Assembly: GCA_910574475.1 (NCBI GenBank)
Contig: CAJTAT010000003.1
Coordinates: 248,001 to 312,000 of the forward strand
From: Clostridia bacterium
GTDB lineage: Bacteria; Bacillota; Clostridia; Lachnospirales; Lachnospiraceae
Length of the DNA stretch: 64,000 nucleotides
Reading direction: 5' to 3'
Positions 1 through 64,000 of this stretch are shown here, piece after piece. Every line of letters starts with the position of its first letter. Within the stretch, counting starts at the first letter, position 1. The position numbers and the translations under genes are program-made. The notes under the pieces are model-generated. The model saw nothing but the letters and a program-made list of their open reading frames with translations, searched no databases and was not told the DNA's origin.

Positions 1-1554
1 GCGTGCAACCATAGCCCTGGCAAGCTTCGTGGCCTGCTCAATATCATTGGAAGCTCCTGTAGTAATAGAGTGGAAGATCAATTCTTCCGCTACCCGTCCG
101 CCAGTATAAGTCGCAATCTTATTCTCAAGCTCCTCACGCGTCATCAGATTGTGCTCCTCTTCTTCCACCTGCATGGTGTAGCCCAGAGCTCCCGAAGTAC
201 GGGGGATAATCGTAATCTTGTGCACAGGCGCCGAGTGATTCTGCAATGCTGCCACCAAAGCGTGTCCTACTTCATGATAAGCCACAATCAGCTTTTCTTT
301 ATCAGACAGTACCTTATTTTTCTTCTGGTATCCGGCAATCACTACCTCCACACTCTCTTCCAGGTCGCTTTGTATTACATATTTCCTTCCCTGACGCACA
401 GCTCGCAGGGCGCCCTCATTGATCATATTTGCTAGCTCAGCGCCTGAGGCGCCTGCGGCCGCCCGGGCTATGGCATTAAAATCCACATCCTCCGCAAGCT
501 TGATCTTTTTGGCATGTACTTTCAGAATATCTTCTCTGCCTTTCAGATCAGGAAGCTCTACCGGCACTCTCCGGTCAAACCGGCCAGGACGAAGTAATGC
601 AGGATCCAGAGATTCCGGCCGGTTCGTGGCAGCCAGAATGATGACGCCCTTGCGCCCGTCAAAGCCGTCCATCTCAGTAAGAAGCTGGTTCAGAGTCTGC
701 TCTCTCTCATCATTGCCTCCCACCCCTGCGCCATCACGTTTCTTGCCTATGGTATCAATCTCATCAATAAATACAATACAGGGAGCCTTTTCATTGGCCT
801 GCTTAAAGAGATCACGCACTTTGGCTGCTCCCATACCTACGAACATCTCCACAAACTCTGAACCAGAAATGGAGAAGAAAGGAACCTCTGCTTCCCCGGC
901 CACAGCCTTTGCAAGCAGCGTCTTTCCCGTTCCAGGAGGGCCTACAAGAAGGGCTCCCTTAGGCATAGAGGCGCCTATTTCCGTATATTTCTGTGGATTA
1001 TGCAAGAAATCTACGATCTCTGTAAGAATCTCTTTTGCTTCATCCTCTCCTGCCACGTCAGTAAATTTGATCCCTGTGGTAGATTCTACATATATTTTCG
1101 CATTGCTCTTGCCGAAAGTCATGGCATTTCCCATGGCGCCACCCATGCGTTTCGTCATACTCCGCATAAAAAGCTGTCCGATGCCAATTAAAATAATAAA
1201 AGGCAGCAGAGAAATCAGAAAAGACATCCACCGGGAAGGTTCTTCCACGATCTCTGTTCCAAAAACAGCCCCTGCATCATGAAGACGATCCACCAGGCCA
1301 GGATCATAGAAGACACCTGTCTTATAGTAGTTTGTGGATTCTGCCGTATCAGAAAAGATAATCTGGTTATCTTCCACCTGAACTTCCTTGATCTGTTTTG
1401 CATCAATCATGTCCAGAAAAGTATCATAGCCCACCTGTGTCACCTTGGGAGATAGAGCCCTGGGGATAAACAGAGTATTTAATAGAACCATAATGAGCAA
1501 AACAGCCACATAATAAAACAGAAACGGTTTTTTTGAATTTTTAACTTCCTTCAC
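1..1554 (-). CDS. ftsH: ATP-dependent zinc metalloprotease FtsH (3' end beyond window)
   Basis: Membrane-bound AAA+ protease that degrades misassembled membrane proteins and short-lived regulators. 518 codons are present; the C-terminus lies beyond position 1. The start is a GTG at 1554 behind AAAGGAG (spacing about 6). Two membrane segments (about residues 11-30 and 109-130) flank an extracytoplasmic loop. The AAA domain has Walker A GPPGTGKT (about 205-212), Walker B VFIDEID and the second region of homology ending RPGRFDRR. The zinc site HEVGH is at 427-431, and a downstream ASNDIEQAT carries the likely third-ligand region. All catalytic motifs are intact. The gene is separated from the ABC permease upstream by a terminator. 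Confidence 0.97.
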
Positions 1555-1700
1555 TTTTATCTCCTTTTGTGTAACCCTTTTATCATATTTCCTGTTGTAA
1601 GATTTTGACTATAGGGAAGTCTATCATTTTCCTTCCAGTTAATCAATGAAAGAAGTATGAAACAATTCTTAAATTTTTATAATTTACAATGCAAAAAGGA

Positions 1701-1748
1701 AAAGCCGTCGTACAAGAGCAGAATTTTTATGCTCAAAACGGCGGCTTT
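1701..1748 (-). terminator. Rho-independent terminator after the ABC permease
   Basis: An 11-bp stem (AAAGCCGTCGT / ACGGCGGCTTT, one G-T pair) encloses a second 5-bp stem (GAGCA/TGCTC at 1716-1720 and 1730-1734). Read on the minus strand it is followed by a T-rich run. It sits 16 nt after the permease stop codon and ahead of ftsH. Confidence 0.8.
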
Positions 1749-1763
1749 GAAAGATCAGCAGGT

Positions 1764-4469
1764 TTACACGCTTTCCTGCCTGATACTATCAATAATATTT
1801 TCTCCTTTTAAACGGCTTCTCGCATACAGCATAGTAGCAAAAACTACTAAAAACACACTGGATACTGCAATGAGAATACTGGCAGCGGGGATATAAAAGT
1901 TTGTATCCATACTTCTGTGCACGACCCCGTATATCTGCCAGGTAATAAAGAGGGACACCGGCAATCCATATAGCAGAGCCTTGCTTCCATATAGAATACA
2001 TTCATAGTTGAGCATCCGACGCATCCCCTTTGGCGTCATACCTACTGAGCTTAAAACTGCAAGCTCCTTCCGACGCAAAAGCACCCCAGTAGAAATAGTG
2101 TTAAAGACATTGGCTACAGCAATCAGAGAAATCAGCGTGATAAATCCATAGGTAAATACATCTACAGTCAACAGCATACTCCTATATGTTTGACGGCTTT
2201 CCGCCTCATCAATTACAAAAAAGTAACTGTCAAAGCTTCCGTCCAGAGAGAGAGTCTCCAGACGCTCTGCCACCTCTCTGTGATTCTCTGCCTGAATGTA
2301 GAGTTGCGCACCTTGCAGGCAGAAGTTCTCTTTTCCTGCCAGGCGTTCAAACATACCTTTTGATAGAATCACAGAAAATCCTCCTCCCCACTCAGCATAG
2401 AGATTCATAGGCGCCTTTTCGGCAAATGTCCCTATAGTTACTTTTATGGAACTCTGGAAATCCTCTCTCGACTGCTCCTCTCCCGTTTTCTCCTGGGTCT
2501 CTCTCATAGCTGTGTAGTCCGTAAGCAACATTTCAATGTCCTCTCCGGGAGTTTTAAGAATGTCATAGAGCCGAAAACGCTGTTCTTTCTGAATATATCC
2601 CTGAACCTGATTTAATGCAATCACTTTCTTCGTGTCAGATCCGAGATATTCTTCCTTAGGAAGTCCAAGTTCTTCCACATATTCTTCATAAGCCTTATCT
2701 TCCACAATCAGGATGCGGGAGTCATACAGCATTAGCTTTCCATCCTCCCGGTAAAGCTTTCCCAGACTTGTGTCTCTGTCTTCTGTATCTAATAAGGCTC
2801 TGTAATCTTCTGTAATCTGCTCTGGATCGAAAGGTACATCCATATTGACTCCCTGTATGGAAACCATTCGGTCAACGCCCTCTATATTTCGGACTCTTTC
2901 CTGTACCTTTTCCAGTTCTCCTTCTTTTTCTACATCCTCAATATACATAGAGATATCATTTTCCGGTGTCTCATGGACAGTAGTAATGCTGCTCCTAACA
3001 TAGGAAGAAAAAGAGCTGGCCGAAATAAACAGCACAATGCTGATAAATAAAGAAAAGATTGTCGCACGATACTGTTTTTTATTTCGGCTGAAATGCTTTC
3101 GGGCAACCATTCCTTCCAGTCCGAAAAAGCGATAAGATAGCTTTCCCTTTCGTACAATTTTCTTGGGAACCCGGATATCTCCTGACTGGCGGATAGCTTC
3201 CATAGGCGATATCCTGGCTGCACGTCTGGAAGGAATCCAGGCGGAAATCAAAACTGTAATCAGCGCAGTGGCTCCGGCTATCAGGACTGCCGGCCAGGAA
3301 ACATGAAGATGCATAAGCACCTCTGAATCGTAGAGATAATAAAAAGATCTTCCTGTAAAGTGTAAGGTAATCCCAATCCCAATGATACCACTTAGGATCC
3401 CCACTGGAATTCCCACTGCGCTGACCAGGAATGCCTCCCGAAACACCATACCCCGAAGCTGTCTGGGCGTGGCTCCTGTGGATGCCAGAAGTCCAAACTG
3501 TCTTGTTCTGTCACTGACTGAGATAGCAAAGGAATTGTACACCAGTGATATTCCACCTGTCATGATCAGTAAGATCAAAATACTCGACAATCCATAAAGC
3601 ATCCGCATAAAAGGCCGATTTTTAGAGACTCCCTGATAGCGGAGCAATTCCGAATTGTAGGTGGCGTAGGACATTCCTTCCATATGTTCTTCTGTAAACT
3701 TATAGATCTCTGATGATTTGTAAAGCTTAAAATAACAGGCATAGCGGCTACCCTCTTTGGGTATCTCATCTGCAAGAGTTGCTGCATAATAGGCAGGATT
3801 ACTGAGATCTACAAATCTTGGTGTCTCTATAATCCCCACCACTGTGTAGGTACGTGTTTCCTCTGGAATCAGTTCCTCACCAATCTCTGAATCCTTTGAG
3901 CTTCCTTCTTCTACCTTCTTAATCAAAGGATTATAAAGGGTAAGTTCCTCCCGTGGCTCTTCTCCTATAATCCACCGTTTTCCTATCTCCAGGTCAAAGG
4001 TGTCTCCTATCTCTATGTCAGATTTTCCAGAAGTGATGGCTGCGCTGCTTACGATCAGTTCACTGTTATTTTCTGGCATCCTCCCAGCCCGCAGACGGAT
4101 GGGAAGCATTTCTTGGGATTCTTTTGACAAACCCATAAGAAAAAGATAGGGTACCCCTGTCTGGGAAATATTCTCATTTGTGGTTCCGGGGCGATTGGCA
4201 TAGCCCAGCATCTGAAAGGCGCAAGCTTTTGCCACTTCGTCAGAATTTTGAATTTCCTCTACCTTATCTGTTCCCAAATGATAGAGAGCTCCTTGCCAGT
4301 CTCCCATCTGATAAATCACTGCTTCTGTCATATAGTTTTGAAGGCTAGAAATAAAGGTGGTGACAGCCGTCAACATAGCCGTTGCCAAAATAATACCAAT
4401 AATCGTCACTAGTGTTCTTGTTTTATTCTTTTGTAATGTTTTTATGGTAGTCCGTGTAAATACATTCAT
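1764..4469 (-). CDS. ABC transporter permease, double FtsX domain
   Basis: 901-residue inner-membrane permease of the MacB/FtsX superfamily. About eight membrane segments: one near residue 17-37, a large extracytoplasmic region, three around 290-415 (first FtsX domain), one near 466-485, a second large extracytoplasmic region, and three C-terminal segments from about 775 (second FtsX domain). It overlaps the ATPase gene by ATGA, so the two are translationally coupled. Placement behind a two-component system suggests peptide antibiotic export or sensing. It differs from classical BceB, which is about 650 residues with one large loop between TM7 and TM8. The substrate is inferred from context only. 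Confidence 0.9.
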   Translation of the reverse strand: MNVFTRTTIKTLQKNKTRTLVTIIGIILATAMLTAVTTFISSLQNYMTEAVIYQMGDWQGALYHLGTDKVEEIQNSDEVAKACAFQMLGYANRPGTTNENISQTGVPYLFLMGLSKESQEMLPIRLRAGRMPENNSELIVSSAAITSGKSDIEIGDTFDLEIGKRWIIGEEPREELTLYNPLIKKVEEGSSKDSEIGEELIPEETRTYTVVGIIETPRFVDLSNPAYYAATLADEIPKEGSRYACYFKLYKSSEIYKFTEEHMEGMSYATYNSELLRYQGVSKNRPFMRMLYGLSSILILLIMTGGISLVYNSFAISVSDRTRQFGLLASTGATPRQLRGMVFREAFLVSAVGIPVGILSGIIGIGITLHFTGRSFYYLYDSEVLMHLHVSWPAVLIAGATALITVLISAWIPSRRAARISPMEAIRQSGDIRVPKKIVRKGKLSYRFFGLEGMVARKHFSRNKKQYRATIFSLFISIVLFISASSFSSYVRSSITTVHETPENDISMYIEDVEKEGELEKVQERVRNIEGVDRMVSIQGVNMDVPFDPEQITEDYRALLDTEDRDTSLGKLYREDGKLMLYDSRILIVEDKAYEEYVEELGLPKEEYLGSDTKKVIALNQVQGYIQKEQRFRLYDILKTPGEDIEMLLTDYTAMRETQEKTGEEQSREDFQSSIKVTIGTFAEKAPMNLYAEWGGGFSVILSKGMFERLAGKENFCLQGAQLYIQAENHREVAERLETLSLDGSFDSYFFVIDEAESRQTYRSMLLTVDVFTYGFITLISLIAVANVFNTISTGVLLRRKELAVLSSVGMTPKGMRRMLNYECILYGSKALLYGLPVSLFITWQIYGVVHRSMDTNFYIPAASILIAVSSVFLVVFATMLYARSRLKGENIIDSIRQESV

Positions 4470-5149
4470 CGGCGGATCACCTCATCTCTGGCTATTTTCC
4501 CATCCTCAATGGAGATAATCCGATCCGCCTGCAAAGCCAGGTTTTCATCATGTGTAATGACTACCAGGGTTTGCCCATATTTTTGATTGGAGATCTTTAA
4601 AAGTTCCATAATCTCCTGGCTGTTTTTTGAGTCCAGATTACCTGTGGGCTCGTCAGCCAACACAATAGCCGGCGCGTTCATAAGAGCTCTTCCGATAGAC
4701 ACCCGCTGCTGCTGGCCACCGGAAAGTTGATTAGGGAGATGCTTTTTTCTCCCCTTCAAATCCAGTACATGAAGAAGCTCTTTTAGCCGTTCCTGATTCA
4801 CCTCCCGCCCGTCCATGAGCACTGGCAAGGTCATATTTTCCTCCACATCCAGCACAGGAATCAGGTTATAAAACTGATAGATCAAGCCAATTTCCCTGCG
4901 TCGGAAGATAGCAAGCTGCTCTTCATTCTGGCTATAGACATCCTTTCCGTCCAGATACACATGGCCAGAAGTAGGGTGATCCACACCGCCCAGAATGTGT
5001 AGCAGAGTAGATTTGCCCGAACCTGAAGGCCCGATAATCGCCACAAACTCCCTTGGCTGAATCAGAAAGGACACATCATCCAGGGCCCGAACCTCATTTT
5101 CTCCCTTTCCATATACCTTTGATAGATGTTCTACTTTTAATAATTCCAT
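4466..5149 (-). CDS. ABC transporter ATP-binding protein (LolD/MacB/BceA type)
   Basis: 227-residue ATPase that energises the adjacent permease. Walker [10 protein letters not shown] (about 39-47), Q-loop region LIYQFYNL, signature LSGGQQQR, Walker [12 protein letters not shown] and the switch histidine in VVITHD are all intact. The EPTGNLD motif is typical of the exporter-type LolD/BceA family. The start ATG follows GGAGG with 6-nt spacing. The gene lies directly downstream of the regulator/kinase pair, with an operator and promoter in the 91-nt gap. Confidence 0.95.
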
Positions 5150-5180
5150 AGTACTCCTCCGTCTCTATTTTCTATCTTAA

Positions 5181-5233
5181 AGTATAATGGGAGCAAATGA
5201 CATTCCGGTGACTGCATGATGACAAAAGTGTCA
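5181..5233 (-). promoter_or_regulatory. Bce-type response-regulator operator and -10 box for the ABC genes
   Basis: Read on the minus strand, a perfect inverted repeat TGACA-CTTT-TGTCA (5220-5233) lies upstream of a -10 box TATACT (5181-5186) with no good -35 hexamer, as expected of an activator-dependent promoter. The repeat fits the TNACA-N4-TGTNA form known for BceR-like regulators. A weaker GTCAC/TGTCA copy follows it. Confidence 0.65.
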
Positions 5234-5240
5234 CTTTTTT

Positions 5241-6254
5241 CTAAACGACCCCTTTATAAAACCTCATGGTAAACCGCGCCCCACCTTCTTTCCGATTCTC
5301 TGCCTTCAAAGTTCCATTCTGGGAACTCACAATCATACGGGACAGAGCAAGACCAATTCCCACGCTGGAATCGGATGCTTCTTTTCCTTTATAAAAACGC
5401 TCAAAGATATGTGGCAAGTCTTCTTTATCAATACCCTTACCATTGTCCTCAATCATAAACTCTGTATACAATTGATTTTCTGATCCACGAATCCATAGAG
5501 TTCCCTCTGTTCCTATATGCTCCATACAGTTCTTTAGAATATTTCCCAACGCCTCCACATTCCAGGAAAAATCACCCCGAAACCTCATATGCTCCTCTAT
5601 CTCTACGATAACTCCCTGTCCATGCAGCTCCATGGGAATCCGCAAGGGCTCTAAAGCCTTTTCCACCAGCCTGTCTGCCTCTATCCACTCCTTCGAAAAG
5701 ACGGCCGTCCCCGCGTCAATACGTGAGATTTTGAGCAAAGCGTTCACAAGCCAGTCCAGACGTTCCAAAAGCTGAGCTCCCTCGTAAGCCAGACGCCGTC
5801 TCTCCATCTCATCCGTCTCCCTCTGAATCCTTGCCAGAAGCAAGTGAAGAGATGTCAGGGGCGTTCGAAGCTGATGGGATATATCTGCCAGAGAATCACT
5901 CAGATAGCGCTTCTCTCTAAGCAAAGTGTCCGCCTGCTCTGTCAGACGCAGCAATAACTTATCCACCTCATTGGCCAGAATCGCCAGCTCTCCTTCCTTG
6001 TATTTTGTCAGACTCAGCTTCCTCTCACCATGCAACATCCGATCCATATCTTCTCCAAGGTGTTTCAGCCTGTCATAACGCTTTTCTGTAAAAAAGAACC
6101 AGCCCAGGCACATTCCCAGGCTGCAAAAAATCGTATAAGCGATACAGGCTACATTCCCTGGAAAGAAAAAATATCCAAGGCCACCAAAAAGGAGGAGAAA
6201 CACCAGTGAAACTGCCACTTGTTTTCTGACCTCCTGATTCCGAAAAATACTCAT
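5241..6254 (-). CDS. Intramembrane-sensing sensor histidine kinase
   Basis: 337-residue kinase. Two membrane segments (about 11-31 and 35-55) are joined by only a few residues, so there is essentially no extracellular sensor domain; this is the layout of BceS-type intramembrane-sensing kinases, which rely on their ABC transporter for ligand detection. The H-box is DISHQLRTPLTS (His about 127), the N-box is near NILKNCMEHI, and G-boxes are EDNGKGID and GIGLALS. I chose the ATG at 6254, six bases behind AGGAG; the in-frame TTG at 6260 would abut the ribosome site. It lies 24 nt downstream of the response regulator. Confidence 0.92.
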   Translation of the reverse strand: MSIFRNQEVRKQVAVSLVFLLLFGGLGYFFFPGNVACIAYTIFCSLGMCLGWFFFTEKRYDRLKHLGEDMDRMLHGERKLSLTKYKEGELAILANEVDKLLLRLTEQADTLLREKRYLSDSLADISHQLRTPLTSLHLLLARIQRETDEMERRRLAYEGAQLLERLDWLVNALLKISRIDAGTAVFSKEWIEADRLVEKALEPLRIPMELHGQGVIVEIEEHMRFRGDFSWNVEALGNILKNCMEHIGTEGTLWIRGSENQLYTEFMIEDNGKGIDKEDLPHIFERFYKGKEASDSSVGIGLALSRMIVSSQNGTLKAENRKEGGARFTMRFYKGVV

Positions 6255-6278
6255 AGCCAACTCCTGTCTTATATTTCA

Positions 6279-6950
6279 CTACTCTCCCAGCTTATATCCC
6301 ATTCCCCGAACTGTACGGATTATCTGGGGATTTTGCGGGTCTTTCTCGATCTTTTCCCGCAGCCGCTTAATGTATACTGTGAGTGTATTATCATTAACAA
6401 ACTCCCCGGCTGCATCCCAGATTTCCTCTAAAAGCTGATTTCTGGAAAGAACCATTCCCTTATGATTCAGAAAAAACAGCAATAGCCGATACTCCAATGC
6501 AGACAGAAAGCACTCCTGACCACCCTTTGTCACCAAAGCCCGCACTGTATCCACACGCAAATCCTCAATCTCCAATACAGCCTGAGTCTTTCCACAGCGG
6601 CGCAATACACTTCGTATGCGGGATACCAGCTCTCTCGGCCGAAAAGGCTTGCTGATGTAATCCTCTGCTCCCAGATCCAATCCAGTCACTACACTGTATT
6701 CATCCCCGGAAGCTGTGAGAAAAATGACAGGAAGATCTCTACTTCCCTTTACAGCGGAGCAGACAGCAAAGCCATTCCCATCTTTGAGTGACACATCCAA
6801 AAGAAGCAGGTCAAAGGTATCCTCATCCACAGCTTCCAAGGCTTCTCTCTGCCCGGAAGCCGTTTGGACCTGAAATCCTTCCCCTTTAAGCACTGCACTC
6901 AAGTTCTCTACTATGTTCTTGTCATCCTCTACAAGGAGTATCTTTGCCAT
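6279..6950 (-). CDS. OmpR-family response regulator
   Basis: 223-residue DNA-binding regulator and partner of the kinase just downstream. The receiver domain (1-115) has the acidic pair ED at 8-9, the phosphoacceptor Asp in LLLLDVSLKDG (about 52) and the conserved Lys in YISKPF. The C-terminal winged helix (about 130-223) includes NDNTLTVYIKRLREKI and ends RTVRGMGYKLGE. The TGACA-N4-TGTCA site in front of the ABC genes is its likely target. Only 41 nt separate it from the dehydrogenase upstream, so some transcription may read in from that gene. Confidence 0.94.
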   Translation of the reverse strand: MAKILLVEDDKNIVENLSAVLKGEGFQVQTASGQREALEAVDEDTFDLLLLDVSLKDGNGFAVCSAVKGSRDLPVIFLTASGDEYSVVTGLDLGAEDYISKPFRPRELVSRIRSVLRRCGKTQAVLEIEDLRVDTVRALVTKGGQECFLSALEYRLLLFFLNHKGMVLSRNQLLEEIWDAAGEFVNDNTLTVYIKRLREKIEKDPQNPQIIRTVRGMGYKLGE

Positions 6951-6991
6951 CAGCCCTAAGTCCTTTCCTGTTTATCTGCTCTAAGACACAT

Positions 6992-8104
6992 TTAATACAA
7001 CTCCCTGTATATCTTTCGGATTCGGTCTCTGTCAAGGGGCACAAAATTATTTGCCAGAAGACGCTGCTGATTTTCAAGGACAGAATCGGTAAATGTTTCA
7101 ATCTCATCCTCCGTCATTCCATACTCATGCAGAGCTTTTTTAGGGATTAATCCCCCCAGCAAAGCGTCCAGCTCTTCAAATGTATGTTCCGCAGGGCAAC
7201 AAAGAATATGAGAAAGAAGCCTGCTTAAATCTGCAATTTTCCCTGTATTCTTTATTTCCAGGTAATTCTTAATCACACCTGTAAAGATAGCATAATTCGC
7301 CTCTCCATGAGCCACATGGTAAGCAGCCCCAAGAGGATAGCTCAGAGCATGTACCGCCGCACAGCCTGCATTGCCAAATGCAATCCCCGCATAGTTAGAC
7401 GCAATCAAAAAGTCCTGAAGCAATGGTACCCTTGCATCGTTTCCCTTCTCCCTGATTTCCATGTATCCCCGAAGAATCATTTCAATTGCCCGGCATGCAA
7501 AAAGATCTGTATATTCATTTGCTTTTGGTGAAAGATTCGACTCTATGGCATGAATCAGAGCATCAATGGAACTTGTGGCAAAAAAGTGAAAGGGAAGACT
7601 GTTTAAAAGTTCAGGAATCAGCACAGCCGAATCAGCAAATAGTTCCTTTGCTGCAAGTCCTTTTTTCGTTCCACGGCTGTTCAAAGCTAAGATTGCAATA
7701 TTTGTCATCTCTGATCCAGTCCCGCAAGTGGTGGGTACCAGGATCAGCTCTTTATCCTTTTCTAAAGGCAACTTTCCATCATACAGATCGAGAATTGGAG
7801 ATACGTGCTTTAAGGCAAATAATTTTGCAATATCAAGGACGGTTCCTCCTCCAATTGCAATGACTCGTTTTGGAGTTCTCTTCATGGAGTGATAGATTGC
7901 CTCTGCCATGTCATCAGAAGGTTCGCCGGATCCAAATTTTTCCTGATAAATCACTTCGCAGTCCAGGTGTAACGAACCAAACATGGGCTGAAAAATGTAC
8001 TCATTTGTGATAATAAGGTCCTCTGACCCTATTTCATAAGATTCAGAAAATTCTTTGCAGGTAGAAAACATTTCCACTCGTGGGTTTATTTCAAATTGAC
8101 GCAT
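6992..8104 (-). CDS. 4hbD: 4-hydroxybutyrate dehydrogenase (iron-containing ADH family)
   Basis: 370-residue NAD-dependent group III alcohol dehydrogenase that interconverts 4-hydroxybutyrate and succinate semialdehyde. Length and sequence closely track the Clostridium kluyveri enzyme from memory: IAIGGGTVLDIAK for nucleotide binding, VPTTCGTGSEMTN, and metal-ligand region SSIDALIHAIE...HALSYPLGAAYHVAHGEAN. The C-terminus LLANNFVPLDRDRIRKIY also matches that family. No partner genes of the succinate-to-butyrate route (CoA transferase, dehydratase) are nearby, so it stands alone here. It has its own strong promoter at 8140-8168. Confidence 0.88.
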   Translation of the reverse strand: MRQFEINPRVEMFSTCKEFSESYEIGSEDLIITNEYIFQPMFGSLHLDCEVIYQEKFGSGEPSDDMAEAIYHSMKRTPKRVIAIGGGTVLDIAKLFALKHVSPILDLYDGKLPLEKDKELILVPTTCGTGSEMTNIAILALNSRGTKKGLAAKELFADSAVLIPELLNSLPFHFFATSSIDALIHAIESNLSPKANEYTDLFACRAIEMILRGYMEIREKGNDARVPLLQDFLIASNYAGIAFGNAGCAAVHALSYPLGAAYHVAHGEANYAIFTGVIKNYLEIKNTGKIADLSRLLSHILCCPAEHTFEELDALLGGLIPKKALHEYGMTEDEIETFTDSVLENQQRLLANNFVPLDRDRIRKIYRELY

Positions 8105-8139
8105 AAGATGACCTCTCTTTCCAAGCTTTTCTCTGTGCT

Positions 8140-8168
8140 ATTTTACCATATTCATTTGTCTGGTACAA
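8140..8168 (-). promoter_or_regulatory. Sigma-A type promoter for 4-hydroxybutyrate dehydrogenase
   Basis: TTGTAC (8163-8168), exactly 17 bp, then TAAAAT (8140-8145) on the minus strand, about 35 nt upstream of the ATG at 8104. Confidence 0.75.
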
Positions 8169-8170
8169 GA

Positions 8171-8866
8171 TCAGGAAACTCCCTTCCTCCTTTGACGTTG
8201 AACTTCAAAAATGTTTTGTGTAATTTTCTCCTGATCGTCTTCCGTCAACTCTAAAAACTGGCAACCATATTCAAACTTTTCATCCTCTTTTTCAATAATA
8301 CGGATCACCTGACAAAACATAGCAGAAACTGGCCTATCCTCGATCAGTTTAACTTTCAACAGGAACTTATCATCTTTATGGTATCTATACTCCGATCCGA
8401 TACAGGCTCCTCCCACACTGATATTCAGTAGCTTGCAGGGCTTTTCTCCCATCTCCAGGCCGCTAAACATGGTGGCAGTGGCATCAAGATCTGTGGTTAG
8501 CCGGAAAAAGGCACGGTCATTTCCAATTTTGACAACTGTCAACTCATCTACCTGCCATATATGCTTTTGCTTGGGTGTAATAACCCCCTCCAAGTAGACT
8601 GCTTTTCTTTCATGGTCACTGTATCCACGGATCCTGACATGGATAGATTCTTCTTCCTGAGCAATCTCAATTTCAGAGTATTGATGCAGTTCTGCCTGAT
8701 TTCCTTTTAGTCCCATCAGTTTTGCCACAAAAAGCAGACGTCCATCTTCTGTTGTTATCTCCACTCGCATGCCAGAATAAGCCTTAAGTTCCTCAGCGTT
8801 GTTTTCTTCTTCGCTTTGAACTGGTTCCTCTTTCCCCCGCGTTCCAAATAAGTTAAAAAGTTTCAT
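8171..8866 (-). CDS. PilZ-domain c-di-GMP binding protein (YcgR-like)
   Basis: 231-residue cytoplasmic protein with an N-terminal YcgR-like flagellar-brake fold (about 25-115) and a C-terminal PilZ domain (about 117-225). The c-di-GMP signature is intact: RxxxR as RAFFR and the (D/N)xSxxG motif as NISVGG. In characterised relatives this links cyclic di-GMP to flagellar motor speed or surface behaviour. No flagellar gene is in the window. A perfect 20-bp palindrome lies just upstream, next to a TetR gene in the same orientation, which suggests local transcriptional control. Confidence 0.88.
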   Translation of the reverse strand: MKLFNLFGTRGKEEPVQSEEENNAEELKAYSGMRVEITTEDGRLLFVAKLMGLKGNQAELHQYSEIEIAQEEESIHVRIRGYSDHERKAVYLEGVITPKQKHIWQVDELTVVKIGNDRAFFRLTTDLDATATMFSGLEMGEKPCKLLNISVGGACIGSEYRYHKDDKFLLKVKLIEDRPVSAMFCQVIRIIEKEDEKFEYGCQFLELTEDDQEKITQNIFEVQRQRRKGVS

Positions 8867-8898
8867 AAAAATTCCTCCTAAATCTACTATCTCTTTAT

Positions 8899-8918
8899 GT
8901 AAATAAATATTTATTTAC
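8899..8918. promoter_or_regulatory. Perfect 20-bp palindrome, candidate TetR operator
   Basis: GTAAATAAATATTTATTTAC is a perfect palindrome 33 nt upstream of the PilZ start and 35 nt downstream of the TetR stop. Size and symmetry suit a TetR-dimer operator. A related half site (GTAAATA) occurs at about 9589-9595 in the tetR 5' region. Confidence 0.55.
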
Positions 8919-8952
8919 TTATTTTCAAAAAATCATTTTTAGTTAATTATTT

Positions 8953-9561
8953 TCATTTTACTTTTAAGTGCTTTCCCAATTTTAGATAGCTACTCAAGCC
9001 AGTCGTCAACAGTTGAAATATTGTGTCCTCTGTTTCCTGATTATCGGGGAGTACTCCCTCCACCACATACTTGGCATACAGTACAGTGGTCGTAAGTACA
9101 TGAAGCCAGAGCAGATCCTGGTTCATCCGTTTCAGGCGGGGAAATACATTTTGAAAAGTGTTAACCATTCTGATAAAAGTATTAAAATAAGCCACATCCC
9201 GGCTCTTATCGTATTTCGGAAAAAAAGCACTATCACGAAAGCGATGGTAGAAGACGGTCTCATCTGGGTGAGACACCCAAAACCGAAAGTAGGGAAGCCA
9301 CAATTTTTTCACCGCTCCCATAGGATCGGTGAGTATCATCAGAGGGTTGAATTTCAAATTTTCAAAGATAGCTGCCGCCTGCTTATCCACATAAGTAAAA
9401 CATTCCACCATCAGCTGATCTTTGCCATCAAAATAACGATACAGGGCTCCGGGAGAAATCTCTGCCAGATCACTGATGTTCTGGATGCGCACTCCTTCCA
9501 GGCCGTATTGCCGAACAGCCTTTATAGCCGCATAAATAATTCGATTTTTAGTGTCATCCAA
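8953..9561 (-). CDS. TetR/AcrR family transcriptional regulator
   Basis: 202-residue repressor-type protein. The N-terminal helix-turn-helix (about 8-52) reads RIIYAAIKAVRQYGLEGVRI followed by ISPGALYRYFDGKDQL, the classical TetR recognition helix. The rest is a helical ligand domain with no diagnostic motif. The likely start is TTG at 9561 behind a GAGAAG site. Its target is probably itself and the downstream PilZ gene. The ligand is unknown. Confidence 0.88.
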   Translation of the reverse strand: MDDTKNRIIYAAIKAVRQYGLEGVRIQNISDLAEISPGALYRYFDGKDQLMVECFTYVDKQAAAIFENLKFNPLMILTDPMGAVKKLWLPYFRFWVSHPDETVFYHRFRDSAFFPKYDKSRDVAYFNTFIRMVNTFQNVFPRLKRMNQDLLWLHVLTTTVLYAKYVVEGVLPDNQETEDTIFQLLTTGLSSYLKLGKHLKVK

Positions 9562-9608
9562 CAGAAATCACTTCTCTCAAAAAATAGATATTTACAGTCA
9601 CTCTTTGC

Positions 9609-9637
9609 ATTATACACTGCTCTGTTCTTGGTGACAA
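9609..9637 (-). promoter_or_regulatory. Promoter of the TetR gene
   Basis: TTGTCA (9632-9637), 17 bp, TATAAT (9609-9614) on the minus strand. The transcribed leader holds a GTAAATA half site resembling the palindrome at 8899, consistent with autoregulation. Confidence 0.75.
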
Positions 9638-9651
9638 TACCTTTTTCATAT

Positions 9652-9695
9652 AAAACCGCTGTAAACCCTTAAAGTTTGGTATTTACAGCGGTTTT
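9652..9695 (-). terminator. Terminator after leuD
   Basis: Perfect 14-bp inverted repeat AAAACCGCTGTAAA / TTTACAGCGGTTTT with a 16-nt loop, beginning 9 nt after the leuD stop. The minus-strand 3' side continues TTTTATATG. Confidence 0.8.
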
Positions 9696-9703
9696 CGTTC
9701 TCT

Positions 9704-10189
9704 CTACTTCTCATTAATATAGTTAATCAGTCCTTCTGCCCGAATAATCTTCTGCATAAACTCAGGAAAGGCCTGCCCCTGGTATTCCCTTCCTGTGGTA
9801 CGATTAAAAATTTTACCACTGTCAAAATCTACCTCTACCTGATCGCCGTCTTTAATATCCTGAGCAGCCTCTGTACATTCAATAATGGGAAGTCCAATAT
9901 TGATAGCATTTCGGTAGAAGATCCGGGCAAATGTCTCTGCAATCACACAGGAGACGCCAGACACCTTAATGACTAAGGGCGCGTGCTCTCTGGAAGAACC
10001 GCAGCCGAAGTTCTTATTGGCTACCATAATATCTCCTGGCTGTACTTTGTGAATAAATTCTTTGTCAATATCCTCCATGCAGTGCTCTGCCAGCTCCTTT
10101 GGGTCTGCAATGGCCAGATATCTGGCTGGAATAATGACATCTGTATCTACATTATCTCCATATTTAAAAACTCTTCCTTTTGCTTGCAT
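9704..10189 (-). CDS. leuD: 3-isopropylmalate dehydratase small subunit
   Basis: 161-residue subunit that, with LeuC, isomerises 2-isopropylmalate to 3-isopropylmalate in leucine biosynthesis. The short form (about 160 residues) is typical of anaerobes and archaea. Diagnostic motifs are [15 protein letters not shown] near the N-terminus and [12 protein letters not shown] for substrate recognition. It lies 41 nt downstream of leuC, and the gap carries a copy of the short dispersed repeat described at 10201. Confidence 0.95.
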
Positions 10190-10200
10190 CTTAATCCTCC

Positions 10201-10231
10201 TATTTTAGTAGTGCTTCGGCTCTTCGCTGTT
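10201..10231 (-). repeat. Dispersed Shine-Dalgarno-proximal repeat, copy 1 (leuC-leuD gap)
   Basis: Minus strand AACAGCGAAGAGCCGAAGCA followed by an A/T-rich link into the leuD ribosome site AGGAGG. It shares AACAGCGAAG and a (G/C)CGAAGC core with copies at 19591, 34481, 40194, 40287 and 51997. The leuC stop codon lies at its edge. Confidence 0.5.
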
Positions 10232-11499
10232 TATAGTCCAAGCTCTGCCGGAGCAGAGATTTTGCCGGTTACTGCGCTGGCAGCCGCTACTGCCGGGCTT
10301 GCAAGATAAACCTCAGAGTCTACATGACCCATTCGCCCCACAAAGTTCCGGTTGGTGGTGGATACGCATCGCTCGCCTGCAGCCAGGATTCCCATATAGC
10401 CGCCCAGGCAAGGTCCGCAGGTGGGTGTGCTCACGGCTGCCCCTGCTTCAACGAAAATCTTTAAGAGTCCCTCCTCCATAGCGTCCATATAAATCTTCTG
10501 GGTTCCGGGGATTACGATACAGCGAAGGCCTTTTTTCACTTTTCTGCCTTTCAGGATTTCGGCAGCGGCCCTCAAATCATCCATACGCCCGTTGGTACAG
10601 GAGCCAATCACCACCTGATCTATGGTTACTTCCTCTGGGATCTCATCCACTGTCTTTGTGTTCTCTGGCAGATGTGGAAATGCCACTGTTGATTTCAGGG
10701 TGCTTAGATCAATGGTATATTCTGCATCATACTCTGCATCTTTATCAGCCTCATAAACCTTGTATTCTCTTGTGGAATGTTCCTTCATGTAGGCAATGGC
10801 AAGATCATCTACAGGGAAGATACCATTTTTTCCGCCTGCTTCAATGGCCATATTTGCTATGGTAAAGCGATCATCCATAGTAAGGTTCTTGATTCCCTCT
10901 CCCACAAATTCCATGGATTTGTAGAGAGCTCCATCCACGCCAATCAAGCCGATAATATGCAGAATCACATCCTTACCGCTAACCCATTTGGAAGGCTTTC
11001 CAACTACATGAAACTTAATGGCTGAAGGTACTTTGAACCAGGCCTTACCTGTAGACATTCCAGCCGCCATGTCTGTACTTCCCACACCTGTGGAGAAGGC
11101 TCCCAGAGCGCCGTATGTACAGGTATGAGAGTCAGCTCCGATAATACAGTCTCCCGCTACTGTCAGACCTTTCTCCGGCAGCAGGGCATGCTCAATACCC
11201 ATCTCTCCCACATCAAAATAATTCGTCACCTCATGTTTGCAGGCAAATTCCCGCACGCACTTGCAGTTCTCAGCAGACTTAATGTCTTTATTGGGTATAA
11301 AATGGTCCATTACTAACGCTATTTTATCCTTATGAAATACTTCCTGGCTATTTAGCTTCTCCATCTCACGGATGGCTACTGGAGTGGTGATATCATTCCC
11401 CAATACCAGATCTAAATTGGCCTCAATCAGCTGTCCGGCCTTTACCTCTGAAAGTCCTGCGTGAGCCGCCAGGATCTTCTGTGTCATTGTCATTCCCAT
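10231..11499 (-). CDS. leuC: 3-isopropylmalate dehydratase large subunit
   Basis: 422-residue aconitase-family subunit carrying the [4Fe-4S] cluster. Cluster cysteines are visible in VIGSCTNGR and in [29 protein letters not shown] is the aconitase signature. The 420-residue length matches the LeuC/HacA type that pairs with the short LeuD. The start ATG at 11499 lies 8 nt after GAGGAGGAG; two more in-frame ATGs follow within 12 bases. The leader contains a short reading frame and a hairpin. leuA and leuB are not in the window. Confidence 0.95.
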
Positions 11500-11550
11500 T
11501 CCTGATACTCCTCCTCATATTTACTTTCTAAATTCCCACGACCAACGCAC

Positions 11551-11580
11551 CTAGCAGTCGCGCTTACGTGGATGATTCAT
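11551..11580 (-). CDS. Putative 9-residue leader peptide upstream of leuC
   Basis: ATG at 11580 behind AGAAGG (spacing about 7) encodes MNHPRKRDC and a stop. It starts about 17 nt after a predicted transcription start, as for attenuator leader peptides, but holds no leucine codons. Its 3' half overlaps a hairpin with stems CCACG/CGTGG and AGCGC/GCGTT. It is too short for coding statistics. Confidence 0.35.
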   Translation of the reverse strand: MNHPRKRDC

Positions 11581-11603
11581 TGCTTTTCCTTCTATCATGA
11601 ATG

Positions 11604-11609
11604 ATTGTA
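11604..11609 (-). promoter_or_regulatory. -10 box of the leuCD promoter
   Basis: TACAAT on the minus strand within a very AT-rich stretch (11600-11690); the -35 is weak (TTTTAA/TTAATT). The rest of the 259-nt gap between leuC and the lipase gene holds the leader peptide and hairpin at 11539-11573 and nothing else I can name. Confidence 0.5.
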
Positions 11610-11758
11610 CCATAATTATTAATATAATTAAAATATATATTATAAATATTTAATATAAGTATAACTTATAATATTTCATCCCGAGTTAGGCATTAGCCGA
11701 TTCCTTTTGCAGTATCTGAACCCATAACTTCTCAAAAAATTCATCTGCTCGTCCATAG

Positions 11759-13195
11759 CTAAAATCCCCGTTCTTTCAACTTGGCCACAATCTGCACATA
11801 TACTTCCACCACATCAAACCCTTTATAATCTTGTCGTTTTAGATCAATCATATCTCCATGAGAAATCCCCCGCATATGTTGGTTGGAAAAAACGCCCTGA
11901 AATTCTCCCCATTTTGCAGACTCTGTACTGACCAGTCCGTCATTATCCCCCTCCAAAGGTTTAATCATGCACCAGGGAATACTAAGCAGCAGATGGCTCC
12001 ACGGATATTTCATTTTTGAAGCATAGCTTTGATAGTACACACCTTTCACATCTGGAGTCTCCCTGTTAAACCTGTAACTGGCCTCTGTGGAAAATTGATG
12101 AGTTGCCGTATAGAAATCAGGATTTTGATCCCCCAATTTTCCAAACGTGTGATCAAAACAGCGGGCAACCAAACGGTAAAGTCCCTCTGGAAGTCGGCAA
12201 GCATAATCTACAAAACGGCAACCTCTGTGAGGCGTGCTCATGGTGGTCAATGATGCCACATAAGGCGCCATTTTCAAAGTGGAAATAGCGTAACGAGCAT
12301 CCAGTCCCCCTTTCGAATGAGCGATAATATTTACTTTTGGAGCCCCTGTCTCTTCCATAATCTGGTAAATTCTCGTTCGAATATCTTCTCCATTATATGC
12401 AATAGTTCCAAAAGCCTCCTGGTTGCCATAATGGACAGAAGCACCATTTCGCATCAGTTCTGAAGGAATTCTGCCCCAGTAATTAAAATATCGCAGATCC
12501 CGGAAGCCTACGCCATGAACCATCAAAAGAGGATAACGGGTCTTACAGAGTTCAGAATCAATCCTCAAATCCCGTAGACGCACTTTTTCCCGTTCAAAAT
12601 CATACTCCTCATAAACCAAGCGACATGCGTAGAGAAGCACAAAAAGATTGACAAGAGGAATCCACATGGTAAGAAGCATCACAAGGCGACGGGCAATGCT
12701 TAAGCGACGGGAGGTAAAAAAAATTCGCACAGCTCCCACTGCCACCAGAAGAAAGCCCCCAATTACTGCCACAATTCCATTTGCAATCAAAACTCCAAGA
12801 CTAAAATCATATGGCCCCGCTTTGCGTATATAAAATAGTATAAAAATAAATAGTTGTGCTGTCATGCCATACAGGCCATAGTAAACTAATCTTTGTCCTC
12901 CTATCATCATACGGACACGAAGCCCCGTTTTCACACGGTCGAAAACAGGCATCACAAGAAGCCAAAGATAAATTCCCCCAAAACTTATTCCCAGCAAGCT
13001 AAAGCATACAGCCAGAACAGCAAGAGAGCCTCCGTCTGCTGTAAATCTCTGTCTGATACAGTCAAACAGCAAGATAACATTTAACATACACGGTAGAAAT
13101 AATGCCCAAACACAACACTTAATAATCTTTTTCACAATAATTTCATCTATCCTTGTCACAATATATTCGCTGCAGTCTTCTACTTTAAGTTTCAA
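11759..13195 (-). CDS. Membrane-anchored alpha/beta-hydrolase (lipase-like)
   Basis: 478-residue protein with a membrane N-terminal half (about five hydrophobic segments between residues 25 and 195) and a C-terminal lipase domain from about 220. The oxyanion region is MVHGVGFRD, the nucleophile Ser is in AHSKGG, the acid is probably in EGDNDGLVS, and the catalytic His in GISHGDM, so the triad looks complete. The domain resembles triacylglycerol lipases and acyl-transferring hydrolases; the substrate is unknown. The membrane half presumably places the hydrolase at the cytoplasmic membrane. The start is TTG at 13195 with a weak AGG site, so the N-terminus is uncertain. Confidence 0.8.
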   Translation of the reverse strand: MKLKVEDCSEYIVTRIDEIIVKKIIKCCVWALFLPCMLNVILLFDCIRQRFTADGGSLAVLAVCFSLLGISFGGIYLWLLVMPVFDRVKTGLRVRMMIGGQRLVYYGLYGMTAQLFIFILFYIRKAGPYDFSLGVLIANGIVAVIGGFLLVAVGAVRIFFTSRRLSIARRLVMLLTMWIPLVNLFVLLYACRLVYEEYDFEREKVRLRDLRIDSELCKTRYPLLMVHGVGFRDLRYFNYWGRIPSELMRNGASVHYGNQEAFGTIAYNGEDIRTRIYQIMEETGAPKVNIIAHSKGGLDARYAISTLKMAPYVASLTTMSTPHRGCRFVDYACRLPEGLYRLVARCFDHTFGKLGDQNPDFYTATHQFSTEASYRFNRETPDVKGVYYQSYASKMKYPWSHLLLSIPWCMIKPLEGDNDGLVSTESAKWGEFQGVFSNQHMRGISHGDMIDLKRQDYKGFDVVEVYVQIVAKLKERGF

Positions 13196-13250
13196 TACAA
13201 CCTGAACAGTTGCCTTCAGTTGAAAAAGCAGTCTGTGAAAAGTACAATGA

Positions 13251-13284
13251 GAGACTGCTGTTCTAAAGACAAAACAGCAGTCTC
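13251..13284 (-). terminator. Terminator after the hemerythrin/REC gene
   Basis: Perfect 12-bp inverted repeat GAGACTGCTGTT / AACAGCAGTCTC with a 10-nt loop, 79 nt after the stop at 13363. The T-tract is weak on both strands. Confidence 0.65.
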
Positions 13285-13362
13285 TTTATCGTACTACTTA
13301 CCTTTAGTATACAAAGGGACACACGGTTCTTTGTTCACTGAGGGTATACTATTTATAAGTTG

Positions 13363-14721
13363 TCAAGCTTTTGTCTTTGCAAAGAAAGCGTCAATTTCCT
13401 TCTTAATATCCGCTGGTTTTGAATTCTTTAGCAAATAGCCTGCCGGCTTTAAGGGCATGACCTTAATCATCGTATCTGTATCTCTTCTTCCCGTCAGAAA
13501 AATAACTGGAAGCTCCGAAAATGCCTTCTCTGAACGAAGCATTTCTAAGGTCTGTCTTCCATCACAGACTGGCATTTCATAATCAAGCAGAACTAGATCT
13601 GGTCTGTTCAGAGTAATCGTTCGAATAGCCGCCACACCAGACTCAGCCACTGCCACCTCATAATCCTCACCCAACAGCTGCTTGATTCCTTCACGTATGG
13701 TCATAGAATCATCTACTATAAGCACTTTTTTCTTTGAATTTGTGTTCTCCTGCTTTTCCCGTTCCATAAGATATTTTTCTACTTCATCCATGGCATTTTC
13801 ATGCTCAATTGGAGTTCCCACACCATTTTGAAGCAAATGAGGAGCAATCTCACAATAGGAAAAATACCCTGCCCCTGTATTAAATAAGAGGCTTATTTGG
13901 AGTGTCTCACTTTCAAACACTTTTTGGAATTCTTCATAAGAAAGAAGGTTCTCTTCTTGTAGCTCATGGCCTTCCATTTCTGGGAAATGTTCCATAACAC
14001 GTCCTACAAACTGGCGCGCTGTATATCTTGCCGCATGGACAAGCATGTTATCTAACTTGTTCGTCTGGATACCTAAAATTTTTCCAACTGTGTTGATCAG
14101 GAGCTTTTCCTCAAATACCAGTATAATCTCCTGCCTTTTTTCATCCTCCTTTGTCCCATAAGCCAGACGGTAATATACCCCTCTTCCAAACTTTTCTCCA
14201 CTGTAAGCATCACTGATCATTTGGGATTCCAGATGAAACATATCAAACAATAGCTGAACAATCACTTTTTTCATTGCCGTAATCTCTTCTCCCGGCAAAA
14301 GATTCTCCCATTTTCTTATACACTTTCCTGTAATCGATTGGTCTTCCGTTAAGGTGTGTCCAATCAACCATCCGGCGCAAACACCCAGAAAGTGCTCCAT
14401 TGCGTCTTGAGAATAATTTGTCTGTTCCAATTCCTGTTCCAGTGCCGGAAGTGTATTTTCCCGAAATCCCTTATGGATCCTTCTGTGCTGTTCAACTCCA
14501 TCATAATGAATCGACATCATATAGGCTTCTTCATCTGCAAAATGTTTCATTGCATGTCCTTTAAAGAACTTAATTCCTTCCTGACATGCCCACTGACTGT
14601 TCTTTTCTTCCTCTTTCAATGCAAAAAGCTTGTTTATAATTTTAAAAAGTCTTTGGTGTTCTTTATCAATGACTTCTACTCCGATATTAAGTTCATCCCG
14701 CCATACAAATTGGGTATCCAT
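13363..14721 (-). CDS. Hemerythrin - CheX-like - response regulator receiver protein
   Basis: 452-residue three-part protein. Residues 7-130 form a bacteriohemerythrin domain with all expected di-iron ligands: H22, H60, E64, H79, H83, H122 and D127. Residues about 150-315 form a domain that may be a CheC/CheX-like fold (tentative). Residues about 330-452 form a receiver domain with the acidic pair DD, phosphoacceptor Asp in LVLLDYEMP and Lys in GYLLKNSKP. It has no DNA-binding or other output domain. A role in oxygen- or redox-dependent signalling, perhaps chemotaxis, is inferred. The ATG at 14721 behind AAAGGAGG is chosen over an upstream TTG at 14787 that lacks a site. Confidence 0.85.
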   Translation of the reverse strand: MDTQFVWRDELNIGVEVIDKEHQRLFKIINKLFALKEEEKNSQWACQEGIKFFKGHAMKHFADEEAYMMSIHYDGVEQHRRIHKGFRENTLPALEQELEQTNYSQDAMEHFLGVCAGWLIGHTLTEDQSITGKCIRKWENLLPGEEITAMKKVIVQLLFDMFHLESQMISDAYSGEKFGRGVYYRLAYGTKEDEKRQEIILVFEEKLLINTVGKILGIQTNKLDNMLVHAARYTARQFVGRVMEHFPEMEGHELQEENLLSYEEFQKVFESETLQISLLFNTGAGYFSYCEIAPHLLQNGVGTPIEHENAMDEVEKYLMEREKQENTNSKKKVLIVDDSMTIREGIKQLLGEDYEVAVAESGVAAIRTITLNRPDLVLLDYEMPVCDGRQTLEMLRSEKAFSELPVIFLTGRRDTDTMIKVMPLKPAGYLLKNSKPADIKKEIDAFFAKTKA

Positions 14722-14816
14722 CTTAAATCCTCCTTTACTACAGATAAAATATACCTTGCTATCTATTATACCACAGTATATTGGCAATGCAATCCAATTG
14801 TTTAAAATTTAGATGA

Positions 14817-14849
14817 AGAGACATTCAAAATTTCCTTTTGAATGTCTCT
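14817..14849 (-). terminator. Terminator after ilvC
   Basis: Perfect 14-bp inverted repeat AGAGACATTCAAAA / TTTTGAATGTCTCT with a 5-nt loop, 49 nt after the ilvC stop and upstream of the hemerythrin gene. Confidence 0.75.
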
Positions 14850-14897
14850 TCAAAATCTTGGATACTATATTGTATGTTGTATGTTGTATCTGTGCTT

Positions 14898-15932
<1,035 letters not shown>

Positions 15933-15950
15933 TTATTTTTATAGCTATAA

Positions 15951-15979
15951 GCAGAGCGTTCATGAGAAACCCGCTCTGC
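15951..15979 (-). other. Hairpin in the ilvN-ilvC gap
   Basis: Perfect 8-bp stem GCAGAGCG / CGCTCTGC with a 13-nt loop, about 37 nt upstream of the ilvC start. No T-run follows on the minus strand, so it is more likely an mRNA processing or stability element than a terminator. Confidence 0.4.
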
Positions 15980-16040
15980 GGACTATACCAAATCATGTCA
16001 CTGTTCACTTCGTTCTCAGTAATCAAATGATACTTTGTCA

Positions 16041-16574
16041 TCAACTGAAATCGTAATCCATCAGCCTGCCTTCCTCATCATAGATCTTCACATCAAAGGT
16101 TCCTCTGGAGAGTCCTGTAATTCCAGTTCTTGCAAGCTCCAGAACCTCATAACCACTCAGAAGGTCAATAAAAGCTTCTATTTTTGACTGGTTGCCAGTC
16201 AGCTCAATCAGTAGGGATTCTCTTGCTACATCCACAATCTTAGCACGGAAAATATTTGCCACAGAGATCACAGACTGGCGGTTCTCCTCATTCACTTTCA
16301 GCTTAATCATCACTAATTCCCGGCAAATAGAGCTTTCTGGATCTAACCGCTTAATATCAAGCACATCTACCAGCTTATTCAATTGCTTTTCTATCTGATC
16401 CAGAATAATTTCATCACCTTTGGCAACTACTGTGGCCCGTGAAAAACGTTGATCTGCTGTCACACCTACTGTCAAACTGTCAATATTATAGCCACGTCTG
16501 CTGAATAAGCCAGCGATTCGGCTCAGCACGCCAGAAGTATTGTCTACTAAAATAGAAAAAACTACTCGTCTCAT
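16041..16574 (-). CDS. ilvN: Acetolactate synthase small (regulatory) subunit
   Basis: 177-residue regulatory subunit that confers valine feedback control on acetolactate synthase. The N-terminal ACT domain reads FSILVDNTSGVLSRIAGLFS and RRGYNIDSLTVG; the C-terminal half carries the second ACT-like domain. The start is ATG at 16574 behind AGAAGGG. A longer frame back to TTG 16667 exists, but that TTG is the -35 of a perfect promoter, so the extension is not translated. The catalytic subunit gene ilvB is not in the window. Confidence 0.93.
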   Translation of the reverse strand: MRRVVFSILVDNTSGVLSRIAGLFSRRGYNIDSLTVGVTADQRFSRATVVAKGDEIILDQIEKQLNKLVDVLDIKRLDPESSICRELVMIKLKVNEENRQSVISVANIFRAKIVDVARESLLIELTGNQSKIEAFIDLLSGYEVLELARTGITGLSRGTFDVKIYDEEGRLMDYDFS

Positions 16575-16638
16575 GTCAAACACCCTTCTTTTTTCTGCCT
16601 CTCTGGACATTCCATATAATTTGTAAATCGTTCTTTTG

Positions 16639-16667
16639 ATTTTATCAAGTTCTTCCTGCCTTGTCAA
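16639..16667 (-). promoter_or_regulatory. Promoter of ilvN-ilvC
   Basis: TTGACA (16662-16667), 17 bp, TAAAAT (16639-16644) on the minus strand, predicting transcription from about 16632 and a leader of about 58 nt before the ilvN ATG. Confidence 0.85.
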
Positions 16668-16688
16668 TTCGTACTGAATATAAATGTG

Positions 16689-17483
16689 TCACGTAAGCAT
16701 CATCCGATCATTGGCAAACTCTCCACCGCTGACCTGTTCAAATTTCGCAAGAAGATCCGCAACTTTCAGCTTTTTCTTTTCCTCACCAGATACATCGAAA
16801 ATAATATTTCCTTCATACATCATAATCAGGCGATTTCCGTGGGCAATGGCATCCTTCATATTATGAGTAATCATCAGTGTAGTCAAATTATCACGTCCAA
16901 CAATTCGATCGGTAGCGTCCAGCACTTTGGCTGCCGTCTTAGGATCCAAAGCTGCTGTGTGCTCATCTAAAAGCAATAGTTTAGGCTTTTTTAGGGTAGC
17001 CATCAAGAGCGTCAAAGCCTGACGCTGTCCACCAGAGAGCAGGCCTACTTTGCTTGTCATTCGCTCTTCCAGCCCCAGGTCCAGTACTTTCAGCTTTTCG
17101 TGATACATTTCTCGCTCTGCTTTCGTAATCCCTGATTTTAAGAAGCGGAAAGTTCCTCTCCTGGATGCCAGAGCCAGGTTTTCCTGAATCTGCATATTGG
17201 CTGCCGTTCCCGTCATAGGATCCTGGAATACACGTCCCAGGTAGGCTGCACGCTTATGTTCCGGCAGCTTTGTCACATCCACGCCATCAATGAAAATGTT
17301 TCCCTCATCCACAGGCCACACCCCAGCCACTGCATTGAGCATGGTAGATTTTCCTGCACCATTGCCGCCGATAACTGTTACAAAATCCCCTTCTTTCAAC
17401 TCCAAAGTCAATCCTTGCAGTGCAGTCTTTTCATTTACTGTTCCTACATTGAACGTCTTCCAGATATTGTTCACCTTAAGCAT
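16689..17483 (-). CDS. ABC importer ATP-binding protein, TrpZ-like
   Basis: 264-residue ATPase with Walker A GGNGAGKST (about 38-46), signature LLSGGQRQA, Walker B LLLLDEHTAALD and switch His in LMITHNM. The Asp-Glu-His (DEHTAALD) variant is characteristic of the transporter family that includes streptococcal TrpXYZ. It overlaps the permease stop by 8 nt and ends 22 nt before the ilvN promoter. Confidence 0.88.
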   Translation of the reverse strand: MLKVNNIWKTFNVGTVNEKTALQGLTLELKEGDFVTVIGGNGAGKSTMLNAVAGVWPVDEGNIFIDGVDVTKLPEHKRAAYLGRVFQDPMTGTAANMQIQENLALASRRGTFRFLKSGITKAEREMYHEKLKVLDLGLEERMTSKVGLLSGGQRQALTLLMATLKKPKLLLLDEHTAALDPKTAAKVLDATDRIVGRDNLTTLMITHNMKDAIAHGNRLIMMYEGNIIFDVSGEEKKKLKVADLLAKFEQVSGGEFANDRMMLT

Positions 17484-18411
17484 TGGCCACGCCTCCCCTC
17501 TTGACAGGCTTTGTAAAATACCTTCCTTTCAGATAGGGAACAGCCAGGAATACAGCCACTACAAGAGCTGAAATCAGCTTCATATCATTTGCATCCATAC
17601 CTGCTGAAATAACAGCCTGGTAAACCATCCAGTAAATAATCGCTCCCAAAACTACAGATAAAAGCTTGAAGGAAAAGTTTTTGCTGATTTTCCCAAAAAT
17701 CACCTGTCCGATAATAACAGCAGCCAGGCCAATTACAATTGCACCACGGCCTGCATTTACATCCGCAAAGCCCTGATACTGAGCTAAAAGTCCACTGGAA
17801 AGAGCCACAATGCCGTTGGACAGCATAAGACCTAAAACTTTTGTCACATTTGTATTGATACCCTGGGCCCTGGACATCTGCTCATTGCTGCCTGTGGCAC
17901 GAATGGAGCATCCAAGCTCTGTTCCAAAAAACCAATACAGGGCAGCAATAATTACCAGCACAAAAAGGGCTACTACAAAATTCGTATTTTGATAAAAAGG
18001 AACATCCCTAACCCACCGCAAAGATACAAGCTGGTCATATTTTCCGAAGGCCATTGCCTGATTGGCCTTTCCATCCATAATCCGCAAATTGATAGAGTAA
18101 AGCCCAAGCTGTGACAAAATACCGGCCAGAATTGCCGGAATTCCCATAACTGTATGAAAAATTCCCGTCACAAGACCAGCTAACATTCCCGCTGCGAAGG
18201 CTACCAACAGAGAAACGCCCACAGAGTGTCCGCTGGACATCATCATAATACAGACAGCTCCTCCTGTGGCCATAGTTCCATCTACAGTCAAATCTGCCAG
18301 ATCCAGCACCTTATAAGTAATATAAACGCCAATCGCCATGATTCCCCAGATCAATCCCTGGGCGCAGGCCCCTGGCAGAGCATTCATTAGGGCACTGATA
18401 AATTTCATCAT
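17476..18411 (-). CDS. ABC importer permease, TrpY-like
   Basis: 311-residue hydrophobic protein with about eight to nine membrane segments, from the branched-chain-permease-like group associated with ABC_sub_bind lipoproteins. It begins GACAQGLIWGIMAIGVYITYKVLDLADLT (split motif: GLIWGIMAIGVYITY then DLADLTVDG), the hallmark N-terminus of this group. It pairs with the ATPase and lipoprotein on either side. A terminator-like hairpin lies just upstream, which would lower its expression relative to the binding protein. Confidence 0.88.
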   Translation of the reverse strand: MMKFISALMNALPGACAQGLIWGIMAIGVYITYKVLDLADLTVDGTMATGGAVCIMMMSSGHSVGVSLLVAFAAGMLAGLVTGIFHTVMGIPAILAGILSQLGLYSINLRIMDGKANQAMAFGKYDQLVSLRWVRDVPFYQNTNFVVALFVLVIIAALYWFFGTELGCSIRATGSNEQMSRAQGINTNVTKVLGLMLSNGIVALSSGLLAQYQGFADVNAGRGAIVIGLAAVIIGQVIFGKISKNFSFKLLSVVLGAIIYWMVYQAVISAGMDANDMKLISALVVAVFLAVPYLKGRYFTKPVKRGGVANA

Positions 18412-18481
18412 ATCACATCCTCCTATTTATAAATTCCACTGCGCTTTCTCAAAAATGCACACAATCTTCATAAGTATAACA

Positions 18482-18520
18482 AAAAGCGGCAGAAAAGGAA
18501 AGACCCTTTTTGCCGCTTTT
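18482..18520 (-). terminator. Intra-operon terminator between binding protein and permease genes
   Basis: Stem AAAAGCGGCA / TGCCGCTTTT extended by AAAAGG/CCTTTT, followed on the minus strand by TTTTTGTTATACTT. It sits 27 nt after the lipoprotein stop; partial read-through would set a high binding protein to permease ratio. Confidence 0.75.
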
Positions 18521-18546
18521 ATTAACTTTTTGTGCTTTCTTTGGAC

Positions 18547-19584
18547 TTACTCTCCAATTGCTACATAATCATCTGGAACTGTAACATTTAAGGATTCGCA
18601 GAGCTCTTTGTTATACTTCTTTGTGAACTGAGGCGCGTACTCAATAGGCATGGTTGATATGTCAGACTCACCTTTCAGAATCTTTGCTGCCATCTTGCCT
18701 GTAGCCACACCCAGATCATAGTAGCTGATAGACAAGGTAGCCACGCCACAGCCTGCACAGATGCCTTCCTCTCCTGCAATAACAGGAACTCCAGCAGGTT
18801 CACACACATCTTTAATAATATTGGCATTGGATGCTGCCGTATTGTCTGTAGGAACATAAATCACATCGCTCTCGCTGGCAACTGTGGTGGTAACTGCCTG
18901 TAAATCATTGGAATCTGAAAAGGAGTACTGCTTACAGGTATAGCCAAGCTCTTCCAGATATGTCTGTACCGTATCCACCTGGTACTGGGAATTGGCCTCT
19001 GCGGAGCAGTAGAGCAATCCTACATTTTTTGCATCTGGAAACAGTTCATTCAACATAGCTGCCTGATCCTTCAGTGGAGCCAGATCAGAAGTACCAGAAA
19101 TATTGCCGCCTACTGTTCCATTAAAATTATCAATATCAAGGGCTACACCGTACTCTGTTACGGATGTTCCCAAAATGGGAATTGTGTCTGTTCCTGCTGC
19201 TGCCGACTGCAGGGCCGGAGTTGCATTTGCAAGAATCAAATCAACGTTATTGGATACAAACTGATTGATAATCGTAGAACAAGTTGCCGGATCACCAGAA
19301 GCATTTTGCTCATCAAAAGTAACCTGATCTCCAAGCTCCTCTTTCAGCGCTTCCATAAATCCTCTGGTTGCCTCATCTAGTGCCTCGTGCTGCATCAGCT
19401 GACAGATACCTACTGTATAGCCTTCGCCATCTGCAGGCTCTGCGTCTTCACTCTCTGCGGGAGCCTCACCCTGTGTCTGTTCTTCCTCTGCCGGAGCTGT
19501 TCCCGGCTCCTCACTTTTGCTGCCGCATGCTGCCATAGATACTGCCATGGTCAACACTAGCATCATCGCTAATAATTTTTTCAT
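18547..19584 (-). CDS. ABC importer substrate-binding lipoprotein, TrpX-like
   Basis: 345-residue lipoprotein. A signal peptide ends in lipobox VSMAACGS (Cys about 21), followed by an acidic Glu/Ala/Pro linker to about residue 50 and an ABC_sub_bind periplasmic-binding fold (two alpha/beta lobes). Family members carry tryptophan, tyrosine or other small ligands. There is no T-box or riboswitch in the 138-nt upstream gap, so regulation by Trp is not supported by sequence. It is the first gene of the three-gene importer. Confidence 0.9.
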   Translation of the reverse strand: MKKLLAMMLVLTMAVSMAACGSKSEEPGTAPAEEEQTQGEAPAESEDAEPADGEGYTVGICQLMQHEALDEATRGFMEALKEELGDQVTFDEQNASGDPATCSTIINQFVSNNVDLILANATPALQSAAAGTDTIPILGTSVTEYGVALDIDNFNGTVGGNISGTSDLAPLKDQAAMLNELFPDAKNVGLLYCSAEANSQYQVDTVQTYLEELGYTCKQYSFSDSNDLQAVTTTVASESDVIYVPTDNTAASNANIIKDVCEPAGVPVIAGEEGICAGCGVATLSISYYDLGVATGKMAAKILKGESDISTMPIEYAPQFTKKYNKELCESLNVTVPDDYVAIGE

Positions 19585-19590
19585 ACTTTT

Positions 19591-19620
19591 CCTCCTAAAT
19601 TATAAGTTCCGCTTCGGCCC
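19591..19620 (-). repeat. Dispersed Shine-Dalgarno-proximal repeat, copy 2
   Basis: Minus strand GGGCCGAAGCGGAACTTATA running into the AGGAGG of the TrpX-like gene. It carries the core GAAGCGGAACTTA shared with copies at 34481, 40194 and 40287. Confidence 0.55.
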
Positions 19621-19674
19621 TACACTTTTGTGCCGCAATGCTGTGGCGCGTTAAAGTATCGACCTACCTTACAA

Positions 19675-19703
19675 ATTGTATAACAAACTTATCCATTTGT
19701 CAA
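19675..19703 (-). promoter_or_regulatory. Promoter of the TrpXYZ-like operon
   Basis: TTGACA (19698-19703), 17 bp, TACAAT (19675-19680) on the minus strand. The predicted leader is about 84 nt. Confidence 0.85.
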
Positions 19704-19722
19704 TCCATCAATTTTATCCGAT

Positions 19723-21555
19723 TTACATTCCTGTTCCAGATTGATAAGTCACGTCTTCATAGACTGGGATATCAGGGTAAAATGGCTCCTGACTTCGTTT
19801 TGTATACCACCATTCCTGGTCTCCAAGCAAATGTTCCGGCGTCTCCACTATCACTTCCCCGTCTGGAACTTCAACCCTCTCTGCACTCTCCTTGCCAATA
19901 AAAGTGACTGTATGTAATTCACCTGTACCCTCTGGTTCATAATGATTATCCTCTTCCAGCCATTCCTGATCTAAAAACCGGAGCCTCCTTGCCATAAAAT
20001 ACTTTACATACCGCACATTATTGTCAAAGCTTTCATAATGGCCTGCCCCATAGTCTGTATAGGACCAGCGAACCATATCCATTTTGACTGAGTCGCGAAT
20101 CCTTTCGGCGTAAGTATCAATTTTGCCGCCCGTTTTGATCATATCCAGAATATAAGGTTTTACAATGTTCTGATAGCTCTCAACAATTTCTTTATAAAAA
20201 GTCTCATTTTCATAGAGATAGGGATACCAGGTCAGGCTGCCTTCTCTTCGGTATTGCTGGATATCCAAAGCTGCCAGAACCTTTGAGTTGGTAAAATCAC
20301 TGGCTCCCATACAACCATCATAATCCCATATGGGCCCCGCATACAGTCGTTCATCTTCTCTGTCTTTATAAAAAAACATACTGGTAACTCCGAAGTCAGA
20401 GTTTAAAACTGCTTCATCCACCAAATAACGCAACACAAAAGAGTCCACATCAATATAGTCAAACAGTCTTTCATCATCAGAAAGTATCATATCTTCTATC
20501 TGCTGAACATAGTCCGCCATATATTCAACCTGCTCTTGTGTAGCATATTGCGGGGACTTAAAAGAAAAAGGATTTCCATCCTCAGTCTCAAAACCGCTAA
20601 TACTATCGTAAAAATAATCCTTTTCTATAATATATCCTCCCCTGATGTCTTCTGGATTTTTTTCTGCCAATACTCCTTTCTGAGTTCCAGTATCAAATAG
20701 CTCTAATTCTTCCATATCGCCATTCAGGGCCATAGTCTCCTCTTCCAGGTCTTCCACCGCTACTTTATTTTCACCAACTTCAACTCTTTCACAGAGAAGA
20801 TAGTTTCCCCAGTACTGCCCATTCAGATAAAGATCTACCCACTCGGACTCTACCGTATAAGCCAGGCCAATGTCACGTGCCATTTCCAGACACAGTTTGT
20901 TTTGAAGTTTATTTCCATCAAAAACATTGCACAATAAAATCCAGTTTCTGCTCTCTTCCATTCCAAGTAGCTCTGCTTCCTTGGCAAGCTTAATAGAATA
21001 AGACTTCTTTTCCGCCTTCCAGGTAGAATTTCCTCTGCTTTTCACAAACTCCAAGAAGCCGCTATAGGAAGAATTCCCCTGGGCATCTTTCACAAGAATC
21101 AAGCCGCCCTCTCGATATTCTTTGTCCTGATCCACTCCTTCCATAGAGCCGCTCTCAGTCTCAAGATAGACAGTCCCAACATTTGCAGACTGCAAGAATT
21201 GAAGAGTTCCACTGCTTTCCACATCTCCCCAACTAAAGTGATAACTATATTCTTTCTCCATGTCATAACTTATAGGATCCTCAGAAGGGACTATTTTCTT
21301 CCCATCAACCGTCAATTCTCCATTCAAAGCTACCAGCTCTGCTTTTTCCCATTCAAAATAGGAGGGCAGGAAAAAGCAGATCTTGTGTTCGCTCTCCCAC
21401 GGACGAATAATGACCTCCTCATATGTCAGGAAAAATTCTCCCTTGGGAGGTTCCACTTCTTTCTCCCCATATGCTTTGGCTTCCGAAACTCCCACATACA
21501 CCAAAAGCAGAATCACACTGAGTATTCCTACGAACATTGAATAACTACGTTTCAT
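19723..21555 (-). CDS. CotH kinase family protein, secreted or membrane-anchored
   Basis: 610-residue protein with an N-terminal signal or anchor segment (about residues 5-25) and a CotH-type protein kinase-like domain (about 140-560). Recognisable motifs are KSRGNSTW, NWILLCNVFDGNKLQNKL, the loop GQYWGNYLLCERVEVG and the metal-site motif GPIWDYDGCMGAS (DxD). CotH was first described as a spore-coat kinase in Bacillus; many gut clostridia carry exported members of unknown role. The ATG at 21555 behind AAGGGGG is preferred to an upstream TTG that lacks a site. It is single, with no coat-protein target gene beside it. Confidence 0.87.
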   Translation of the reverse strand: MKRSYSMFVGILSVILLLVYVGVSEAKAYGEKEVEPPKGEFFLTYEEVIIRPWESEHKICFFLPSYFEWEKAELVALNGELTVDGKKIVPSEDPISYDMEKEYSYHFSWGDVESSGTLQFLQSANVGTVYLETESGSMEGVDQDKEYREGGLILVKDAQGNSSYSGFLEFVKSRGNSTWKAEKKSYSIKLAKEAELLGMEESRNWILLCNVFDGNKLQNKLCLEMARDIGLAYTVESEWVDLYLNGQYWGNYLLCERVEVGENKVAVEDLEEETMALNGDMEELELFDTGTQKGVLAEKNPEDIRGGYIIEKDYFYDSISGFETEDGNPFSFKSPQYATQEQVEYMADYVQQIEDMILSDDERLFDYIDVDSFVLRYLVDEAVLNSDFGVTSMFFYKDREDERLYAGPIWDYDGCMGASDFTNSKVLAALDIQQYRREGSLTWYPYLYENETFYKEIVESYQNIVKPYILDMIKTGGKIDTYAERIRDSVKMDMVRWSYTDYGAGHYESFDNNVRYVKYFMARRLRFLDQEWLEEDNHYEPEGTGELHTVTFIGKESAERVEVPDGEVIVETPEHLLGDQEWWYTKRSQEPFYPDIPVYEDVTYQSGTGM

Positions 21556-21666
21556 CTTCTCCCCCTTGCAAAACCAACACTCTAATCTTTCTATACTTTG
21601 TTTATAATGGTACCATATCACCTGACTTTTTTCAACGAATCTCGCCTAATTGTGCTAATTTATGTC

Positions 21667-21695
21667 TTGCAGAAAACAAAAAAGAACGTTATAGT
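21667..21695 (+). promoter_or_regulatory. Promoter of the glyoxalase-family gene
   Basis: TTGCAG (21667-21672), 17 bp, TATAGT (21690-21695), about 68 nt ahead of the predicted leader end at the ATG 21770. It diverges from the CotH gene. Confidence 0.7.
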
Positions 21696-21769
21696 AAGAT
21701 ACAGAAAGAAGTTTCTAGAGCCTTGTATCCTGGCAATACTGGAGCGGAACTTAAAATAAGGAGAACAGT

Positions 21770-22144
21770 ATGAATTTTGAATTTGCACACTACAATTACA
21801 ACGTAATTAACCTGGAAAAATCCCTTCGTTTTTATGAGGAGGCTTTAGGCCTGAAAGAGGCCCGCAGAAATGAAGCAAAGGATGGTAGTTTCATTCTCTG
21901 CTTCCTTACAGACGGCAAAACTGGCTTCCAGCTAGAGCTCACCTGGCTCAGAGACTGGGAAAAAGACCACTACAATCTGGGTGACAATGAAATCCATCTG
22001 GCTTTTACCACTGACGATATGGATGCCGCCCACAAAAAGCATCAGGAAATGGACTGCATCTGTTACGAAAATCCTGACATGGGAATTTACTTCATTCAAG
22101 ATCCAGATGGTTACTGGATTGAAATTGTCCCATCTCAGCGGTAG
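21770..22144 (+). CDS. VOC-family lactoylglutathione lyase-like protein
   Basis: 124-residue single-domain vicinal-oxygen-chelate protein of glyoxalase I type. The N-terminus reads AHYNYNVINLEKSLRFYEEALGL, with a His metal ligand, and the C-terminal half has GIYFIQDPDGYWIEIVPS with the terminal Glu ligand; LELTW and EIHLAF supply the other two ligands. Known relatives detoxify methylglyoxal. The start follows AAGGAG with 5-6 nt spacing. It is convergent with gpsA. Confidence 0.9.
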   Translation: MNFEFAHYNYNVINLEKSLRFYEEALGLKEARRNEAKDGSFILCFLTDGKTGFQLELTWLRDWEKDHYNLGDNEIHLAFTTDDMDAAHKKHQEMDCICYENPDMGIYFIQDPDGYWIEIVPSQR

Positions 22145-22157
22145 CCTTAGACAGAAA

Positions 22158-22189
22158 CGTCCAGAGAGGGCTATGCCCTTCTCTGGACG
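22158..22189. terminator. Bidirectional terminator between the VOC gene and gpsA
   Basis: CGTCCAGAGA / TCTCTGGACG with an inner GGGC/GCCC stem, placed between two convergent stop codons (22144 and 22197). Confidence 0.75.
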
Positions 22190-22196
22190 AATACTA

Positions 22197-23204
22197 CTAC
22201 TCCCAAGGTAATAACGAATTCTCAATCTTCTTATCTCGCAGCATCAACTCATTCACAGCTTCCCTCGCAGGTTTATCCTCAAAGAGTACTGCGTTCACCT
22301 GCTCAATAATAGGAATCTCAACTCCATACTTCTTTGCCAGACCCATGGCTGCCTTGGCAGAGTAGACTCCCTCCACAACCATTTTCACCTCATCCATAGC
22401 CTCTTTCATGGTTTTTCCCTGGCCCATCAGATATCCGGCTTTCCGATTGCGGCTATGAACAGAGGCACAGGTCACAATGAGATCTCCGATCCCGGACAGA
22501 CCGCTAAATGTTTCTATCCGGCCTCCCATGGCCAGGCCAATCCGGCTCATCTCTGCAATTCCCCTAGTAATCAGCGCTGCCTTTGTATTGTCGCCGTAAC
22601 CCAGCCCGTCTGCAATCCCAGCCGCCAGCGCAATCACATTCTTCAGGGCTCCCCCCAGTTCAATGCCCAGCATATCCGGGCTTGTATACACCCGGAACAC
22701 CTGATTCATAAACACATTCTGAATCAGCTCTGCAGTCTCCCGGTCACGGGCTCCAGCTACTACTGTCGTGGGAAGCCCTCTGCCTACCTCCTCCGCATGG
22801 CTTGGACCAGACAAGACTGCTGCCCGACAGTTTGGAATCTCCTCCTCCACAATATCTGTCAAAGTCATGAGAGTCTTTTCCTCAATTCCCTTTGCCACAT
22901 TGACAATAATCTGGCCATCCTCCACAAAGGGTGACATTGCTTTTGCAGTGCTTCTGGTAAAAGGAGATGGCACGGCAAGGACTAGAAGTTCTGCACCTTT
23001 AATACTAGCTTCCAGGTTCGTAGTAATCTCAATCCCATCTGGAATTTTAACCCCGGGAAGCTTATCCACATGTTCACGCTTTTCATTCAGCATGGCCACC
23101 TCTGCCTCCATGATGGACCAGAGCGTAACCTTGTGTCCATTATGGTGAAGCAGCAAAGACAGCGCCGTTCCCCAGCTTCCTGCTCCTATTACACTTACTT
23201 TCAT
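22197..23204 (-). CDS. gpsA: NAD(P)-dependent glycerol-3-phosphate dehydrogenase
   Basis: 335-residue cytoplasmic enzyme reducing dihydroxyacetone phosphate to sn-glycerol-3-phosphate for phospholipid synthesis. The Rossmann motif GAGSWGTALSLLL is at the N-terminus; SGPSHAEEV, the catalytic Lys in GALKNVIALAAG, and FSGLSGIGDLIVTC are family signatures. It belongs functionally with plsY (next step of lipid synthesis) but a glycerate kinase gene sits between them. Confidence 0.97.
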   Translation of the reverse strand: MKVSVIGAGSWGTALSLLLHHNGHKVTLWSIMEAEVAMLNEKREHVDKLPGVKIPDGIEITTNLEASIKGAELLVLAVPSPFTRSTAKAMSPFVEDGQIIVNVAKGIEEKTLMTLTDIVEEEIPNCRAAVLSGPSHAEEVGRGLPTTVVAGARDRETAELIQNVFMNQVFRVYTSPDMLGIELGGALKNVIALAAGIADGLGYGDNTKAALITRGIAEMSRIGLAMGGRIETFSGLSGIGDLIVTCASVHSRNRKAGYLMGQGKTMKEAMDEVKMVVEGVYSAKAAMGLAKKYGVEIPIIEQVNAVLFEDKPAREAVNELMLRDKKIENSLLPWE

Positions 23205-23226
23205 GATCCTGCATCTCCTTTCTCAA

Positions 23227-24459
23227 TTACCCTTCTACCAAAGCAACTGTCACATCATTTACATTGGTTCCGGTTCCCCCGGTGATAATCAAACCATCAC
23301 ATTTCTCCAGTGCATGATAGGCGTCATTCTCCTGAAGTACTTCATAAATTCGGATTCCCTGCTTCTCAAGAATCTCTTTCGTCTTTCCGTCTACACAGCC
23401 GCCAGCGGCGTCCGTGGGACCGTCTGTGCCATCAGAGCCCATAGATGCAATTGCAAGATTGTCATAGCCTGCTATCTTTTCAGCAGCCGCGAGAGCCAAT
23501 TCCTGATTGCGCCCTCCCAGCCCTTTACCTGTCAGGTGCACAATCGTCTCTCCTCCGGCTATGAGGGCTACCCGCTCTCCTTTTCCTGCATGGTAGCGGG
23601 CGACAGATGCCATAAACCAGCCTGCCTCTCTGGCCACACAATCCATACTGTCTGTCAGAATGATTGGACGATACCCCAGGTTCTCGCACTCTTTCGCCGC
23701 AAACTTACACAACAGGCTTACGCCTCCTGTCACAACTGTACGTACATTTGTCAAATTCTTCGGCGTCTCCTGTCCCAGAAGTTCCATCGCTCTCTCTGAG
23801 AGTTTCAGCTTATATTTTCTCACCAGTTCCAACGCTTCATTGCAGGTAGACACATCTTCACAGGCTGGGCCGGATGCAATCATTCCCGGATTATCCCCCA
23901 CAATATCAGAGAGAATCACAGAATACACCAAAGCCGGAGCGCAGGCCTTAGCAAATCGTCCCCCTTTCACCCCTGACAGCCGTTTTCTTATGGTATTGAT
24001 CTCCACAATATCAGCGCCACATGCCAATAGCTGTCTAGAAATATCTGCCAACTCCTCCAGAGGAATTAATGGCTTTTCGAACAGTGCCGATCCGCCTCCT
24101 GACAGCAAAAACAGTACGGTATCATCTTCAGACAGATTCCTGGTCATTTCCAGTACTCGTTCCGTGGCAATCAGAGAGCTCTCATCCAGCACAGGATGGC
24201 TTGCCTCAAATATCTCGCATCCAGGAACCTCTCCTCTAGAATGGCCATGCTTCGTAACGATAATTCCCTGATCCATCCTGTCGCCAAGTACCTGAGCAGC
24301 AGCATTTCCCATTTCCCATCCTGCCTTTCCCACAGCAACCACAAGGACTCTCCCCTTACCTGGATGAAAGTCTGCCAGGGCGCGCTGAACAGACACATCC
24401 GGTAACGCACAGTCCACAGCCTTTCTACATACAGATTCCGCAAGCTTTTTTAATTCCAT
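23227..24459 (-). CDS. Glycerate 2-kinase, MOFRL family
   Basis: 410-residue kinase that phosphorylates D-glycerate, feeding it into glycolysis as 2-phosphoglycerate. Signatures: VVAVGKAGWEMGNAA, LFLLSGGGSALFEKP, VYSVILSDIVGDNPGMIASGP, and the C-terminal MOFRL region ALAAAEKIAGYDNLAIASMGSDG (split) with DGPTDAAGG. The ATG at 24459 behind GGAGG is the supported start; a GTG/ATG further out overlaps the site. It is inserted between plsY and gpsA in an otherwise conserved lipid/GTPase operon. Confidence 0.92.
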   Translation of the reverse strand: MELKKLAESVCRKAVDCALPDVSVQRALADFHPGKGRVLVVAVGKAGWEMGNAAAQVLGDRMDQGIIVTKHGHSRGEVPGCEIFEASHPVLDESSLIATERVLEMTRNLSEDDTVLFLLSGGGSALFEKPLIPLEELADISRQLLACGADIVEINTIRKRLSGVKGGRFAKACAPALVYSVILSDIVGDNPGMIASGPACEDVSTCNEALELVRKYKLKLSERAMELLGQETPKNLTNVRTVVTGGVSLLCKFAAKECENLGYRPIILTDSMDCVAREAGWFMASVARYHAGKGERVALIAGGETIVHLTGKGLGGRNQELALAAAEKIAGYDNLAIASMGSDGTDGPTDAAGGCVDGKTKEILEKQGIRIYEVLQENDAYHALEKCDGLIITGGTGTNVNDVTVALVEG

Positions 24460-24523
24460 TTTAACCTCCATTCTTTACCTAAGATAAATGTGATGTAAAT
24501 AAATATAAGTATATGTTAAAAAT

Positions 24524-25174
24524 TTAATCTGCTCTTTCCCCAATCTTGCGCTCTGTCCCATTCAGCAACTGTCTGATATTTGACTTATGTTGATAGAAGG
24601 CCATCACCACCATACAGGCTGTAACTGCATACATCTCATAGAGATGTCCCTGGGAAAGCCCCCATTTGCCTAAGACGCCATAAAGAATCACACCAATCAG
24701 CAATTCTGCCGCAACCAAAAGCGAGCCTAAAGACACATATCGGGTAAGGGCTACTGCGCCTCCAAAAAGCACAATGGCTATCAATGTCAATACAGGATCC
24801 AGGCTGAGATACAGGCCCGCCGTGGCTGCAATTCCCTTTCCCCCTTTAAATTTCAGATAAAAAGGAAAATTGTGCCCCAGAATCGCACCGAAAGCTGCAT
24901 ACATTCCCCAAAGTACACCAATCCTTTCCCCCGGATAAGAAGCATAATCTCCGAAAAGCGCCCGCACAAGAAGCACAGCAAAGACACACTTGAAGCAATC
25001 TCCCAGCAGTGTGATAATTCCCGCCTTTTTTCCCAGGGTACGAAGAGCATTTGTCGTCCCTGCATTTCCGCTTCCGTGTTCCCGAATATCAATTCCGTTC
25101 ATTCTTCCATAGAGATAGCTAGTCTGAAACAATCCAAACACATAGCCAATCAGTACACAGACAAGACGTACCAT
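24524..25174 (-). CDS. plsY: Acyl-phosphate:glycerol-3-phosphate acyltransferase
   Basis: 216-residue membrane enzyme with about five membrane segments that makes lysophosphatidic acid. The family motifs are GSGNAGTTNALRTLGKKAG (motif 1), KFKGGKGIAATAG (motif 2) and a C-terminal HKSNIRQLLNGTERK (motif 3). Motifs 1-3 are intact. It sits between der and the glycerate kinase in the same direction, 38 nt after der. Confidence 0.95.
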   Translation of the reverse strand: MVRLVCVLIGYVFGLFQTSYLYGRMNGIDIREHGSGNAGTTNALRTLGKKAGIITLLGDCFKCVFAVLLVRALFGDYASYPGERIGVLWGMYAAFGAILGHNFPFYLKFKGGKGIAATAGLYLSLDPVLTLIAIVLFGGAVALTRYVSLGSLLVAAELLIGVILYGVLGKWGLSQGHLYEMYAVTACMVVMAFYQHKSNIRQLLNGTERKIGERAD

Positions 25175-25212
25175 TGCACATTTCCACTCCTTTCTATTGT
25201 TCTGACATACTT

Positions 25213-26532
25213 CTACGCTTTTCTCTCACGAATCAAAAATTTCAGTGCAGTTCCTTTAAAGCCAAAAGCCTCCCGTATCTTATTTTCCAGATACCGGGTA
25301 TAGGAAAAATGCATCAGCTCTTTGTCATTGACGAATATTACAAAGGTGGGCGGTTTGACAGCCACCTGTGTGATATAATAAAGCTTCAGTCGTCTTCCTC
25401 TATCGGAAGGAGGCTGCTGCAGGGCCACTGCCTCGGTCAAGATCTCATTGACCACGCCTGTAGCAATGCGCAGGTTTTGATTCTGAATCACCATATCAAT
25501 CAGCTCAAAAAGCTTGGGCAGGCGCTGTCCGGTAACTGCCGATAAGAAAATCAGCTCTGCATATGGCATATAAGCCAGAATCATGCGAATCTTGTTCGTA
25601 TATTCGTAAATCGTCTTATCATTTTTTTCAATAGCATCCCATTTATTGACAGCAATGATGATACCCTTTCCACGCTCATGGGCAATTCCTGCAATCTTGG
25701 CATCCTGCTCTGTGACGCCTTCCACCGCATCAATCACGATCACCACCACGTCTGCCCGCTCCACAGCCGTCACTGTACGAATAATGCTGTATCGCTCCAG
25801 CTCTTCCTTAATCTTACTCTTCCGGCGTAATCCCGCTGTATCAATGAAGACATAGTCACGTCCACTGTAGCGAACATTCGTATCAATGGCATCCCGGGTA
25901 GTTCCCGCAATATCTGACACAATCACCCGGTTCTCCCCTATCAGTTTATTAATAATAGAAGATTTCCCTACATTAGGCTTTCCCACGATTGCAATCTTGG
26001 GGCGATCATCTTCCTCTTCTTCGCTATCTTTATTAGGGAAATACTTAATAATCTCATCCAACATATCGCCGATCCCCAGGCGGGAAGATGCAGAGATAGG
26101 AATGGGATCCCCGATTCCCAGATTATAAAATTCATATACATCCGGCATCAGCTTCTGAAAGCTATCCACCTTATTGACCACCAGTAGGATAGGCTTTTTC
26201 GAACGGCGCAGCATATCTGCCACTTTAGAATCCGAATCCACCAAGCCCTGGCGTACATCTGTCAGGAAAACAATCACATCTGCCGTATCAATGGCAATCT
26301 GAGCCTGATCCCTCATCTGGGACAAGATCACATCACTGCTCTCCGGCTCAATTCCCCCTGTATCTATTAAGGTAAAATTGTAATCTAACCAATTGACATC
26401 TGCATAAATCCTGTCCCTGGTGACACCAGGCGTATCTTTTACAATCGAAATATTTTCCCCTGCCAAAGCATTAAACAGGGTGGACTTGCCCACATTAGGA
26501 CGTCCGACAATGGCTACGATTGGTTTACTCAT
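25213..26532 (-). CDS. der: Ribosome biogenesis GTPase Der
   Basis: 439-residue tandem GTPase needed for 50S subunit maturation. The first G domain has GRPNVGKST, DTPG and NKVD; the second has GKPNVGKSS, DTAG and NKWD; a C-terminal KH-like domain (about 355-439) ends RNA-binding style with FLIRERKA. Length is standard. Its ATG immediately follows the stop codon of the radical SAM gene (TAGATG). Confidence 0.97.
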   Translation of the reverse strand: MSKPIVAIVGRPNVGKSTLFNALAGENISIVKDTPGVTRDRIYADVNWLDYNFTLIDTGGIEPESSDVILSQMRDQAQIAIDTADVIVFLTDVRQGLVDSDSKVADMLRRSKKPILLVVNKVDSFQKLMPDVYEFYNLGIGDPIPISASSRLGIGDMLDEIIKYFPNKDSEEEEDDRPKIAIVGKPNVGKSSIINKLIGENRVIVSDIAGTTRDAIDTNVRYSGRDYVFIDTAGLRRKSKIKEELERYSIIRTVTAVERADVVVIVIDAVEGVTEQDAKIAGIAHERGKGIIIAVNKWDAIEKNDKTIYEYTNKIRMILAYMPYAELIFLSAVTGQRLPKLFELIDMVIQNQNLRIATGVVNEILTEAVALQQPPSDRGRRLKLYYITQVAVKPPTFVIFVNDKELMHFSYTRYLENKIREAFGFKGTALKFLIRERKA

Positions 26533-27855
26533 CTAATTTTCTCCTATCCCAAGTACAGCCTCCAAAAAGGCTTTTCCGTCTGATTTTACTATAGTTATAG
26601 GAACTTGTAAAGTCCTCTCAAGCTCCTCCAGCCTCATATCATCCAAAAAAATCTGCTCTCCATCTTTCATCATGTGCTCTGTAAGCAACAATCTTTCCCC
26701 AAAATCCAGGCCAGACAATTGCTCCCTGATATCTTGTCCTGTCAAAAGTCCTGCCACCGTAATGCGTTCTCCAAAAAAATGATTCTCTATGGGAAACACT
26801 TGTACTTCCAGGTTTGGATATTTCCGGCGTATCTCTATGGCTGCCCGGTTAAGCAATGGGGCTGCCAGTTTACCTGTGGCAATCGTAACTTTCCGCCTTC
26901 TCTCATCTCCGGCAACCTTACCAAGGGCCTCCTGAATCTCATTTTCCAGGAGCCGAACCATCCCCACGCCATTTTCCAGCTGGCAATATCCATCGTAAGT
27001 CTCTTCCCTGGGAATGTCCTGTTCTGCCAGGAGATACCACTCATCCCCGGCATGGAGGAAGTGAGTTCCATACTCCTCATATAGTTTCTCCTGCCAGCGG
27101 TGAATCTGAGCCAACACTTTGAGCGCATCTTCTTTTGTAAAAGGTTCCAGTGGATACAGTCCTTCCCGATACTTTGTAAGGCCCACAGGCACTACCGACA
27201 CACTCTGAAGATAGGGCAGGTATTTTGTAAGCTCCCGGATACTAAACTCTAATTCCTCCCCATCGTTGACACCTTTGCACAACACAATCTGACCATTCAT
27301 AGTAATCCTGGCCTCATAGAATCTGTCTACTTTCTTCAAGGCATCCCCCGCAAACCGATTATTCAACATTTTGCAGCGCAGGAGCGGGTTCATGGTGTGA
27401 AAGGAGATATTGATGGGGGACAGATGGTATTTTACAATCCGATCTACATCCTCATCATCCATATTCGTCAAAGTTACATAATTTCCCTGCAAAAAAGAAA
27501 GCCTGGAATCATCATCTTTAAAATACAAAGTATCCCGCATGCCTCTCGGCAACTGGTCAATAAAGCAGAACATGCACTTATTCCGGCAGGAACGGTACTC
27601 ATCCATCAGGCTATTCTCAAATTCAATACCCAGATCATCCTCAAACTCTTTTTCTATTTCTAACTCCCATTCCTCCCCATCGGGTTTGCGAATGAGAATC
27701 TCCAGATATTCCTCATTAATCAAATAGTGATAGTCAAAGACATCCCGAACCTCCTGCCCATTCACTGACACCAGCACATCCCCCGGCCTAAGTTCCAGTT
27801 CTTCCCCTATACTTCCCGGCTCTACCCGGCTGATTCTATGTTCTTTTTGTTCCAT
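26533..27855 (-). CDS. PDZ-radical SAM-DUF512 protein
   Basis: 440-residue protein conserved next to der in clostridia. An N-terminal PDZ-like segment (about 5-55: VEPGSIGEELELRPGDVLVSVNG, split) precedes a radical SAM core with Cys motif CRNKCMFCF (CxxxCxxC) and the DUF512 C-terminal region. Function is not established; a role in metal cofactor or thiol chemistry has been proposed for relatives. The best start is ATG 27855, although its ribosome site AAGGAG is about 15 nt away. A longer frame to 27927 is hydrophobic and lacks a site. Confidence 0.85.
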   Translation of the reverse strand: MEQKEHRISRVEPGSIGEELELRPGDVLVSVNGQEVRDVFDYHYLINEEYLEILIRKPDGEEWELEIEKEFEDDLGIEFENSLMDEYRSCRNKCMFCFIDQLPRGMRDTLYFKDDDSRLSFLQGNYVTLTNMDDEDVDRIVKYHLSPINISFHTMNPLLRCKMLNNRFAGDALKKVDRFYEARITMNGQIVLCKGVNDGEELEFSIRELTKYLPYLQSVSVVPVGLTKYREGLYPLEPFTKEDALKVLAQIHRWQEKLYEEYGTHFLHAGDEWYLLAEQDIPREETYDGYCQLENGVGMVRLLENEIQEALGKVAGDERRRKVTIATGKLAAPLLNRAAIEIRRKYPNLEVQVFPIENHFFGERITVAGLLTGQDIREQLSGLDFGERLLLTEHMMKDGEQIFLDDMRLEELERTLQVPITIVKSDGKAFLEAVLGIGEN

Positions 27856-27933
27856 AATTGATAAACAAAACTCCTTTTTTATAATGAAGTATGTACTTAT
27901 GATAACTGATTTAAAAATAAAAAGCAATCTATC

Positions 27934-27963
27934 TTGACGATATACCCTGTAAAATGGTATAAA
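27934..27963 (+). promoter_or_regulatory. Promoter of prs
   Basis: TTGACG (27934-27939), 18 bp, TATAAA (27958-27963) preceded by TGG. The 205-nt divergent gap between the radical SAM gene and prs is otherwise AT-rich with no feature I can support. Confidence 0.65.
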
Positions 27964-28060
27964 ATTATTAGACAGTTTTTTACGAAATTTTTACTTGCAT
28001 AATCGTCTAAAATAAGAGGAATTCCAAAAGAAATATATTATATACACTCGGAGGACAAAT

Positions 28061-29227
28061 ATGTCAGAAATCAATCAATTTGATAACATTTTACCGGTAG
28101 CTCCCCTAAAACTTGCAGCACTGGACAGTTGCATGGATTTTGCTAAAAAAGTTGATCAGTATCTTGTAAAATTTCGAAAAACAGCAAATACTCAGCATAG
28201 AGATAATATCTATTTTCAAAATTACTCACAGGATTCTTATTTGATTAAATGTTCCTGCCCCCGTTTTGGTACGGGAGAAGCCAAGGGTCATCTGGAAGAG
28301 TCCGTTCGGGGAAGCGACTTGTTCATTATGGTGGATGTCTGTAATTATAGCCTGACTTATACAGTCTGTGGCCATTTAAACCATATGTCGCCGGATGACC
28401 ATTATCAGGATTTAAAACGAATTATTTCTGCTGCTACAGGAAAAGCCCACCGAATCAACGTGGTAATGCCATTTCTCTATGAAGGACGCCAGCACCGCCG
28501 GAGCAACCGGGAGTCTCTGGACTGTGCCATTGCCCTTCAGGAGCTTCACAATATGGGGGTGACGAATATCATTACCTTTGACGCTCACGATCCCCGTGTA
28601 CAAAATGCCATTCCTTTGAACGGCTTTGATAATTTCCAGCCGCCCTACCAGTTTATGAAAGCTCTTATGCGCACAGAGCCAGACCTAAAGGTGGATAATA
28701 AAAGTTTAATGATCATTGCCCCCGACGAGGGAGCCATGGAACGGGCAGTTTACTTCTCCAATGTACTTGGTATCGATCTGGGTATGTTCTATAAGCGCCG
28801 TGATTATTCCACTGTAGTAAATGGAAAAAATCCCATTGTTGCCCACGAATTTCTGGGCGATACTTTGGTAGGAAAAGATGTGATTATCATTGATGACATG
28901 ATATCCTCTGGGGGGAGTATGCTGGATGTGGCAAAGCAGATGAAGGAACGGGGAGCACGACATGTATATATTTGTTGTACTTTCGGCCTCTTCACAGATG
29001 GGCTGGACAAGTTTGATGAGTATTATGATAAGGGATATATTACCCGGGTTGTCACCACAAACTTGAATTATCGTTCTCCAGAGCTTCTTTCCAAACCCTA
29101 CTACACAGAAGCAGATATGACGAAATTTATGGCCACTATCATCGATACCCTGAATCATGACACCCCAGTGGGAAAGATCAACGATCCCACAGATAAAATC
29201 CGAACTATGATTTCAAAACATTCTTAA
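28061..29227 (+). CDS. prs: Ribose-phosphate pyrophosphokinase (PRPP synthase)
   Basis: 388-residue enzyme making PRPP from ribose-5-phosphate and ATP for nucleotide, His and Trp synthesis. The N-terminal domain includes SDLFIMVDV and a catalytic His/Arg region MPFLYEGRQHRRSNRES; the PRPP loop is VIIIDDMISSGGSML. It is about 70 residues longer than classical Prs (about 315), the extra length being mostly N-terminal, a form common in Lachnospiraceae. The start follows CGGAGG with 6-nt spacing. Confidence 0.93.
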   Translation: MSEINQFDNILPVAPLKLAALDSCMDFAKKVDQYLVKFRKTANTQHRDNIYFQNYSQDSYLIKCSCPRFGTGEAKGHLEESVRGSDLFIMVDVCNYSLTYTVCGHLNHMSPDDHYQDLKRIISAATGKAHRINVVMPFLYEGRQHRRSNRESLDCAIALQELHNMGVTNIITFDAHDPRVQNAIPLNGFDNFQPPYQFMKALMRTEPDLKVDNKSLMIIAPDEGAMERAVYFSNVLGIDLGMFYKRRDYSTVVNGKNPIVAHEFLGDTLVGKDVIIIDDMISSGGSMLDVAKQMKERGARHVYICCTFGLFTDGLDKFDEYYDKGYITRVVTTNLNYRSPELLSKPYYTEADMTKFMATIIDTLNHDTPVGKINDPTDKIRTMISKHS

Positions 29228-29259
29228 ATTAAGGCTCTACCAAAAATGCACGAAAACTG

Positions 29260-29288
29260 AGAGATTAGTCTATAATGGAGTAATCTCT
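29260..29288 (+). terminator. Terminator after prs
   Basis: AGAGATTA / TAATCTCT stem followed by TTTCTTA, 33 nt after the prs stop and upstream of the metallophosphoesterase. Confidence 0.6.
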
Positions 29289-29330
29289 TTCTTATCCTGC
29301 CCCGGCAGTCAGGGGAACTTTGCAAATAGA

Positions 29331-29945
29331 ATGAATATTTTAGCAATATCAGATACAGAGTCCCGATATCTTTGGGATGATTTCAGCAAAGAAAAGCTGG
29401 CCAAGGTTGATTTGATTCTCTCCTGTGGAGATTTAAGTCCACTCTATCTGTCCTTTTTGGCCACCTTTTTTCATGGACCAATCCTCTATGTTCACGGCAA
29501 CCATGACGGAGTCTATGAAGTCTCCCCTCCCTATGGTTGTATCTGTGTGGAGGATCAGATCTATGTCCATCAGGGAATCCGTATTCTTGGTCTGGGGGGC
29601 TCTATGCGTTATAAGGAGGGTCCTCATCAGTATACGCAAGCACAGATGAATCACCGCATCCGGCGATTGTGGTTCTCCCTGAAGCGTCACAAAGGATTTG
29701 ATATTCTTTTGACCCATGCTCCTGCATATCATCTCAATGACGAGGAAAATTTACCCCACCAGGGTTTTCAGGGCTTCCTGAAACTGATGGAGCGATATGA
29801 GCCCTCTTATTTCGTCCACGGTCATGTGCATCTTACTTATAATTATCGGGCTCCTCGCACTTGCAGTTACGAAAAAACTACAGTGGTCAACGCCTATGAA
29901 CGGGCACTTTTTGAATTTCCCAATCCTTTGGAAAGGAGTATCTAA
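29331..29945 (+). CDS. Calcineurin-like metallophosphoesterase
   Basis: 204-residue cytoplasmic phosphoesterase. Metal-binding blocks: DTES near residue 8 (first block without the usual DxH His), GDLS at about 32, GNHDG at about 58, THAP at about 128 and GHVH at about 162. The substrate is unknown. The gene ends directly before the start of the BMP-domain protein, and the two look cotranscribed. The ribosome site AGGGGA is about 14 nt from ATG, but the N-terminus matches the family. Confidence 0.85.
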   Translation: MNILAISDTESRYLWDDFSKEKLAKVDLILSCGDLSPLYLSFLATFFHGPILYVHGNHDGVYEVSPPYGCICVEDQIYVHQGIRILGLGGSMRYKEGPHQYTQAQMNHRIRRLWFSLKRHKGFDILLTHAPAYHLNDEENLPHQGFQGFLKLMERYEPSYFVHGHVHLTYNYRAPRTCSYEKTTVVNAYERALFEFPNPLERSI

Positions 29946-31856
29946 ATGATGATGGAAGAATACGCAAAGGCCAGAAAACTGGCACAGAAAGCATATAGAA
30001 CTGCCCTGTTAAAGGGAAGCTATCCCTATTTACAAGTACTGGATGAAATTCTCTCCTTTACCAAGACCAGCTCAGAAGTGGATCTGGGCCTGGTAGAAAT
30101 CCCTTTAGAGCAGATTGCAGGGACTAAGACCTCTGGAAGAACCACAGCCTTCTCCAATAACTTTATGCCCCTTCTCTCTGAAGATACAGAATTTGCCGCA
30201 AAATGGAGTTCTCTTTATCATGCCCATTTAGAGGAAGGGATACGTGATCCCATAAAAGCCTGCGAGTTTATGAACCGCTTTTACGTGATTGAGGGGAACA
30301 AGCGGGTCAGTGTTTTAAAATATTCTGGAGCCGTCAGTATCACTGGCCATGTAACCCGTATCCTTCCCGCCAAAAATGATTCTAAGGAAGTCCGAATCTA
30401 CTATGAATTCCTGGACTTCTATAAGCTGACTGCTATCAACTATCTGTGGTTCAGCCAGGAGGGCAGTTTTCCCAAGCTATTAAAGCTCCTTGGCTCACAG
30501 CCAGATCATGTATGGACAGACGATGAAAAGCTGGATTTCCACTCTGCCTATATTCATTTTACCGATGTGTTTGAGGAAAAGGGCGGGCGCAAACTCATGC
30601 TTACTCCTGGAGATGCTTTTCTCATCTACCTGGAAGTCTATGGCTATAAAAACTTGTGGGATAAATCTCACAGCCAAATTCGCGGTGAAATGAGCAAACT
30701 CTGGAAAGATTTTCAGCTTTATCCAGGTAAGCTCCCCCTGGAACTAAGTATGCAGCCAGGGGCAATGACAGGAAAGCCTGTGATCAGCCGCCTGATTCCC
30801 ATAGCCCCTGTTCCCTTAAAAATTGCATTTATTCACGACAAAACCATGGAAACTTCCAGCTGGACCTACGGTCATGAGCTGGGCCGCCAGCATTTAAATC
30901 AGGTATTCGGAGAGCAGATAGAAACCCTCTGCTATGACAACATCAATACAGAAGAGTTGGGGTTAAAAGCTATAGAAGAGGCTGTATCTCAGGGAAGCAA
31001 AGTTATTTTTACTACTACCCCAAAGCTTTTGGGAGCAAGCATCAAAGCTGCCATCCATTATCCTGATGTGAAGCTTCTAAACTGCTCCCTGCATACCTAC
31101 AGCGGACATTTGCGGACCTACTACGGCCGGCTCTATGAGGCCAAATTTCTCACCGGAGCCCTGGCCGGCATTTTGACCGACACCCCTCAAGTGGGTTATC
31201 TGGCTGATTACCCCATCTATGGAGCCACAGCCAATATCAATGCCTTTGCTCTGGGTGTAAAAATGACAAATCCAGAGGCAAAGGTTCACCTGGAATGGGC
31301 CACTGTCAAAGGCCAGAATCCAGATGAAAATTTCCGTTACAGAGGCATTTCCTATGTATCCGGCCAAGATCTTATAACTCCCAGCCACGCCTCGCGAAAG
31401 TTCGGCCTTTATGATATCCGGGAGGGAACTATGGTCAATGTAGCCTCTTCTATCTGGCATTGGGGAAAATTTTATGAACGGATCGTTCGTGATATCTTAA
31501 ATGGAGCCTGGAAGAAAAAAGAAGTTCAGAGCAAAGCTGTACATTATTGGTGGGGCATTTCCTCTGGCATGATCGATGTCATCTGTTCCAAAAACCTTCC
31601 TGCTGGCTCCCTGTGGCTTTTGGAGCTTATTAAGCGAGAAATGGCTTCATTTGGCTACAATCCCTTCTCCGGCACACTTACCGCCCAGGATGGGACTGTA
31701 AAAAGTCAGCCCGGAAATAGCCTGTCTCCTGAAGAAATTATCACCATGGACTGGCTTTTGGACAATGTCGAGGGGGAGATTCCGCCCATGGATGATCTGG
31801 TGGAGGAAGCCAAGCCTATGATTATGATTCAGGGAATACGGCCGCCGGTTCAGTGA
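29946..31856 (+). CDS. ParB-like / BMP-domain protein without signal peptide
   Basis: 636-residue protein. Residues about 95-150 contain FYVIEGNKRVSVLKYSG, resembling the ParB/Srx nuclease-like motif. Residues about 295-560 match the basic membrane protein (BMP/Med) type substrate-binding fold seen in nucleoside-binding lipoproteins. There is no signal peptide, lipobox or membrane segment, so unlike true BMP transport proteins it should be cytosolic, and no permease or ATPase lies nearby. It may be a ligand (nucleoside-like) sensor working with the phosphoesterase. The start ATGATGATG follows AAAGGAG. Confidence 0.75.
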   Translation: MMMEEYAKARKLAQKAYRTALLKGSYPYLQVLDEILSFTKTSSEVDLGLVEIPLEQIAGTKTSGRTTAFSNNFMPLLSEDTEFAAKWSSLYHAHLEEGIRDPIKACEFMNRFYVIEGNKRVSVLKYSGAVSITGHVTRILPAKNDSKEVRIYYEFLDFYKLTAINYLWFSQEGSFPKLLKLLGSQPDHVWTDDEKLDFHSAYIHFTDVFEEKGGRKLMLTPGDAFLIYLEVYGYKNLWDKSHSQIRGEMSKLWKDFQLYPGKLPLELSMQPGAMTGKPVISRLIPIAPVPLKIAFIHDKTMETSSWTYGHELGRQHLNQVFGEQIETLCYDNINTEELGLKAIEEAVSQGSKVIFTTTPKLLGASIKAAIHYPDVKLLNCSLHTYSGHLRTYYGRLYEAKFLTGALAGILTDTPQVGYLADYPIYGATANINAFALGVKMTNPEAKVHLEWATVKGQNPDENFRYRGISYVSGQDLITPSHASRKFGLYDIREGTMVNVASSIWHWGKFYERIVRDILNGAWKKKEVQSKAVHYWWGISSGMIDVICSKNLPAGSLWLLELIKREMASFGYNPFSGTLTAQDGTVKSQPGNSLSPEEIITMDWLLDNVEGEIPPMDDLVEEAKPMIMIQGIRPPVQ

Positions 31857-31944
31857 AAATAGTTATACTTTTTCAACGCTAAGGTAAAGGTTGTCCGAAA
31901 TTCTGCTGAGGAAAGTTCCTGAAAGCTTTCTGTGTATAAAAATA

Positions 31945-31966
31945 CAGGGCCCCTCCTGGGGCCCTG
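31945..31966. terminator. Terminator between convergent BMP and E1 genes
   Basis: Perfect GC-rich stem CAGGGCCCC / GGGGCCCTG with a TCCT loop. On the minus strand it is followed by TATTTTTATAC, so it serves the E1 operon best and probably also stops the plus-strand transcript. Confidence 0.85.
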
Positions 31967-32009
31967 CAGTATAGAAGGATTACAAATAACTGAAAATGTC
32001 AAATAAAAA

Positions 32010-34472
32010 CTATACTCCTAGCTTTCCTCTTCTCATATCCTCTGCCTTGTTAAAGGTATAGGTAGGCGTATATCCCGGAAGAGGCTTGATTCTCTGATGA
32101 TAAGCATCTAAGAACCATTCTGCCTGAGGGAAGAATTCCTGCTCAAGCTCATAGATTGGAGTGATCCAGTTGCGAGCTCCCAAAGTGATAACCGGGGCGT
32201 CCAAATAGTCAAAAGCCATACTCGTAATATTCTCTGCAAAATCATTGATCACAGAATTTCTCTGGCATGCATCGCTGGCAATCATAATCTTGCCTGTCTT
32301 CTTCACAGACTCGATTACTTTCTCGTAATTAAATGGCACAATACTTCTCGCGTCAATCACTTCCACACTGATGCCAAACTCTTTCTCAAAGCGCTCTGCT
32401 GCTTTCAAAGCTCTGTACAGAGTGACACCAATAGTCAGAATGGTCAGATCGGAACCTGTGCGCTTTACATCTGGCTCTCCGATAGGAATCTCATAGTATT
32501 TTGCAGGAACGCCTTCTTCTCCGTGGAACAGCTCGCCCTGTCCATAGAGAGACTGACTTTCCAGATAAATCACAGGATCTGTTCCGGCCATTGCCGAATT
32601 CAAAAGTCCCTTCGCGTCATAAGGCGTCACAGGATAGACTACCTTCAGTCCGGGTACATGAGCACAGATACTGGACCATTCCTGAGAGTGCTGGGCGCCG
32701 TATTTGGATCCCACACCCATGCGGACAGTCACTGGCATCTTCAACTGTCCAGCCGTCATTGCCTGCCATTTTGCCAACTGATTGAAGATCTCATCTCCTG
32801 CACATACCATAAAGTCACAGTACATCAACTCTGGTACACTGCGGCCTCCAAGCATGGCATAGCCTACGGCAGCGCCGATAATTGCAGATTCGGAAATGGG
32901 AGAGTTAAACAATCTCTCATAGGGAACTGACTTTTCCAGACTCTTATAAGCTCCATATGCACTTCCCCAGTCACGGAGATCCTCGCCAAAGGAAATCAGG
33001 CTGGGATCCTCATAAAACTTATCCAGTATTGCTTCAAAAATTGCATCCCGGATCTGTACCACTGCCGCAGAAGGAAGCTCTTTGCCGCCCTTGATTCCCG
33101 TACGGCTCTTTTTCTGAATCTGCTGCCATCTGGGGTTCTCCTCCTTCGGCGCAAGCATCTTTGGCTCTTCCTCTGTCATCTTCAAGGTATGTGTATTAGA
33201 GAAAATATATTTCTCAATGGAATCCTGTTTCTCCCGGATATTCATTCTCGGAGAAATCTCGTCGTCTGTAGCCAGCTTAAAGGAATCCAGGTTAATCTGA
33301 TGAACCTTTGCTTTCATCTCCTGAATCTCAGCCTCTGTCATAACGCCGTTTTCCACAAGTTGCTTCTCGTAATCTGCAATAGCATCCTGCTCTTCCCATG
33401 CCTGAATCTCTTCTTTTGTACGATTTGGATTGGCATCTGATGTGGAATGTCCGCAGAAACGGTAAGTGATCACATCCAGAAGTGCCGGACCTTTGCCCTC
33501 CAGGAGAAGCTTCTTTTTCCGGGTGACAGCGTCAATCACTGCAAACACATTAAATCCATCCACGCGCTCTGCATGAAGCTGTTCTGGGTTAATTCCTGCA
33601 CCAATACGAGCCAGCACATCGTAACCCATGGTCTCTCCACAGGTCTGACCGCCCATGCCATAGCCATTATTATTAAAGTTGTAGAGAATGGGAAGACCGC
33701 CCTTCTCATCCCACAGTTTCTTGTACTGATCCATAGCTGCAAAGCACATTGCCTCGTACACTGGCCCCCGGGCAGCCGCACCGTCGCCTGCATTGGCGAT
33801 GGTAATACCCTTCTCATGAGCCACCTTCTTATGTAAAGCCGCTCCTGTTGCAATGGGGGCCGAACCTCCTACGATTGCGTTGTTGGGATATACGCCAAAG
33901 GGAATGAAAAATGCATGCATGGAGTTGCCAAGTCCCTTTGCAAATCCGTTTTCACGGCCAAAGATTTCTGCCATAATTCCATAGATATAAAAGCGTGTTG
34001 CCAGCTCCTTTGTGGTTCCCTGGAAATCCTTCTCTACTACCTTGAGCTGAGCTCCGTCCCCGGATGTCTTCATAATCTCCATCAGCGCATCGTCATCAAT
34101 TTTTCGCAGGGTATTTAAGCCCTTTGCAATCAGCTCTCCATGACCTCTGTGTGTTCCAAAGATAAAGTCATTTTCATCCAAAGCAAATGCCTGGCCTACA
34201 GCCGCAGACTCCTGGCCGATACACAGATGTGCCGGACCAGAATAATTGTAGGCAATGTCGCTGTATTTGCCAGAAAGACGCAGATCCTGCATCATGGTCT
34301 CAAATTCACGGATGGAAAGCATGTCATACAAAATGTTTTTCAACTGTTCGTCCGTAAATTCTCCCCTGACATCCTTCATTCTTTTCTGGTATTGGTTCAC
34401 TGGGATATTCTCAAAAGTTACCTGAGAGGGTTTCCTTCTCTCGTTTGGATCAATAAATATTTGTTTTGCCAT
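32010..34472 (-). CDS. 2-oxo acid dehydrogenase E1, fused alpha-beta subunits
   Basis: 820-residue thiamine-diphosphate decarboxylase. Residues about 1-440 are E1 alpha with the ThDP motif GDGAAARGPVYEA...NNNGYGMGG; residues about 470-820 are E1 beta with ISFGEDLRDWGSAYG and FNSPISESAIIGAAVG. In most bacteria these are two genes. It is last in an E2-E3-E1 operon. The 2-oxo acid is not determined by motif; pyruvate, acetoin and branched-chain 2-oxo acids are all possible. Most Lachnospiraceae use pyruvate:ferredoxin oxidoreductase, so an additional NAD-linked complex is notable. Confidence 0.88.
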   Translation of the reverse strand: MAKQIFIDPNERRKPSQVTFENIPVNQYQKRMKDVRGEFTDEQLKNILYDMLSIREFETMMQDLRLSGKYSDIAYNYSGPAHLCIGQESAAVGQAFALDENDFIFGTHRGHGELIAKGLNTLRKIDDDALMEIMKTSGDGAQLKVVEKDFQGTTKELATRFYIYGIMAEIFGRENGFAKGLGNSMHAFFIPFGVYPNNAIVGGSAPIATGAALHKKVAHEKGITIANAGDGAAARGPVYEAMCFAAMDQYKKLWDEKGGLPILYNFNNNGYGMGGQTCGETMGYDVLARIGAGINPEQLHAERVDGFNVFAVIDAVTRKKKLLLEGKGPALLDVITYRFCGHSTSDANPNRTKEEIQAWEEQDAIADYEKQLVENGVMTEAEIQEMKAKVHQINLDSFKLATDDEISPRMNIREKQDSIEKYIFSNTHTLKMTEEEPKMLAPKEENPRWQQIQKKSRTGIKGGKELPSAAVVQIRDAIFEAILDKFYEDPSLISFGEDLRDWGSAYGAYKSLEKSVPYERLFNSPISESAIIGAAVGYAMLGGRSVPELMYCDFMVCAGDEIFNQLAKWQAMTAGQLKMPVTVRMGVGSKYGAQHSQEWSSICAHVPGLKVVYPVTPYDAKGLLNSAMAGTDPVIYLESQSLYGQGELFHGEEGVPAKYYEIPIGEPDVKRTGSDLTILTIGVTLYRALKAAERFEKEFGISVEVIDARSIVPFNYEKVIESVKKTGKIMIASDACQRNSVINDFAENITSMAFDYLDAPVITLGARNWITPIYELEQEFFPQAEWFLDAYHQRIKPLPGYTPTYTFNKAEDMRRGKLGV

Positions 34473-34480
34473 GATTAGTT

Positions 34481-34510
34481 CTCCTTATTTTAAGTTCCGC
34501 TTCGCTGTTT
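34481..34510 (-). repeat. Dispersed Shine-Dalgarno-proximal repeat, copy 3
   Basis: Minus strand AACAGCGAAGCGGAACTTAA running into AAGGAG of the E1 gene. This copy fuses the two cores AACAGCGAAG and GAAGCGGAACTTA. Confidence 0.55.
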
Positions 34511-34522
34511 TTTGTTATTGTT

Positions 34523-35887
34523 TTATGAAAACAGGGCCTCACGGATGATTTCACACACAGTCGGATGAGGGAATACGGTCTTTTGTATGCTCTCCACTGG
34601 AATCTTGTTTTGAATCATCAAAGCCAGGGAGTAGATGTACTCTGACGCGTAGGAGGACATCATGGCTGCGCCAATGATAATATCCTTCTTTGTGTCCACA
34701 ATCAGTTTGCAGAGTCCGTCGCTCATGCCGTTTTCCACCATGTGGCGTCCGCTGAAATTGATAGAGACTTTTTTCACGCTGTAAGTGATTCCCGCTGCTT
34801 TGGCCTGCTCCTCTGACATTCCCACAAAAGCTGCCTCCGGGCTGGTGTATACGACGCCACAGATGGCATCGTAGCTCATGGTGTCACGCTTTCCAAGAAT
34901 GTTGTTGACAGCCACTTCTCCTTCCCGGTATCCTACGTGAGCCAGCATTACTTTCCCATTCACATCACCGATGGCATAGACGCCTGGCACATTCGTTCTC
35001 ATACAGTCATCTGTGACAATGGCGCCTCTCTCTACCTGCACGCCCATATCGGCAAGTCCTTCTATATTGCTGTTGGCACGGCGGCCTACAGACATGAGAA
35101 CTTTGTCATATTCTACAGTTTCTGTCTTTCCGTCTTTTGTGAAAGTCACAACTCCGTCTGCAATTTTCGTAACGCTGCTGGAGAGATAGAAAGTAACGCC
35201 TTTCTTTTCCATTTCTTTCTGAAGCAAAACGCTGATCTCCCGGTCGTTGGGTCCAAGTACTTTGTCAAGCATCTCTACAACTGTCACCTTAGAGCCTGCC
35301 TCCTGGAAATAAGCTGCCATCTCAAATCCAATGACGCCTCCTCCTACAATCACAAGCTTCTGGGGAACCTCTGTCATATTCAATATTTCATCGCTGGTGA
35401 CAACGTTTCCTTTTGCCAATTCCTCTTTTACACCCTCAATGGGAGGAACAGCTGGAGAGGAGCCTGTGGCCACAATGAGGTTCTTTCCGGCAAAGGATTC
35501 CTCTTCTGTAGACACAACAATGGTTCCATCCTTCCTGGCAACTTTTGCTGTACCGGTCACTACCTGAACTTTCTTCCTGCGAAGTCCACCTGCCACGCCC
35601 TGTACCAGCGCATCTACTACTTCATTCTTTTTCTGAACTACTGCCTTGTGATTAAGGGAAACTTCTCCTGCTTCCACCCCATAGGGCTTACCAGCTCCAT
35701 TGGCGTAGTGATAAAGCTTGGATGCATACAAAAAGGTCTTTGTGGGAATACAGCCTGCATTGAGGCAGGTCCCTCCGACTTTTTTCTTCTCAATCAAAAG
35801 TACGCTCTGGCCCTTGTGAGCCGCATATTCTGCACTATTATAGCCGGCTGGGCCGCCGCCGATTACAATCAAATCAAAAGTTTTCAA
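34523..35887 (-). CDS. lpdA: Dihydrolipoyl dehydrogenase (E3)
   Basis: 454-residue FAD flavoprotein that reoxidises the lipoyl groups of E2 with NAD. FAD motif GGGPAGYNSAEYAA, redox-active disulfide GGTCLNAGCIPTK, NAD motif VIVGGGVIGFEMAAYF and C-terminal HPTVCEI with the catalytic His are all present. The start is TTG at 35887, 8 nt after AGGAGG. It lies between the E2 and E1 genes. Confidence 0.95.
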   Translation of the reverse strand: MKTFDLIVIGGGPAGYNSAEYAAHKGQSVLLIEKKKVGGTCLNAGCIPTKTFLYASKLYHYANGAGKPYGVEAGEVSLNHKAVVQKKNEVVDALVQGVAGGLRRKKVQVVTGTAKVARKDGTIVVSTEEESFAGKNLIVATGSSPAVPPIEGVKEELAKGNVVTSDEILNMTEVPQKLVIVGGGVIGFEMAAYFQEAGSKVTVVEMLDKVLGPNDREISVLLQKEMEKKGVTFYLSSSVTKIADGVVTFTKDGKTETVEYDKVLMSVGRRANSNIEGLADMGVQVERGAIVTDDCMRTNVPGVYAIGDVNGKVMLAHVGYREGEVAVNNILGKRDTMSYDAICGVVYTSPEAAFVGMSEEQAKAAGITYSVKKVSINFSGRHMVENGMSDGLCKLIVDTKKDIIIGAAMMSSYASEYIYSLALMIQNKIPVESIQKTVFPHPTVCEIIREALFS

Positions 35888-35937
35888 TCTTACGTCCTCC
35901 TGTTTTATGTACCACTGTCTTATAAGTACTGCCTTAA

Positions 35938-37164
35938 TTATATGAGCTCTTCTATATGTTCCAGGTTCTCACAAAGCTTCTTTAAAAATCTTGCAGCCGG
36001 TCCCCCGTCTACCAGACGGTGATCTACGGTTAAAGATAAGGTACAGGCTGGATAACAGAGCATCCCCTCTTTCGTCTGCTTCACCATGTAATCAATAGCG
36101 CCCACACCCAGGATGCCTACTTGGGGCGGATTTAAAATAGGGGTAAAGCTTCGGATTCCAAAAGCTCCCAAATTGCTCACGGTAAAGGTAGCTTCTTTTA
36201 ATTTATCTGGAGAAATACTTCCTTTACGACATTGTCCTGCCAGTTCTTTCAAATCGTCGGATATATCCAAAAGGCTCTTTACATTAGCAGCCATAATTGT
36301 AGGAACCATCAGTCCCCGCTCTGTGTCAACTGCACAGCCCAGGTTCACATCTGCAAACTCGATGGCTTCCTCATCACTCACCATCCAGGAATTCATATAG
36401 GGGAATTCTGCCAAAGTGCGAGCTGTGGCAAAGAGAATCAAATCGCCGATGGTTACATTTTTCATATCTCCCTGTTCTGCCTTAAACTTTGCCCTTAAAG
36501 CCTGTACTCCACCTGCATGAAAAATGGAAGTCATAGTCAACTGCGCACTGGACTGGAGGGAATTCATCATATTCTTTGCAATTACCTTGCGGATTTTCGG
36601 AAGCTTTATGGTCTTCTTCTCTCCTGTGGCCTGGGGAACTTCTGCTCCTCTCTCTCTCATATAGCGGATCACATCTTCTTCCAGAATACGATTCTCCGCA
36701 CCAGAGGCAGATATGGCCTGATAATTCACAATCCCATTCTGCTCTGCCAGCTTTCTGGCCCTTGGAGAGATACCCTTCATTCCTTTCTCCACACCTGTTG
36801 TCATTGTTCCTGCAGACATGGCTCCCTGGCTTACTGAGTCTGCCTCTGGTACTTTAGAGTCTGTCTCTCCTTCTGATGCCTCCTGGGCTGCCTCTGACAC
36901 GACCTCTAATTCAGGAATCTCATCTCCCTCCTGTCCAATCACACAGACAGGTGTAAGTACGGAGACAACTGCATAATCCTCATAATACTTTTTCAAAACT
37001 GTTCCTTCGAATTCCGAATCCACATCCAGAGTAGATTTGTCTGTCTCAATACAGAACAGCTTGTCACCTACAGACACCTTATCGCCTTCGGAGACATACC
37101 ACTGGGACAACAGATTTGTCTCTTCATTCAAAGACAGTCTTGGCATGATCATAACGTCTGCCAT
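35938..37164 (-). CDS. 2-oxo acid dehydrogenase E2 (dihydrolipoamide acyltransferase)
   Basis: 408-residue core enzyme of the complex. One N-terminal lipoyl domain carries the lipoylated Lys in ETDKSTLDVDSEFEG; an Ala/Glu/Ser/Thr-rich linker follows; a peripheral-subunit-binding domain reads SPRARKLAEQNGI; the catalytic domain ends TVDHRLVDGGPAARFL, with the HxxxDG motif. The ATG at 37164 lies behind AAGGAGGG; an ORF extension to 37197 has no site. It is the first gene of the operon and is driven by a consensus promoter. Confidence 0.92.
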   Translation of the reverse strand: MADVMIMPRLSLNEETNLLSQWYVSEGDKVSVGDKLFCIETDKSTLDVDSEFEGTVLKKYYEDYAVVSVLTPVCVIGQEGDEIPELEVVSEAAQEASEGETDSKVPEADSVSQGAMSAGTMTTGVEKGMKGISPRARKLAEQNGIVNYQAISASGAENRILEEDVIRYMRERGAEVPQATGEKKTIKLPKIRKVIAKNMMNSLQSSAQLTMTSIFHAGGVQALRAKFKAEQGDMKNVTIGDLILFATARTLAEFPYMNSWMVSDEEAIEFADVNLGCAVDTERGLMVPTIMAANVKSLLDISDDLKELAGQCRKGSISPDKLKEATFTVSNLGAFGIRSFTPILNPPQVGILGVGAIDYMVKQTKEGMLCYPACTLSLTVDHRLVDGGPAARFLKKLCENLEHIEELI

Positions 37165-37284
37165 GTTATTACCCTCCTTTTTTATTTCTAGAAACAATGA
37201 GTGAAGCAGCCATGATAAGCATCCTATTTGGGGCTGCCCCTCTCAAAAGCATTTAAAACCTTTTTTATTTTCCTTTTCATCTCG

Positions 37285-37313
37285 ATTATACTTTCGTTTT
37301 ATTTCTATGTCAA
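37285..37313 (-). promoter_or_regulatory. Promoter of the 2-oxo acid dehydrogenase operon
   Basis: TTGACA (37308-37313), 17 bp, TATAAT (37285-37290) on the minus strand: both hexamers match consensus exactly. Such a strong core promoter suggests control by repression. Confidence 0.85.
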
Positions 37314-37355
37314 TTTTTTAATTCTTTCTTTTTCTTTTGTTTTATAATTATTTAC

Positions 37356-37383
37356 TTGTTTTTTGAATAAACTATGATATAAT
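37356..37383 (+). promoter_or_regulatory. Promoter of the DeoR-type regulator
   Basis: TTGTTT (37356-37361), 16 bp, TATAAT (37378-37383). A palindromic TTTCA-N8-TGAAA lies about 27 nt downstream, positioned for autorepression. Confidence 0.65.
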
Positions 37384-37478
37384 TACTATATACTTACGAG
37401 TATATTTTATTTCAAAATTAAATGAAACCAAATTAATCTAAACAGTGTAGGCTGATACCTCAAATAGGGAGACAAGTC

Positions 37479-38258
37479 ATGTTTGCAAATGAACGACACT
37501 CTAAAATCCTTACAATTTTAGGAGAAAAAAAGAAAATCACGGTAGCAGAGCTCAGTCATCTTCTGGGAGTATCCGAAGTAACCATACGAAAGGACCTGGA
37601 ATACCTGGAACAACAGGAAAGTCTCACTCGTACCTTTGGAGGCGCCCTGTATAAGGAACAGGGAAAGCAGGGCAGTTCCTGTTTTATTCCCCCTGAATCT
37701 CTCAATGACTACGACCGCAAACAGTCCATCGGTTCTCTTGCTGCCTCTCTGGTCAATGATGAAGACTTTATTTTTCTTGGTCCGGGATATACCTGCCTGG
37801 AAGTGGCTAAGAATCTGAAAACAAAAAACAGACTGGCTATCACAACTATGAACGTGTCAGCAGCCATAGAGCTGACAGACACCCCAGAGTTTAATGTTAT
37901 GATGGTGCCTGGAGATTTTACTAGAAGAAATGGAACCTATTATGTGACAGGTTCTGTACTCATTGACTATTTTTCCAATATTTATTTTGATAAAATTTTT
38001 CTTACCATGGACGGCGTCTCTCTCTCCAGGGGATTTTCTGTGTTGGACGACATCACTGCCCGCATTTTTCGCAAGTTGCTGGAACAGGCTACTGAGATCA
38101 TTGTCTGCGCCACCAGCAGCAAGTTTGGCAAAAGTGCCATGGCGCCTTTCGGCCCCCTAACCATTGCTCACACAATCGTTACAGACGGACCTGTACCTGT
38201 CGATTACCAGAAATATTTTGATGATCACGGGATTCGTGTGCTTTATCAGATAGGATGA
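37479..38258 (+). CDS. DeoR/GlpR family transcriptional regulator
   Basis: 259-residue repressor. N-terminal DeoR helix-turn-helix (about 5-58: RHSKILTILGEKKKITVAEL, then VSEVTIRKDLEYLE) and a C-terminal sugar-phosphate-sensing domain (DeoRC, about 75-240) with FLGPGYTCLEVAKNL and FDKIFLTMDGVSLSRGF. Family members respond to phosphorylated sugars. It is divergent from the E2-E3-E1 operon, its most likely target. The start follows GGGAG with 6-nt spacing. Confidence 0.9.
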   Translation: MFANERHSKILTILGEKKKITVAELSHLLGVSEVTIRKDLEYLEQQESLTRTFGGALYKEQGKQGSSCFIPPESLNDYDRKQSIGSLAASLVNDEDFIFLGPGYTCLEVAKNLKTKNRLAITTMNVSAAIELTDTPEFNVMMVPGDFTRRNGTYYVTGSVLIDYFSNIYFDKIFLTMDGVSLSRGFSVLDDITARIFRKLLEQATEIIVCATSSKFGKSAMAPFGPLTIAHTIVTDGPVPVDYQKYFDDHGIRVLYQIG

Positions 38259-38268
38259 AGCTAAATTT

Positions 38269-38874
38269 TTAGTCTGCGTCTGGCTGCTGTCCATCGTGGG
38301 CATTCCACTGACACTCCATCATCTGTATATCCGTAAATACTGCTTTAAAAGAAGATTCCTCTGGCGAACAGGCATAGATGCCAAATTGAATCTTTCCATT
38401 TCCCTTCTGCATATGACAGATTCTCATCTGGTTAAAAAGAATTCCATCTGCGGAGCATTCGATGCAATAATCATCCTCCCGGCGGCTGAAACGATACCAC
38501 ATGGATTTTACCGAAGCATCAATAACCGTAGTTGCCCAATCTGAATAGCCTCCATTTGTTACAACACTACCTAAATGCTGATATTCTTCATTTTCATATT
38601 CAACCGATGCTTTTAACCAGTTTTCACTGTCGAGATACATCACAATTCCGCACTGGTCAAATCTGTGGCAGCTTTCCACAAATTCTGTTTTTACAACAAA
38701 ACTGAAATATTTCTCTTCTGTCTCCATTTGAAACACTGGGGCATTATCATTTTGAAAATGATAATAGGTTCTTTGCCATAAATCCGTATGTTGCTTTGTA
38801 ATGATCTCAACTCTGCCGTTTTCGATTTTATAATCCAGTGGTTCTCTGGTCCATTTAAAATTAGTTATATTCAT
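38269..38874 (-). CDS. DUF1349 domain protein (concanavalin-like fold)
   Basis: 201-residue soluble protein of the DUF1349/YesU group, predicted beta-sandwich. Characteristic segments are DLWQRTYYHFQND, FVVKTEFVESCHRFDQCGIVMYLD (split) and WYRFSRREDDYCIECSADG. Relatives often sit in carbohydrate-use loci and may bind glycans; no catalytic residues are assigned. No signal peptide is visible. It ends 10 nt from the convergent DeoR stop. The start follows GGAGGTGAT. Confidence 0.82.
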   Translation of the reverse strand: MNITNFKWTREPLDYKIENGRVEIITKQHTDLWQRTYYHFQNDNAPVFQMETEEKYFSFVVKTEFVESCHRFDQCGIVMYLDSENWLKASVEYENEEYQHLGSVVTNGGYSDWATTVIDASVKSMWYRFSRREDDYCIECSADGILFNQMRICHMQKGNGKIQFGIYACSPEESSFKAVFTDIQMMECQWNAHDGQQPDAD

Positions 38875-38993
38875 TATCTATCACCTCCAAATTTTCTGTT
38901 TTCTGCATATTCGCCTGCTGTTAAATTATACTCCTATTCTTTGCAGATTTCCATGCAAAGCAACACTTTATCCGGTAGGTATTTTACGCACAG

Positions 38994-39037
38994 AAAAAGC
39001 GGTCGGAGGCATCTGGAATAAACCCAATGCCCCGGCC
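38994..39037 (-). terminator. Terminator after msmK
   Basis: Long imperfect stem (CCAATGCCCCGGCC at 39024-39037 with GGTCGGAGGCATCTGG at 39001-39016, two bulged bases), followed on the minus strand by GCTTTTTCTG. It ends the raffinose operon. Confidence 0.85.
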
Positions 39038-39075
39038 GTGTAAACGATATCAAGCTACCACTCAGCTAAGATATC

Positions 39076-40185
39076 CTAATTTGTAATCGTAATTTCTGTC
39101 TCTTTGTCAAATACATGAATCTTATCTGTATTCAGGACAAAATCAACCTTATCTCCTTCTTTTGCCGCTGTGCTGGAGCTTACTCTGGCAGTCATCTGTG
39201 TGCCACACATATCAAAGTACAGATAAACTTCTGCCCCTAAAAGCTCATATACATTGACTGTTCCTTTTACAAAAGCCTGATGTTCTGCTCTTGTGGAAGA
39301 CTCGTCACTCACATCCTCAGGCCGGATTCCCATGACAACTTCTTTTCCTGCATATCCCTTGTCAATCAGTTTTTTGGATTTTTCTTGAGAAAGTGCAATG
39401 CGGTACTCTCCTACTCTCAAAAATGCATTGTTCCCTTCTACTTCACAGACAGCATCTAAAAAGTTCATCTGTGGGGAGCCAATAAAGCTTGCCACAAAGA
39501 GATTGCCTGGTTGATTATATAAAGTCTGTGGGCTGTCAATCTGCTGAACTACTCCATCTTTCATAACAACGATTCTTGTTCCCAGAGTCATAGCCTCTGT
39601 CTGGTCGTGGGTTACATAGATGATTGTGGCGCCCAGTCTCTGATGCAGCTTGGAAATCTCTGTACGCATCTGCACACGCAGCTTCGCGTCCAAGTTGGAC
39701 AAAGGCTCATCCATCAGGAATACCTTTGGATTTCTTACAATTGCACGTCCCATAGCTACACGCTGACGCTGTCCACCAGACAGTGCTCTCGGTTTCCGAT
39801 CCAGAAGCTTCTCCAAATCCAGGATTTTTGCTGCGTCACGAACCTTCTGATCAATCACATCTTTTGGTACCTTCTTCATCTTCAGGCCAAATGCCATATT
39901 GTTATACACTGTCATATGAGGATACAGAGCATAGCTCTGAAATACCATTGCGATGTCTCTGTCCTTGGGTTCCACATCATTCATCAATTCTCCGTCAATT
40001 CTAAACTCACCGGAAGAAATGCTTTCCAGCCCTGCGACCATACGCAGGGTTGTAGACTTTCCACAACCAGACGGTCCTACAAAGATGATAAATTCTTTGT
40101 CAGCGATCTCCAGATTAAAATCCTTTACTGCTTCATATCCATTGGGATATTTTTTACATATATTCTTTAAAGATAACTGTGCCAT
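39076..40185 (-). CDS. msmK: Sugar ABC transporter ATP-binding protein, MsmK/UgpC type
   Basis: 369-residue ATPase for oligosaccharide importers. Walker [10 protein letters not shown], signature LSGGQRQR, Walker [13 protein letters not shown], switch His in [10 protein letters not shown]; the C-terminal TOBE/OB region (about 240-369) marks the MalK/UgpC family. It is the last gene of the alpha-galactoside operon. In related Firmicutes one MsmK serves several sugar importers. Confidence 0.93.
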
Positions 40186-40193
40186 TTTCCATC

Positions 40194-40230
40194 CCTCCTA
40201 TTATAAGTTCCGCTTCAGCCTTTCAACGCA
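40194..40230 (-). repeat. Dispersed Shine-Dalgarno-proximal repeat, copy 4
   Basis: Minus strand GAAAGGCTGAAGCGGAACTT followed by ATAATAGGAGG of msmK. It is nearly identical over about 27 nt to copy 5, about 107 nt further upstream in the same gap. Confidence 0.65.
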
Positions 40231-40286
40231 CGTGTATCTAGAACGAATTTCCAGCCGCAATATCTTGCGTCTGTAAATTGTTCTGT

Positions 40287-40336
40287 GCGCTTCTCGGCCT
40301 TCGCTGTTTTAAGTTCCGCTTCAGCCTTTCAGCGCG
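40287..40336 (-). repeat. Dispersed repeat, copy 5, tandem with copy 4
   Basis: Minus strand GCTGAAGCGGAACTTAAAAC then AGCGAAGGCCGAGAAGCGC. It joins the GAAGCGGAACTTA core to the AACAGCGAAG core, as in copy 3. The 192-nt gap between the small membrane protein and msmK consists almost entirely of these two copies and the spacer between them. Confidence 0.6.
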
Positions 40337-40377
40337 CGGGGTCTCACTGTTTCTTTACATCTGTAACATAATTAACT

Positions 40378-40842
40378 CTAATTTTTCTCTAATTTCCGAT
40401 ACCGGCTCATCTCTTCTAGGAATTCATCGTTGGGTTCCAGATAAACCAGCTCGTTTTTTATCTTCATGGTGTATACGCGGCCTTTTTCCCATCCTGATGT
40501 AAAATCGTAGGATTTACACCCGGCTATGCGTTTTCTTCCTTCTGTCACATACTCAATTTCATTGCGTTCGCAGTGATAGACATCCTTGCGCTTTTCCTTG
40601 CGGATGATCTTGGAGATTTGAAGGTCTCCATTCACGTACACATACTCATACTCGTATTTCCAGCTCCGAAGCACCAGAATTGCCACAACAAGATAGATCA
40701 GAAACGGTAAAAACAGTATCATGGGATAGAAAATCATATCCACCAATAGAACTACAATGGCTGCTGTCATAACTGCCTTTAACAGGCGCTTGCCTGGAGG
40801 CATTACATATGGAATACACCATTCCAGCACCACATCTTTCAT
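40378..40842 (-). CDS. Conserved small membrane protein of unknown function
   Basis: 154-residue protein. Two adjacent hydrophobic segments (about 18-55: KAVMTAAIVVLLVDMIF and LFLPFLIYLVVAILVL) are followed by a basic, beta-rich soluble part containing YEYEYVYVNGDLQISKI and YHCERNEIEYV, reminiscent of bacterial PH-like domains. I do not recognise the family by name. The ATG at 40842 lies behind AGGAGGAG; an upstream extension lacks a site. It is 16 nt after the alpha-galactosidase gene, but related genes are probably not specific to sugar use. Confidence 0.75.
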   Translation of the reverse strand: MKDVVLEWCIPYVMPPGKRLLKAVMTAAIVVLLVDMIFYPMILFLPFLIYLVVAILVLRSWKYEYEYVYVNGDLQISKIIRKEKRKDVYHCERNEIEYVTEGRKRIAGCKSYDFTSGWEKGRVYTMKIKNELVYLEPNDEFLEEMSRYRKLEKN

Positions 40843-40858
40843 GTTTCCTCTCCTCCTC

Positions 40859-43054
40859 TTACACCGCCCTGATATAATACTGAACGGCTTCATATTGCAG
40901 CAAACTACTTGGAACCGGAATTCCGGCGCTCATCAAAAGCTGGCCAGAAAAGCTTCCCTCAAGGCCATCTACCTGATAACGCATATCAGGAATCAGACCT
41001 TTGGCTTTTACATACTGCTGTGCATCGTTAGACTCCTTCTCAGTGAGAACCAGACTTAAAAGAGCTTCCCTTTTGTCCTTAGACACATGCTCCCAGGCTA
41101 CATACTGGGAAAAGCTGTAGGGATTTGTCAGTCGGTAGTAATCGCCTTTTGCAATCAAGGGATAATAACTTCGATATTTCTTTATCTGCTCTTTGCAGAT
41201 TTGTTTCTCCTCATCTGTCATTCTGGTAGAATCCAGCTCATAACCCAGAATTCCATCCATGGCCGTCACGCCCCTGGTCTTCATAGGAACATATCTTCCC
41301 GTCTGTTCATTGGGGCAGACCGATACGTGGGACTCTATGGTCGATATGGGATAGACAAAGGAGGTTCCATACTGAATCTTCAGCCGGCACACCGCATCTG
41401 TATTGTCACTGCACCAGATCTGTGGCTGATAGTAAAGCATCCCCGGATCAAATCGTCCGCCTCCGCCACAGCATCCACAGAACAACACCTGGGGGCGGCT
41501 TAGAATAATCCGCTCCATAATGTCATACAGTCCTAAAATATAGCGATGATAAATCTCTCCTTGTTTTTCCTTCTCAGCGATGGAGGACCAGGCATCCGTA
41601 ATAAAACGGTTCATATCCCATTTCACATATTCAATTTTTGCACTGTCCAACACTTCACTGATGGATTCCACAATGTAATCCCTTACGTCAGCCCGGGACA
41701 AATCCAGCACGAGCTGGAACCTGCCCCTGGATGGCTGACGACTGGGAATCTGCAGACACCAATCTGGGTGCTGCCTATATAATTCGCTGTCCTCAGAAAC
41801 CATTTCTGGCTCAATCCATATTCCAAACTTTAAACCCATGTTATGAATCTTGTCAGACAGCCCTTTTAAGCCTCCAGGTAGTTTTTCCGTATTAACTACC
41901 CAGTCTCCCAGGGCAGCGTTATCACTGTTGCGATTTCCAAACCAACCGTCATCCAAGACAAACATCTCCACCCCCATGGAAACCGCCGCTTCTGCTATCT
42001 CAAGGAGCTTCTTCTCATCGAAATTAAAATATGCCGCTTCCCAACTATTAATCAAAATGGGGCGCATTTCCTTTGCCAGAGGACTACGGCAGAGGTTCTC
42101 CCGGTACGCGTTATGATACATATGACTCAAATGTGTCAAACCTTTTCCTGAATAGGCCAATACTACTTCCGGCGCTGTAAAGCTCTCTCCAGATTTTAAC
42201 TGGAAGGAAAAATGTTTGGGATGAATTCCCATAATGATTCGCGCCTGATCGTACTGATCTTTCTCCACTTTACACACAAAGTTGCCACTGTATACAAAGG
42301 AGAAGCCATAACATCGTCCATAGTCTTCATTGGCATCCCGATCGCACAGTACTGCAAAAGGATTGTGCTGATGGCTGGATGCACCCCGGAAGCTTCCAAT
42401 GGTCTGAATTCCATAAGAAAGAGGGCTGCGGCTCAGTTCACGTTCCATCGTATGACGCCCATCCAAATGAATGAAATCATACTCCGAATCCATAAAATCC
42501 ATTGTCACAGACATTAGGCGATTCAGATAAATGGTATCCGCACTCTGGTTCACGACCATAGCTGCCCGGGTAATGATATCTTTTTCTTCAAACACACAGT
42601 AACAGAGAACAACAGTAAGCTGGGACACTTTATCCTCAAGCCAAATCTCTAATGTATCTGCTGTATCTTGTTCTGTTACTCTCAAGGACGGAAGACCTTC
42701 TAAGGCATATTTGCCAGAATAAATAGCATATTTTACGAACTTGCCCACAAAAGCATAGCTTCCATCCCCGTTTTTTATTTCTATGCTGCTCAAACGATAA
42801 TCGCAGCATCCATCACTTGAAAATTCTTGGGGAAGGACATCCAATGAAAATGTCCTGTCATTTCCCGCTTCATTGGGATTCGGAGAAAAGCCGCGATCCT
42901 GAAGCTGGATGAGGTAGCTTAAGTCCTCATCTTCCATTCGCTCTCCATAATATAAATGCAAAAGATAGCCATAGTCACTGATCTTCATCTGATATGTAGT
43001 GTTTCTGGTCTGCAACATAAAGGTTTTTTTGCTTTCTATATATCTGACTGACAT
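40859..43054 (-). CDS. aga: Alpha-galactosidase, GH36
   Basis: 731-residue retaining glycosidase that removes alpha-1,6-galactose from melibiose and raffinose-type sugars. The nucleophile Asp is in YVKWDMNR, the acid/base Asp in WCSDNTDA after the Cys/Gly-rich LFCGCCGGGGRFDPG. Supporting motifs: FVLDDGWFGNR and GIWIEPEMV. Length is standard for the tetrameric GH36 enzymes. There is no signal peptide, so it is intracellular and acts on imported sugar. It sits between the permease and MsmK genes. Confidence 0.95.
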   Translation of the reverse strand: MSVRYIESKKTFMLQTRNTTYQMKISDYGYLLHLYYGERMEDEDLSYLIQLQDRGFSPNPNEAGNDRTFSLDVLPQEFSSDGCCDYRLSSIEIKNGDGSYAFVGKFVKYAIYSGKYALEGLPSLRVTEQDTADTLEIWLEDKVSQLTVVLCYCVFEEKDIITRAAMVVNQSADTIYLNRLMSVTMDFMDSEYDFIHLDGRHTMERELSRSPLSYGIQTIGSFRGASSHQHNPFAVLCDRDANEDYGRCYGFSFVYSGNFVCKVEKDQYDQARIIMGIHPKHFSFQLKSGESFTAPEVVLAYSGKGLTHLSHMYHNAYRENLCRSPLAKEMRPILINSWEAAYFNFDEKKLLEIAEAAVSMGVEMFVLDDGWFGNRNSDNAALGDWVVNTEKLPGGLKGLSDKIHNMGLKFGIWIEPEMVSEDSELYRQHPDWCLQIPSRQPSRGRFQLVLDLSRADVRDYIVESISEVLDSAKIEYVKWDMNRFITDAWSSIAEKEKQGEIYHRYILGLYDIMERIILSRPQVLFCGCCGGGGRFDPGMLYYQPQIWCSDNTDAVCRLKIQYGTSFVYPISTIESHVSVCPNEQTGRYVPMKTRGVTAMDGILGYELDSTRMTDEEKQICKEQIKKYRSYYPLIAKGDYYRLTNPYSFSQYVAWEHVSKDKREALLSLVLTEKESNDAQQYVKAKGLIPDMRYQVDGLEGSFSGQLLMSAGIPVPSSLLQYEAVQYYIRAV

Positions 43055-43089
43055 TTAAAAGTCCTCCACCGTAAATAAATTATAAATCT

Positions 43090-43929
43090 TTATTTTCCAC
43101 CAGTCATGGCAACACCTTCAATAAACTGCTTCTGGAAGAACAGATACAGTACCACCATAGGAATCATAGCCAACAAAGAACCTGCCATCATAACAGGGAA
43201 GTTTGTGTTGAACTGTCCTCTCAAGGTTGCAAGTCCAGAAGACAATGTCATCATCTTCAGATCTGTATTAGCAATCAACGGCCACATCAGATCTCCATAG
43301 GCAAATACGGCTGTAAATACTGCCAATGCTGCCATGGAAGATGTAGTCAATGGAACCATTACCTTCACAAATGTCTGCCAGTGATTGCATCCATCCAGAT
43401 AGGCTGCCTCTGAAATTTCGTCTGGAATACCCATATAAGCCTGGCGCAGGAAAAAGGTACCGAAGGCACTTACTAGTCCTGGGAACACCAGGGCAAAAAT
43501 CGTATTTGTCATTCCAAGCTTTGCCAGCATCTGATACTGAGGTGTAATAAAAATCTGCGAAGGAAGCATCATCTGTACCAAAACAATGGAGAACAGAAGA
43601 TTTTTTCCTTTGAACTTCAGCTTTGCAAATGCGTAGCCTGCCATGGAGCTAAATGCCACTGCACAAACTACACGCCAGAAAATCAACAGAGCTGTATTTT
43701 TGTACAGAGCTCCAAATGGAAGGCTTGCCATGGCATCTTTAAAATTGTCAATAATCCACTGGGCTGGGAAAAAATCCGGTGGAATCTGCATGCTCTCAGC
43801 TACTGTCTTAAAACTGGTCAGCAGCATCCATATAAATGGAAAAATCATAATGATAGAACCGATAATAAAGAACAGGTAGGTACCTGCAGTCCTTAACTTT
43901 TGGTTCCGCTCTAATGAATTACTGTTCAT
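43090..43929 (-). CDS. msmG: Sugar ABC transporter permease, MsmG type
   Basis: 279-residue permease with six membrane segments and the MalG-type EAA loop in EISEAAYLDGCNHWQTFVKV (EAAYLDG). The start is ATG 43929, 8 nt after GGAGG; a GTG at 43938 lies inside that site. It pairs with MsmF (3-12 nt gap) and is cotranscribed with the alpha-galactosidase. Confidence 0.92.
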   Translation of the reverse strand: MNSNSLERNQKLRTAGTYLFFIIGSIIMIFPFIWMLLTSFKTVAESMQIPPDFFPAQWIIDNFKDAMASLPFGALYKNTALLIFWRVVCAVAFSSMAGYAFAKLKFKGKNLLFSIVLVQMMLPSQIFITPQYQMLAKLGMTNTIFALVFPGLVSAFGTFFLRQAYMGIPDEISEAAYLDGCNHWQTFVKVMVPLTTSSMAALAVFTAVFAYGDLMWPLIANTDLKMMTLSSGLATLRGQFNTNFPVMMAGSLLAMIPMVVLYLFFQKQFIEGVAMTGGK

Positions 43930-43941
43930 ATATTCCACCTC

Positions 43942-44841
43942 CTATACTTCGTAGTTCACCCATTTCTTCTGTCCCCAGAACTGGAATGCAGTTACAATAC
44001 CAATGAGTAATACAGTCCAGATTACGACGGCTGAACCGTATCCCTTATTGCCTGCCACAAATGATTCGCGATAGAACAGGAACATCAGAGACTGGGCACT
44101 GGTCAGAGCCGGATTCGACTCCTCCACCATCATGTAAATCAGGTCATAAACTTTTAAGGAAGACATGAGACGCATGATCATTACCACAAACAAAGTGGGG
44201 GAAACCATAGGCAGTGTAATATGGAAGAATTGCTGAATCTTCGTCGCTCCGTCCAAACTAGCCGCCTCATAGTAAGACTTGGAAATATTCTGAAGTCCAG
44301 ACAGGAGAAGCACAGCATCATAACCGATGGCGCTCCAAATTGCCACGATTGCACAAGTCACCATAACCACATTGGGATTTGTCACCCAGTTAATGTTGTG
44401 ATGAAGAAGAGTATTGATAATACCATATTCTGTATTGAACATCCACTTCCACACCATAGCTACTGCTGCTGGAGCCACAACCATAGGCAGGAAGAATACG
44501 GCTCGGAAGAATGTTCTCCCTTTAATCTTCGTATTCAGCATAACTGCCACTACCAAAGCCAGGAAAATACCCAGAGGAACAGTCAAAATACAGAAATAAA
44601 TCGTATTCCAGTTGGCTCTCCAGAAGTCCCCATTGGTAAACATGGTAAGATAGTTGGTGATACCATTAAATTCATAAAAACCAAAGGGTTTTGTCTTTGT
44701 AAAGCTTAACTTCAAAGTATCAATAAATGGATACAGATTCAATACCAGCAAGCCGATGATGGTTGGAGCCACCATAATATATCCCCACATATTTTCCGAA
44801 CGGGCATGCTTGTTGGCTTTGGCTGCACTTGTATTTGCCAT
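43942..44841 (-). CDS. msmF: Sugar ABC transporter permease, MsmF type
   Basis: 299-residue MalF-type permease with six membrane segments; the EAA loop is SYYEAASLDGATKIQQFFHI. The N-terminus (SENMWGYIMVAPTIIGLLV) fits the group. It lies between the binding protein (15 nt) and MsmG genes. The start follows GGGAGG. Confidence 0.92.
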   Translation of the reverse strand: MANTSAAKANKHARSENMWGYIMVAPTIIGLLVLNLYPFIDTLKLSFTKTKPFGFYEFNGITNYLTMFTNGDFWRANWNTIYFCILTVPLGIFLALVVAVMLNTKIKGRTFFRAVFFLPMVVAPAAVAMVWKWMFNTEYGIINTLLHHNINWVTNPNVVMVTCAIVAIWSAIGYDAVLLLSGLQNISKSYYEAASLDGATKIQQFFHITLPMVSPTLFVVMIMRLMSSLKVYDLIYMMVEESNPALTSAQSLMFLFYRESFVAGNKGYGSAVVIWTVLLIGIVTAFQFWGQKKWVNYEV

Positions 44842-44856
44842 TGATAAGCCTCCCTT

Positions 44857-46143
44857 CTACTCAGCTTCAGCTGTGTCGATATATTCCTGCATATTCTTAA
44901 GACCTTCCTCCATGGACACCGTGCCGGAATAAATGCGCAACAACTCGTCACTGACCTTTGTCTTCCAGACAGAGCGAGACGCATTATTGACACTCTGAAC
45001 ACCATAATCAAACATATCTACACATTTCTGTACGTCTAATACATAGTCAAATTGGTCGAAGACACCTACCCAAGTATCTTCCAAACCTATATAGGCAGGA
45101 ATCGCTGCACCAGATTCTCCCTGAACACGCTGCCCTTCTTCAGAGCCAAAGAACTTAAGAACATCCTTTACAATCTCCAGATTTTTTCCTTTAGCGCTTG
45201 TAGCATAACACAGACCGTTGGAAATCGTTGCTTTTCCGTCACCCTCTACCGGATTGGGGCAATACGGAAGGACTGCTACATCCCATTTTCCCTGCATCTC
45301 AGGATAATTCTGCATCTCAGACAGAAGATTCCAGTTTCCCTCTAAGAACATAGAACCCTGCTCAGAGAAAAATGCAGTTCCAGGAGAAGTTTCCGCAAAA
45401 TAATTCTGCTTAGGACACCAATCCTCTTTTTGAAGATTGATATAGAATTCCATTGCTTCTTGAGTAGCCGGATTATCAAATCCACCTTTTGTCTTATCTT
45501 CTGTTAATATGTAGCCACCCTTCTGATACACAAAGTTCCAGTATCCAAGCTGATCATCGCCATATGCCATGTAACCATATTTTCCTGTAGCATCATACAC
45601 CTTCTGAGATGCCTCTGTCAGGTCATCCCAAGTCCAGGTCTCATCTGGGTAAGGCACATTTGCTGCGTCAAACATTTCCTTATTATACACAAGACAAACT
45701 GTATCTTTATCCTTGGGGATTCCATAATACCGTCCATCACTTCCCTGGATATTGCCTAAAGAAATATCAGAGAAATGTTCCTGATAGTAATTGGGATCCT
45801 CATCATTATACAGATCTGTCAGATCCGCCAACATTCCATAGTCTGCATATTTCAGGATCTCATTGGTGTGCATCCAGAAAATGTCTGGCATCTGATTACT
45901 GATAGCTGTCGCTTCCAGCTTGGTCCAGTACTCTGACCAGCTTGTAACCTGGACTTCGATGACTACATCTGGATGCTGTGCTGTGTAAGCATCACAGACT
46001 GCTTGCATACCATCTCTCTGGTTTACATCCCAGATTTGGAAGGTCAGATGGGTCTTTCCATCTGAGGCTTTCCCACATGCAGCCATTCCAAAGACCAGTG
46101 TAAGAGTCAGAAATACTGCTAGTAATTTCTTCATGTTCCTCAC
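44857..46143 (-). CDS. msmE: Sugar-binding lipoprotein, MsmE type
   Basis: 428-residue solute-binding lipoprotein (SBP_bac family 1). Signal peptide with lipobox VFGMAACGKA (Cys about 23), then a maltodextrin-binding-like fold with Trp-rich sites (TSWSEYWTKLEA, FLEGNWNLL). It presumably binds raffinose, melibiose or stachyose, judged from the linked alpha-galactosidase. The GTG at 46143, six bases after AAGGAGGG, is a better start than the ATG three codons on, which is 15 nt from the site. First gene of the operon. Confidence 0.9.
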   Translation of the reverse strand: MRNMKKLLAVFLTLTLVFGMAACGKASDGKTHLTFQIWDVNQRDGMQAVCDAYTAQHPDVVIEVQVTSWSEYWTKLEATAISNQMPDIFWMHTNEILKYADYGMLADLTDLYNDEDPNYYQEHFSDISLGNIQGSDGRYYGIPKDKDTVCLVYNKEMFDAANVPYPDETWTWDDLTEASQKVYDATGKYGYMAYGDDQLGYWNFVYQKGGYILTEDKTKGGFDNPATQEAMEFYINLQKEDWCPKQNYFAETSPGTAFFSEQGSMFLEGNWNLLSEMQNYPEMQGKWDVAVLPYCPNPVEGDGKATISNGLCYATSAKGKNLEIVKDVLKFFGSEEGQRVQGESGAAIPAYIGLEDTWVGVFDQFDYVLDVQKCVDMFDYGVQSVNNASRSVWKTKVSDELLRIYSGTVSMEEGLKNMQEYIDTAEAE

Positions 46144-46272
46144 AAATTTCCCTCCTTACATATAGATATATTCGTTCTGAATCACAGCTTATTTCTGTAA
46201 AAATATTTATGGATTCAGCACAAAAATAGTAAATAAAACAATTCCATCCTGGCCAGGTATTGGAATTAATTT

Positions 46273-46295
46273 GGGTAAATTAGATAATTTTACCC
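46273..46295. promoter_or_regulatory. Candidate operator downstream of the msmE promoter
   Basis: Inverted repeat GGGTAAA-N9-TTTACCC, about 10-30 nt inside the transcript; a further half site CGGTAAAT overlaps the -35 region at 46333. Spacing suits a dimeric repressor or AraC-type activator pair. Confidence 0.5.
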
Positions 46296-46309
46296 TAATT
46301 TTCAACAGA

Positions 46310-46339
46310 ATTATAACATTCTCTATCAATCTCGGTAAA
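46310..46339 (-). promoter_or_regulatory. Promoter of the msmEFG-aga operon
   Basis: TTTACC (46334-46339), 18 bp, TATAAT (46310-46315) on the minus strand; the poor -35 suggests activation. Predicted transcript leader is about 160 nt. Confidence 0.6.
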
Positions 46340-46423
46340 TATCATTCCTAATTTTCTATATATCAAAATGCTAGATCTCCACAAATAAAACATACTCAAG
46401 TGAAATTTTGGTATATCCGTCCA

Positions 46424-46507
46424 GGGCAGAGACAGGCAGACAGCCAAAAATGACCTCTCAAGCTTGCTTGAAGCAGGTCACTTTTGGCTGTCTATCTGGC
46501 TCTGCCC
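46424..46507. repeat. 84-nt imperfect inverted repeat
   Basis: Arms 46424-46456 and 46475-46507 (33 nt each) match as inverted copies at all but about four positions (outer GGGCAGAG/CTCTGCCC, inner AGACAGCCAAAA/TTTTGGCTGTCT and TGACCT/AGGTCA). The 18-nt loop itself contains CAAG/CTTG. It may be the distal terminator of the TRAP operon or a small mobile or structured element. Confidence 0.7.
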
Positions 46508-46546
46508 GTACGTCTCTCAAAGTCTTTTCTATCCCATCCCGAGCGC

Positions 46547-46571
46547 CTCTGCCAAGCGAAGCTTGGCAGAG
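46547..46571 (-). terminator. Hairpin after the D-2-hydroxyacid dehydrogenase
   Basis: Perfect 11-bp stem CTCTGCCAAGC / GCTTGGCAGAG with a 3-nt loop, 32 nt after the stop. There is no T-run. Its CTCTGCC/GGCAGAG arms repeat those of the 84-nt inverted repeat. Confidence 0.55.
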
Positions 46572-46602
46572 AGTCCGTCAAACCATTTTATTTATTCCCC
46601 AC

Positions 46603-47565
46603 TCAATTCACCACATGAACCTCCTCCCCTGCTAAAAACGCCCTCACATTCTCCACACTACAATCCATAATCCTCTGCCTACTCTCCACCGGCGCCCATG
46701 AAATATGAGGCGTAATCAAACAATTCTTCGCCTTTAACAAAGGGTTATCCCCACGGACAGGCTCCGTGGAAACCACATCCAGCCCTGCAGCAGCGACCTT
46801 GCCACAATTCAACGCATCTGCCAAATCCTCTTCCACAATCAACTGTCCCCGGGCATTGTTGATCACAATCACCCCATCCTTCATTTTCTCAATCGTTTCC
46901 CTATTAATAATCCCCACATTCTCCTCTGTCAGATTACAGTGCAAAGCAATCACGTCAGAAGAGCCAAGCAGCATATCCAACTCCACATACTCCCCGATAG
47001 TCCTTCCCCTGTCACTGGGATACACATCATAAGCCAAAACCTTCATGCCAAGAGCCTTTGCCACACGACCGGTAGATTGGCCGATACGTCCAAATCCAAT
47101 GATCCCTATGGTCTTTCCCTCCAGTTCAATGAGAGGATAGTCCCAAAAGCAAAAATCCTTACAGCTTTCCCAACGCCCCTCCAAAACCGCCTGGCTGTGA
47201 TGTCCAATATGATGGCACACCTCCAATAAAAGTGCGATAGCATACTGACTGACCGACGCGGTCCCGTAGGCCGGCACATTGGAGACAGGAATTGCTTTTT
47301 CCCTTGCATAAGCCACATCTACCACATTATACCCTGTGGCAAGTAAGGCAATGAATTTGATATTAGGGCAGGCGTCCAAGATCCCCTTGGAAATGGGCGT
47401 CTTATTCGTAAGCACAATCTCGGCATTCCCAATCCTATCTATGATTTCCTGCTCATCTGTAAGGCTCGTCCTTTCATATACCGTAAGTTCCCCCAGCTCC
47501 TCAAGCCCTTTCCAGCTTAAATCTCCAGGATTCTCTGTATATCCATCCAGAACAACGATTTTCAT
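46603..47565 (-). CDS. D-2-hydroxyacid dehydrogenase (hydroxypyruvate/glyoxylate reductase-like)
   Basis: 320-residue NAD-dependent dehydrogenase. NAD motif GFGRIGQSTGRVAKALG (about 147-163), catalytic Arg in NNARGQLI, Glu in the GLDVVSTEP region and His in TPHISWAP. The HISWA signature is typical of glycerate dehydrogenase/hydroxypyruvate reductase members. It is the last gene of the TRAP operon and overlaps the ribosome site region of the transketolase gene before it. In this context it may reduce hydroxypyruvate or another 2-oxo acid product. Confidence 0.9.
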   Translation of the reverse strand: MKIVVLDGYTENPGDLSWKGLEELGELTVYERTSLTDEQEIIDRIGNAEIVLTNKTPISKGILDACPNIKFIALLATGYNVVDVAYAREKAIPVSNVPAYGTASVSQYAIALLLEVCHHIGHHSQAVLEGRWESCKDFCFWDYPLIELEGKTIGIIGFGRIGQSTGRVAKALGMKVLAYDVYPSDRGRTIGEYVELDMLLGSSDVIALHCNLTEENVGIINRETIEKMKDGVIVINNARGQLIVEEDLADALNCGKVAAAGLDVVSTEPVRGDNPLLKAKNCLITPHISWAPVESRQRIMDCSVENVRAFLAGEEVHVVN

Positions 47566-47566
47566 C

Positions 47567-48511
47567 CTATCTCCCCCTCTCCATCAACTTATGAACCTGC
47601 TTCCCTATATTCTCCGGCGAAAATCCATAGGCATCTGCCAGCTCTTCTGCTCCGCCGGACTCCCCAAAGGTATCTTTTAAACCCATTCTCTCCACATACA
47701 TGGGATGATGCTCACAGGCAAGAGTGCAGATATAAGAACCCAATCCACCGTTTACATTGTGATCCTCTACCGTCAATACCCTGTCAAATTTTTTCAACAA
47801 TTCTATCAGCTTTTCTGGGGAACGGTTCTGCAAAATATTAACATCTGCAAGGGTAGCATGGATTCCTTCTTTCTGTAGAAGTTCCGCGGAAGCTATCACC
47901 CGATTCAATATAAACCCACTGGCGCAAATCAGTAGGTCCTTTCCATAGTCTCTCAGTACCCGAAACCCCTCCTCTGCAAAGGGAGTACCTGCAGGATAAA
48001 TATCTTCCTCTCTTCCGCTTCCCGCACGGATATACACAGGACCATTGATCTCTATGGACGCCTTCACCGCCTCATAGGTCTGCTGTGCATCGGCAGGGGT
48101 AAAGATGGTCACATTAGGAATACTGGATAAAATACCTAAATCCTCATAAAACTGATGGGTAACGCCTTCCCGCTCTCCTCCTACCAGCCCTGCATTGATT
48201 CCCACAAACTTTACATTCAGATTGGGATATGCTACAAAGGTCCTCATCTGTTCACAGGCGCGCATGGTAAGAAAGCCCGCATAGGTACCCACAAAAGGAA
48301 TCTGCCCGCAGGCGGCCAGCCCTGCTGCCACATCCACAGAACCCTGCTCAGAAATACCACACTCAATGTATTTTTCCGGGAATTTTTCTGCAAATGCCAC
48401 TGCACGCATTGCCTTGAGCGAATCGCTGGAAACAAACACAATCCTCTCATCTATTGTCGCAAGTTCTGTCAGTGCAACCGAAAAAGCCTCTCTTGTCCCT
48501 TTATAACTCAT
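47567..48511 (-). CDS. Transketolase C-terminal subunit, first split pair
   Basis: 314-residue protein covering the pyrimidine-binding and C-terminal domains of transketolase. The catalytic Glu for ThDP activation lies in YIECGISEQGSVDVAAGLA; FVGTYAGFLTMRACEQMRT and VEDHNVNGGLGSYI are family segments. ATG 48511 behind GAGGAGGAG is the start and overlaps the end of its partner gene by 11 nt. It forms a heteromer with the 276-residue partner (48501-49331), judged by coupling. Confidence 0.92.
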   Translation of the reverse strand: MSYKGTREAFSVALTELATIDERIVFVSSDSLKAMRAVAFAEKFPEKYIECGISEQGSVDVAAGLAACGQIPFVGTYAGFLTMRACEQMRTFVAYPNLNVKFVGINAGLVGGEREGVTHQFYEDLGILSSIPNVTIFTPADAQQTYEAVKASIEINGPVYIRAGSGREEDIYPAGTPFAEEGFRVLRDYGKDLLICASGFILNRVIASAELLQKEGIHATLADVNILQNRSPEKLIELLKKFDRVLTVEDHNVNGGLGSYICTLACEHHPMYVERMGLKDTFGESGGAEELADAYGFSPENIGKQVHKLMERGR

Positions 48512-49331
48512 GCTTCTCCTCCTCAATCAATCCCCTGGCTGCCTCAAACTGTTCTTTGGTAGGAACCTTTTTATGCCAGTCATTATTATTTTCCATAAAC
48601 GAAAGTCCCTTGCCCTTCACGCAATCACAGATAATGGCTGTGGGACTTCCCTTTTGTCCAGCACTTTCCATGAGCGCTGCCTTAATTGCTGCGTGATCAT
48701 GGCCATCAATATGAAGAATCTTCCACCCGAAAGATGCGAATTTGCTGTCAATCTCATCCACTCCCCCTGTTTCCTTTAAAGAGCCACCGCTCTGCCATCC
48801 ATTGTGGTCTACCAAAACTGTCAGATTGTCAAGCTGATGGTGGGCGGCAATCATAACGCCTTCCCACACAACGCCCTCCTGAAGCTCTCCGTCCCCAGTA
48901 ATCACATAGGTTCGATAATCTTTGTTCTGAAGCTTTGCAGCCAAAGCCATTCCTGTGCCGATGGGAATTCCGTTTCCCAGAGAACCGGATGTCATATCAA
49001 TGCCTGGCGTTTTCCCCATGACTGGATGTCCCTGAAAGGTTGTATGCAACTTACGGAGATTGAAATGTTCTACAGATTCCCCATAATATCCTTTCTCCGA
49101 AAGGGCAGCATAGAGAATCGGGCAGGCATGGCCTTTGGAGAGAATCAGGCGATCTCTGTCCAGCCAGTCAGGATTTTCAGGATCAATTTTCATCACATCT
49201 TCATATAGGACGGCAATGATATCAGCAATGGAAAATGCAGGTCCGGGATGACCGTCTCCTCCTTCATATACCATACGGTACGCTTCGTAACGAAGCTTAT
49301 CTGCAAATTTTTTTACTTCTTCTGTCTTCAA
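48501..49331 (-). CDS. Transketolase N-terminal (ThDP-binding) subunit, first split pair
   Basis: 276-residue ThDP/Mg-binding half: GDGHPGPAFSIADIIAVLYE, SKGHACPILYAALSEKGYY, GSLGNGIPIGTGMAL and the ThDP motif GDGELQEGVVWEGV ... VDHN. The start is TTG 49331, 9 nt after GGAGG, overlapping the previous stop (TTGA). It is clearly different from the second N-terminal subunit at 50284-51138, so this is not a recent duplication. Confidence 0.92.
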   Translation of the reverse strand: MKTEEVKKFADKLRYEAYRMVYEGGDGHPGPAFSIADIIAVLYEDVMKIDPENPDWLDRDRLILSKGHACPILYAALSEKGYYGESVEHFNLRKLHTTFQGHPVMGKTPGIDMTSGSLGNGIPIGTGMALAAKLQNKDYRTYVITGDGELQEGVVWEGVMIAAHHQLDNLTVLVDHNGWQSGGSLKETGGVDEIDSKFASFGWKILHIDGHDHAAIKAALMESAGQKGSPTAIICDCVKGKGLSFMENNNDWHKKVPTKEQFEAARGLIEEEKHEL

Positions 49332-50287
49332 GCCTGTCTGCCTCCTTTTCGCCCAATCACAATCTCTACTTTTTTCACAATACTTTGAGCGTCCATATTA
49401 AACTTTTTCTGTAGAAATGCAATACTGCCTACTTCCCCAAACCGTTCTGTGACACCGATAAATTCCATTGGCACCGGACAATTGTTCACCACTACGTTTG
49501 CAACTGCACTTCCAAGTCCTGTAGAGGTTGCATGATTTTCTGCTGTCACAATAGCCCCTGTCTCCTTGGCACACCTTATTACCAACTCTTTGTCTACCGG
49601 ACGCCAGCAGAACATATCAACTACCCGGACCGAGATTCCTTTTTCCTCCAGAAGTTTTGCTGCGTCCAGCGCTTCATATACTTCTATACCGCTGGCTATG
49701 ATTGTGACGTCCCGTCCATCCTGCAGCACATTACCTTTTCCCAGTTGAAAGGTTGTGTCTCCTTCATAGAGCTTCCGCTCCTCCTTGCGGTTCGTGCGGA
49801 TATAAAAGACTCCTGGAGTATTTTTCACTTCTCGCAACATCCATCGGAAAAGAATACCATCTGAGGGCTCCAACAAGGTAATATTGTTCAGGCCCATGAG
49901 GATCCCCATATCCTCCATCCCCTGATGAGAGCCTCCGTTTGTGGCCGCAGTGACTCCCGGATCGGAGCCTATCAGCTTTAAATCCAGTTTTGAGTAACAG
50001 GCGGCAAGAAAAATCTGATCCACGCATTTTCTTGCTGCAAAAGCGGCAAATGTATGGGCAAAGGGTATGACGCCGGCTTCTGAGGCCGCCGCTGCCATAC
50101 CGACCATATTCGCCTCCTGAATTCCGCAGTCTATCAGCCGGTCTGGGTATTTCTCCGCAAATTTGCGCAGGCCGCTGGCATTTACCAGATCTGCGTCAAA
50201 CACCAGTACCCGTGAATCTTCTCTTGCCAAATCAATCAATGCATCTCCTATTATTTCCTTAAAAGACACAGATTCCTGAACCATCAT
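49328..50287 (-). CDS. Transketolase C-terminal subunit, second split pair
   Basis: 319-residue pyrimidine-binding plus C-terminal domain protein. The activating Glu is in LIDCGIQEANMVGMAAAAS; FAHTFAAFAARKCVDQI and SDPGVTAATNGGSHQGMEDM are typical. Its start overlaps the upstream stop (ATGA) and its stop overlaps the next start (TTGA), so all four transketolase genes are translationally chained. Confidence 0.92.
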   Translation of the reverse strand: MMVQESVSFKEIIGDALIDLAREDSRVLVFDADLVNASGLRKFAEKYPDRLIDCGIQEANMVGMAAAASEAGVIPFAHTFAAFAARKCVDQIFLAACYSKLDLKLIGSDPGVTAATNGGSHQGMEDMGILMGLNNITLLEPSDGILFRWMLREVKNTPGVFYIRTNRKEERKLYEGDTTFQLGKGNVLQDGRDVTIIASGIEVYEALDAAKLLEEKGISVRVVDMFCWRPVDKELVIRCAKETGAIVTAENHATSTGLGSAVANVVVNNCPVPMEFIGVTERFGEVGSIAFLQKKFNMDAQSIVKKVEIVIGRKGGRQA

Positions 50288-51138
50288 GCCATCCCCCTTT
50301 TCATTTCCTCTATCTCCCGATCCAGTCGCTCAATTTCCTGCTGTTCGATTTCTTTTGATATCGGAAGATGATGACAGATAGGCTGCGCCAAGGCATATTC
50401 GCATCCCCAACCTTTTTGTGTGCGCAGGATAATCATAGATGGCCGGCCGGTCTGCCCCTGTGCCTTCCTGATCCCTTCATAAATCTGTGATACCTCATGT
50501 CCGTCTACTTCCTGGGCATACCATCCAAACTGCTCAAACTTCAGACGCAAGTCTCCCAGATGACAGACTTCCTCCACGCTCCCGTCCAGTTGCTGCTGAT
50601 TATAGTCTACAAAAGCAATAAGATGATCCAATTTATGCTGGGCACAGAACAGAGCCGCCTCCCAAACCTGTCCCTCGTCGCACTCCCCATCTCCCAATAT
50701 GCAGTAAGTATAATAAGAGTTTCCCATATAGCGAGCTCCCAGTGCAGAGCCTGCCGCCATGCTAATTCCCTGTCCCAGGGAGCCTGTGGAAAAATCTACC
50801 CCTGGTGTCTTATTCCTGTCTGCATGGCTGGGCAAAATAGTATCTCCCTGATTCAATGTCTCAAGCTCCTTTAAAGGGAAGAATCCCCTTAACGCCAGTG
50901 CCGCATACAGCGATGGGCCAGAATGTCCTTTGCTGAGTACAAACCGATCCCGATCCTTTCTGTGAGGATTTTGCGGATCTACGTTCATTACTTTGCCATA
51001 CAGTACAGCAAGAGTTTCCACCATACTCATGGCTCCGCCTATATGCCCGCTTCCCGCTGTACTCAGAGCATGAATGGTGGCTTTTCGTATTTCTGCCGAA
51101 AACAGATTCAATCTTAAAATTTCATCTTTGCTTAACAT
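50284..51138 (-). CDS. Transketolase N-terminal (ThDP-binding) subunit, second split pair
   Basis: 284-residue ThDP-binding half with AGSGHIGGAMSMVETLAVLYG (GSGHIGGAMS), RFVLSKGHSGPSLYAALALRG, GSLGQGISMAAGSALGAR and ThDP motif GDGECDEGQVWEAA ... VDYN. ATG 51138 lies about 8 nt after AAAGGA and is preferred to the ATG at 51144, which abuts the site. It follows the SDR gene by 12 nt. Confidence 0.92.
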   Translation of the reverse strand: MLSKDEILRLNLFSAEIRKATIHALSTAGSGHIGGAMSMVETLAVLYGKVMNVDPQNPHRKDRDRFVLSKGHSGPSLYAALALRGFFPLKELETLNQGDTILPSHADRNKTPGVDFSTGSLGQGISMAAGSALGARYMGNSYYTYCILGDGECDEGQVWEAALFCAQHKLDHLIAFVDYNQQQLDGSVEEVCHLGDLRLKFEQFGWYAQEVDGHEVSQIYEGIRKAQGQTGRPSMIILRTQKGWGCEYALAQPICHHLPISKEIEQQEIERLDREIEEMKRGMA

Positions 51139-51150
51139 ATTCATTTCCTT

Positions 51151-51993
51151 TCACACTCCCGGAGTAGCCATAAAACCACCGTCAACAGGAATCACCGCAC
51201 CATTGATGTAACCAGATGCCTCTGTGTCACAGAGGAATAAAAGCAGTCCAATCAGATCGTCCGGTACCCCCATCCGTCCTGCAGGAGTGTGGGCAATCAC
51301 CTTCTGGGAACGAGGCGTCAAGGTTCCATCCGGGTTCGTCATCATTGCCTTGTTCTGTTTTGTAATAAAAAATCCCGGCGCAATTGCGTTTACCCGAATC
51401 CCCAAAGGTCCCAAATGTACGGCCAGCCACTGGGTCAGACTGTTCACAGCCGCCTTCGCATTGCTGTAAGCCGCCACCCGGGTCAGGGCTGTATAAGAAG
51501 TCATGGATGACATATTGATAATCAAGGGATTTTCTGCTTTCATCAAGCCTTTTACAAAGACTTGAGTGGGAATAAAAGTACCCATTAGATTTAAATTCAG
51601 TACCCGGCTGTAAAGAATGGGATCCAGATCAAAAAAGGATATTTTTTCAGGATTCTTCACGTCCTCTGGGGTATAGACATCACTGCTGGTAGAGACTTTC
51701 ACATTATTGCCTCCCGCTGCATTGATGAGAATATTGTACCCGCCGTAGCTCTCCACAATCTTTCTTTCAGCCTCCTGCATACTTTCCCGGCTGAGTACAT
51801 CGCAGGCGATAGACACAGCCTCCCCGCCATTTTCCCGCACCTGACGGGCTGTCGCTTCCGCAGACGCCTGATCGATATCAAGCACCGCAACCTTCGCGCC
51901 GGATTTGGCCATATGCAGGGAAAAATTACTGGCTAAAATGCCGCCTGCGCCAGTGATAACTGCAATGCGATCAGATAAATCAACCTTCATCAT
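51151..51993 (-). CDS. SDR oxidoreductase, D-mannonate/fructuronate reductase-like
   Basis: 280-residue classical short-chain dehydrogenase. NAD site TGAGGILASNFSLHMAKSGAKVAV (TGAGGIL), NAAGGNN, and catalytic Ser/Tyr/Lys in MSSMTSYTALTRVAAYSNAK (YxxxK). An insertion around YTPEDVKNPEKISFFDLDPI is like that of SDR-type D-mannonate oxidoreductases (YjmF group). That points to a sugar acid substrate, but mannonate dehydratase and uronate isomerase are absent. The start is ATG 51993 or 51990 behind AGGAGG. Confidence 0.88.
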   Translation of the reverse strand: MMKVDLSDRIAVITGAGGILASNFSLHMAKSGAKVAVLDIDQASAEATARQVRENGGEAVSIACDVLSRESMQEAERKIVESYGGYNILINAAGGNNVKVSTSSDVYTPEDVKNPEKISFFDLDPILYSRVLNLNLMGTFIPTQVFVKGLMKAENPLIINMSSMTSYTALTRVAAYSNAKAAVNSLTQWLAVHLGPLGIRVNAIAPGFFITKQNKAMMTNPDGTLTPRSQKVIAHTPAGRMGVPDDLIGLLLFLCDTEASGYINGAVIPVDGGFMATPGV

Positions 51994-51996
51994 AAA

Positions 51997-52066
51997 CCTC
52001 CTATTTTCAGTTTGTATTTTGAGTTTCGTTCGGGCCCTAAGTGCATAGATAGGCCTTCGCTGTTTT
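51997..52066 (-). repeat. Dispersed repeat, copy 6 (dctM-SDR gap)
   Basis: Minus strand AACAGCGAAGGCC (52047-52059), then GGGCCCGAACGAAACTCAAA and a link to AGGAGG of the SDR gene. It is the most diverged copy. Confidence 0.4.
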
Positions 52067-53343
52067 TATCCATAAATGAGATTCGGCAGCCAGGTGGTAA
52101 AACCTGGAACCAATGTGACCAGAAGCAAGATGGTAAGCGCTACCAGATAAAAAGGCAGGATTCCTTTTACTCCCCGGGAGAGGGATACCTTTCCAATGCC
52201 GCAGGCCGTTGCCAGGCACACTCCCACCGGCGGCGTCACAAGGCCGATGACAAGATTCAGTACACTCATGGTTGTAAATTGAATGGCATCAATTCCAAAG
52301 ACAGAGGTGGCCACAGGCAATAATACCGGAAGCAGAATCAGCAGGGCCGAAAGAGTCTCCATGAACATCCCTACAAAGAGCAGTAATAGATTCACCAGCA
52401 GTAAAAAGACATATTTATTTGTAGTAAATGATGTAATGGAATTGGCAATCACTGTGGGGATCTGCTCTCTGGCAAGTACCCAGGCAAATCCCGCTGCAAA
52501 GCCAGTAATGGCCAGAACTGCTGTGGCCTGTATCATAGAATCTAAAACCAACTTAGGAATATCCCGCATTTTCAAGTCTTTGTATACAAAAGTCCCGATA
52601 GCCCACCCATAGACAACGGAAATCACCGAAGCTTCTGTGGGGGTACAAAGTCCACTTAAAATGCTGACCAAAATAATTACCACCATCAAAAGGGACCAGA
52701 AAGCATCTGCGGCAGATTTAATCATTTCACGAAAAGAACATTTGATTCCTCTGGGATATTGAAACCGGTATGCCAGATACAATACCAAACCTATCTGTCC
52801 TAGGCCAAGAAAGATTCCCGGGATTGCACCTGCCACAAAGAGACGCCCCACAGAGAGAGAGGCACAACCTCCTGCCACAATCATGGGAATACTAGGCGGG
52901 ATCAGGGGAGCCAGACAAGAAGATGCCGCTGTCACGCCAACTGCATGCTCTGAGGTATACCCCTCTTTTTTCTGAGCTGGAATTAAGATCCCGCCAATGG
53001 ACGCTGTATCGCCTGTGGCCGATCCTGAAATCCCTGCAAAAACCATAGAAGCCACAATATTTGCAATGCTCAAGCCACCTCTTAAATTACCAGACAGCCG
53101 TTTGCAGAAACCCACAATCCGCTCTGTAATCCCACCATTACTCATAAGATTACCGGCCAGCATAAATCCTGGAATGGCAAGCATGGTAAAACTGTCTATC
53201 CCGGAGAAAAATTTTTGAGGAATCGCATTTACTGCAATATCACTCTGTACCATATAAATAAAAGATTCCATCCCTAGTGCCTGCGCAATTGGGACACCAG
53301 CAAATAATAAGATTACTAAAATAATTAAAATAAATCCAAACAT
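52066..53343 (-). CDS. dctM: TRAP transporter large permease, DctM
   Basis: 425-residue membrane protein with about 11-12 membrane segments, the ion-coupled channel subunit. Family motifs: GMESFIYMV, AIPGFMLAGNLMSNGGITERIVGF (split), GSATGDTASIGGILIPAQ, and VTPPVGVCLATACGIG near the C-terminus. It overlaps the DctQ stop by one base (TAATG). It imports a carboxylate with Na+ or H+. Confidence 0.95.
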   Translation of the reverse strand: MFGFILIILVILLFAGVPIAQALGMESFIYMVQSDIAVNAIPQKFFSGIDSFTMLAIPGFMLAGNLMSNGGITERIVGFCKRLSGNLRGGLSIANIVASMVFAGISGSATGDTASIGGILIPAQKKEGYTSEHAVGVTAASSCLAPLIPPSIPMIVAGGCASLSVGRLFVAGAIPGIFLGLGQIGLVLYLAYRFQYPRGIKCSFREMIKSAADAFWSLLMVVIILVSILSGLCTPTEASVISVVYGWAIGTFVYKDLKMRDIPKLVLDSMIQATAVLAITGFAAGFAWVLAREQIPTVIANSITSFTTNKYVFLLLVNLLLLFVGMFMETLSALLILLPVLLPVATSVFGIDAIQFTTMSVLNLVIGLVTPPVGVCLATACGIGKVSLSRGVKGILPFYLVALTILLLVTLVPGFTTWLPNLIYG

Positions 53344-53819
53344 TACGTTTTCCCCCTAAGAACCTCCCGAAATCCATTGACTGCCTTCTCCAGAAAAAAC
53401 AATGCTGTCAACGCCGGACCTATTAAAACAGTCATATAGAGCCAAGACATGGGAATCCGTAAAACAGAAGATTTCTGCAAAGCTCCCACTCCAACGAGGC
53501 TGTAAGCGTGATAGGCCACTAAAATCAAAAAGACAGCCACGATAGCATCTAGCACCATCAGCCAGATTTTCTGCGCCTTTCGTGGAAATCTGTTAAGGAG
53601 GATATCCACTCGAATATACAAATCTCTTCTGGCTGCCAAGGGCGCTGCAAAAGCAACAATTCCCGCCAGGATATATCTAGATAGCTCTTCTGTCCAGGAC
53701 ACAGCGTTCCCCAATACCCGTCCGAATATCTGAAGTAATACAATTAAAATCAATGCAATTCCAAGGCTAATTACTAAAAGTTCACACACCTTCGCAATAA
53801 AATCAAGAACCTTCTTCAT
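53343..53819 (-). CDS. dctQ: TRAP transporter small permease, DctQ
   Basis: 158-residue protein with four membrane segments. VSWTEELSRYILAGIVAFAAPLAAR (split: WTEELSRYILAGIV) is the DctQ signature, followed by DLYIRVDILLNRFP. It lies between DctP and DctM, 95 nt after DctP, with a stable hairpin in that gap. Confidence 0.94.
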   Translation of the reverse strand: MKKVLDFIAKVCELLVISLGIALILIVLLQIFGRVLGNAVSWTEELSRYILAGIVAFAAPLAARRDLYIRVDILLNRFPRKAQKIWLMVLDAIVAVFLILVAYHAYSLVGVGALQKSSVLRIPMSWLYMTVLIGPALTALFFLEKAVNGFREVLRGKT

Positions 53820-53835
53820 AATCTTCCTTTCTCTG

Positions 53836-53888
53836 TGAGACTACTGTAAAGTAAGCTTACATGAACTACTTGTTTTACAGCAGTCTCA
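53836..53888 (-). other. Intra-operon hairpin between dctP and dctQ
   Basis: 15-bp stem with one mismatch, TGAGACTACTGTAAA (53836-53850) with TTTACAGCAGTCTCA (53874-53888). There is no T-run; it probably protects the dctP message or attenuates, giving excess binding protein. Confidence 0.6.
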
Positions 53889-53913
53889 GATATTTTGACT
53901 TGAATGATCAATC

Positions 53914-54981
53914 TTATTTATTCATATCTATCATCTTCAGATAAAGGTCGTAAATCTCCGGCTCTAACTGTTCCTCCAGAACTCTCTTTGCCACTTCAAT
54001 AAAGGGGGCTTTGTCTACTTCCACAAACTCTATTTGATCCTGAAGGGTCGCCTCCTGCTCTGCCACCATATCCTTAAGATAATCCCACTGAAACTTCTCC
54101 ATCTCTTCTGCCGCAGTATTGATAATCTCCTGCTGCTCTTCTGTCAAAGACTGCCAGAACTCTTCCCCTATCAATACATAAATCCAGCTATAGACATGCT
54201 CTGTCTTAATGAGATATTTTTGAACTTCTGGAATATTTGCGGAAATAATATTTGCATAAGGGTTTTCCTGGGCATCCACGGTTCCATTCTGCAATGCAGA
54301 AAATGTCTCACTCCATGCAAGAGGGGTTGCGGAAGCTCCAAAAGCGTTCCACATAGCCAAATGGAGATTATTGTTTGGCACACGAACTTTCATTCCTTTT
54401 AAGTCGTCCATGCTTTCTACCTTCTTGTTCGTGGTCAGATTCCGGGCACTGCGAATAAAGAATCCAATGGGATGAAGCTTCACATTTTCAACAATCTGCT
54501 GCTCAATAACACCGCCCACTTCCTCAGAGCTTGCAATTGTAATCAAGTCATCCAGGCTGTTCACTGCATAGGGCATTGCCACCAATGCTGCATAAGGTGT
54601 CCAGTTAGACATGGTATCTCCTGAGAGAACACCTTCACATGTACCCTGCTGAATGGCAGTGATATTGTCAACCTCTGCGCCCAGTACTTCATTTGCATAA
54701 ATTTCAACCTTCATCTCGCCCTCACTCAAAGTCTCTACCTGCTCCTTGAATACTTCCAGGCCTTTCTGCCAGTCCCCTTCTTCATTCTGAGCGTGTCCGA
54801 TACGAATGACTATGGGTTCTTCTGTGCTCTCTTCCTCATCCTTGTCTGCTGGTGTTTCCTGAGCTTCAGGCACAGTTGTTTCACTCTCGCTGGCAGCAGG
54901 GGCCTCCTGTTTGGAACCACAGGCTGTAAGTGTACCAGCCAGCATAGCTGTAATAAGTAATAATGCAATGTTCTTCTTCAT
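53914..54981 (-). CDS. dctP: TRAP transporter solute-binding lipoprotein, DctP
   Basis: 355-residue binding protein. Signal peptide with lipobox LAGTLTACGS (Cys about 21), an acidic Ala/Glu/Thr linker to about residue 55, then the DctP fold starting IVIRIGHAQNE. The conserved carboxylate-binding Arg is in LKGMKVRVPNNNLHLAMW, so the ligand should carry a carboxyl group. TPLAWSETFSALQNGTVDAQEN is the second diagnostic segment. The start follows GGAGG. Confidence 0.94.
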   Translation of the reverse strand: MKKNIALLLITAMLAGTLTACGSKQEAPAASESETTVPEAQETPADKDEEESTEEPIVIRIGHAQNEEGDWQKGLEVFKEQVETLSEGEMKVEIYANEVLGAEVDNITAIQQGTCEGVLSGDTMSNWTPYAALVAMPYAVNSLDDLITIASSEEVGGVIEQQIVENVKLHPIGFFIRSARNLTTNKKVESMDDLKGMKVRVPNNNLHLAMWNAFGASATPLAWSETFSALQNGTVDAQENPYANIISANIPEVQKYLIKTEHVYSWIYVLIGEEFWQSLTEEQQEIINTAAEEMEKFQWDYLKDMVAEQEATLQDQIEFVEVDKAPFIEVAKRVLEEQLEPEIYDLYLKMIDMNK

Positions 54982-55027
54982 GGTAATCCTCCAATTCTTA
55001 TTTTTCTGTAAACCATCCCCGATGGAA

Positions 55028-55699
55028 TTACACGTAGATTTTGGCTGCTGTCTCAGCTACTTCTTTTGCCGCATAAACGGGACTTGCAAATACAGGTTTT
55101 CCTGTCTGTTCTACTACATCCTCCGCGCTTTCTGCCATAGAATTCTGTGCAAATATGATTGCGTCAACTTCCTCCAGGCAGCCAGAAAGTTCTTTAAGAA
55201 TCCGTTCTGTCAACTGTTTCTGATTGAGTCCAAAAGCACCACTTAACAAAATCTCTCTGATCTTTGGTGTCTTATTTTGCTCTTTTGCACATTTTTTCAC
55301 TAGATCACAACTGGGTTTCATGGTAGTTGCCAAGGTGGCAACTACAGCAATACGCCCATACTCTGCCACCGCCTCTTTGCACATCTGATGATCAATGCGA
55401 ATAAGATGTGCACCTGCCAGTTCAAAAAGGGGCTGTGCAGCATCCGCAATACTTCCAATGGATGAACACATATTCAGAATAATATCTGCCCCGTTATCTA
55501 CACAAGCTGAATACATGCGAATCAATTCTGCTACATCCTGACTCTGAATTTCCTGGTGCTCTGAAATCCGTGAAATTAAATCTGGATCTGTCATATGCGT
55601 CACCACATAGGGCACCGTCATAATCTTTTTCAACTCTGCCTCCATGATTCCAAAAATTCCTGGACTGGCACCTGTGTGTACACAAGCTACTTTTACCAT
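55028..55699 (-). CDS. Asp/Glu racemase-fold enzyme with one catalytic Cys
   Basis: 223-residue protein of the aspartate/glutamate/hydantoin racemase superfamily. The first catalytic Cys (C78, in DIILNMCSSIGSIAD) is present, but the second position, normally a Cys, reads FAQNSMAE (about 183-190). Single-Cys members may act as decarboxylases or lyases rather than true racemases, as in arylmalonate decarboxylase. It heads the structural operon, directly before DctP, and presumably acts on the imported carboxylate. The start follows AAAGGTGG. Confidence 0.85.
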   Translation of the reverse strand: MVKVACVHTGASPGIFGIMEAELKKIMTVPYVVTHMTDPDLISRISEHQEIQSQDVAELIRMYSACVDNGADIILNMCSSIGSIADAAQPLFELAGAHLIRIDHQMCKEAVAEYGRIAVVATLATTMKPSCDLVKKCAKEQNKTPKIREILLSGAFGLNQKQLTERILKELSGCLEEVDAIIFAQNSMAESAEDVVEQTGKPVFASPVYAAKEVAETAAKIYV

Positions 55700-55727
55700 C
55701 TGTTTACCACCTTTGTATTATGTTCAA

Positions 55728-55737
55728 TGTAGGATGT
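55728..55737 (-). promoter_or_regulatory. Candidate FCD-regulator motif upstream of the racemase/TRAP operon
   Basis: Minus strand CATCCTACAT followed 5 nt later by ATAATAC. The same words, CATCCTACAT and ATAATAC, occur on the plus strand at 56537-56546 and about 56557-56563, upstream of the regulator gene. Confidence 0.45.
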
Positions 55738-55779
55738 TTAAGGATAAAAATATACAGCAATCCTGCATGGACAGAATTT

Positions 55780-56520
55780 TCAAATATCAATGGAATTCGT
55801 ATCTTCCAACTGAATATTGATCTTCCAGTAACGAAAGCTATCTTCAATCGTCTCATACACCTGCTCTGTAGAGCGCTCTAATATCATCTGTGTCTCTTTT
55901 TGATGGATTTGAATCAAGAAATCCCGCTCATTATGTTCCGTAATATAATCTGTAGTCTTAATACGACTTTGACGACTCAGCCGGGTAATGACTTGGTGTA
56001 TTCTCTGAAATAAAATATTATGAGTTGACTGACAGACTGCATCATGAAATCTAATGTCAGCATCCAACAACATCTCTGAAGTAGATTCTGGATCTTTCAG
56101 CAATAGAACAAAAGCATCACAAGCTTCCTGAATTGCTTCAAAATCTTCTGGTTGTGCATTTTTAATTGCAAGCTTCAGGCAATCTGCATCAAATATACTG
56201 CGAAGCTCCAACAGGGAAACAGACATATCATTTTCCAAAGCCAAGCTGTAAATCAAGGGATTTAACATTTTTTCAGAAAATTTATTCGCCACAAAAGTAC
56301 CATCTGGACGGCGGATTTCCAGCATACCCAGTGTCACCAGAACGCGAACTGCTTCTCTCACGGAATTGCGCCCTACATGGAAGGCTTCCGCAAGCTCAAG
56401 CTCTGTGGGGATCTTAGAACCCGGCTGCCAATGCCTGGATATAATTGCATCTATCATTTCATCTACAATTCGATCCACCGTTGATTTTGTACCAATTGGT
56501 TTAATATATTCAAGTGCCAT
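55780..56520 (-). CDS. GntR-family transcriptional regulator, FCD (FadR) subfamily
   Basis: 246-residue regulator. N-terminal winged helix (about 12-75): GSKIPTELELAEAFHVGRNSVREAVRVL (split: FHVGRNSVREAVRVL), RRPDGTFV. The C-terminal helical FCD domain (about 95-235) contains metal-ligand motifs DIRFHDAV and later HNERDFLIQIHQKE. FCD regulators usually bind organic or sugar acids. It is upstream of, and codirectional with, the racemase-TRAP-transketolase genes and is the likely local regulator. Confidence 0.92.
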   Translation of the reverse strand: MALEYIKPIGTKSTVDRIVDEMIDAIISRHWQPGSKIPTELELAEAFHVGRNSVREAVRVLVTLGMLEIRRPDGTFVANKFSEKMLNPLIYSLALENDMSVSLLELRSIFDADCLKLAIKNAQPEDFEAIQEACDAFVLLLKDPESTSEMLLDADIRFHDAVCQSTHNILFQRIHQVITRLSRQSRIKTTDYITEHNERDFLIQIHQKETQMILERSTEQVYETIEDSFRYWKINIQLEDTNSIDI

Positions 56521-56774
56521 TGCTCCTCCTTACATCCATCCTACATCCTACGTATGATAATACTGCTTTTATGTGTAAATTGCAATTGGCAATATCACTA
56601 ATCTTACAGATACAAAATTGGGAATATTGCCTAATGTATGTCTCTCTTATCCATTAAGGGTAGATATATACAAATAAAGGAATATATGATAATATTTTGA
56701 TATATGGCAGATACCTTTTCTCGACACCATTATTAAAAATCTTGCTTCCACCCCCTATGAAAGGAGATTTCACC
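56521..56774. promoter_or_regulatory. Divergent control region between FCD and AraC regulators
   Basis: 254 nt. Next to the FCD gene are direct repeats of TAGGATG (minus strand, 56535-56550) including the CATCCTACAT word shared with the racemase upstream region. The rest is AT-rich leader for the AraC gene, with no clear promoter that I would assign. Confidence 0.4.
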
Positions 56775-57641
56775 ATGAGCAACGTCCTGTTTAACATCTT
56801 TCCCAATGAACGCTACATGGATCTAACTATCTACCAATATGGCTGGGAACAATGCGCTCCCGCTCACTCTTACGGCCCTGCAGCCCGCAATCATTTTCTT
56901 TTCCATTATATTATCAAAGGAAAAGGAATTCTCTACAATACGAATGAGCGCGGCGAAACCCACCTCTACAATCTGAAACGCCATCAGGGCTTTCTCATTT
57001 CCCCACAGCAGGTAAATACATATATTGCAGACAAAGAAGATCCTTGGGAATATACCTGGATTGAATTTGACGGCCTACGGGCCAAAGAATTTCTGGATAC
57101 TGCTGGCCTCACCAGTGAATCTCCCATCTACCGAAGCAGCAGCCATGATCTACGCAATCAAATGAAGGAGGAAATGCTTTCTATCGTGCATCATGAAAAT
57201 CATTCCTCCCTGTATCAGATTGGGCATCTGTACCTATTTTTAGATTTGTTGATCCAATCCTCCTTCAACCACAGGGAACTCTCTACTGGTCGTTTGAAGG
57301 ACTTCTATATCCGGGAAGCGATCTCTTTCATCGAGCAAAATTATAGCCATTCTATCACTGTAGAAGATATCGCTATCTTCTGTAACCTGAATCGAAGTTA
57401 CTTAGGCAAACTCTTCCGAGATGAGCTGAATCAGACTCCCCAGCAATTTCTTATCTATTACCGGATGAACCGGGCTGCTGAGCTTTTAAAATTTTCCGAC
57501 ATGACAGTGGGGGAAGTAGGAAAATTGGTGGGCTATCCCAATCAGCTTCACTTTTCCCGAGCCTTTAAAAATATTTTTGAACTGCCGCCCAGTACTTGGC
57601 GAAAGGAAAATAAATTGTATAAGCCTGCGGAGGAAATTTGA
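56775..57641 (+). CDS. AraC-family regulator, MsmR-like
   Basis: 288-residue activator. The N-terminal cupin sensing domain reads CAPAHSYGPAARNHFLFHYI and KGKGILYN, close in pattern to MsmR/RafR-type regulators of alpha-galactoside use. Two AraC helix-turn-helix motifs follow (about 190-285): HSITVEDIAIFCNLNRSYLG and GEVGKLVGYPNQLHFSRAFK. ATG 56775 behind AAAGGAG is the start. Its own neighbours are unrelated, so a role in controlling the msmE operon 10 kb away is only inference. Confidence 0.88.
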   Translation: MSNVLFNIFPNERYMDLTIYQYGWEQCAPAHSYGPAARNHFLFHYIIKGKGILYNTNERGETHLYNLKRHQGFLISPQQVNTYIADKEDPWEYTWIEFDGLRAKEFLDTAGLTSESPIYRSSSHDLRNQMKEEMLSIVHHENHSSLYQIGHLYLFLDLLIQSSFNHRELSTGRLKDFYIREAISFIEQNYSHSITVEDIAIFCNLNRSYLGKLFRDELNQTPQQFLIYYRMNRAAELLKFSDMTVGEVGKLVGYPNQLHFSRAFKNIFELPPSTWRKENKLYKPAEEI

Positions 57642-57690
57642 AGCAAAAGAGATACTCTTTATTAAGCCAGGGATGTTCCAACAGTCTGTC

Positions 57691-58542
57691 TTATCTCTCC
57701 CGCAGCATTAAAAAGGCTCCGAGATTTCCCCGTTTTCCATGGGATGCCCTGTGGCTAAACAGGAGGTCAGGGTTACAACAGGTGCAGATGTCTGAGGTGA
57801 CTATCTGTTCTGGTCTAAGCCCTGCCTCTATAAAAATAAGTTCATTTGCCCGCCACAGATTTAACTGGTATTTTCCATTGGGCTTCTGGTAAAACAGTTC
57901 TTTCCAAACCTTGTGGTCAAAGGCATCCTGAAATTGCTCAATCACATCCTGGCTAACCTCATAGCAGTCTTGGCAGATAGAAGGACCAATAGCCACAGTC
58001 AAGTCTCCCGGCTGGGTCCCATATTCCTCTCCCATCCGCTCTACTGTAGATTTACCGATCTTCCCCACTGTCCCCTTCCATCCAGAGTGAGACAGACCCA
58101 CGGCATGGTGAACGGGATCTACGAGAAAAAGTGGCACGCAGTCCGCATAAAAAGTAGCCAATACAAGCCCTGGAACATTTGTCACCAGACCATCCACATC
58201 TGTATAATCCCTTGGGTACACAAATCCTTTTCCCCGATCTGCCTCTGTCACCACGCGAATGTTCGTAGTGTGAGTCTGATCGGAAAAGACCAAATTTTCA
58301 CAGGAAAATCCCATGGCTTTTCCCAATCGGGTATAGTTCTCCCGCACATGCGCCTCTTGGTCCCCTCTGGTAAAGCTTAAATTCATAGAAGAAAATATCC
58401 CCTCACTGACTCCTCCCAGCCGTGTGGAAAAACCATGGGTTACAATCTCTGTAGATTCCAGTTTTGGAAAAATTAGAAAAGGGACTCCCTTCTCCCTGCG
58501 CATCTCGGTTGTCGGTGTCCCTTCTTTTTTTATAACCTTCAT
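57691..58542 (-). CDS. pgeF: Peptidoglycan editing factor PgeF (laccase-domain/YfiH)
   Basis: 283-residue multicopper-oxidase-like YfiH protein that prevents misincorporation of non-canonical amino acids into peptidoglycan precursors. The metal site is visible as FYADCVPLF, VGLSHSGWKGTVGKIG, GPSICQDCYEVS and a second CTCCNPDLLFSHRA. The start is ATG 58542, 5 nt after AGGAG; a GTG two codons earlier overlaps the site. Last gene of the rplS-lepB cluster. Confidence 0.92.
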   Translation of the reverse strand: MKVIKKEGTPTTEMRREKGVPFLIFPKLESTEIVTHGFSTRLGGVSEGIFSSMNLSFTRGDQEAHVRENYTRLGKAMGFSCENLVFSDQTHTTNIRVVTEADRGKGFVYPRDYTDVDGLVTNVPGLVLATFYADCVPLFLVDPVHHAVGLSHSGWKGTVGKIGKSTVERMGEEYGTQPGDLTVAIGPSICQDCYEVSQDVIEQFQDAFDHKVWKELFYQKPNGKYQLNLWRANELIFIEAGLRPEQIVTSDICTCCNPDLLFSHRASHGKRGNLGAFLMLRER

Positions 58543-58577
58543 ATTCACTCCTGTTTTAAGTTTTGCTAAGTTTATAT

Positions 58578-58946
58578 TTAATCTCTGTATGAGCTCTGAT
58601 ACTCAAATGCATTTTTAATATGCTTAATCCTTCCATCCCCATAGATTCCAATCACGTCAAATCTGCAGGGCCTTCCTTCTCTCCTCCCATGCTGGGCATA
58701 GTGATATGCGGCAACTTTGCAGATTCGCCTCTGCTTTCTCACATCTACTGCCTCCAGGGGATCTCCATACCGGCTACTGCTGCGATATTTGATTTCGATA
58801 TAAATGAGCACACTGTTCTTCTCGGCGATAATATCTACTTCTCCAAATGAATTCCGATAATTTTGTTCCAGAATCCTATATCCATGTTCTGTCAGATAAT
58901 TTGCTGCAATCGCTTCATATCTGCTTCCTGTCTCCCGTTTGTTCAG
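58578..58946 (-). CDS. yraN: UPF0102 protein YraN (endonuclease-like), CTG start
   Basis: 122-residue nuclease-fold protein. Core: RETGSRYEAIAANYL, FGEVDIIAEKNSVLIYIEIK (PD-(D/E)xK style D...ExK) and DVRKQRRI. No ATG, GTG or TTG lies in frame before residue V46; the conserved N-terminus begins LNKRETGSRYE from a CTG at 58944-58946, behind GGGAGG and overlapping the rnhB stop as CTGA. I therefore call CTG as start. A caller limited to standard starts would report only the last 77 residues. Confidence 0.85.
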   Translation of the reverse strand: MNKRETGSRYEAIAANYLTEHGYRILEQNYRNSFGEVDIIAEKNSVLIYIEIKYRSSSRYGDPLEAVDVRKQRRICKVAAYHYAQHGRREGRPCRFDVIGIYGDGRIKHIKNAFEYQSSYRD

Positions 58947-59662
58947 AGGCCTTCCCTCCCATCCACAGGTACAAAATGGCCGATAAAGGTTTTTCTGTGA
59001 ATTGCACAGGGCCCTATAGTTTTGAGGGCTTCAATGTGCTTGGCAGAACCGTAACCTTTATTGGACGCAAAGCTGTATCCGGGATATGTCTTCTCATACT
59101 GAACCATCATTCGATCTCTTGTGACTTTAGCAAGAATACTGGCTGCCGCAATAGACACACTCTTAGCGTCTCCTTTGACAATGGGTACTTGCCCAATCTC
59201 CACCTCTGGAATCGTCACTGCATCATTTAAGAGTAAATCAGGGCGTACTGCCAGATTGGAAATGGCCATACGCATAGCCTCATAGGTAGCCTGAAGAATA
59301 TTAATCTCATCAATCCGTTCCGGCCCTACGATGCCGACTCCTGTGGCAACTGCCTTTTGCATAATCTCATCATAGAGCAGTTCCCGCTTTTTCTCTGAAA
59401 GCTTTTTCGAATCGTTCAGATAGAGAATCTCGCAATCTTTGGGCAAAATCACAGCTCCCGCCACCACCGGACCTGCTAAGGGCCCCCGGCCTGCCTCGTC
59501 AATTCCACACAGATAACCTCTGTCTGCATATTGATACTCATATACCTTCATAGTCTCTAAGCGTTCCCGCTCAGCCTTTAACTTTTCCTGTCGTTTCTGC
59601 TCTCTCAGAAGTTCCGCTTTTGTCACAATCTCTCTCCTATGCTCCATGTCCGTCAGGAGCAA
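58943..59662 (-). CDS. rnhB: Ribonuclease HII
   Basis: 239-residue enzyme cutting RNA in RNA-DNA hybrids and single ribonucleotides. DEAGRGPLAGPVVAGAV carries the catalytic Asp-Glu; DSKKLSEKKRELLYDEI, VKGDAKSVSIAAASILAKV and YPGYSFASNKGYG are conserved. About 45 extra N-terminal residues are charged and helical. Start choice is open between TTG 59662 and ATG 59647, since neither has a strong ribosome site. Confidence 0.95.
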   Translation of the reverse strand: MLLTDMEHRREIVTKAELLREQKRQEKLKAERERLETMKVYEYQYADRGYLCGIDEAGRGPLAGPVVAGAVILPKDCEILYLNDSKKLSEKKRELLYDEIMQKAVATGVGIVGPERIDEINILQATYEAMRMAISNLAVRPDLLLNDAVTIPEVEIGQVPIVKGDAKSVSIAAASILAKVTRDRMMVQYEKTYPGYSFASNKGYGSAKHIEALKTIGPCAIHRKTFIGHFVPVDGREGL

Positions 59663-59680
59663 ATCTTCTCAGTGCTCTTC

Positions 59681-60283
59681 TCACTGGTGCTTTAGAATTC
59701 CAAATTTGTCCAGTGGCCAAATCCGCAGCCATGCCCGGCCAATAATATCCTTTCCATAAATCACGCCTACGCTGGGATCCCGACTATCAGCACTCTCATT
59801 TCGGTTGTCTCCCAATACAAAGTACTCGTCTTCTTCTAGCTGGATGGTATCGGCAGCCAGGCCCGGATCCCGGATCACCTCACGGCCGTAGGATTCAGAG
59901 AGAACCTGGCCGTCTATATAGATCTCCCCATCTGCAATCTGAACTGTCTCCCCAGGCAAGCCGATAATGCGTTTGATATAGTAGGTATCTTCTTTGTATT
60001 TAAAGGGGAATACTATAATATCATAGCGAACTGGATCCTGAAATCGGTAGGTAATCTTATCTACAATCAACTGATCTCCGTGGGCAAGGGTATTTTCCAT
60101 AGATTCGCCGCTCACGTGAGTCCTCTGTCCTACATAAGTAATAATTAGAAATGTAATCAACAGTACAATTCCAATGTAAAAGACCATGCCCATTACTTCC
60201 CGCACCGGATTTCTGGCCTGCTCCTCTTCTTCCATCATGTCATTCTCGATATCTTCATATTCCTTACTACTTTTCCCGAACAT
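59681..60283 (-). CDS. lepB: Signal peptidase I (second copy)
   Basis: 200-residue type I signal peptidase. One N-terminal membrane segment (about 30-52), catalytic Ser in HVSGESMENTL and catalytic Lys in DTYYIKRIIGLPGE, then FVLGDNRNESADSRDPSVG. It cleaves exported preproteins at the outer face of the membrane. It differs clearly from the first copy at 61182. Confidence 0.94.
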   Translation of the reverse strand: MFGKSSKEYEDIENDMMEEEEQARNPVREVMGMVFYIGIVLLITFLIITYVGQRTHVSGESMENTLAHGDQLIVDKITYRFQDPVRYDIIVFPFKYKEDTYYIKRIIGLPGETVQIADGEIYIDGQVLSESYGREVIRDPGLAADTIQLEEDEYFVLGDNRNESADSRDPSVGVIYGKDIIGRAWLRIWPLDKFGILKHQ

Positions 60284-60300
60284 GATTTATCCTCACAATC

Positions 60301-61152
60301 TTAATCTTTCTCTTCTGGGACTTCCAGTGTAATTCTACCCAGCTTGCCGCTGCGAAATTCATCCAAAAGGATTCCCGCTGCCTTTCCCAAGTCTAGCTCA
60401 TTTCCTTTTTGTAGACAGCCACGGTTCTTTGCAATCTGCTCCAGCATGGAAAATGTTTCTTCTGACTCTTGGATGCCAAAGCGTTGTGTCAGAATCCCTT
60501 CATATTGTACATGTAAAAATTCCAAAAGCTTTATAGACAACTCCTCTGTATTCAAAATATCATCTTTGACGGATCCTATCATAGCCAAATGAATTCCCAC
60601 TTGAGGGTCTTCAAACTTTGGCCACAGAATTCCTGGGGTATCCAAAAGCTCCAACTGCTTATTCAGGCGCACCCACTGGGCTCCCTTTGTCACCCCAGGC
60701 TTATTTCCTGTCTTGGCGCAAGCCCTCCCTGCAAAGCTATTGATAAAGGTAGACTTTCCCACATTGGGTATTCCTACCACCATAGCCCGGACGGGACGAT
60801 TTAGAATCCCCCGCCTTCGATCCCGTTCGATCTTTTCCTTACAAGCCTCTGAAACCACAGTATTGATAGATTTCACTCCTGTCCCAGCCCTGGAATTGAC
60901 TTTTACCACAAAAAGTCCCTTTTCCTTAAAATACGCGCTCCAGGCCTCATTCATTCTTTCGTCTGCAAGATCCGACTTGTTCAGCAGAAGGAGGCGGGCC
61001 TTCTGTCTTCCCAGTTCATCAATATCAGGATTCCGGCTACTTAAGGGGATGCGGGCATCCACCAACTCGATCACCAGATCCACCAGCTTTATATTTTCCT
61101 GCATCATACGCTTTGCCTTTGTCATATGACCAGGATACCACTGAATATTCAT
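60301..61152 (-). CDS. rbgA: Ribosome biogenesis GTPase RbgA (YlqF)
   Basis: 283-residue circularly permuted GTPase required for late 50S assembly. G4 NKSDL precedes G1 GIPNVGKST and G3 DTPG, as expected of permuted GTPases. N-terminus NIQWYPGHMTKAKRMM is the family hallmark. Located between two signal peptidase genes in the rplS cluster. Confidence 0.96.
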   Translation of the reverse strand: MNIQWYPGHMTKAKRMMQENIKLVDLVIELVDARIPLSSRNPDIDELGRQKARLLLLNKSDLADERMNEAWSAYFKEKGLFVVKVNSRAGTGVKSINTVVSEACKEKIERDRRRGILNRPVRAMVVGIPNVGKSTFINSFAGRACAKTGNKPGVTKGAQWVRLNKQLELLDTPGILWPKFEDPQVGIHLAMIGSVKDDILNTEELSIKLLEFLHVQYEGILTQRFGIQESEETFSMLEQIAKNRGCLQKGNELDLGKAAGILLDEFRSGKLGRITLEVPEEKD

Positions 61153-61181
61153 GTTGCTTCCTCTCTTCTACTATCCGTCTT

Positions 61182-61754
61182 CTACTTTAACCAGCCAAAC
61201 CTGTCTCCAGGAGTAATAATAAACCATGCCTGTCCCAGAATGTTCTCCCGTCTGACATTTCCAATGTCAGCGCTTCTGCTGTCCTCACTGTTGTTTCGAT
61301 TGTCACCCAGCACAAAATACTCATCTTCGCCAAGCTTCACTTCTGTCTGAGCCACACCTGCATCCAACATTTTATCTGTCAAAACTTCTTCTGCTAACAA
61401 TTCTCCATCTATAAACACGCGCCCACTCTCAATGGTAACGGTATCTCCAGGCAGCCCCACTACACGCTTAATATGATAGTGGGAATTTTCATTTCCATTG
61501 GGTTTAAAAACCACCAAATCTCCATACCCTGGTGGTTTCACACGGTAAATCAAATTATTCACCAGAACTTTATCTCCGCTGTGTATGGTAGGCTCCATAG
61601 ATTGGCCCACATTGCTCAAAGAGGTACCAAAAAAATAGACCAATATACAGGCTACCGCAAAGGCCAGCACTACTTCCCCGATCCATATCAGACCACTCTG
61701 GAGTGCCGCAACGTTGATTCTCTTTTTCCGTTGTCGAAAGCTTAAACCCTTCAT
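61182..61754 (-). CDS. lepB: Signal peptidase I (first copy)
   Basis: 190-residue type I signal peptidase. Membrane segment about 23-43, catalytic Ser in VGQSMEPTIHSGD, catalytic Lys in HYHIKRVVGLPGD, then FVLGDNRNNSEDSRS. It follows the rplS terminator and precedes rbgA by 30 nt. The start follows GAGGAGAG. Confidence 0.95.
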   Translation of the reverse strand: MKGLSFRQRKKRINVAALQSGLIWIGEVVLAFAVACILVYFFGTSLSNVGQSMEPTIHSGDKVLVNNLIYRVKPPGYGDLVVFKPNGNENSHYHIKRVVGLPGDTVTIESGRVFIDGELLAEEVLTDKMLDAGVAQTEVKLGEDEYFVLGDNRNNSEDSRSADIGNVRRENILGQAWFIITPGDRFGWLK

Positions 61755-61789
61755 CGCATCTCTCCTCGGGATATAAAATGAAAAGAAAA

Positions 61790-61809
61790 GGGAGAATTTT
61801 CATTCTCCC
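61790..61809 (-). terminator. Terminator after rplS
   Basis: GGGAGAA / TTCTCCC stem with a 6-nt loop, followed on the minus strand by TTTTCTTTTCATTTT. It separates rplS (high expression) from the lepB-rbgA genes, which depend on read-through or their own promoter. Confidence 0.9.
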
Positions 61810-61819
61810 CCAGTCTCGG

Positions 61820-62167
61820 TTATTTTACTAATTCTTTTACCTTTGCACGCTTACCTACACGGCCTCTCAGATAGTTCAACTTAGCACGACGAACTTTACC
61901 GCGGCGAATCACTTCTACCTTCTCTACATTGGGAGAGTGTAATGGCCATGTCTTTTCCACACCTACACCGTTGGAATTCTTTCTAACGGTAAAGGTCTCT
62001 CTTGCTCCGCCATTCTGTCTCTTCAGTACGATTCCCTCAAAGATCTGAATTCTCTCTCGGTTTCCCTCTTTGATCTTACCGTACACCTTAACGGTATCGC
62101 CTACCCGAAACTGCGGCACTTCTGCCTTCAACTGGGCTGCTTCAATGCTCCTGATAATCTCATTCAT
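61820..62167 (-). CDS. rplS: 50S ribosomal protein L19
   Basis: 115-residue ribosomal protein at the 30S-50S interface. [22 protein letters not shown] (FRVGDTVKV), [21 protein letters not shown] and [22 protein letters not shown] (split) are diagnostic. The start follows AAGGAGGAG. Preceded by its own promoter and a structured leader. Confidence 0.97.
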
Positions 62168-62252
62168 GATGTTGCTCCTCCTTATTCTTCAGATGTTCTT
62201 GCCAGAAACGTCAGGCAAACGCCAGCAGAGGACCATCTCTTTTATCACAACG
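62168..62252 (-). promoter_or_regulatory. Structured rplS leader
   Basis: About 85 nt of 5' leader from the predicted start at 62252. TTGCC/GGCAA and flanking GATG/CATC can pair into one long hairpin. This resembles the autoregulatory L19 leader described in other Firmicutes; assignment by pattern only. Confidence 0.45.
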
Positions 62253-62258
62253 TAGATT

Positions 62259-62287
62259 ATTGTAGCATATGGGGTGGGGAAATGCAA
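62259..62287 (-). promoter_or_regulatory. Promoter of rplS
   Basis: TTGCAT (62282-62287), 17 bp, TACAAT (62259-62264) on the minus strand. Confidence 0.8.
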
Positions 62288-62298
62288 GGGATTTTTGG

Positions 62299-62322
62299 GG
62301 AGGTTTTTGCATAGAAACCTCC
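62299..62322. terminator. Inverted repeat between the small ORF and rplS promoter
   Basis: GGAGGTTT / AAACCTCC with an 8-nt loop, 35 nt after the stop of the 63-residue gene. A T-rich run follows only on the plus strand, so terminator function for the minus-strand gene is uncertain. Confidence 0.45.
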
Positions 62323-62357
62323 AGTTTGGTTTTCTTATGGCCTTTGCCATAGATTTA

Positions 62358-62549
62358 TTACTCTTTTATTTTGTCAATCTCAGTAAGATTCACACCCAAG
62401 CTTGTGAGTAATGCTTTTAATGATATATAATCATCTTTTAAACCTGCATACGTTTTTGTAGCGTTCTCACTCTTTGCATTTAACATATGCACCTGAATTT
62501 TTTGAAAATCATTTAATGCATCCCTTATAATTTCTGCACCATTTGGCAT
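62358..62549 (-). CDS. Small hypothetical protein
   Basis: 63-residue helical protein with no membrane segment; N-terminus MPNGAEIIRDALNDFQKIQV, C-terminus LGVNLTEIDKIKE. I do not recognise a family. ATG 62549 lies behind AAAGAGGTGAT, and it has its own consensus promoter. It sits just downstream of the Mrr-type nuclease gene and could be its partner, but nothing in the sequence shows it. Confidence 0.65.
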   Translation of the reverse strand: MPNGAEIIRDALNDFQKIQVHMLNAKSENATKTYAGLKDDYISLKALLTSLGVNLTEIDKIKE

Positions 62550-62592
62550 TTGATCACCTCTTTCTGTATCCGTTTTACATGTACCTATCATT

Positions 62593-62621
62593 ATTATAGC
62601 AACCTATATCAGGGGTGTAAA
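62593..62621 (-). promoter_or_regulatory. Promoter of the small hypothetical gene
   Basis: TTTACA (62616-62621), 17 bp, TATAAT (62593-62598) on the minus strand, starting 5 nt after the nuclease stop. Confidence 0.75.
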
Positions 62622-62625
62622 GCTT

Positions 62626-64000
62626 TTATCTTAATATCTCTTTCGCTTCCTTCAAATCTATTTTTGCCCTGTAACCATGCTTTTCTAACAAATACAGCAA
62701 ATTCGCTCCATTCATCAATGTAAGTGGTTTTCCCTGGGCAAAGCTGTATGCGTCGCTTCCATAGTTTGATGTAGTAACAAGAATCCCTTTATTTGCTCCT
62801 TCATTTAAAACTGTCCCATATAAATCTCTGACTGCAGAGACGCCTACAACATTTGTATATCTTTTTGCCTGTATCACAATCTTTCCGCCGCGAACCGGAT
62901 CCGGGTCAAAAGCCACAGCGTCAACACCACCGTCACGACTGGCCCGCGTAATCTTCACCTCTCCTCCGTTTACATTGAATTCTTTCTCAAATATTTCCCG
63001 GATAAGATTTTCAAAATCCTGCCAGTCAATGGCCGCTAAATTCACGCCTTCATTCAGTGCTTCCGAAACTGCATATCCCTCAACGAACCGTTTATCCTCC
63101 CGGGATATGGTTACAATGGGAGCGACAGGCGTGACGTTCGCCAAGGATGCCGCTGATACTCCTTTTGCACTCTTAAACCAGGCCTTTGGATCCACGCCCT
63201 CCAGATTTATTTCATCAAACGCCTGTTTTGATACGCTCACGGAAAGTAGGTAGGGCTCTATATTTTTTCCTGTTGCTTTATCTATTGTTTCTATTTTTCC
63301 ATTCACAACCGCCGATTCTATCAGAGAATACTCTGCACTGAGGGAGAAAATATAATTCAGAGTCTGCAGTACTAGTTGATATATGACATTGTCATACTTC
63401 TTTTTCATATAGGACTCTGGGTAGAAGGTCTCTTTAAATTCTTTTCTTGATTTCACATAGCTTACATTTTTTAAATTGGGAATGTCATCCATGACTGGCA
63501 GCATCAGATTGATAACAATGGTTTTTCCTGCGGAGTCATATTCTATTTCAACTGACCTGTTGTAGAGAAATGGCAGTTCGATGTTTTCCAGAACAAGTGT
63601 AAAGTAGCGTTCCACAGACGCACTGTCTCCTTGGATGTACTTTTCAAAGAATAAATCCACCTTGTGATTTTCTTCTGCCTGGGCCTGTTCAAAGGCACTC
63701 CGCCTGTCTTCCCATTCTTTTACAGACGTATGATAGGTCTCAAGTGTAGCCTTGTTGCGTTCCTCAATTGATGCTTTCTCCCTTTTCCACACCTCAAAAT
63801 CCTTTTCAAATTCTGTCTGATTCATTTCCGTAAATTCTGCCATCTTTTTCTTTGACAGCTTTGTAAAAAAGGATGGGCGGGGATTGTATTTTTCATCAGA
63901 ACGGCAGGGTTCATTTGGCACAGGAAGGAGCGCCGGATATTCGGGCGATGATTCCGGGTATTCTAAAAAGTCTTTTAATTCATCCAGGTCAAGCTTATCT
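62626..64000 (-). CDS. Mrr-type restriction endonuclease domain protein (5' end beyond window)
   Basis: 457 residues are visible; the frame stays open to the window edge (a GTG at 63921 is internal). The C-terminal ~115 residues form a PD-(D/E)xK Mrr_cat domain: WQDFENLIREIFEKEF, catalytic DGGVDAVAFDPD ... IVIQAKRY (D then QxK), GILVTTSNYGSDA. The middle (about 60-150) is charged and helical, then a region of unknown fold with YNRSVEIEYDSAGKTIVI. Mrr nucleases cut modified DNA; the N-terminal part may choose the target. No methylase gene is in the window. Confidence 0.82.
   Translation of the reverse strand, partial: DKLDLDELKDFLEYPESSPEYPALLPVPNEPCRSDEKYNPRPSFFTKLSKKKMAEFTEMNQTEFEKDFEVWKREKASIEERNKATLETYHTSVKEWEDRRSAFEQAQAEENHKVDLFFEKYIQGDSASVERYFTLVLENIELPFLYNRSVEIEYDSAGKTIVINLMLPVMDDIPNLKNVSYVKSRKEFKETFYPESYMKKKYDNVIYQLVLQTLNYIFSLSAEYSLIESAVVNGKIETIDKATGKNIEPYLLSVSVSKQAFDEINLEGVDPKAWFKSAKGVSAASLANVTPVAPIVTISREDKRFVEGYAVSEALNEGVNLAAIDWQDFENLIREIFEKEFNVNGGEVKITRASRDGGVDAVAFDPDPVRGGKIVIQAKRYTNVVGVSAVRDLYGTVLNEGANKGILVTTSNYGSDAYSFAQGKPLTLMNGANLLYLLEKHGYRAKIDLKEAKEILR

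Follow-up and report, generated by a model that had tools for sequence, protein, structure and literature searches.

A TRAP-linked operon with two different split transketolases, possibly for kinase-free breakdown of a hexonate, in a genome of the Lachnospiraceae

A run of eleven codirectional genes occupies positions 46603-56520, on the minus strand, of the window, by which is meant the whole analyzed stretch of 64,000 nucleotides from a Clostridia bacterium of the Lachnospiraceae (contig CAJTAT010000003.1 of GCA_910574475.1). The genes, from first to last in the direction of the strand, are as follows.

55780..56520, minus strand: GntR/FCD-family regulator (PF00392, 63.4 bits; PF07729, 53.9 bits)
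55028..55699, minus strand: RAC, a protein of the Asp/Glu racemase fold with a single invariant Cys (PF01177, 36.5 bits, cut-off 31)
53914..54981, minus strand: TRAP solute-binding protein DctP, hexonate-type (TIGR00787, 177.3 bits, cut-off 175.05)
53343..53819, minus strand: TRAP small permease DctQ (PF04290, 96 bits)
52066..53343, minus strand: TRAP large permease DctM (TIGR00786, 394.9 bits, cut-off 268.45)
51151..51993, minus strand: SDR of the D-mannonate oxidoreductase subfamily (NF006132, 363.5 bits, cut-off 281)
50284..51144, minus strand: N (ThDP-binding) subunit of transketolase A, TK-A (PF00456, 175.7 bits; GDG...N and SKGH motifs)
49328..50287, minus strand: TK-A C subunit, active-site letters KSFDR (PF02779/PF02780; tree and motif)
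48501..49331, minus strand: N (ThDP-binding) subunit of transketolase B, TK-B (PF00456, 192.5 bits; GDG...N and SKGH motifs)
47567..48508, minus strand: TK-B C subunit, active-site letters RAFNR (PF02779/PF02780; groups with transketolases of apionate-type clusters)
46603..47565, minus strand: D-2-hydroxyacid dehydrogenase, proposed glyoxylate/hydroxypyruvate reductase (PF02826, 184.9 bits)

All the genes named in a preliminary description of the locus are present, and each protein family assigned there was matched by a profile (GntR/FCD, PF01177, DctPQM, SDR, two transketolase pairs, and 2-Hacid_dh). The chaining of the transketolase genes was confirmed as well, the two TK-A genes sharing an ATGA overlap and the TK-A C gene being joined to the TK-B N gene by TTGA. 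The DctQ and DctM genes overlap by 1 base, 6 bases separate the SDR gene from the TK-A N gene, and 1 base separates the TK-B C gene from the dehydrogenase gene. For the TK-B C subunit, the ATG at 48508, which gives an 8-base overlap, is more likely the start than the TTG at 48526 given in the list of open reading frames. After the last gene, a strong hairpin was recognized by eye at approximately 46500-46420, which is absent from the output of the terminator scan. As described, there is no kinase or aldolase among the eleven genes. The accompanying statement that no isomerase is encoded is doubtful because the RAC may be an isomerase or epimerase.

Both transketolases are split into separate ThDP-binding and pyrimidine/C-terminal subunits and retain the catalytic His and Glu and GDG...N, together with the motifs GxGHxG, SKGH, GIxE, and [ST]HQ. 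That the two are different enzymes, as had been proposed, is evident from their separate clades and active-site letters, KSFDR and RAFNR, both of which differ from the RSFHR given as canonical in section 3.4 of PMC11659671. In the table of these motifs, the first letter is '-' in many rows, where the start was called downstream, and L117, with a broken gene call, was excluded from the transketolase tree. A recent duplication was rejected as the origin of TK-A and TK-B, since their C subunits are 30% identical and lie in separate clades. Also rejected was the assignment of both pairs as apulose-4-phosphate transketolases, the known clade raised in the preliminary description, given that AptB of Escherichia coli, with 29% and 32% identity to the two pairs, belongs to neither clade. 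The AptAB system has a sugar kinase and an ABC importer nearby, whereas no kinase is present in the operon.

The view that the importer takes up a sugar acid is supported by the surroundings of its relatives. On plasmids, 34 records match DctP, and in all eight relatives examined among the 15 matches listed, from Rhodobacterales, Rhizobiaceae, Azospirillum, and Cetobacterium, the gene lies beside uxuA and a Zn-alcohol dehydrogenase gene. For a control DctP from an apionate-type cluster, with 301 matching records, none of the four relatives examined among the 15 matches listed has uxuA, and two have tetronate genes. The best PDB match of the operon DctP is 4pc9/4pcd (252 bits; the next, 133), in which the bound ligands are reportedly D-mannonate and L-galactonate; the DctP of L113 has no PDB match at E 1e-30. 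A carboxylate-binding Arg had previously been noted in DctP; two of its Arg residues, R180 and R200, are invariant across 33 aligned sequences (that of the window and 32 of the 48 relatives listed). Sequence comparison supports hexonate importers as the closest kin of DctP, and by this kinship plain C4-dicarboxylate import was rejected. Within a sample of the family, close relatives were found in the genome itself only, with none in the 249 other genomes of the 250 under a strict E-value limit. L-gulonate and D-mannonate are named as TRAP ligands in PMC5788505, which also describes a C5 assay of D-mannonate using UxuB of Haemophilus influenzae.

The SDR, previously called mannonate-oxidoreductase-like, passes the D-mannonate oxidoreductase model NF006132 and is proposed to be a hexonate C5 dehydrogenase. 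A second SDR above the same cut-off, 49% identical to that of the operon, adjoins UxuA elsewhere in the genome (G000:C2:340.8-342.7 kb); D-mannonate therefore already has a route in this organism, which argues against the reading preferred below. In a sample of the class, the operon SDR has one match (49%) in 290 other genomes under a strict E-value limit. At L056, an SDR 51% identical to it accompanies a TK-A-type pair without TK-B.

In the tree, TK-A belongs to a set (starred) shared with transketolases of inositol clusters. Seven of the twelve TK-A-type loci fetched contain genes for type II GAPDH-like, PGK-like, and LarA proteins, and IolD (at least 56% identity) is encoded in four of the twelve, all among these seven, within the stretch read; L057 passes the cut-offs for IolD, IolB, IolE, IolG, GAPDH, and LarA. 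No IolC over the cut-off was found in the seven genomes of inositol-type TK-A loci. Sub-threshold matches, however, occur in all seven, the best at 200 bits against the cut-off of 300, and a divergent kinase may therefore be present; this, like the detection of IolD in only four of the seven, is to the detriment of the preferred reading. Because some clade members lie in inositol clusters without a recognizable DKG kinase, TK-A may cleave carboxylate-ended ketoses, and the inositol-cluster context of its kin fits cleavage of 2-deoxy-5-keto-gluconate. The latter compound is fructuronate minus one hydroxyl group. The myo-inositol clusters (L057, L058, L062, and L063) resemble the operon in having a TK-A-type pair that shares its SFDR letters, whereas their keto acid would derive from inositol via IolD/IolB and their stretches, unlike the operon, have no TRAP, SDR, or TK-B match. 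At L159, a TK-A-type pair forms a single run with a racemase-fold gene, and TK-B is absent.

A genome scan for TK-B, which covered stretches bearing either of two peptide patterns and may miss records very near the window's genome, gave 87 relatives, of which 80 were kept. All 37 loci of the near relatives contain an apionate-oxidoisomerase-like gene, and 40 of the 43 loci of the further ones contain a racemase-fold gene, the exceptions being L111 and L123, on contigs shorter than 5 kb, and L147, with a weaker match; the two genes never occur together in any of the 80 loci. TK-B itself groups with the apionate-type rows with support of 100/100, and these rows minus the window have 100/86 in the full tree and 96/68 in the thinned tree. 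Against the preferred reading, the expected product of such kin is hydroxypyruvate, formed from a branched acid, rather than glyoxylate from a linear one, and 8 of the 43 racemase-linked loci also contain a xylose-isomerase-like gene. Also against it, the complete gene set was found in a single genome. None of the typed second pairs of the 80 TK-B loci is TK-A-type, and SDR matches within these loci are all 36% or less. In L090, L101, and L102, a complete second pair carries RAFHR and D and belongs to a clade other than TK-A; L141 has a second pair with RAFSR, L093 a second N subunit on the opposite strand at the stretch edge, and L140 a single N gene matched as two parts.

Asp/Glu racemases have two catalytic Cys. 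The RAC scores above the cut-off of the fold family but lacks such a pair: C78 is the sole invariant Cys in 38 aligned sequences (that of the window and 37 of the 40 from TK-B loci), in agreement with the single-Cys enzyme first described. Its relatives are found near a TK-B-type transketolase, in the 40 of 43 loci above, or near a DUF1537 kinase (11 of 13 loci), and racemase-fold proteins sharing 65-82% identity (12 pairs) accompany either TK-B or the DUF1537 kinase, so that the product is probably an acid usable by both. The RAC has no PDB match at E 0.01; it is 26-37% identical to the relatives aligned and forms a long branch of unsure place in the racemase-fold tree (52 rows, minus L037, L140, and L147), which makes transfer of function weak. 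It is proposed to be an isomerase or epimerase that prepares a 3-oxo acid for TK-B, although an aldose-ketose shift is not usual chemistry in the Asp/Glu racemase superfamily.

In 25 of the 37 apionate-type loci, a dehydrogenase sharing 60-77% identity with that of the operon lies near TK-B. Of the earlier proposal that a hydroxypyruvate-type product is reduced to glycerate, the enzyme assignment stands, in that the protein fits a hydroxypyruvate or glyoxylate reductase, but glycerate is only one of two options. A gene for a MOFRL-type glycerate kinase lies in the window at 23227-24471, outside the operon; glycerate kinases of PF02595 were not found in the genome, with matches in 5 of 14 control genomes. 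ApnO-like proteins (PF16896) are absent from the eleven operon genes and were not found in the genome, which is 95% complete, at E 1e-5 in a search without a positive control.

Based on these sequence data, the operon is read as an equivalent of the sulfo-TK pathway for carboxylates, in which a hexonate would be dismantled by two transketolases, a reading given a probability of about 0.42. The TRAP importer would take up a hexonate of the D-mannonate or L-gulonate kind, and the SDR would oxidize it at C5 to a 5-keto-hexonate (D-fructuronate if the substrate is D-mannonate). A 5-keto-hexonate is a ketose with a carboxylate at the position of the phosphate in fructose 6-phosphate. TK-A would transfer the HOCH2-CO unit to an acceptor aldose phosphate, for example, glyceraldehyde 3-phosphate. 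The products would be xylulose 5-phosphate and an aldehyde acid of four carbons, which the RAC would convert to its 3-oxo-tetronate form. TK-B would then remove a second HOCH2-CO unit to leave glyoxylate, which the dehydrogenase would reduce to glycolate. In sum, a hexonate and two glyceraldehyde 3-phosphate would give two xylulose 5-phosphate and glycolate, with as much NADH made as used and zero ATP. For a branched acid, the last pair would be hydroxypyruvate and D-glycerate.

In the sulfo-TK pathway, as presented in PMC11659671, a split transketolase shortens an acid-ended ketose in two rounds, with glyceraldehyde 3-phosphate as the acceptor and without a substrate kinase, to a C2 oxo compound. 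The proposed two-step, kinase-free shortening of an acid-ended ketose by split transketolases would be common to SqwGH and the operon. However, the acid is a sulfonate in the former and a carboxylate in the latter, one transketolase is used twice as opposed to two different ones, and the ketose of the operon would come from a dehydrogenase, whereas the sulfo-TK cluster has an SQ isomerase and a sulfoquinovosidase (SQase), neither of which is among the eleven genes. Compared by motif letters, neither KSFDR nor RAFNR equals RAFDR, the sugar-end motif of the SF transketolase of sulfo-TK (PMC11659671, section 3.4). A second known system, L-gulonate/D-mannonate catabolism (HiGulPQM, UxuB, and UxuA), resembles the operon in a TRAP importer with uxuA-adjacent kin and in an SDR that fits the D-mannonate oxidoreductase model. 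There, according to PMC5788505, fructuronate is reduced to mannonate, which is dehydrated by UxuA before KdgK/KdgA act, whereas the operon has no dehydratase, kinase, or aldolase and its SDR would run in the oxidizing direction. Given that a kinase-free transketolase route is already described for sulfoquinovose, the preliminary claim that no described pathway has this gene set has to be narrowed; no paper on such a transketolase route for these acids was found in open-licence PubMed Central texts, a scope that leaves subscription papers mostly outside. Overall, sugar-acid import, the SDR family, and the two distinct transketolases are retained from that interpretation, and the missing isomerase, the novelty, and the glycerate product are modified.

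An unlikely alternative is that the substrate is a branched hexonate (hamamelonate-like) or a precursor of 3-oxo-isoapionate, with TK-B forming hydroxypyruvate and the dehydrogenase D-glycerate. The same end is proposed for apionate-type clusters. This agrees with the placement of TK-B among the apionate-type rows, the identity of the dehydrogenase to apionate-type copies, and the glycerate kinase gene in the window, but the latter is outside the operon, an apionate-oxidoisomerase gene is found neither in the operon nor in the genome (in the search without a positive control), and DctP joins hexonate importers, whereas that of the apionate-type cluster joins others. D-apiose and D-apionate pathways with AptAB, ApnO, and OiaK were reportedly described by Carter et al. 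in 2018. The operon resembles them in the placement of TK-B among transketolases encoded next to ApnO-like genes and in the kind of last dehydrogenase, and differs in having no ApnO-like gene or kinase and in that AptB lies outside both clades. As further background, GH127 is an aceric-acid hydrolase.

It is quite improbable that the operon houses two parallel routes under a shared importer and regulator, the SDR and TK-A serving a hexonate and the RAC and TK-B a tetronate-type acid. Such a division is consistent with L056, where the SDR and TK-A-type pair occur without TK-B, and with the 40 loci that combine a racemase-fold gene and TK-B without a typed TK-A-type pair; yet the single importer has hexonate kinship, the genes form a tight run with overlapping starts, and L159 indicates that a racemase-fold gene can also accompany a TK-A-type pair without TK-B. 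It is very improbable that the transketolases are an apulose-4-phosphate set, or one from the ordinary pentose phosphate pathway, that was recruited to a place next to a mannonate importer, for although the genome encodes UxuA and a second SDR by which the acid could be processed, neither pair groups with AptB or carries RSFHR.

In its widest form, the hexonate reading would make the operon an ATP-free, redox-neutral breakdown of linear hexonates by two transketolases of different specificity and a new isomerase, interconverting aldose and ketose, with the Asp/Glu racemase fold, part of wider transketolase-based sugar-acid routes (for inositol, apionate, and racemase-linked acids) that in anaerobes stand in for the steps of a kinase and an aldolase; this extension is tentative and rather doubtful. 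The direct predictions for products are xylulose 5-phosphate plus glycolate, malate, or glycerate. If true, functions would be provided for two split-transketolase clades and a racemase-fold family so far found under generic family names only, and further substrate classes would be visible in genomes. Transketolase dismantling of acid-ended ketoses would then be a kinase-free strategy that applies to sugar acids in general, not one special to sulfoquinovose.

The operon of the preliminary description is real, consisting of eleven minus-strand genes whose families were assigned with Pfam and NCBIfam models: a GntR/FCD regulator, an Asp/Glu racemase-fold protein, the TRAP components DctP, DctQ and DctM, an SDR, two split transketolase pairs (TK-A and TK-B, each with a ThDP-binding N subunit and a C subunit), and a D-2-hydroxyacid dehydrogenase.

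46603 to 56520, minus strand: the eleven-gene operon, from the start of the regulator gene (56520) to the end of the dehydrogenase gene (46603)
48508, minus strand: most likely ATG start of the TK-B C subunit

From the SDR to the dehydrogenase, the genes overlap or are separated by at most 6 bases, and catalytic transketolase motifs are found in both pairs. ABC sugar-importer genes lie downstream of the operon, and a divergent AraC-type regulator upstream. The interpretation first offered, an imported sugar acid dismantled by two transketolases, is improved here rather than overturned. In the proposed route, a hexonate would be imported and oxidized at C5, TK-A would take one C2 unit, the racemase-fold protein would carry out a rearrangement, TK-B would take a second C2 unit, and the remaining 2-oxo acid would be reduced. 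The net conversion of a C6 acid and 2 GAP to 2 Xu5P and glycolate would balance in carbon, redox, and phosphate without ATP. In its stereochemistry, D-fructuronate matches what transketolases accept in fructose 6-phosphate. The predicted chemistry of the route is indicated by three separate lines of gene-neighbourhood evidence.

The closest solved structure to DctP is 4pc9/4pcd (252 bits vs 133 for the next), whose ligands we take to be D-mannonate and L-galactonate. A search of a plasmid collection (E 1e-50) returned 34 records with DctP relatives, and in all eight inspected among the 15 matches listed, from Alloyangia, Paracoccus (3), Peteryoungia, Azospirillum (2), and Cetobacterium, uxuA lies within 7 kb and a Zn-alcohol dehydrogenase is present, annotated as L-idonate 5-dehydrogenase in five. 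The control was the DctP of the apionate-type cluster L085, a compared genome stretch, which has a different chain as its best solved match (4pdh, 227 bits; 4pc9, 138) and 301 matching records. In the four control records inspected, again among 15 matches listed, uxuA was not found; two carry tetronate genes, such as those for D-erythronate dehydrogenase, 3-oxo-tetronate kinase, OtnI or LtnD, and the other two carry different sets. Given uxuA contexts in 8/8 inspected records against 0/4 in the control, among the matches listed, the window's importer is, judged by its relatives' gene contexts, of the hexonate kind, which supports the sugar-acid import proposed earlier. The available text of PMC5788505 gives L-gulonate and D-mannonate as TRAP ligands in H. 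influenzae, and its methods section includes an assay of D-mannonate oxidation at C5 by UxuB.

The operon's SDR, at 363.5 bits against a cut-off of 281, belongs to the D-mannonate oxidoreductase subfamily. A second SDR above this cut-off in the same genome (420 bits, 49% identical to the operon's) immediately adjoins UxuA; because the genome thus has a separate D-mannonate route, the operon's substrate could be another hexonate. A Paenibacillus relative is also near uxuA, and a Bosea relative, not near uxuA, occurs with Zn-alcohol dehydrogenase, sugar isomerase-like, and mandelate-racemase-family genes.

Among 291 sampled genomes of the class, 13 beyond the window's own have relatives of the TK-A C subunit at E 1e-85 or better; 12 of these 13 loci were compared. 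Genes for type II GAPDH-like, PGK-like, and LarA proteins are present in 7/12, a malic-enzyme gene in 3/12, and IolD at an identity of at least 56% in 4/12, two more IolD matches of 29-30% being left uncounted. One of them, L057, contains IolD, IolB, IolE, IolG, type II GAPDH, and malate racemase LarAH6 above cut-offs; its malic-enzyme-like and PGK-like genes match their models below cut-off, while the counterparts in L056 pass Pfam. The GAPDH/PGK/LarA set thus occurs in seven genomes; none of them has IolC above the 300-bit cut-off, weaker matches being present in every one (best 200 bits), and the cut-off is reached in 3 of 14 control genomes. In such inositol-type clusters, 2-deoxy-5-keto-gluconate would stay unphosphorylated, and transketolase would split it into malate semialdehyde and Xu5P. 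This cleavage would be the simplest reading of the clusters, although a divergent kinase may exist, and the seven clusters (L057:1390-13331, L058, L062, and L063; in part L056, L061, and L064), of which four contain IolD and three malic enzyme, suggest a transketolase-based path leading from 2-deoxy-5-keto-gluconate to malate and pyruvate. LarA in L056 and L057 is of the malate-racemase type. Since 2-deoxy-5-keto-gluconate is fructuronate minus one hydroxyl, action of TK-A on a 5-keto-hexonate fits this kinship. L056 unites TRAP genes, a TK-A-type pair, and an SDR that shares 51% identity with the operon's; GAPDH-like, PGK-like, LarA, and malic-enzyme genes accompany them. In addition, a Salmonella plasmid record (L171:3883-7864) carries a split transketolase pair after a set of PTS genes, of which one has an ascorbate-type annotation; the pair's C subunit shares 48% identity with that of TK-A and reads RAFDR at the active site.

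For TK-B, a scan of 84,980 species genomes with the C-subunit alignment and two peptide patterns gave 87 relatives, of which 80 were kept; their loci split cleanly into 37 apionate-type loci and 43 others. Among the typed second pairs at these 80 loci none is of the TK-A type, and SDR matches are at most 36% identical to the operon's. In the apionate-type loci (L068-L103 and L117), identity to the window's TK-B is 57-68%. A PF16896/KARI_N gene, presumably for a D-apionate oxidoisomerase, occurs in 37/37 and the racemase-fold gene in 0/37; a 2-hydroxyacid dehydrogenase lies within 12 kb in 25 and a glycerate kinase in 9. Examples are Blautia hansenii (L082), Blautia parvula (L077), and Lactonifactor (L081). 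A possible function of these loci, judged from gene content, is an apionate route by cleavage of 3-oxo-isoapionate to hydroxypyruvate, which is not known to be among the apionate routes described so far. The 43 others (L104-L147 except L117; 45-55% identical) have a racemase-fold gene in 40, the apionate-type gene in none, and transaldolase-like, xylose-isomerase-like, and dehydrogenase genes in 24, 8, and 2, respectively. They come from Spirochaetes, Clostridia, Planctomycetes, and Bacteroidetes, often with a TRAP importer and FCD regulator, and six have GH127. In the 109-row tree, 36 apionate-type rows and the window's TK-B form one group (100/100), with the window's sequence outside the 36 (100/86; only 96/68 for the same branch when the tree is thinned to 59 rows); unlike theirs, its gene occurs together with a racemase-fold gene, without the apionate-type gene. 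The active-site letters AFNR with E are common to 79 TK-B rows, the window's included, L071 alone reading SFNR; TK-A-type rows have SFDR with N, one reading AFDR. Section 3.4 of PMC11659671 gives RSFHR for canonical transketolase and RAFDR for SF transketolase. Membership of either pair in the apulose-4-phosphate transketolase clade, the check suggested in the preliminary description, is rejected by the tree, in which AptB of E. coli SE15, found through locus tags in the available text of PMC13001218, falls outside both clades.

The racemase-fold protein (PF01177) has one Cys, C78, that is invariant across 38 aligned sequences. When 200 genomes of the family were searched for this protein (E 1e-15), 13 additional loci emerged, including one from the genome that contains the window. 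A DUF1537 kinase is present in 11 of them (L032-L037, L156-L158, L160, and L161), BKACE in 8, GH127 in 5, an apiosidase-like gene in 1, and a DctP match in 3; the 43 TK-B loci of the racemase-linked kind contain no DUF1537 match. Given that identity between proteins of the two contexts is 65-82% (12 pairs compared) and that the tree does not separate the two labels (a minimum of two changes forced, four by parsimony), the racemase-fold protein probably makes or epimerizes an acid usable by either DUF1537 kinase or TK-B. From OtnK and OiaK chemistry, we take this acid to be HOCH2-CO-C(OH)(COOH)R, which TK-B would cleave to R-CO-COOH, that is, hydroxypyruvate if R = CH2OH and glyoxylate if R = H. 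A shared acid of this form would explain the mutual exclusion of apionate-type and racemase-fold genes. The window's copy shares only 26-37% identity with the aligned relatives and sits on a long branch. In another genus of the family, one run (L159:2394-10359) combines a racemase-fold gene with an SDR, a TK-A-type pair, and, by eye, an ABC sugar importer; it contains no TK-B.

It is possible that the 2-oxo acid is hydroxypyruvate instead of glyoxylate. A MOFRL/DUF4147 glycerate kinase gene, the single PF13660 match in the genome, is present in the window (23227-24471), but it lies away from the operon; a PF02595 glycerate kinase was not found in the genome.

The complete gene set of the operon was seen in one genome, the window's own (4.46 Mb, 56 contigs, 95% complete). 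The TK-B N subunit has 16 matches there, two of them weak; the remaining 14 include the operon's two N subunits and a second tandem double at 187-191 kb of contig C4. The latter belongs to a stretch (L026:2703-12094; C4:182.7-192.1 kb) with TRAP-type genes, an Fe-alcohol dehydrogenase and, by eye, a Zn-alcohol dehydrogenase and no kinase. A further split pair (L029:8925-16306; contig C5:359-366 kb) is near a 2-hydroxyacid dehydrogenase paralogue 60% identical to the operon's. At E 1e-100, the TK-B C subunit is matched in 2 of 16 genomes of the genus, the window's own and G207, in which the gene context is unlike the window's. The sulfo-TK pathway, in the available text of PMC11659671, follows the same plan as the proposed route, on a sulfonate. 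Dismantling by transketolase without a kinase is already a known kind of metabolism, of which the window's operon would be a new variant.
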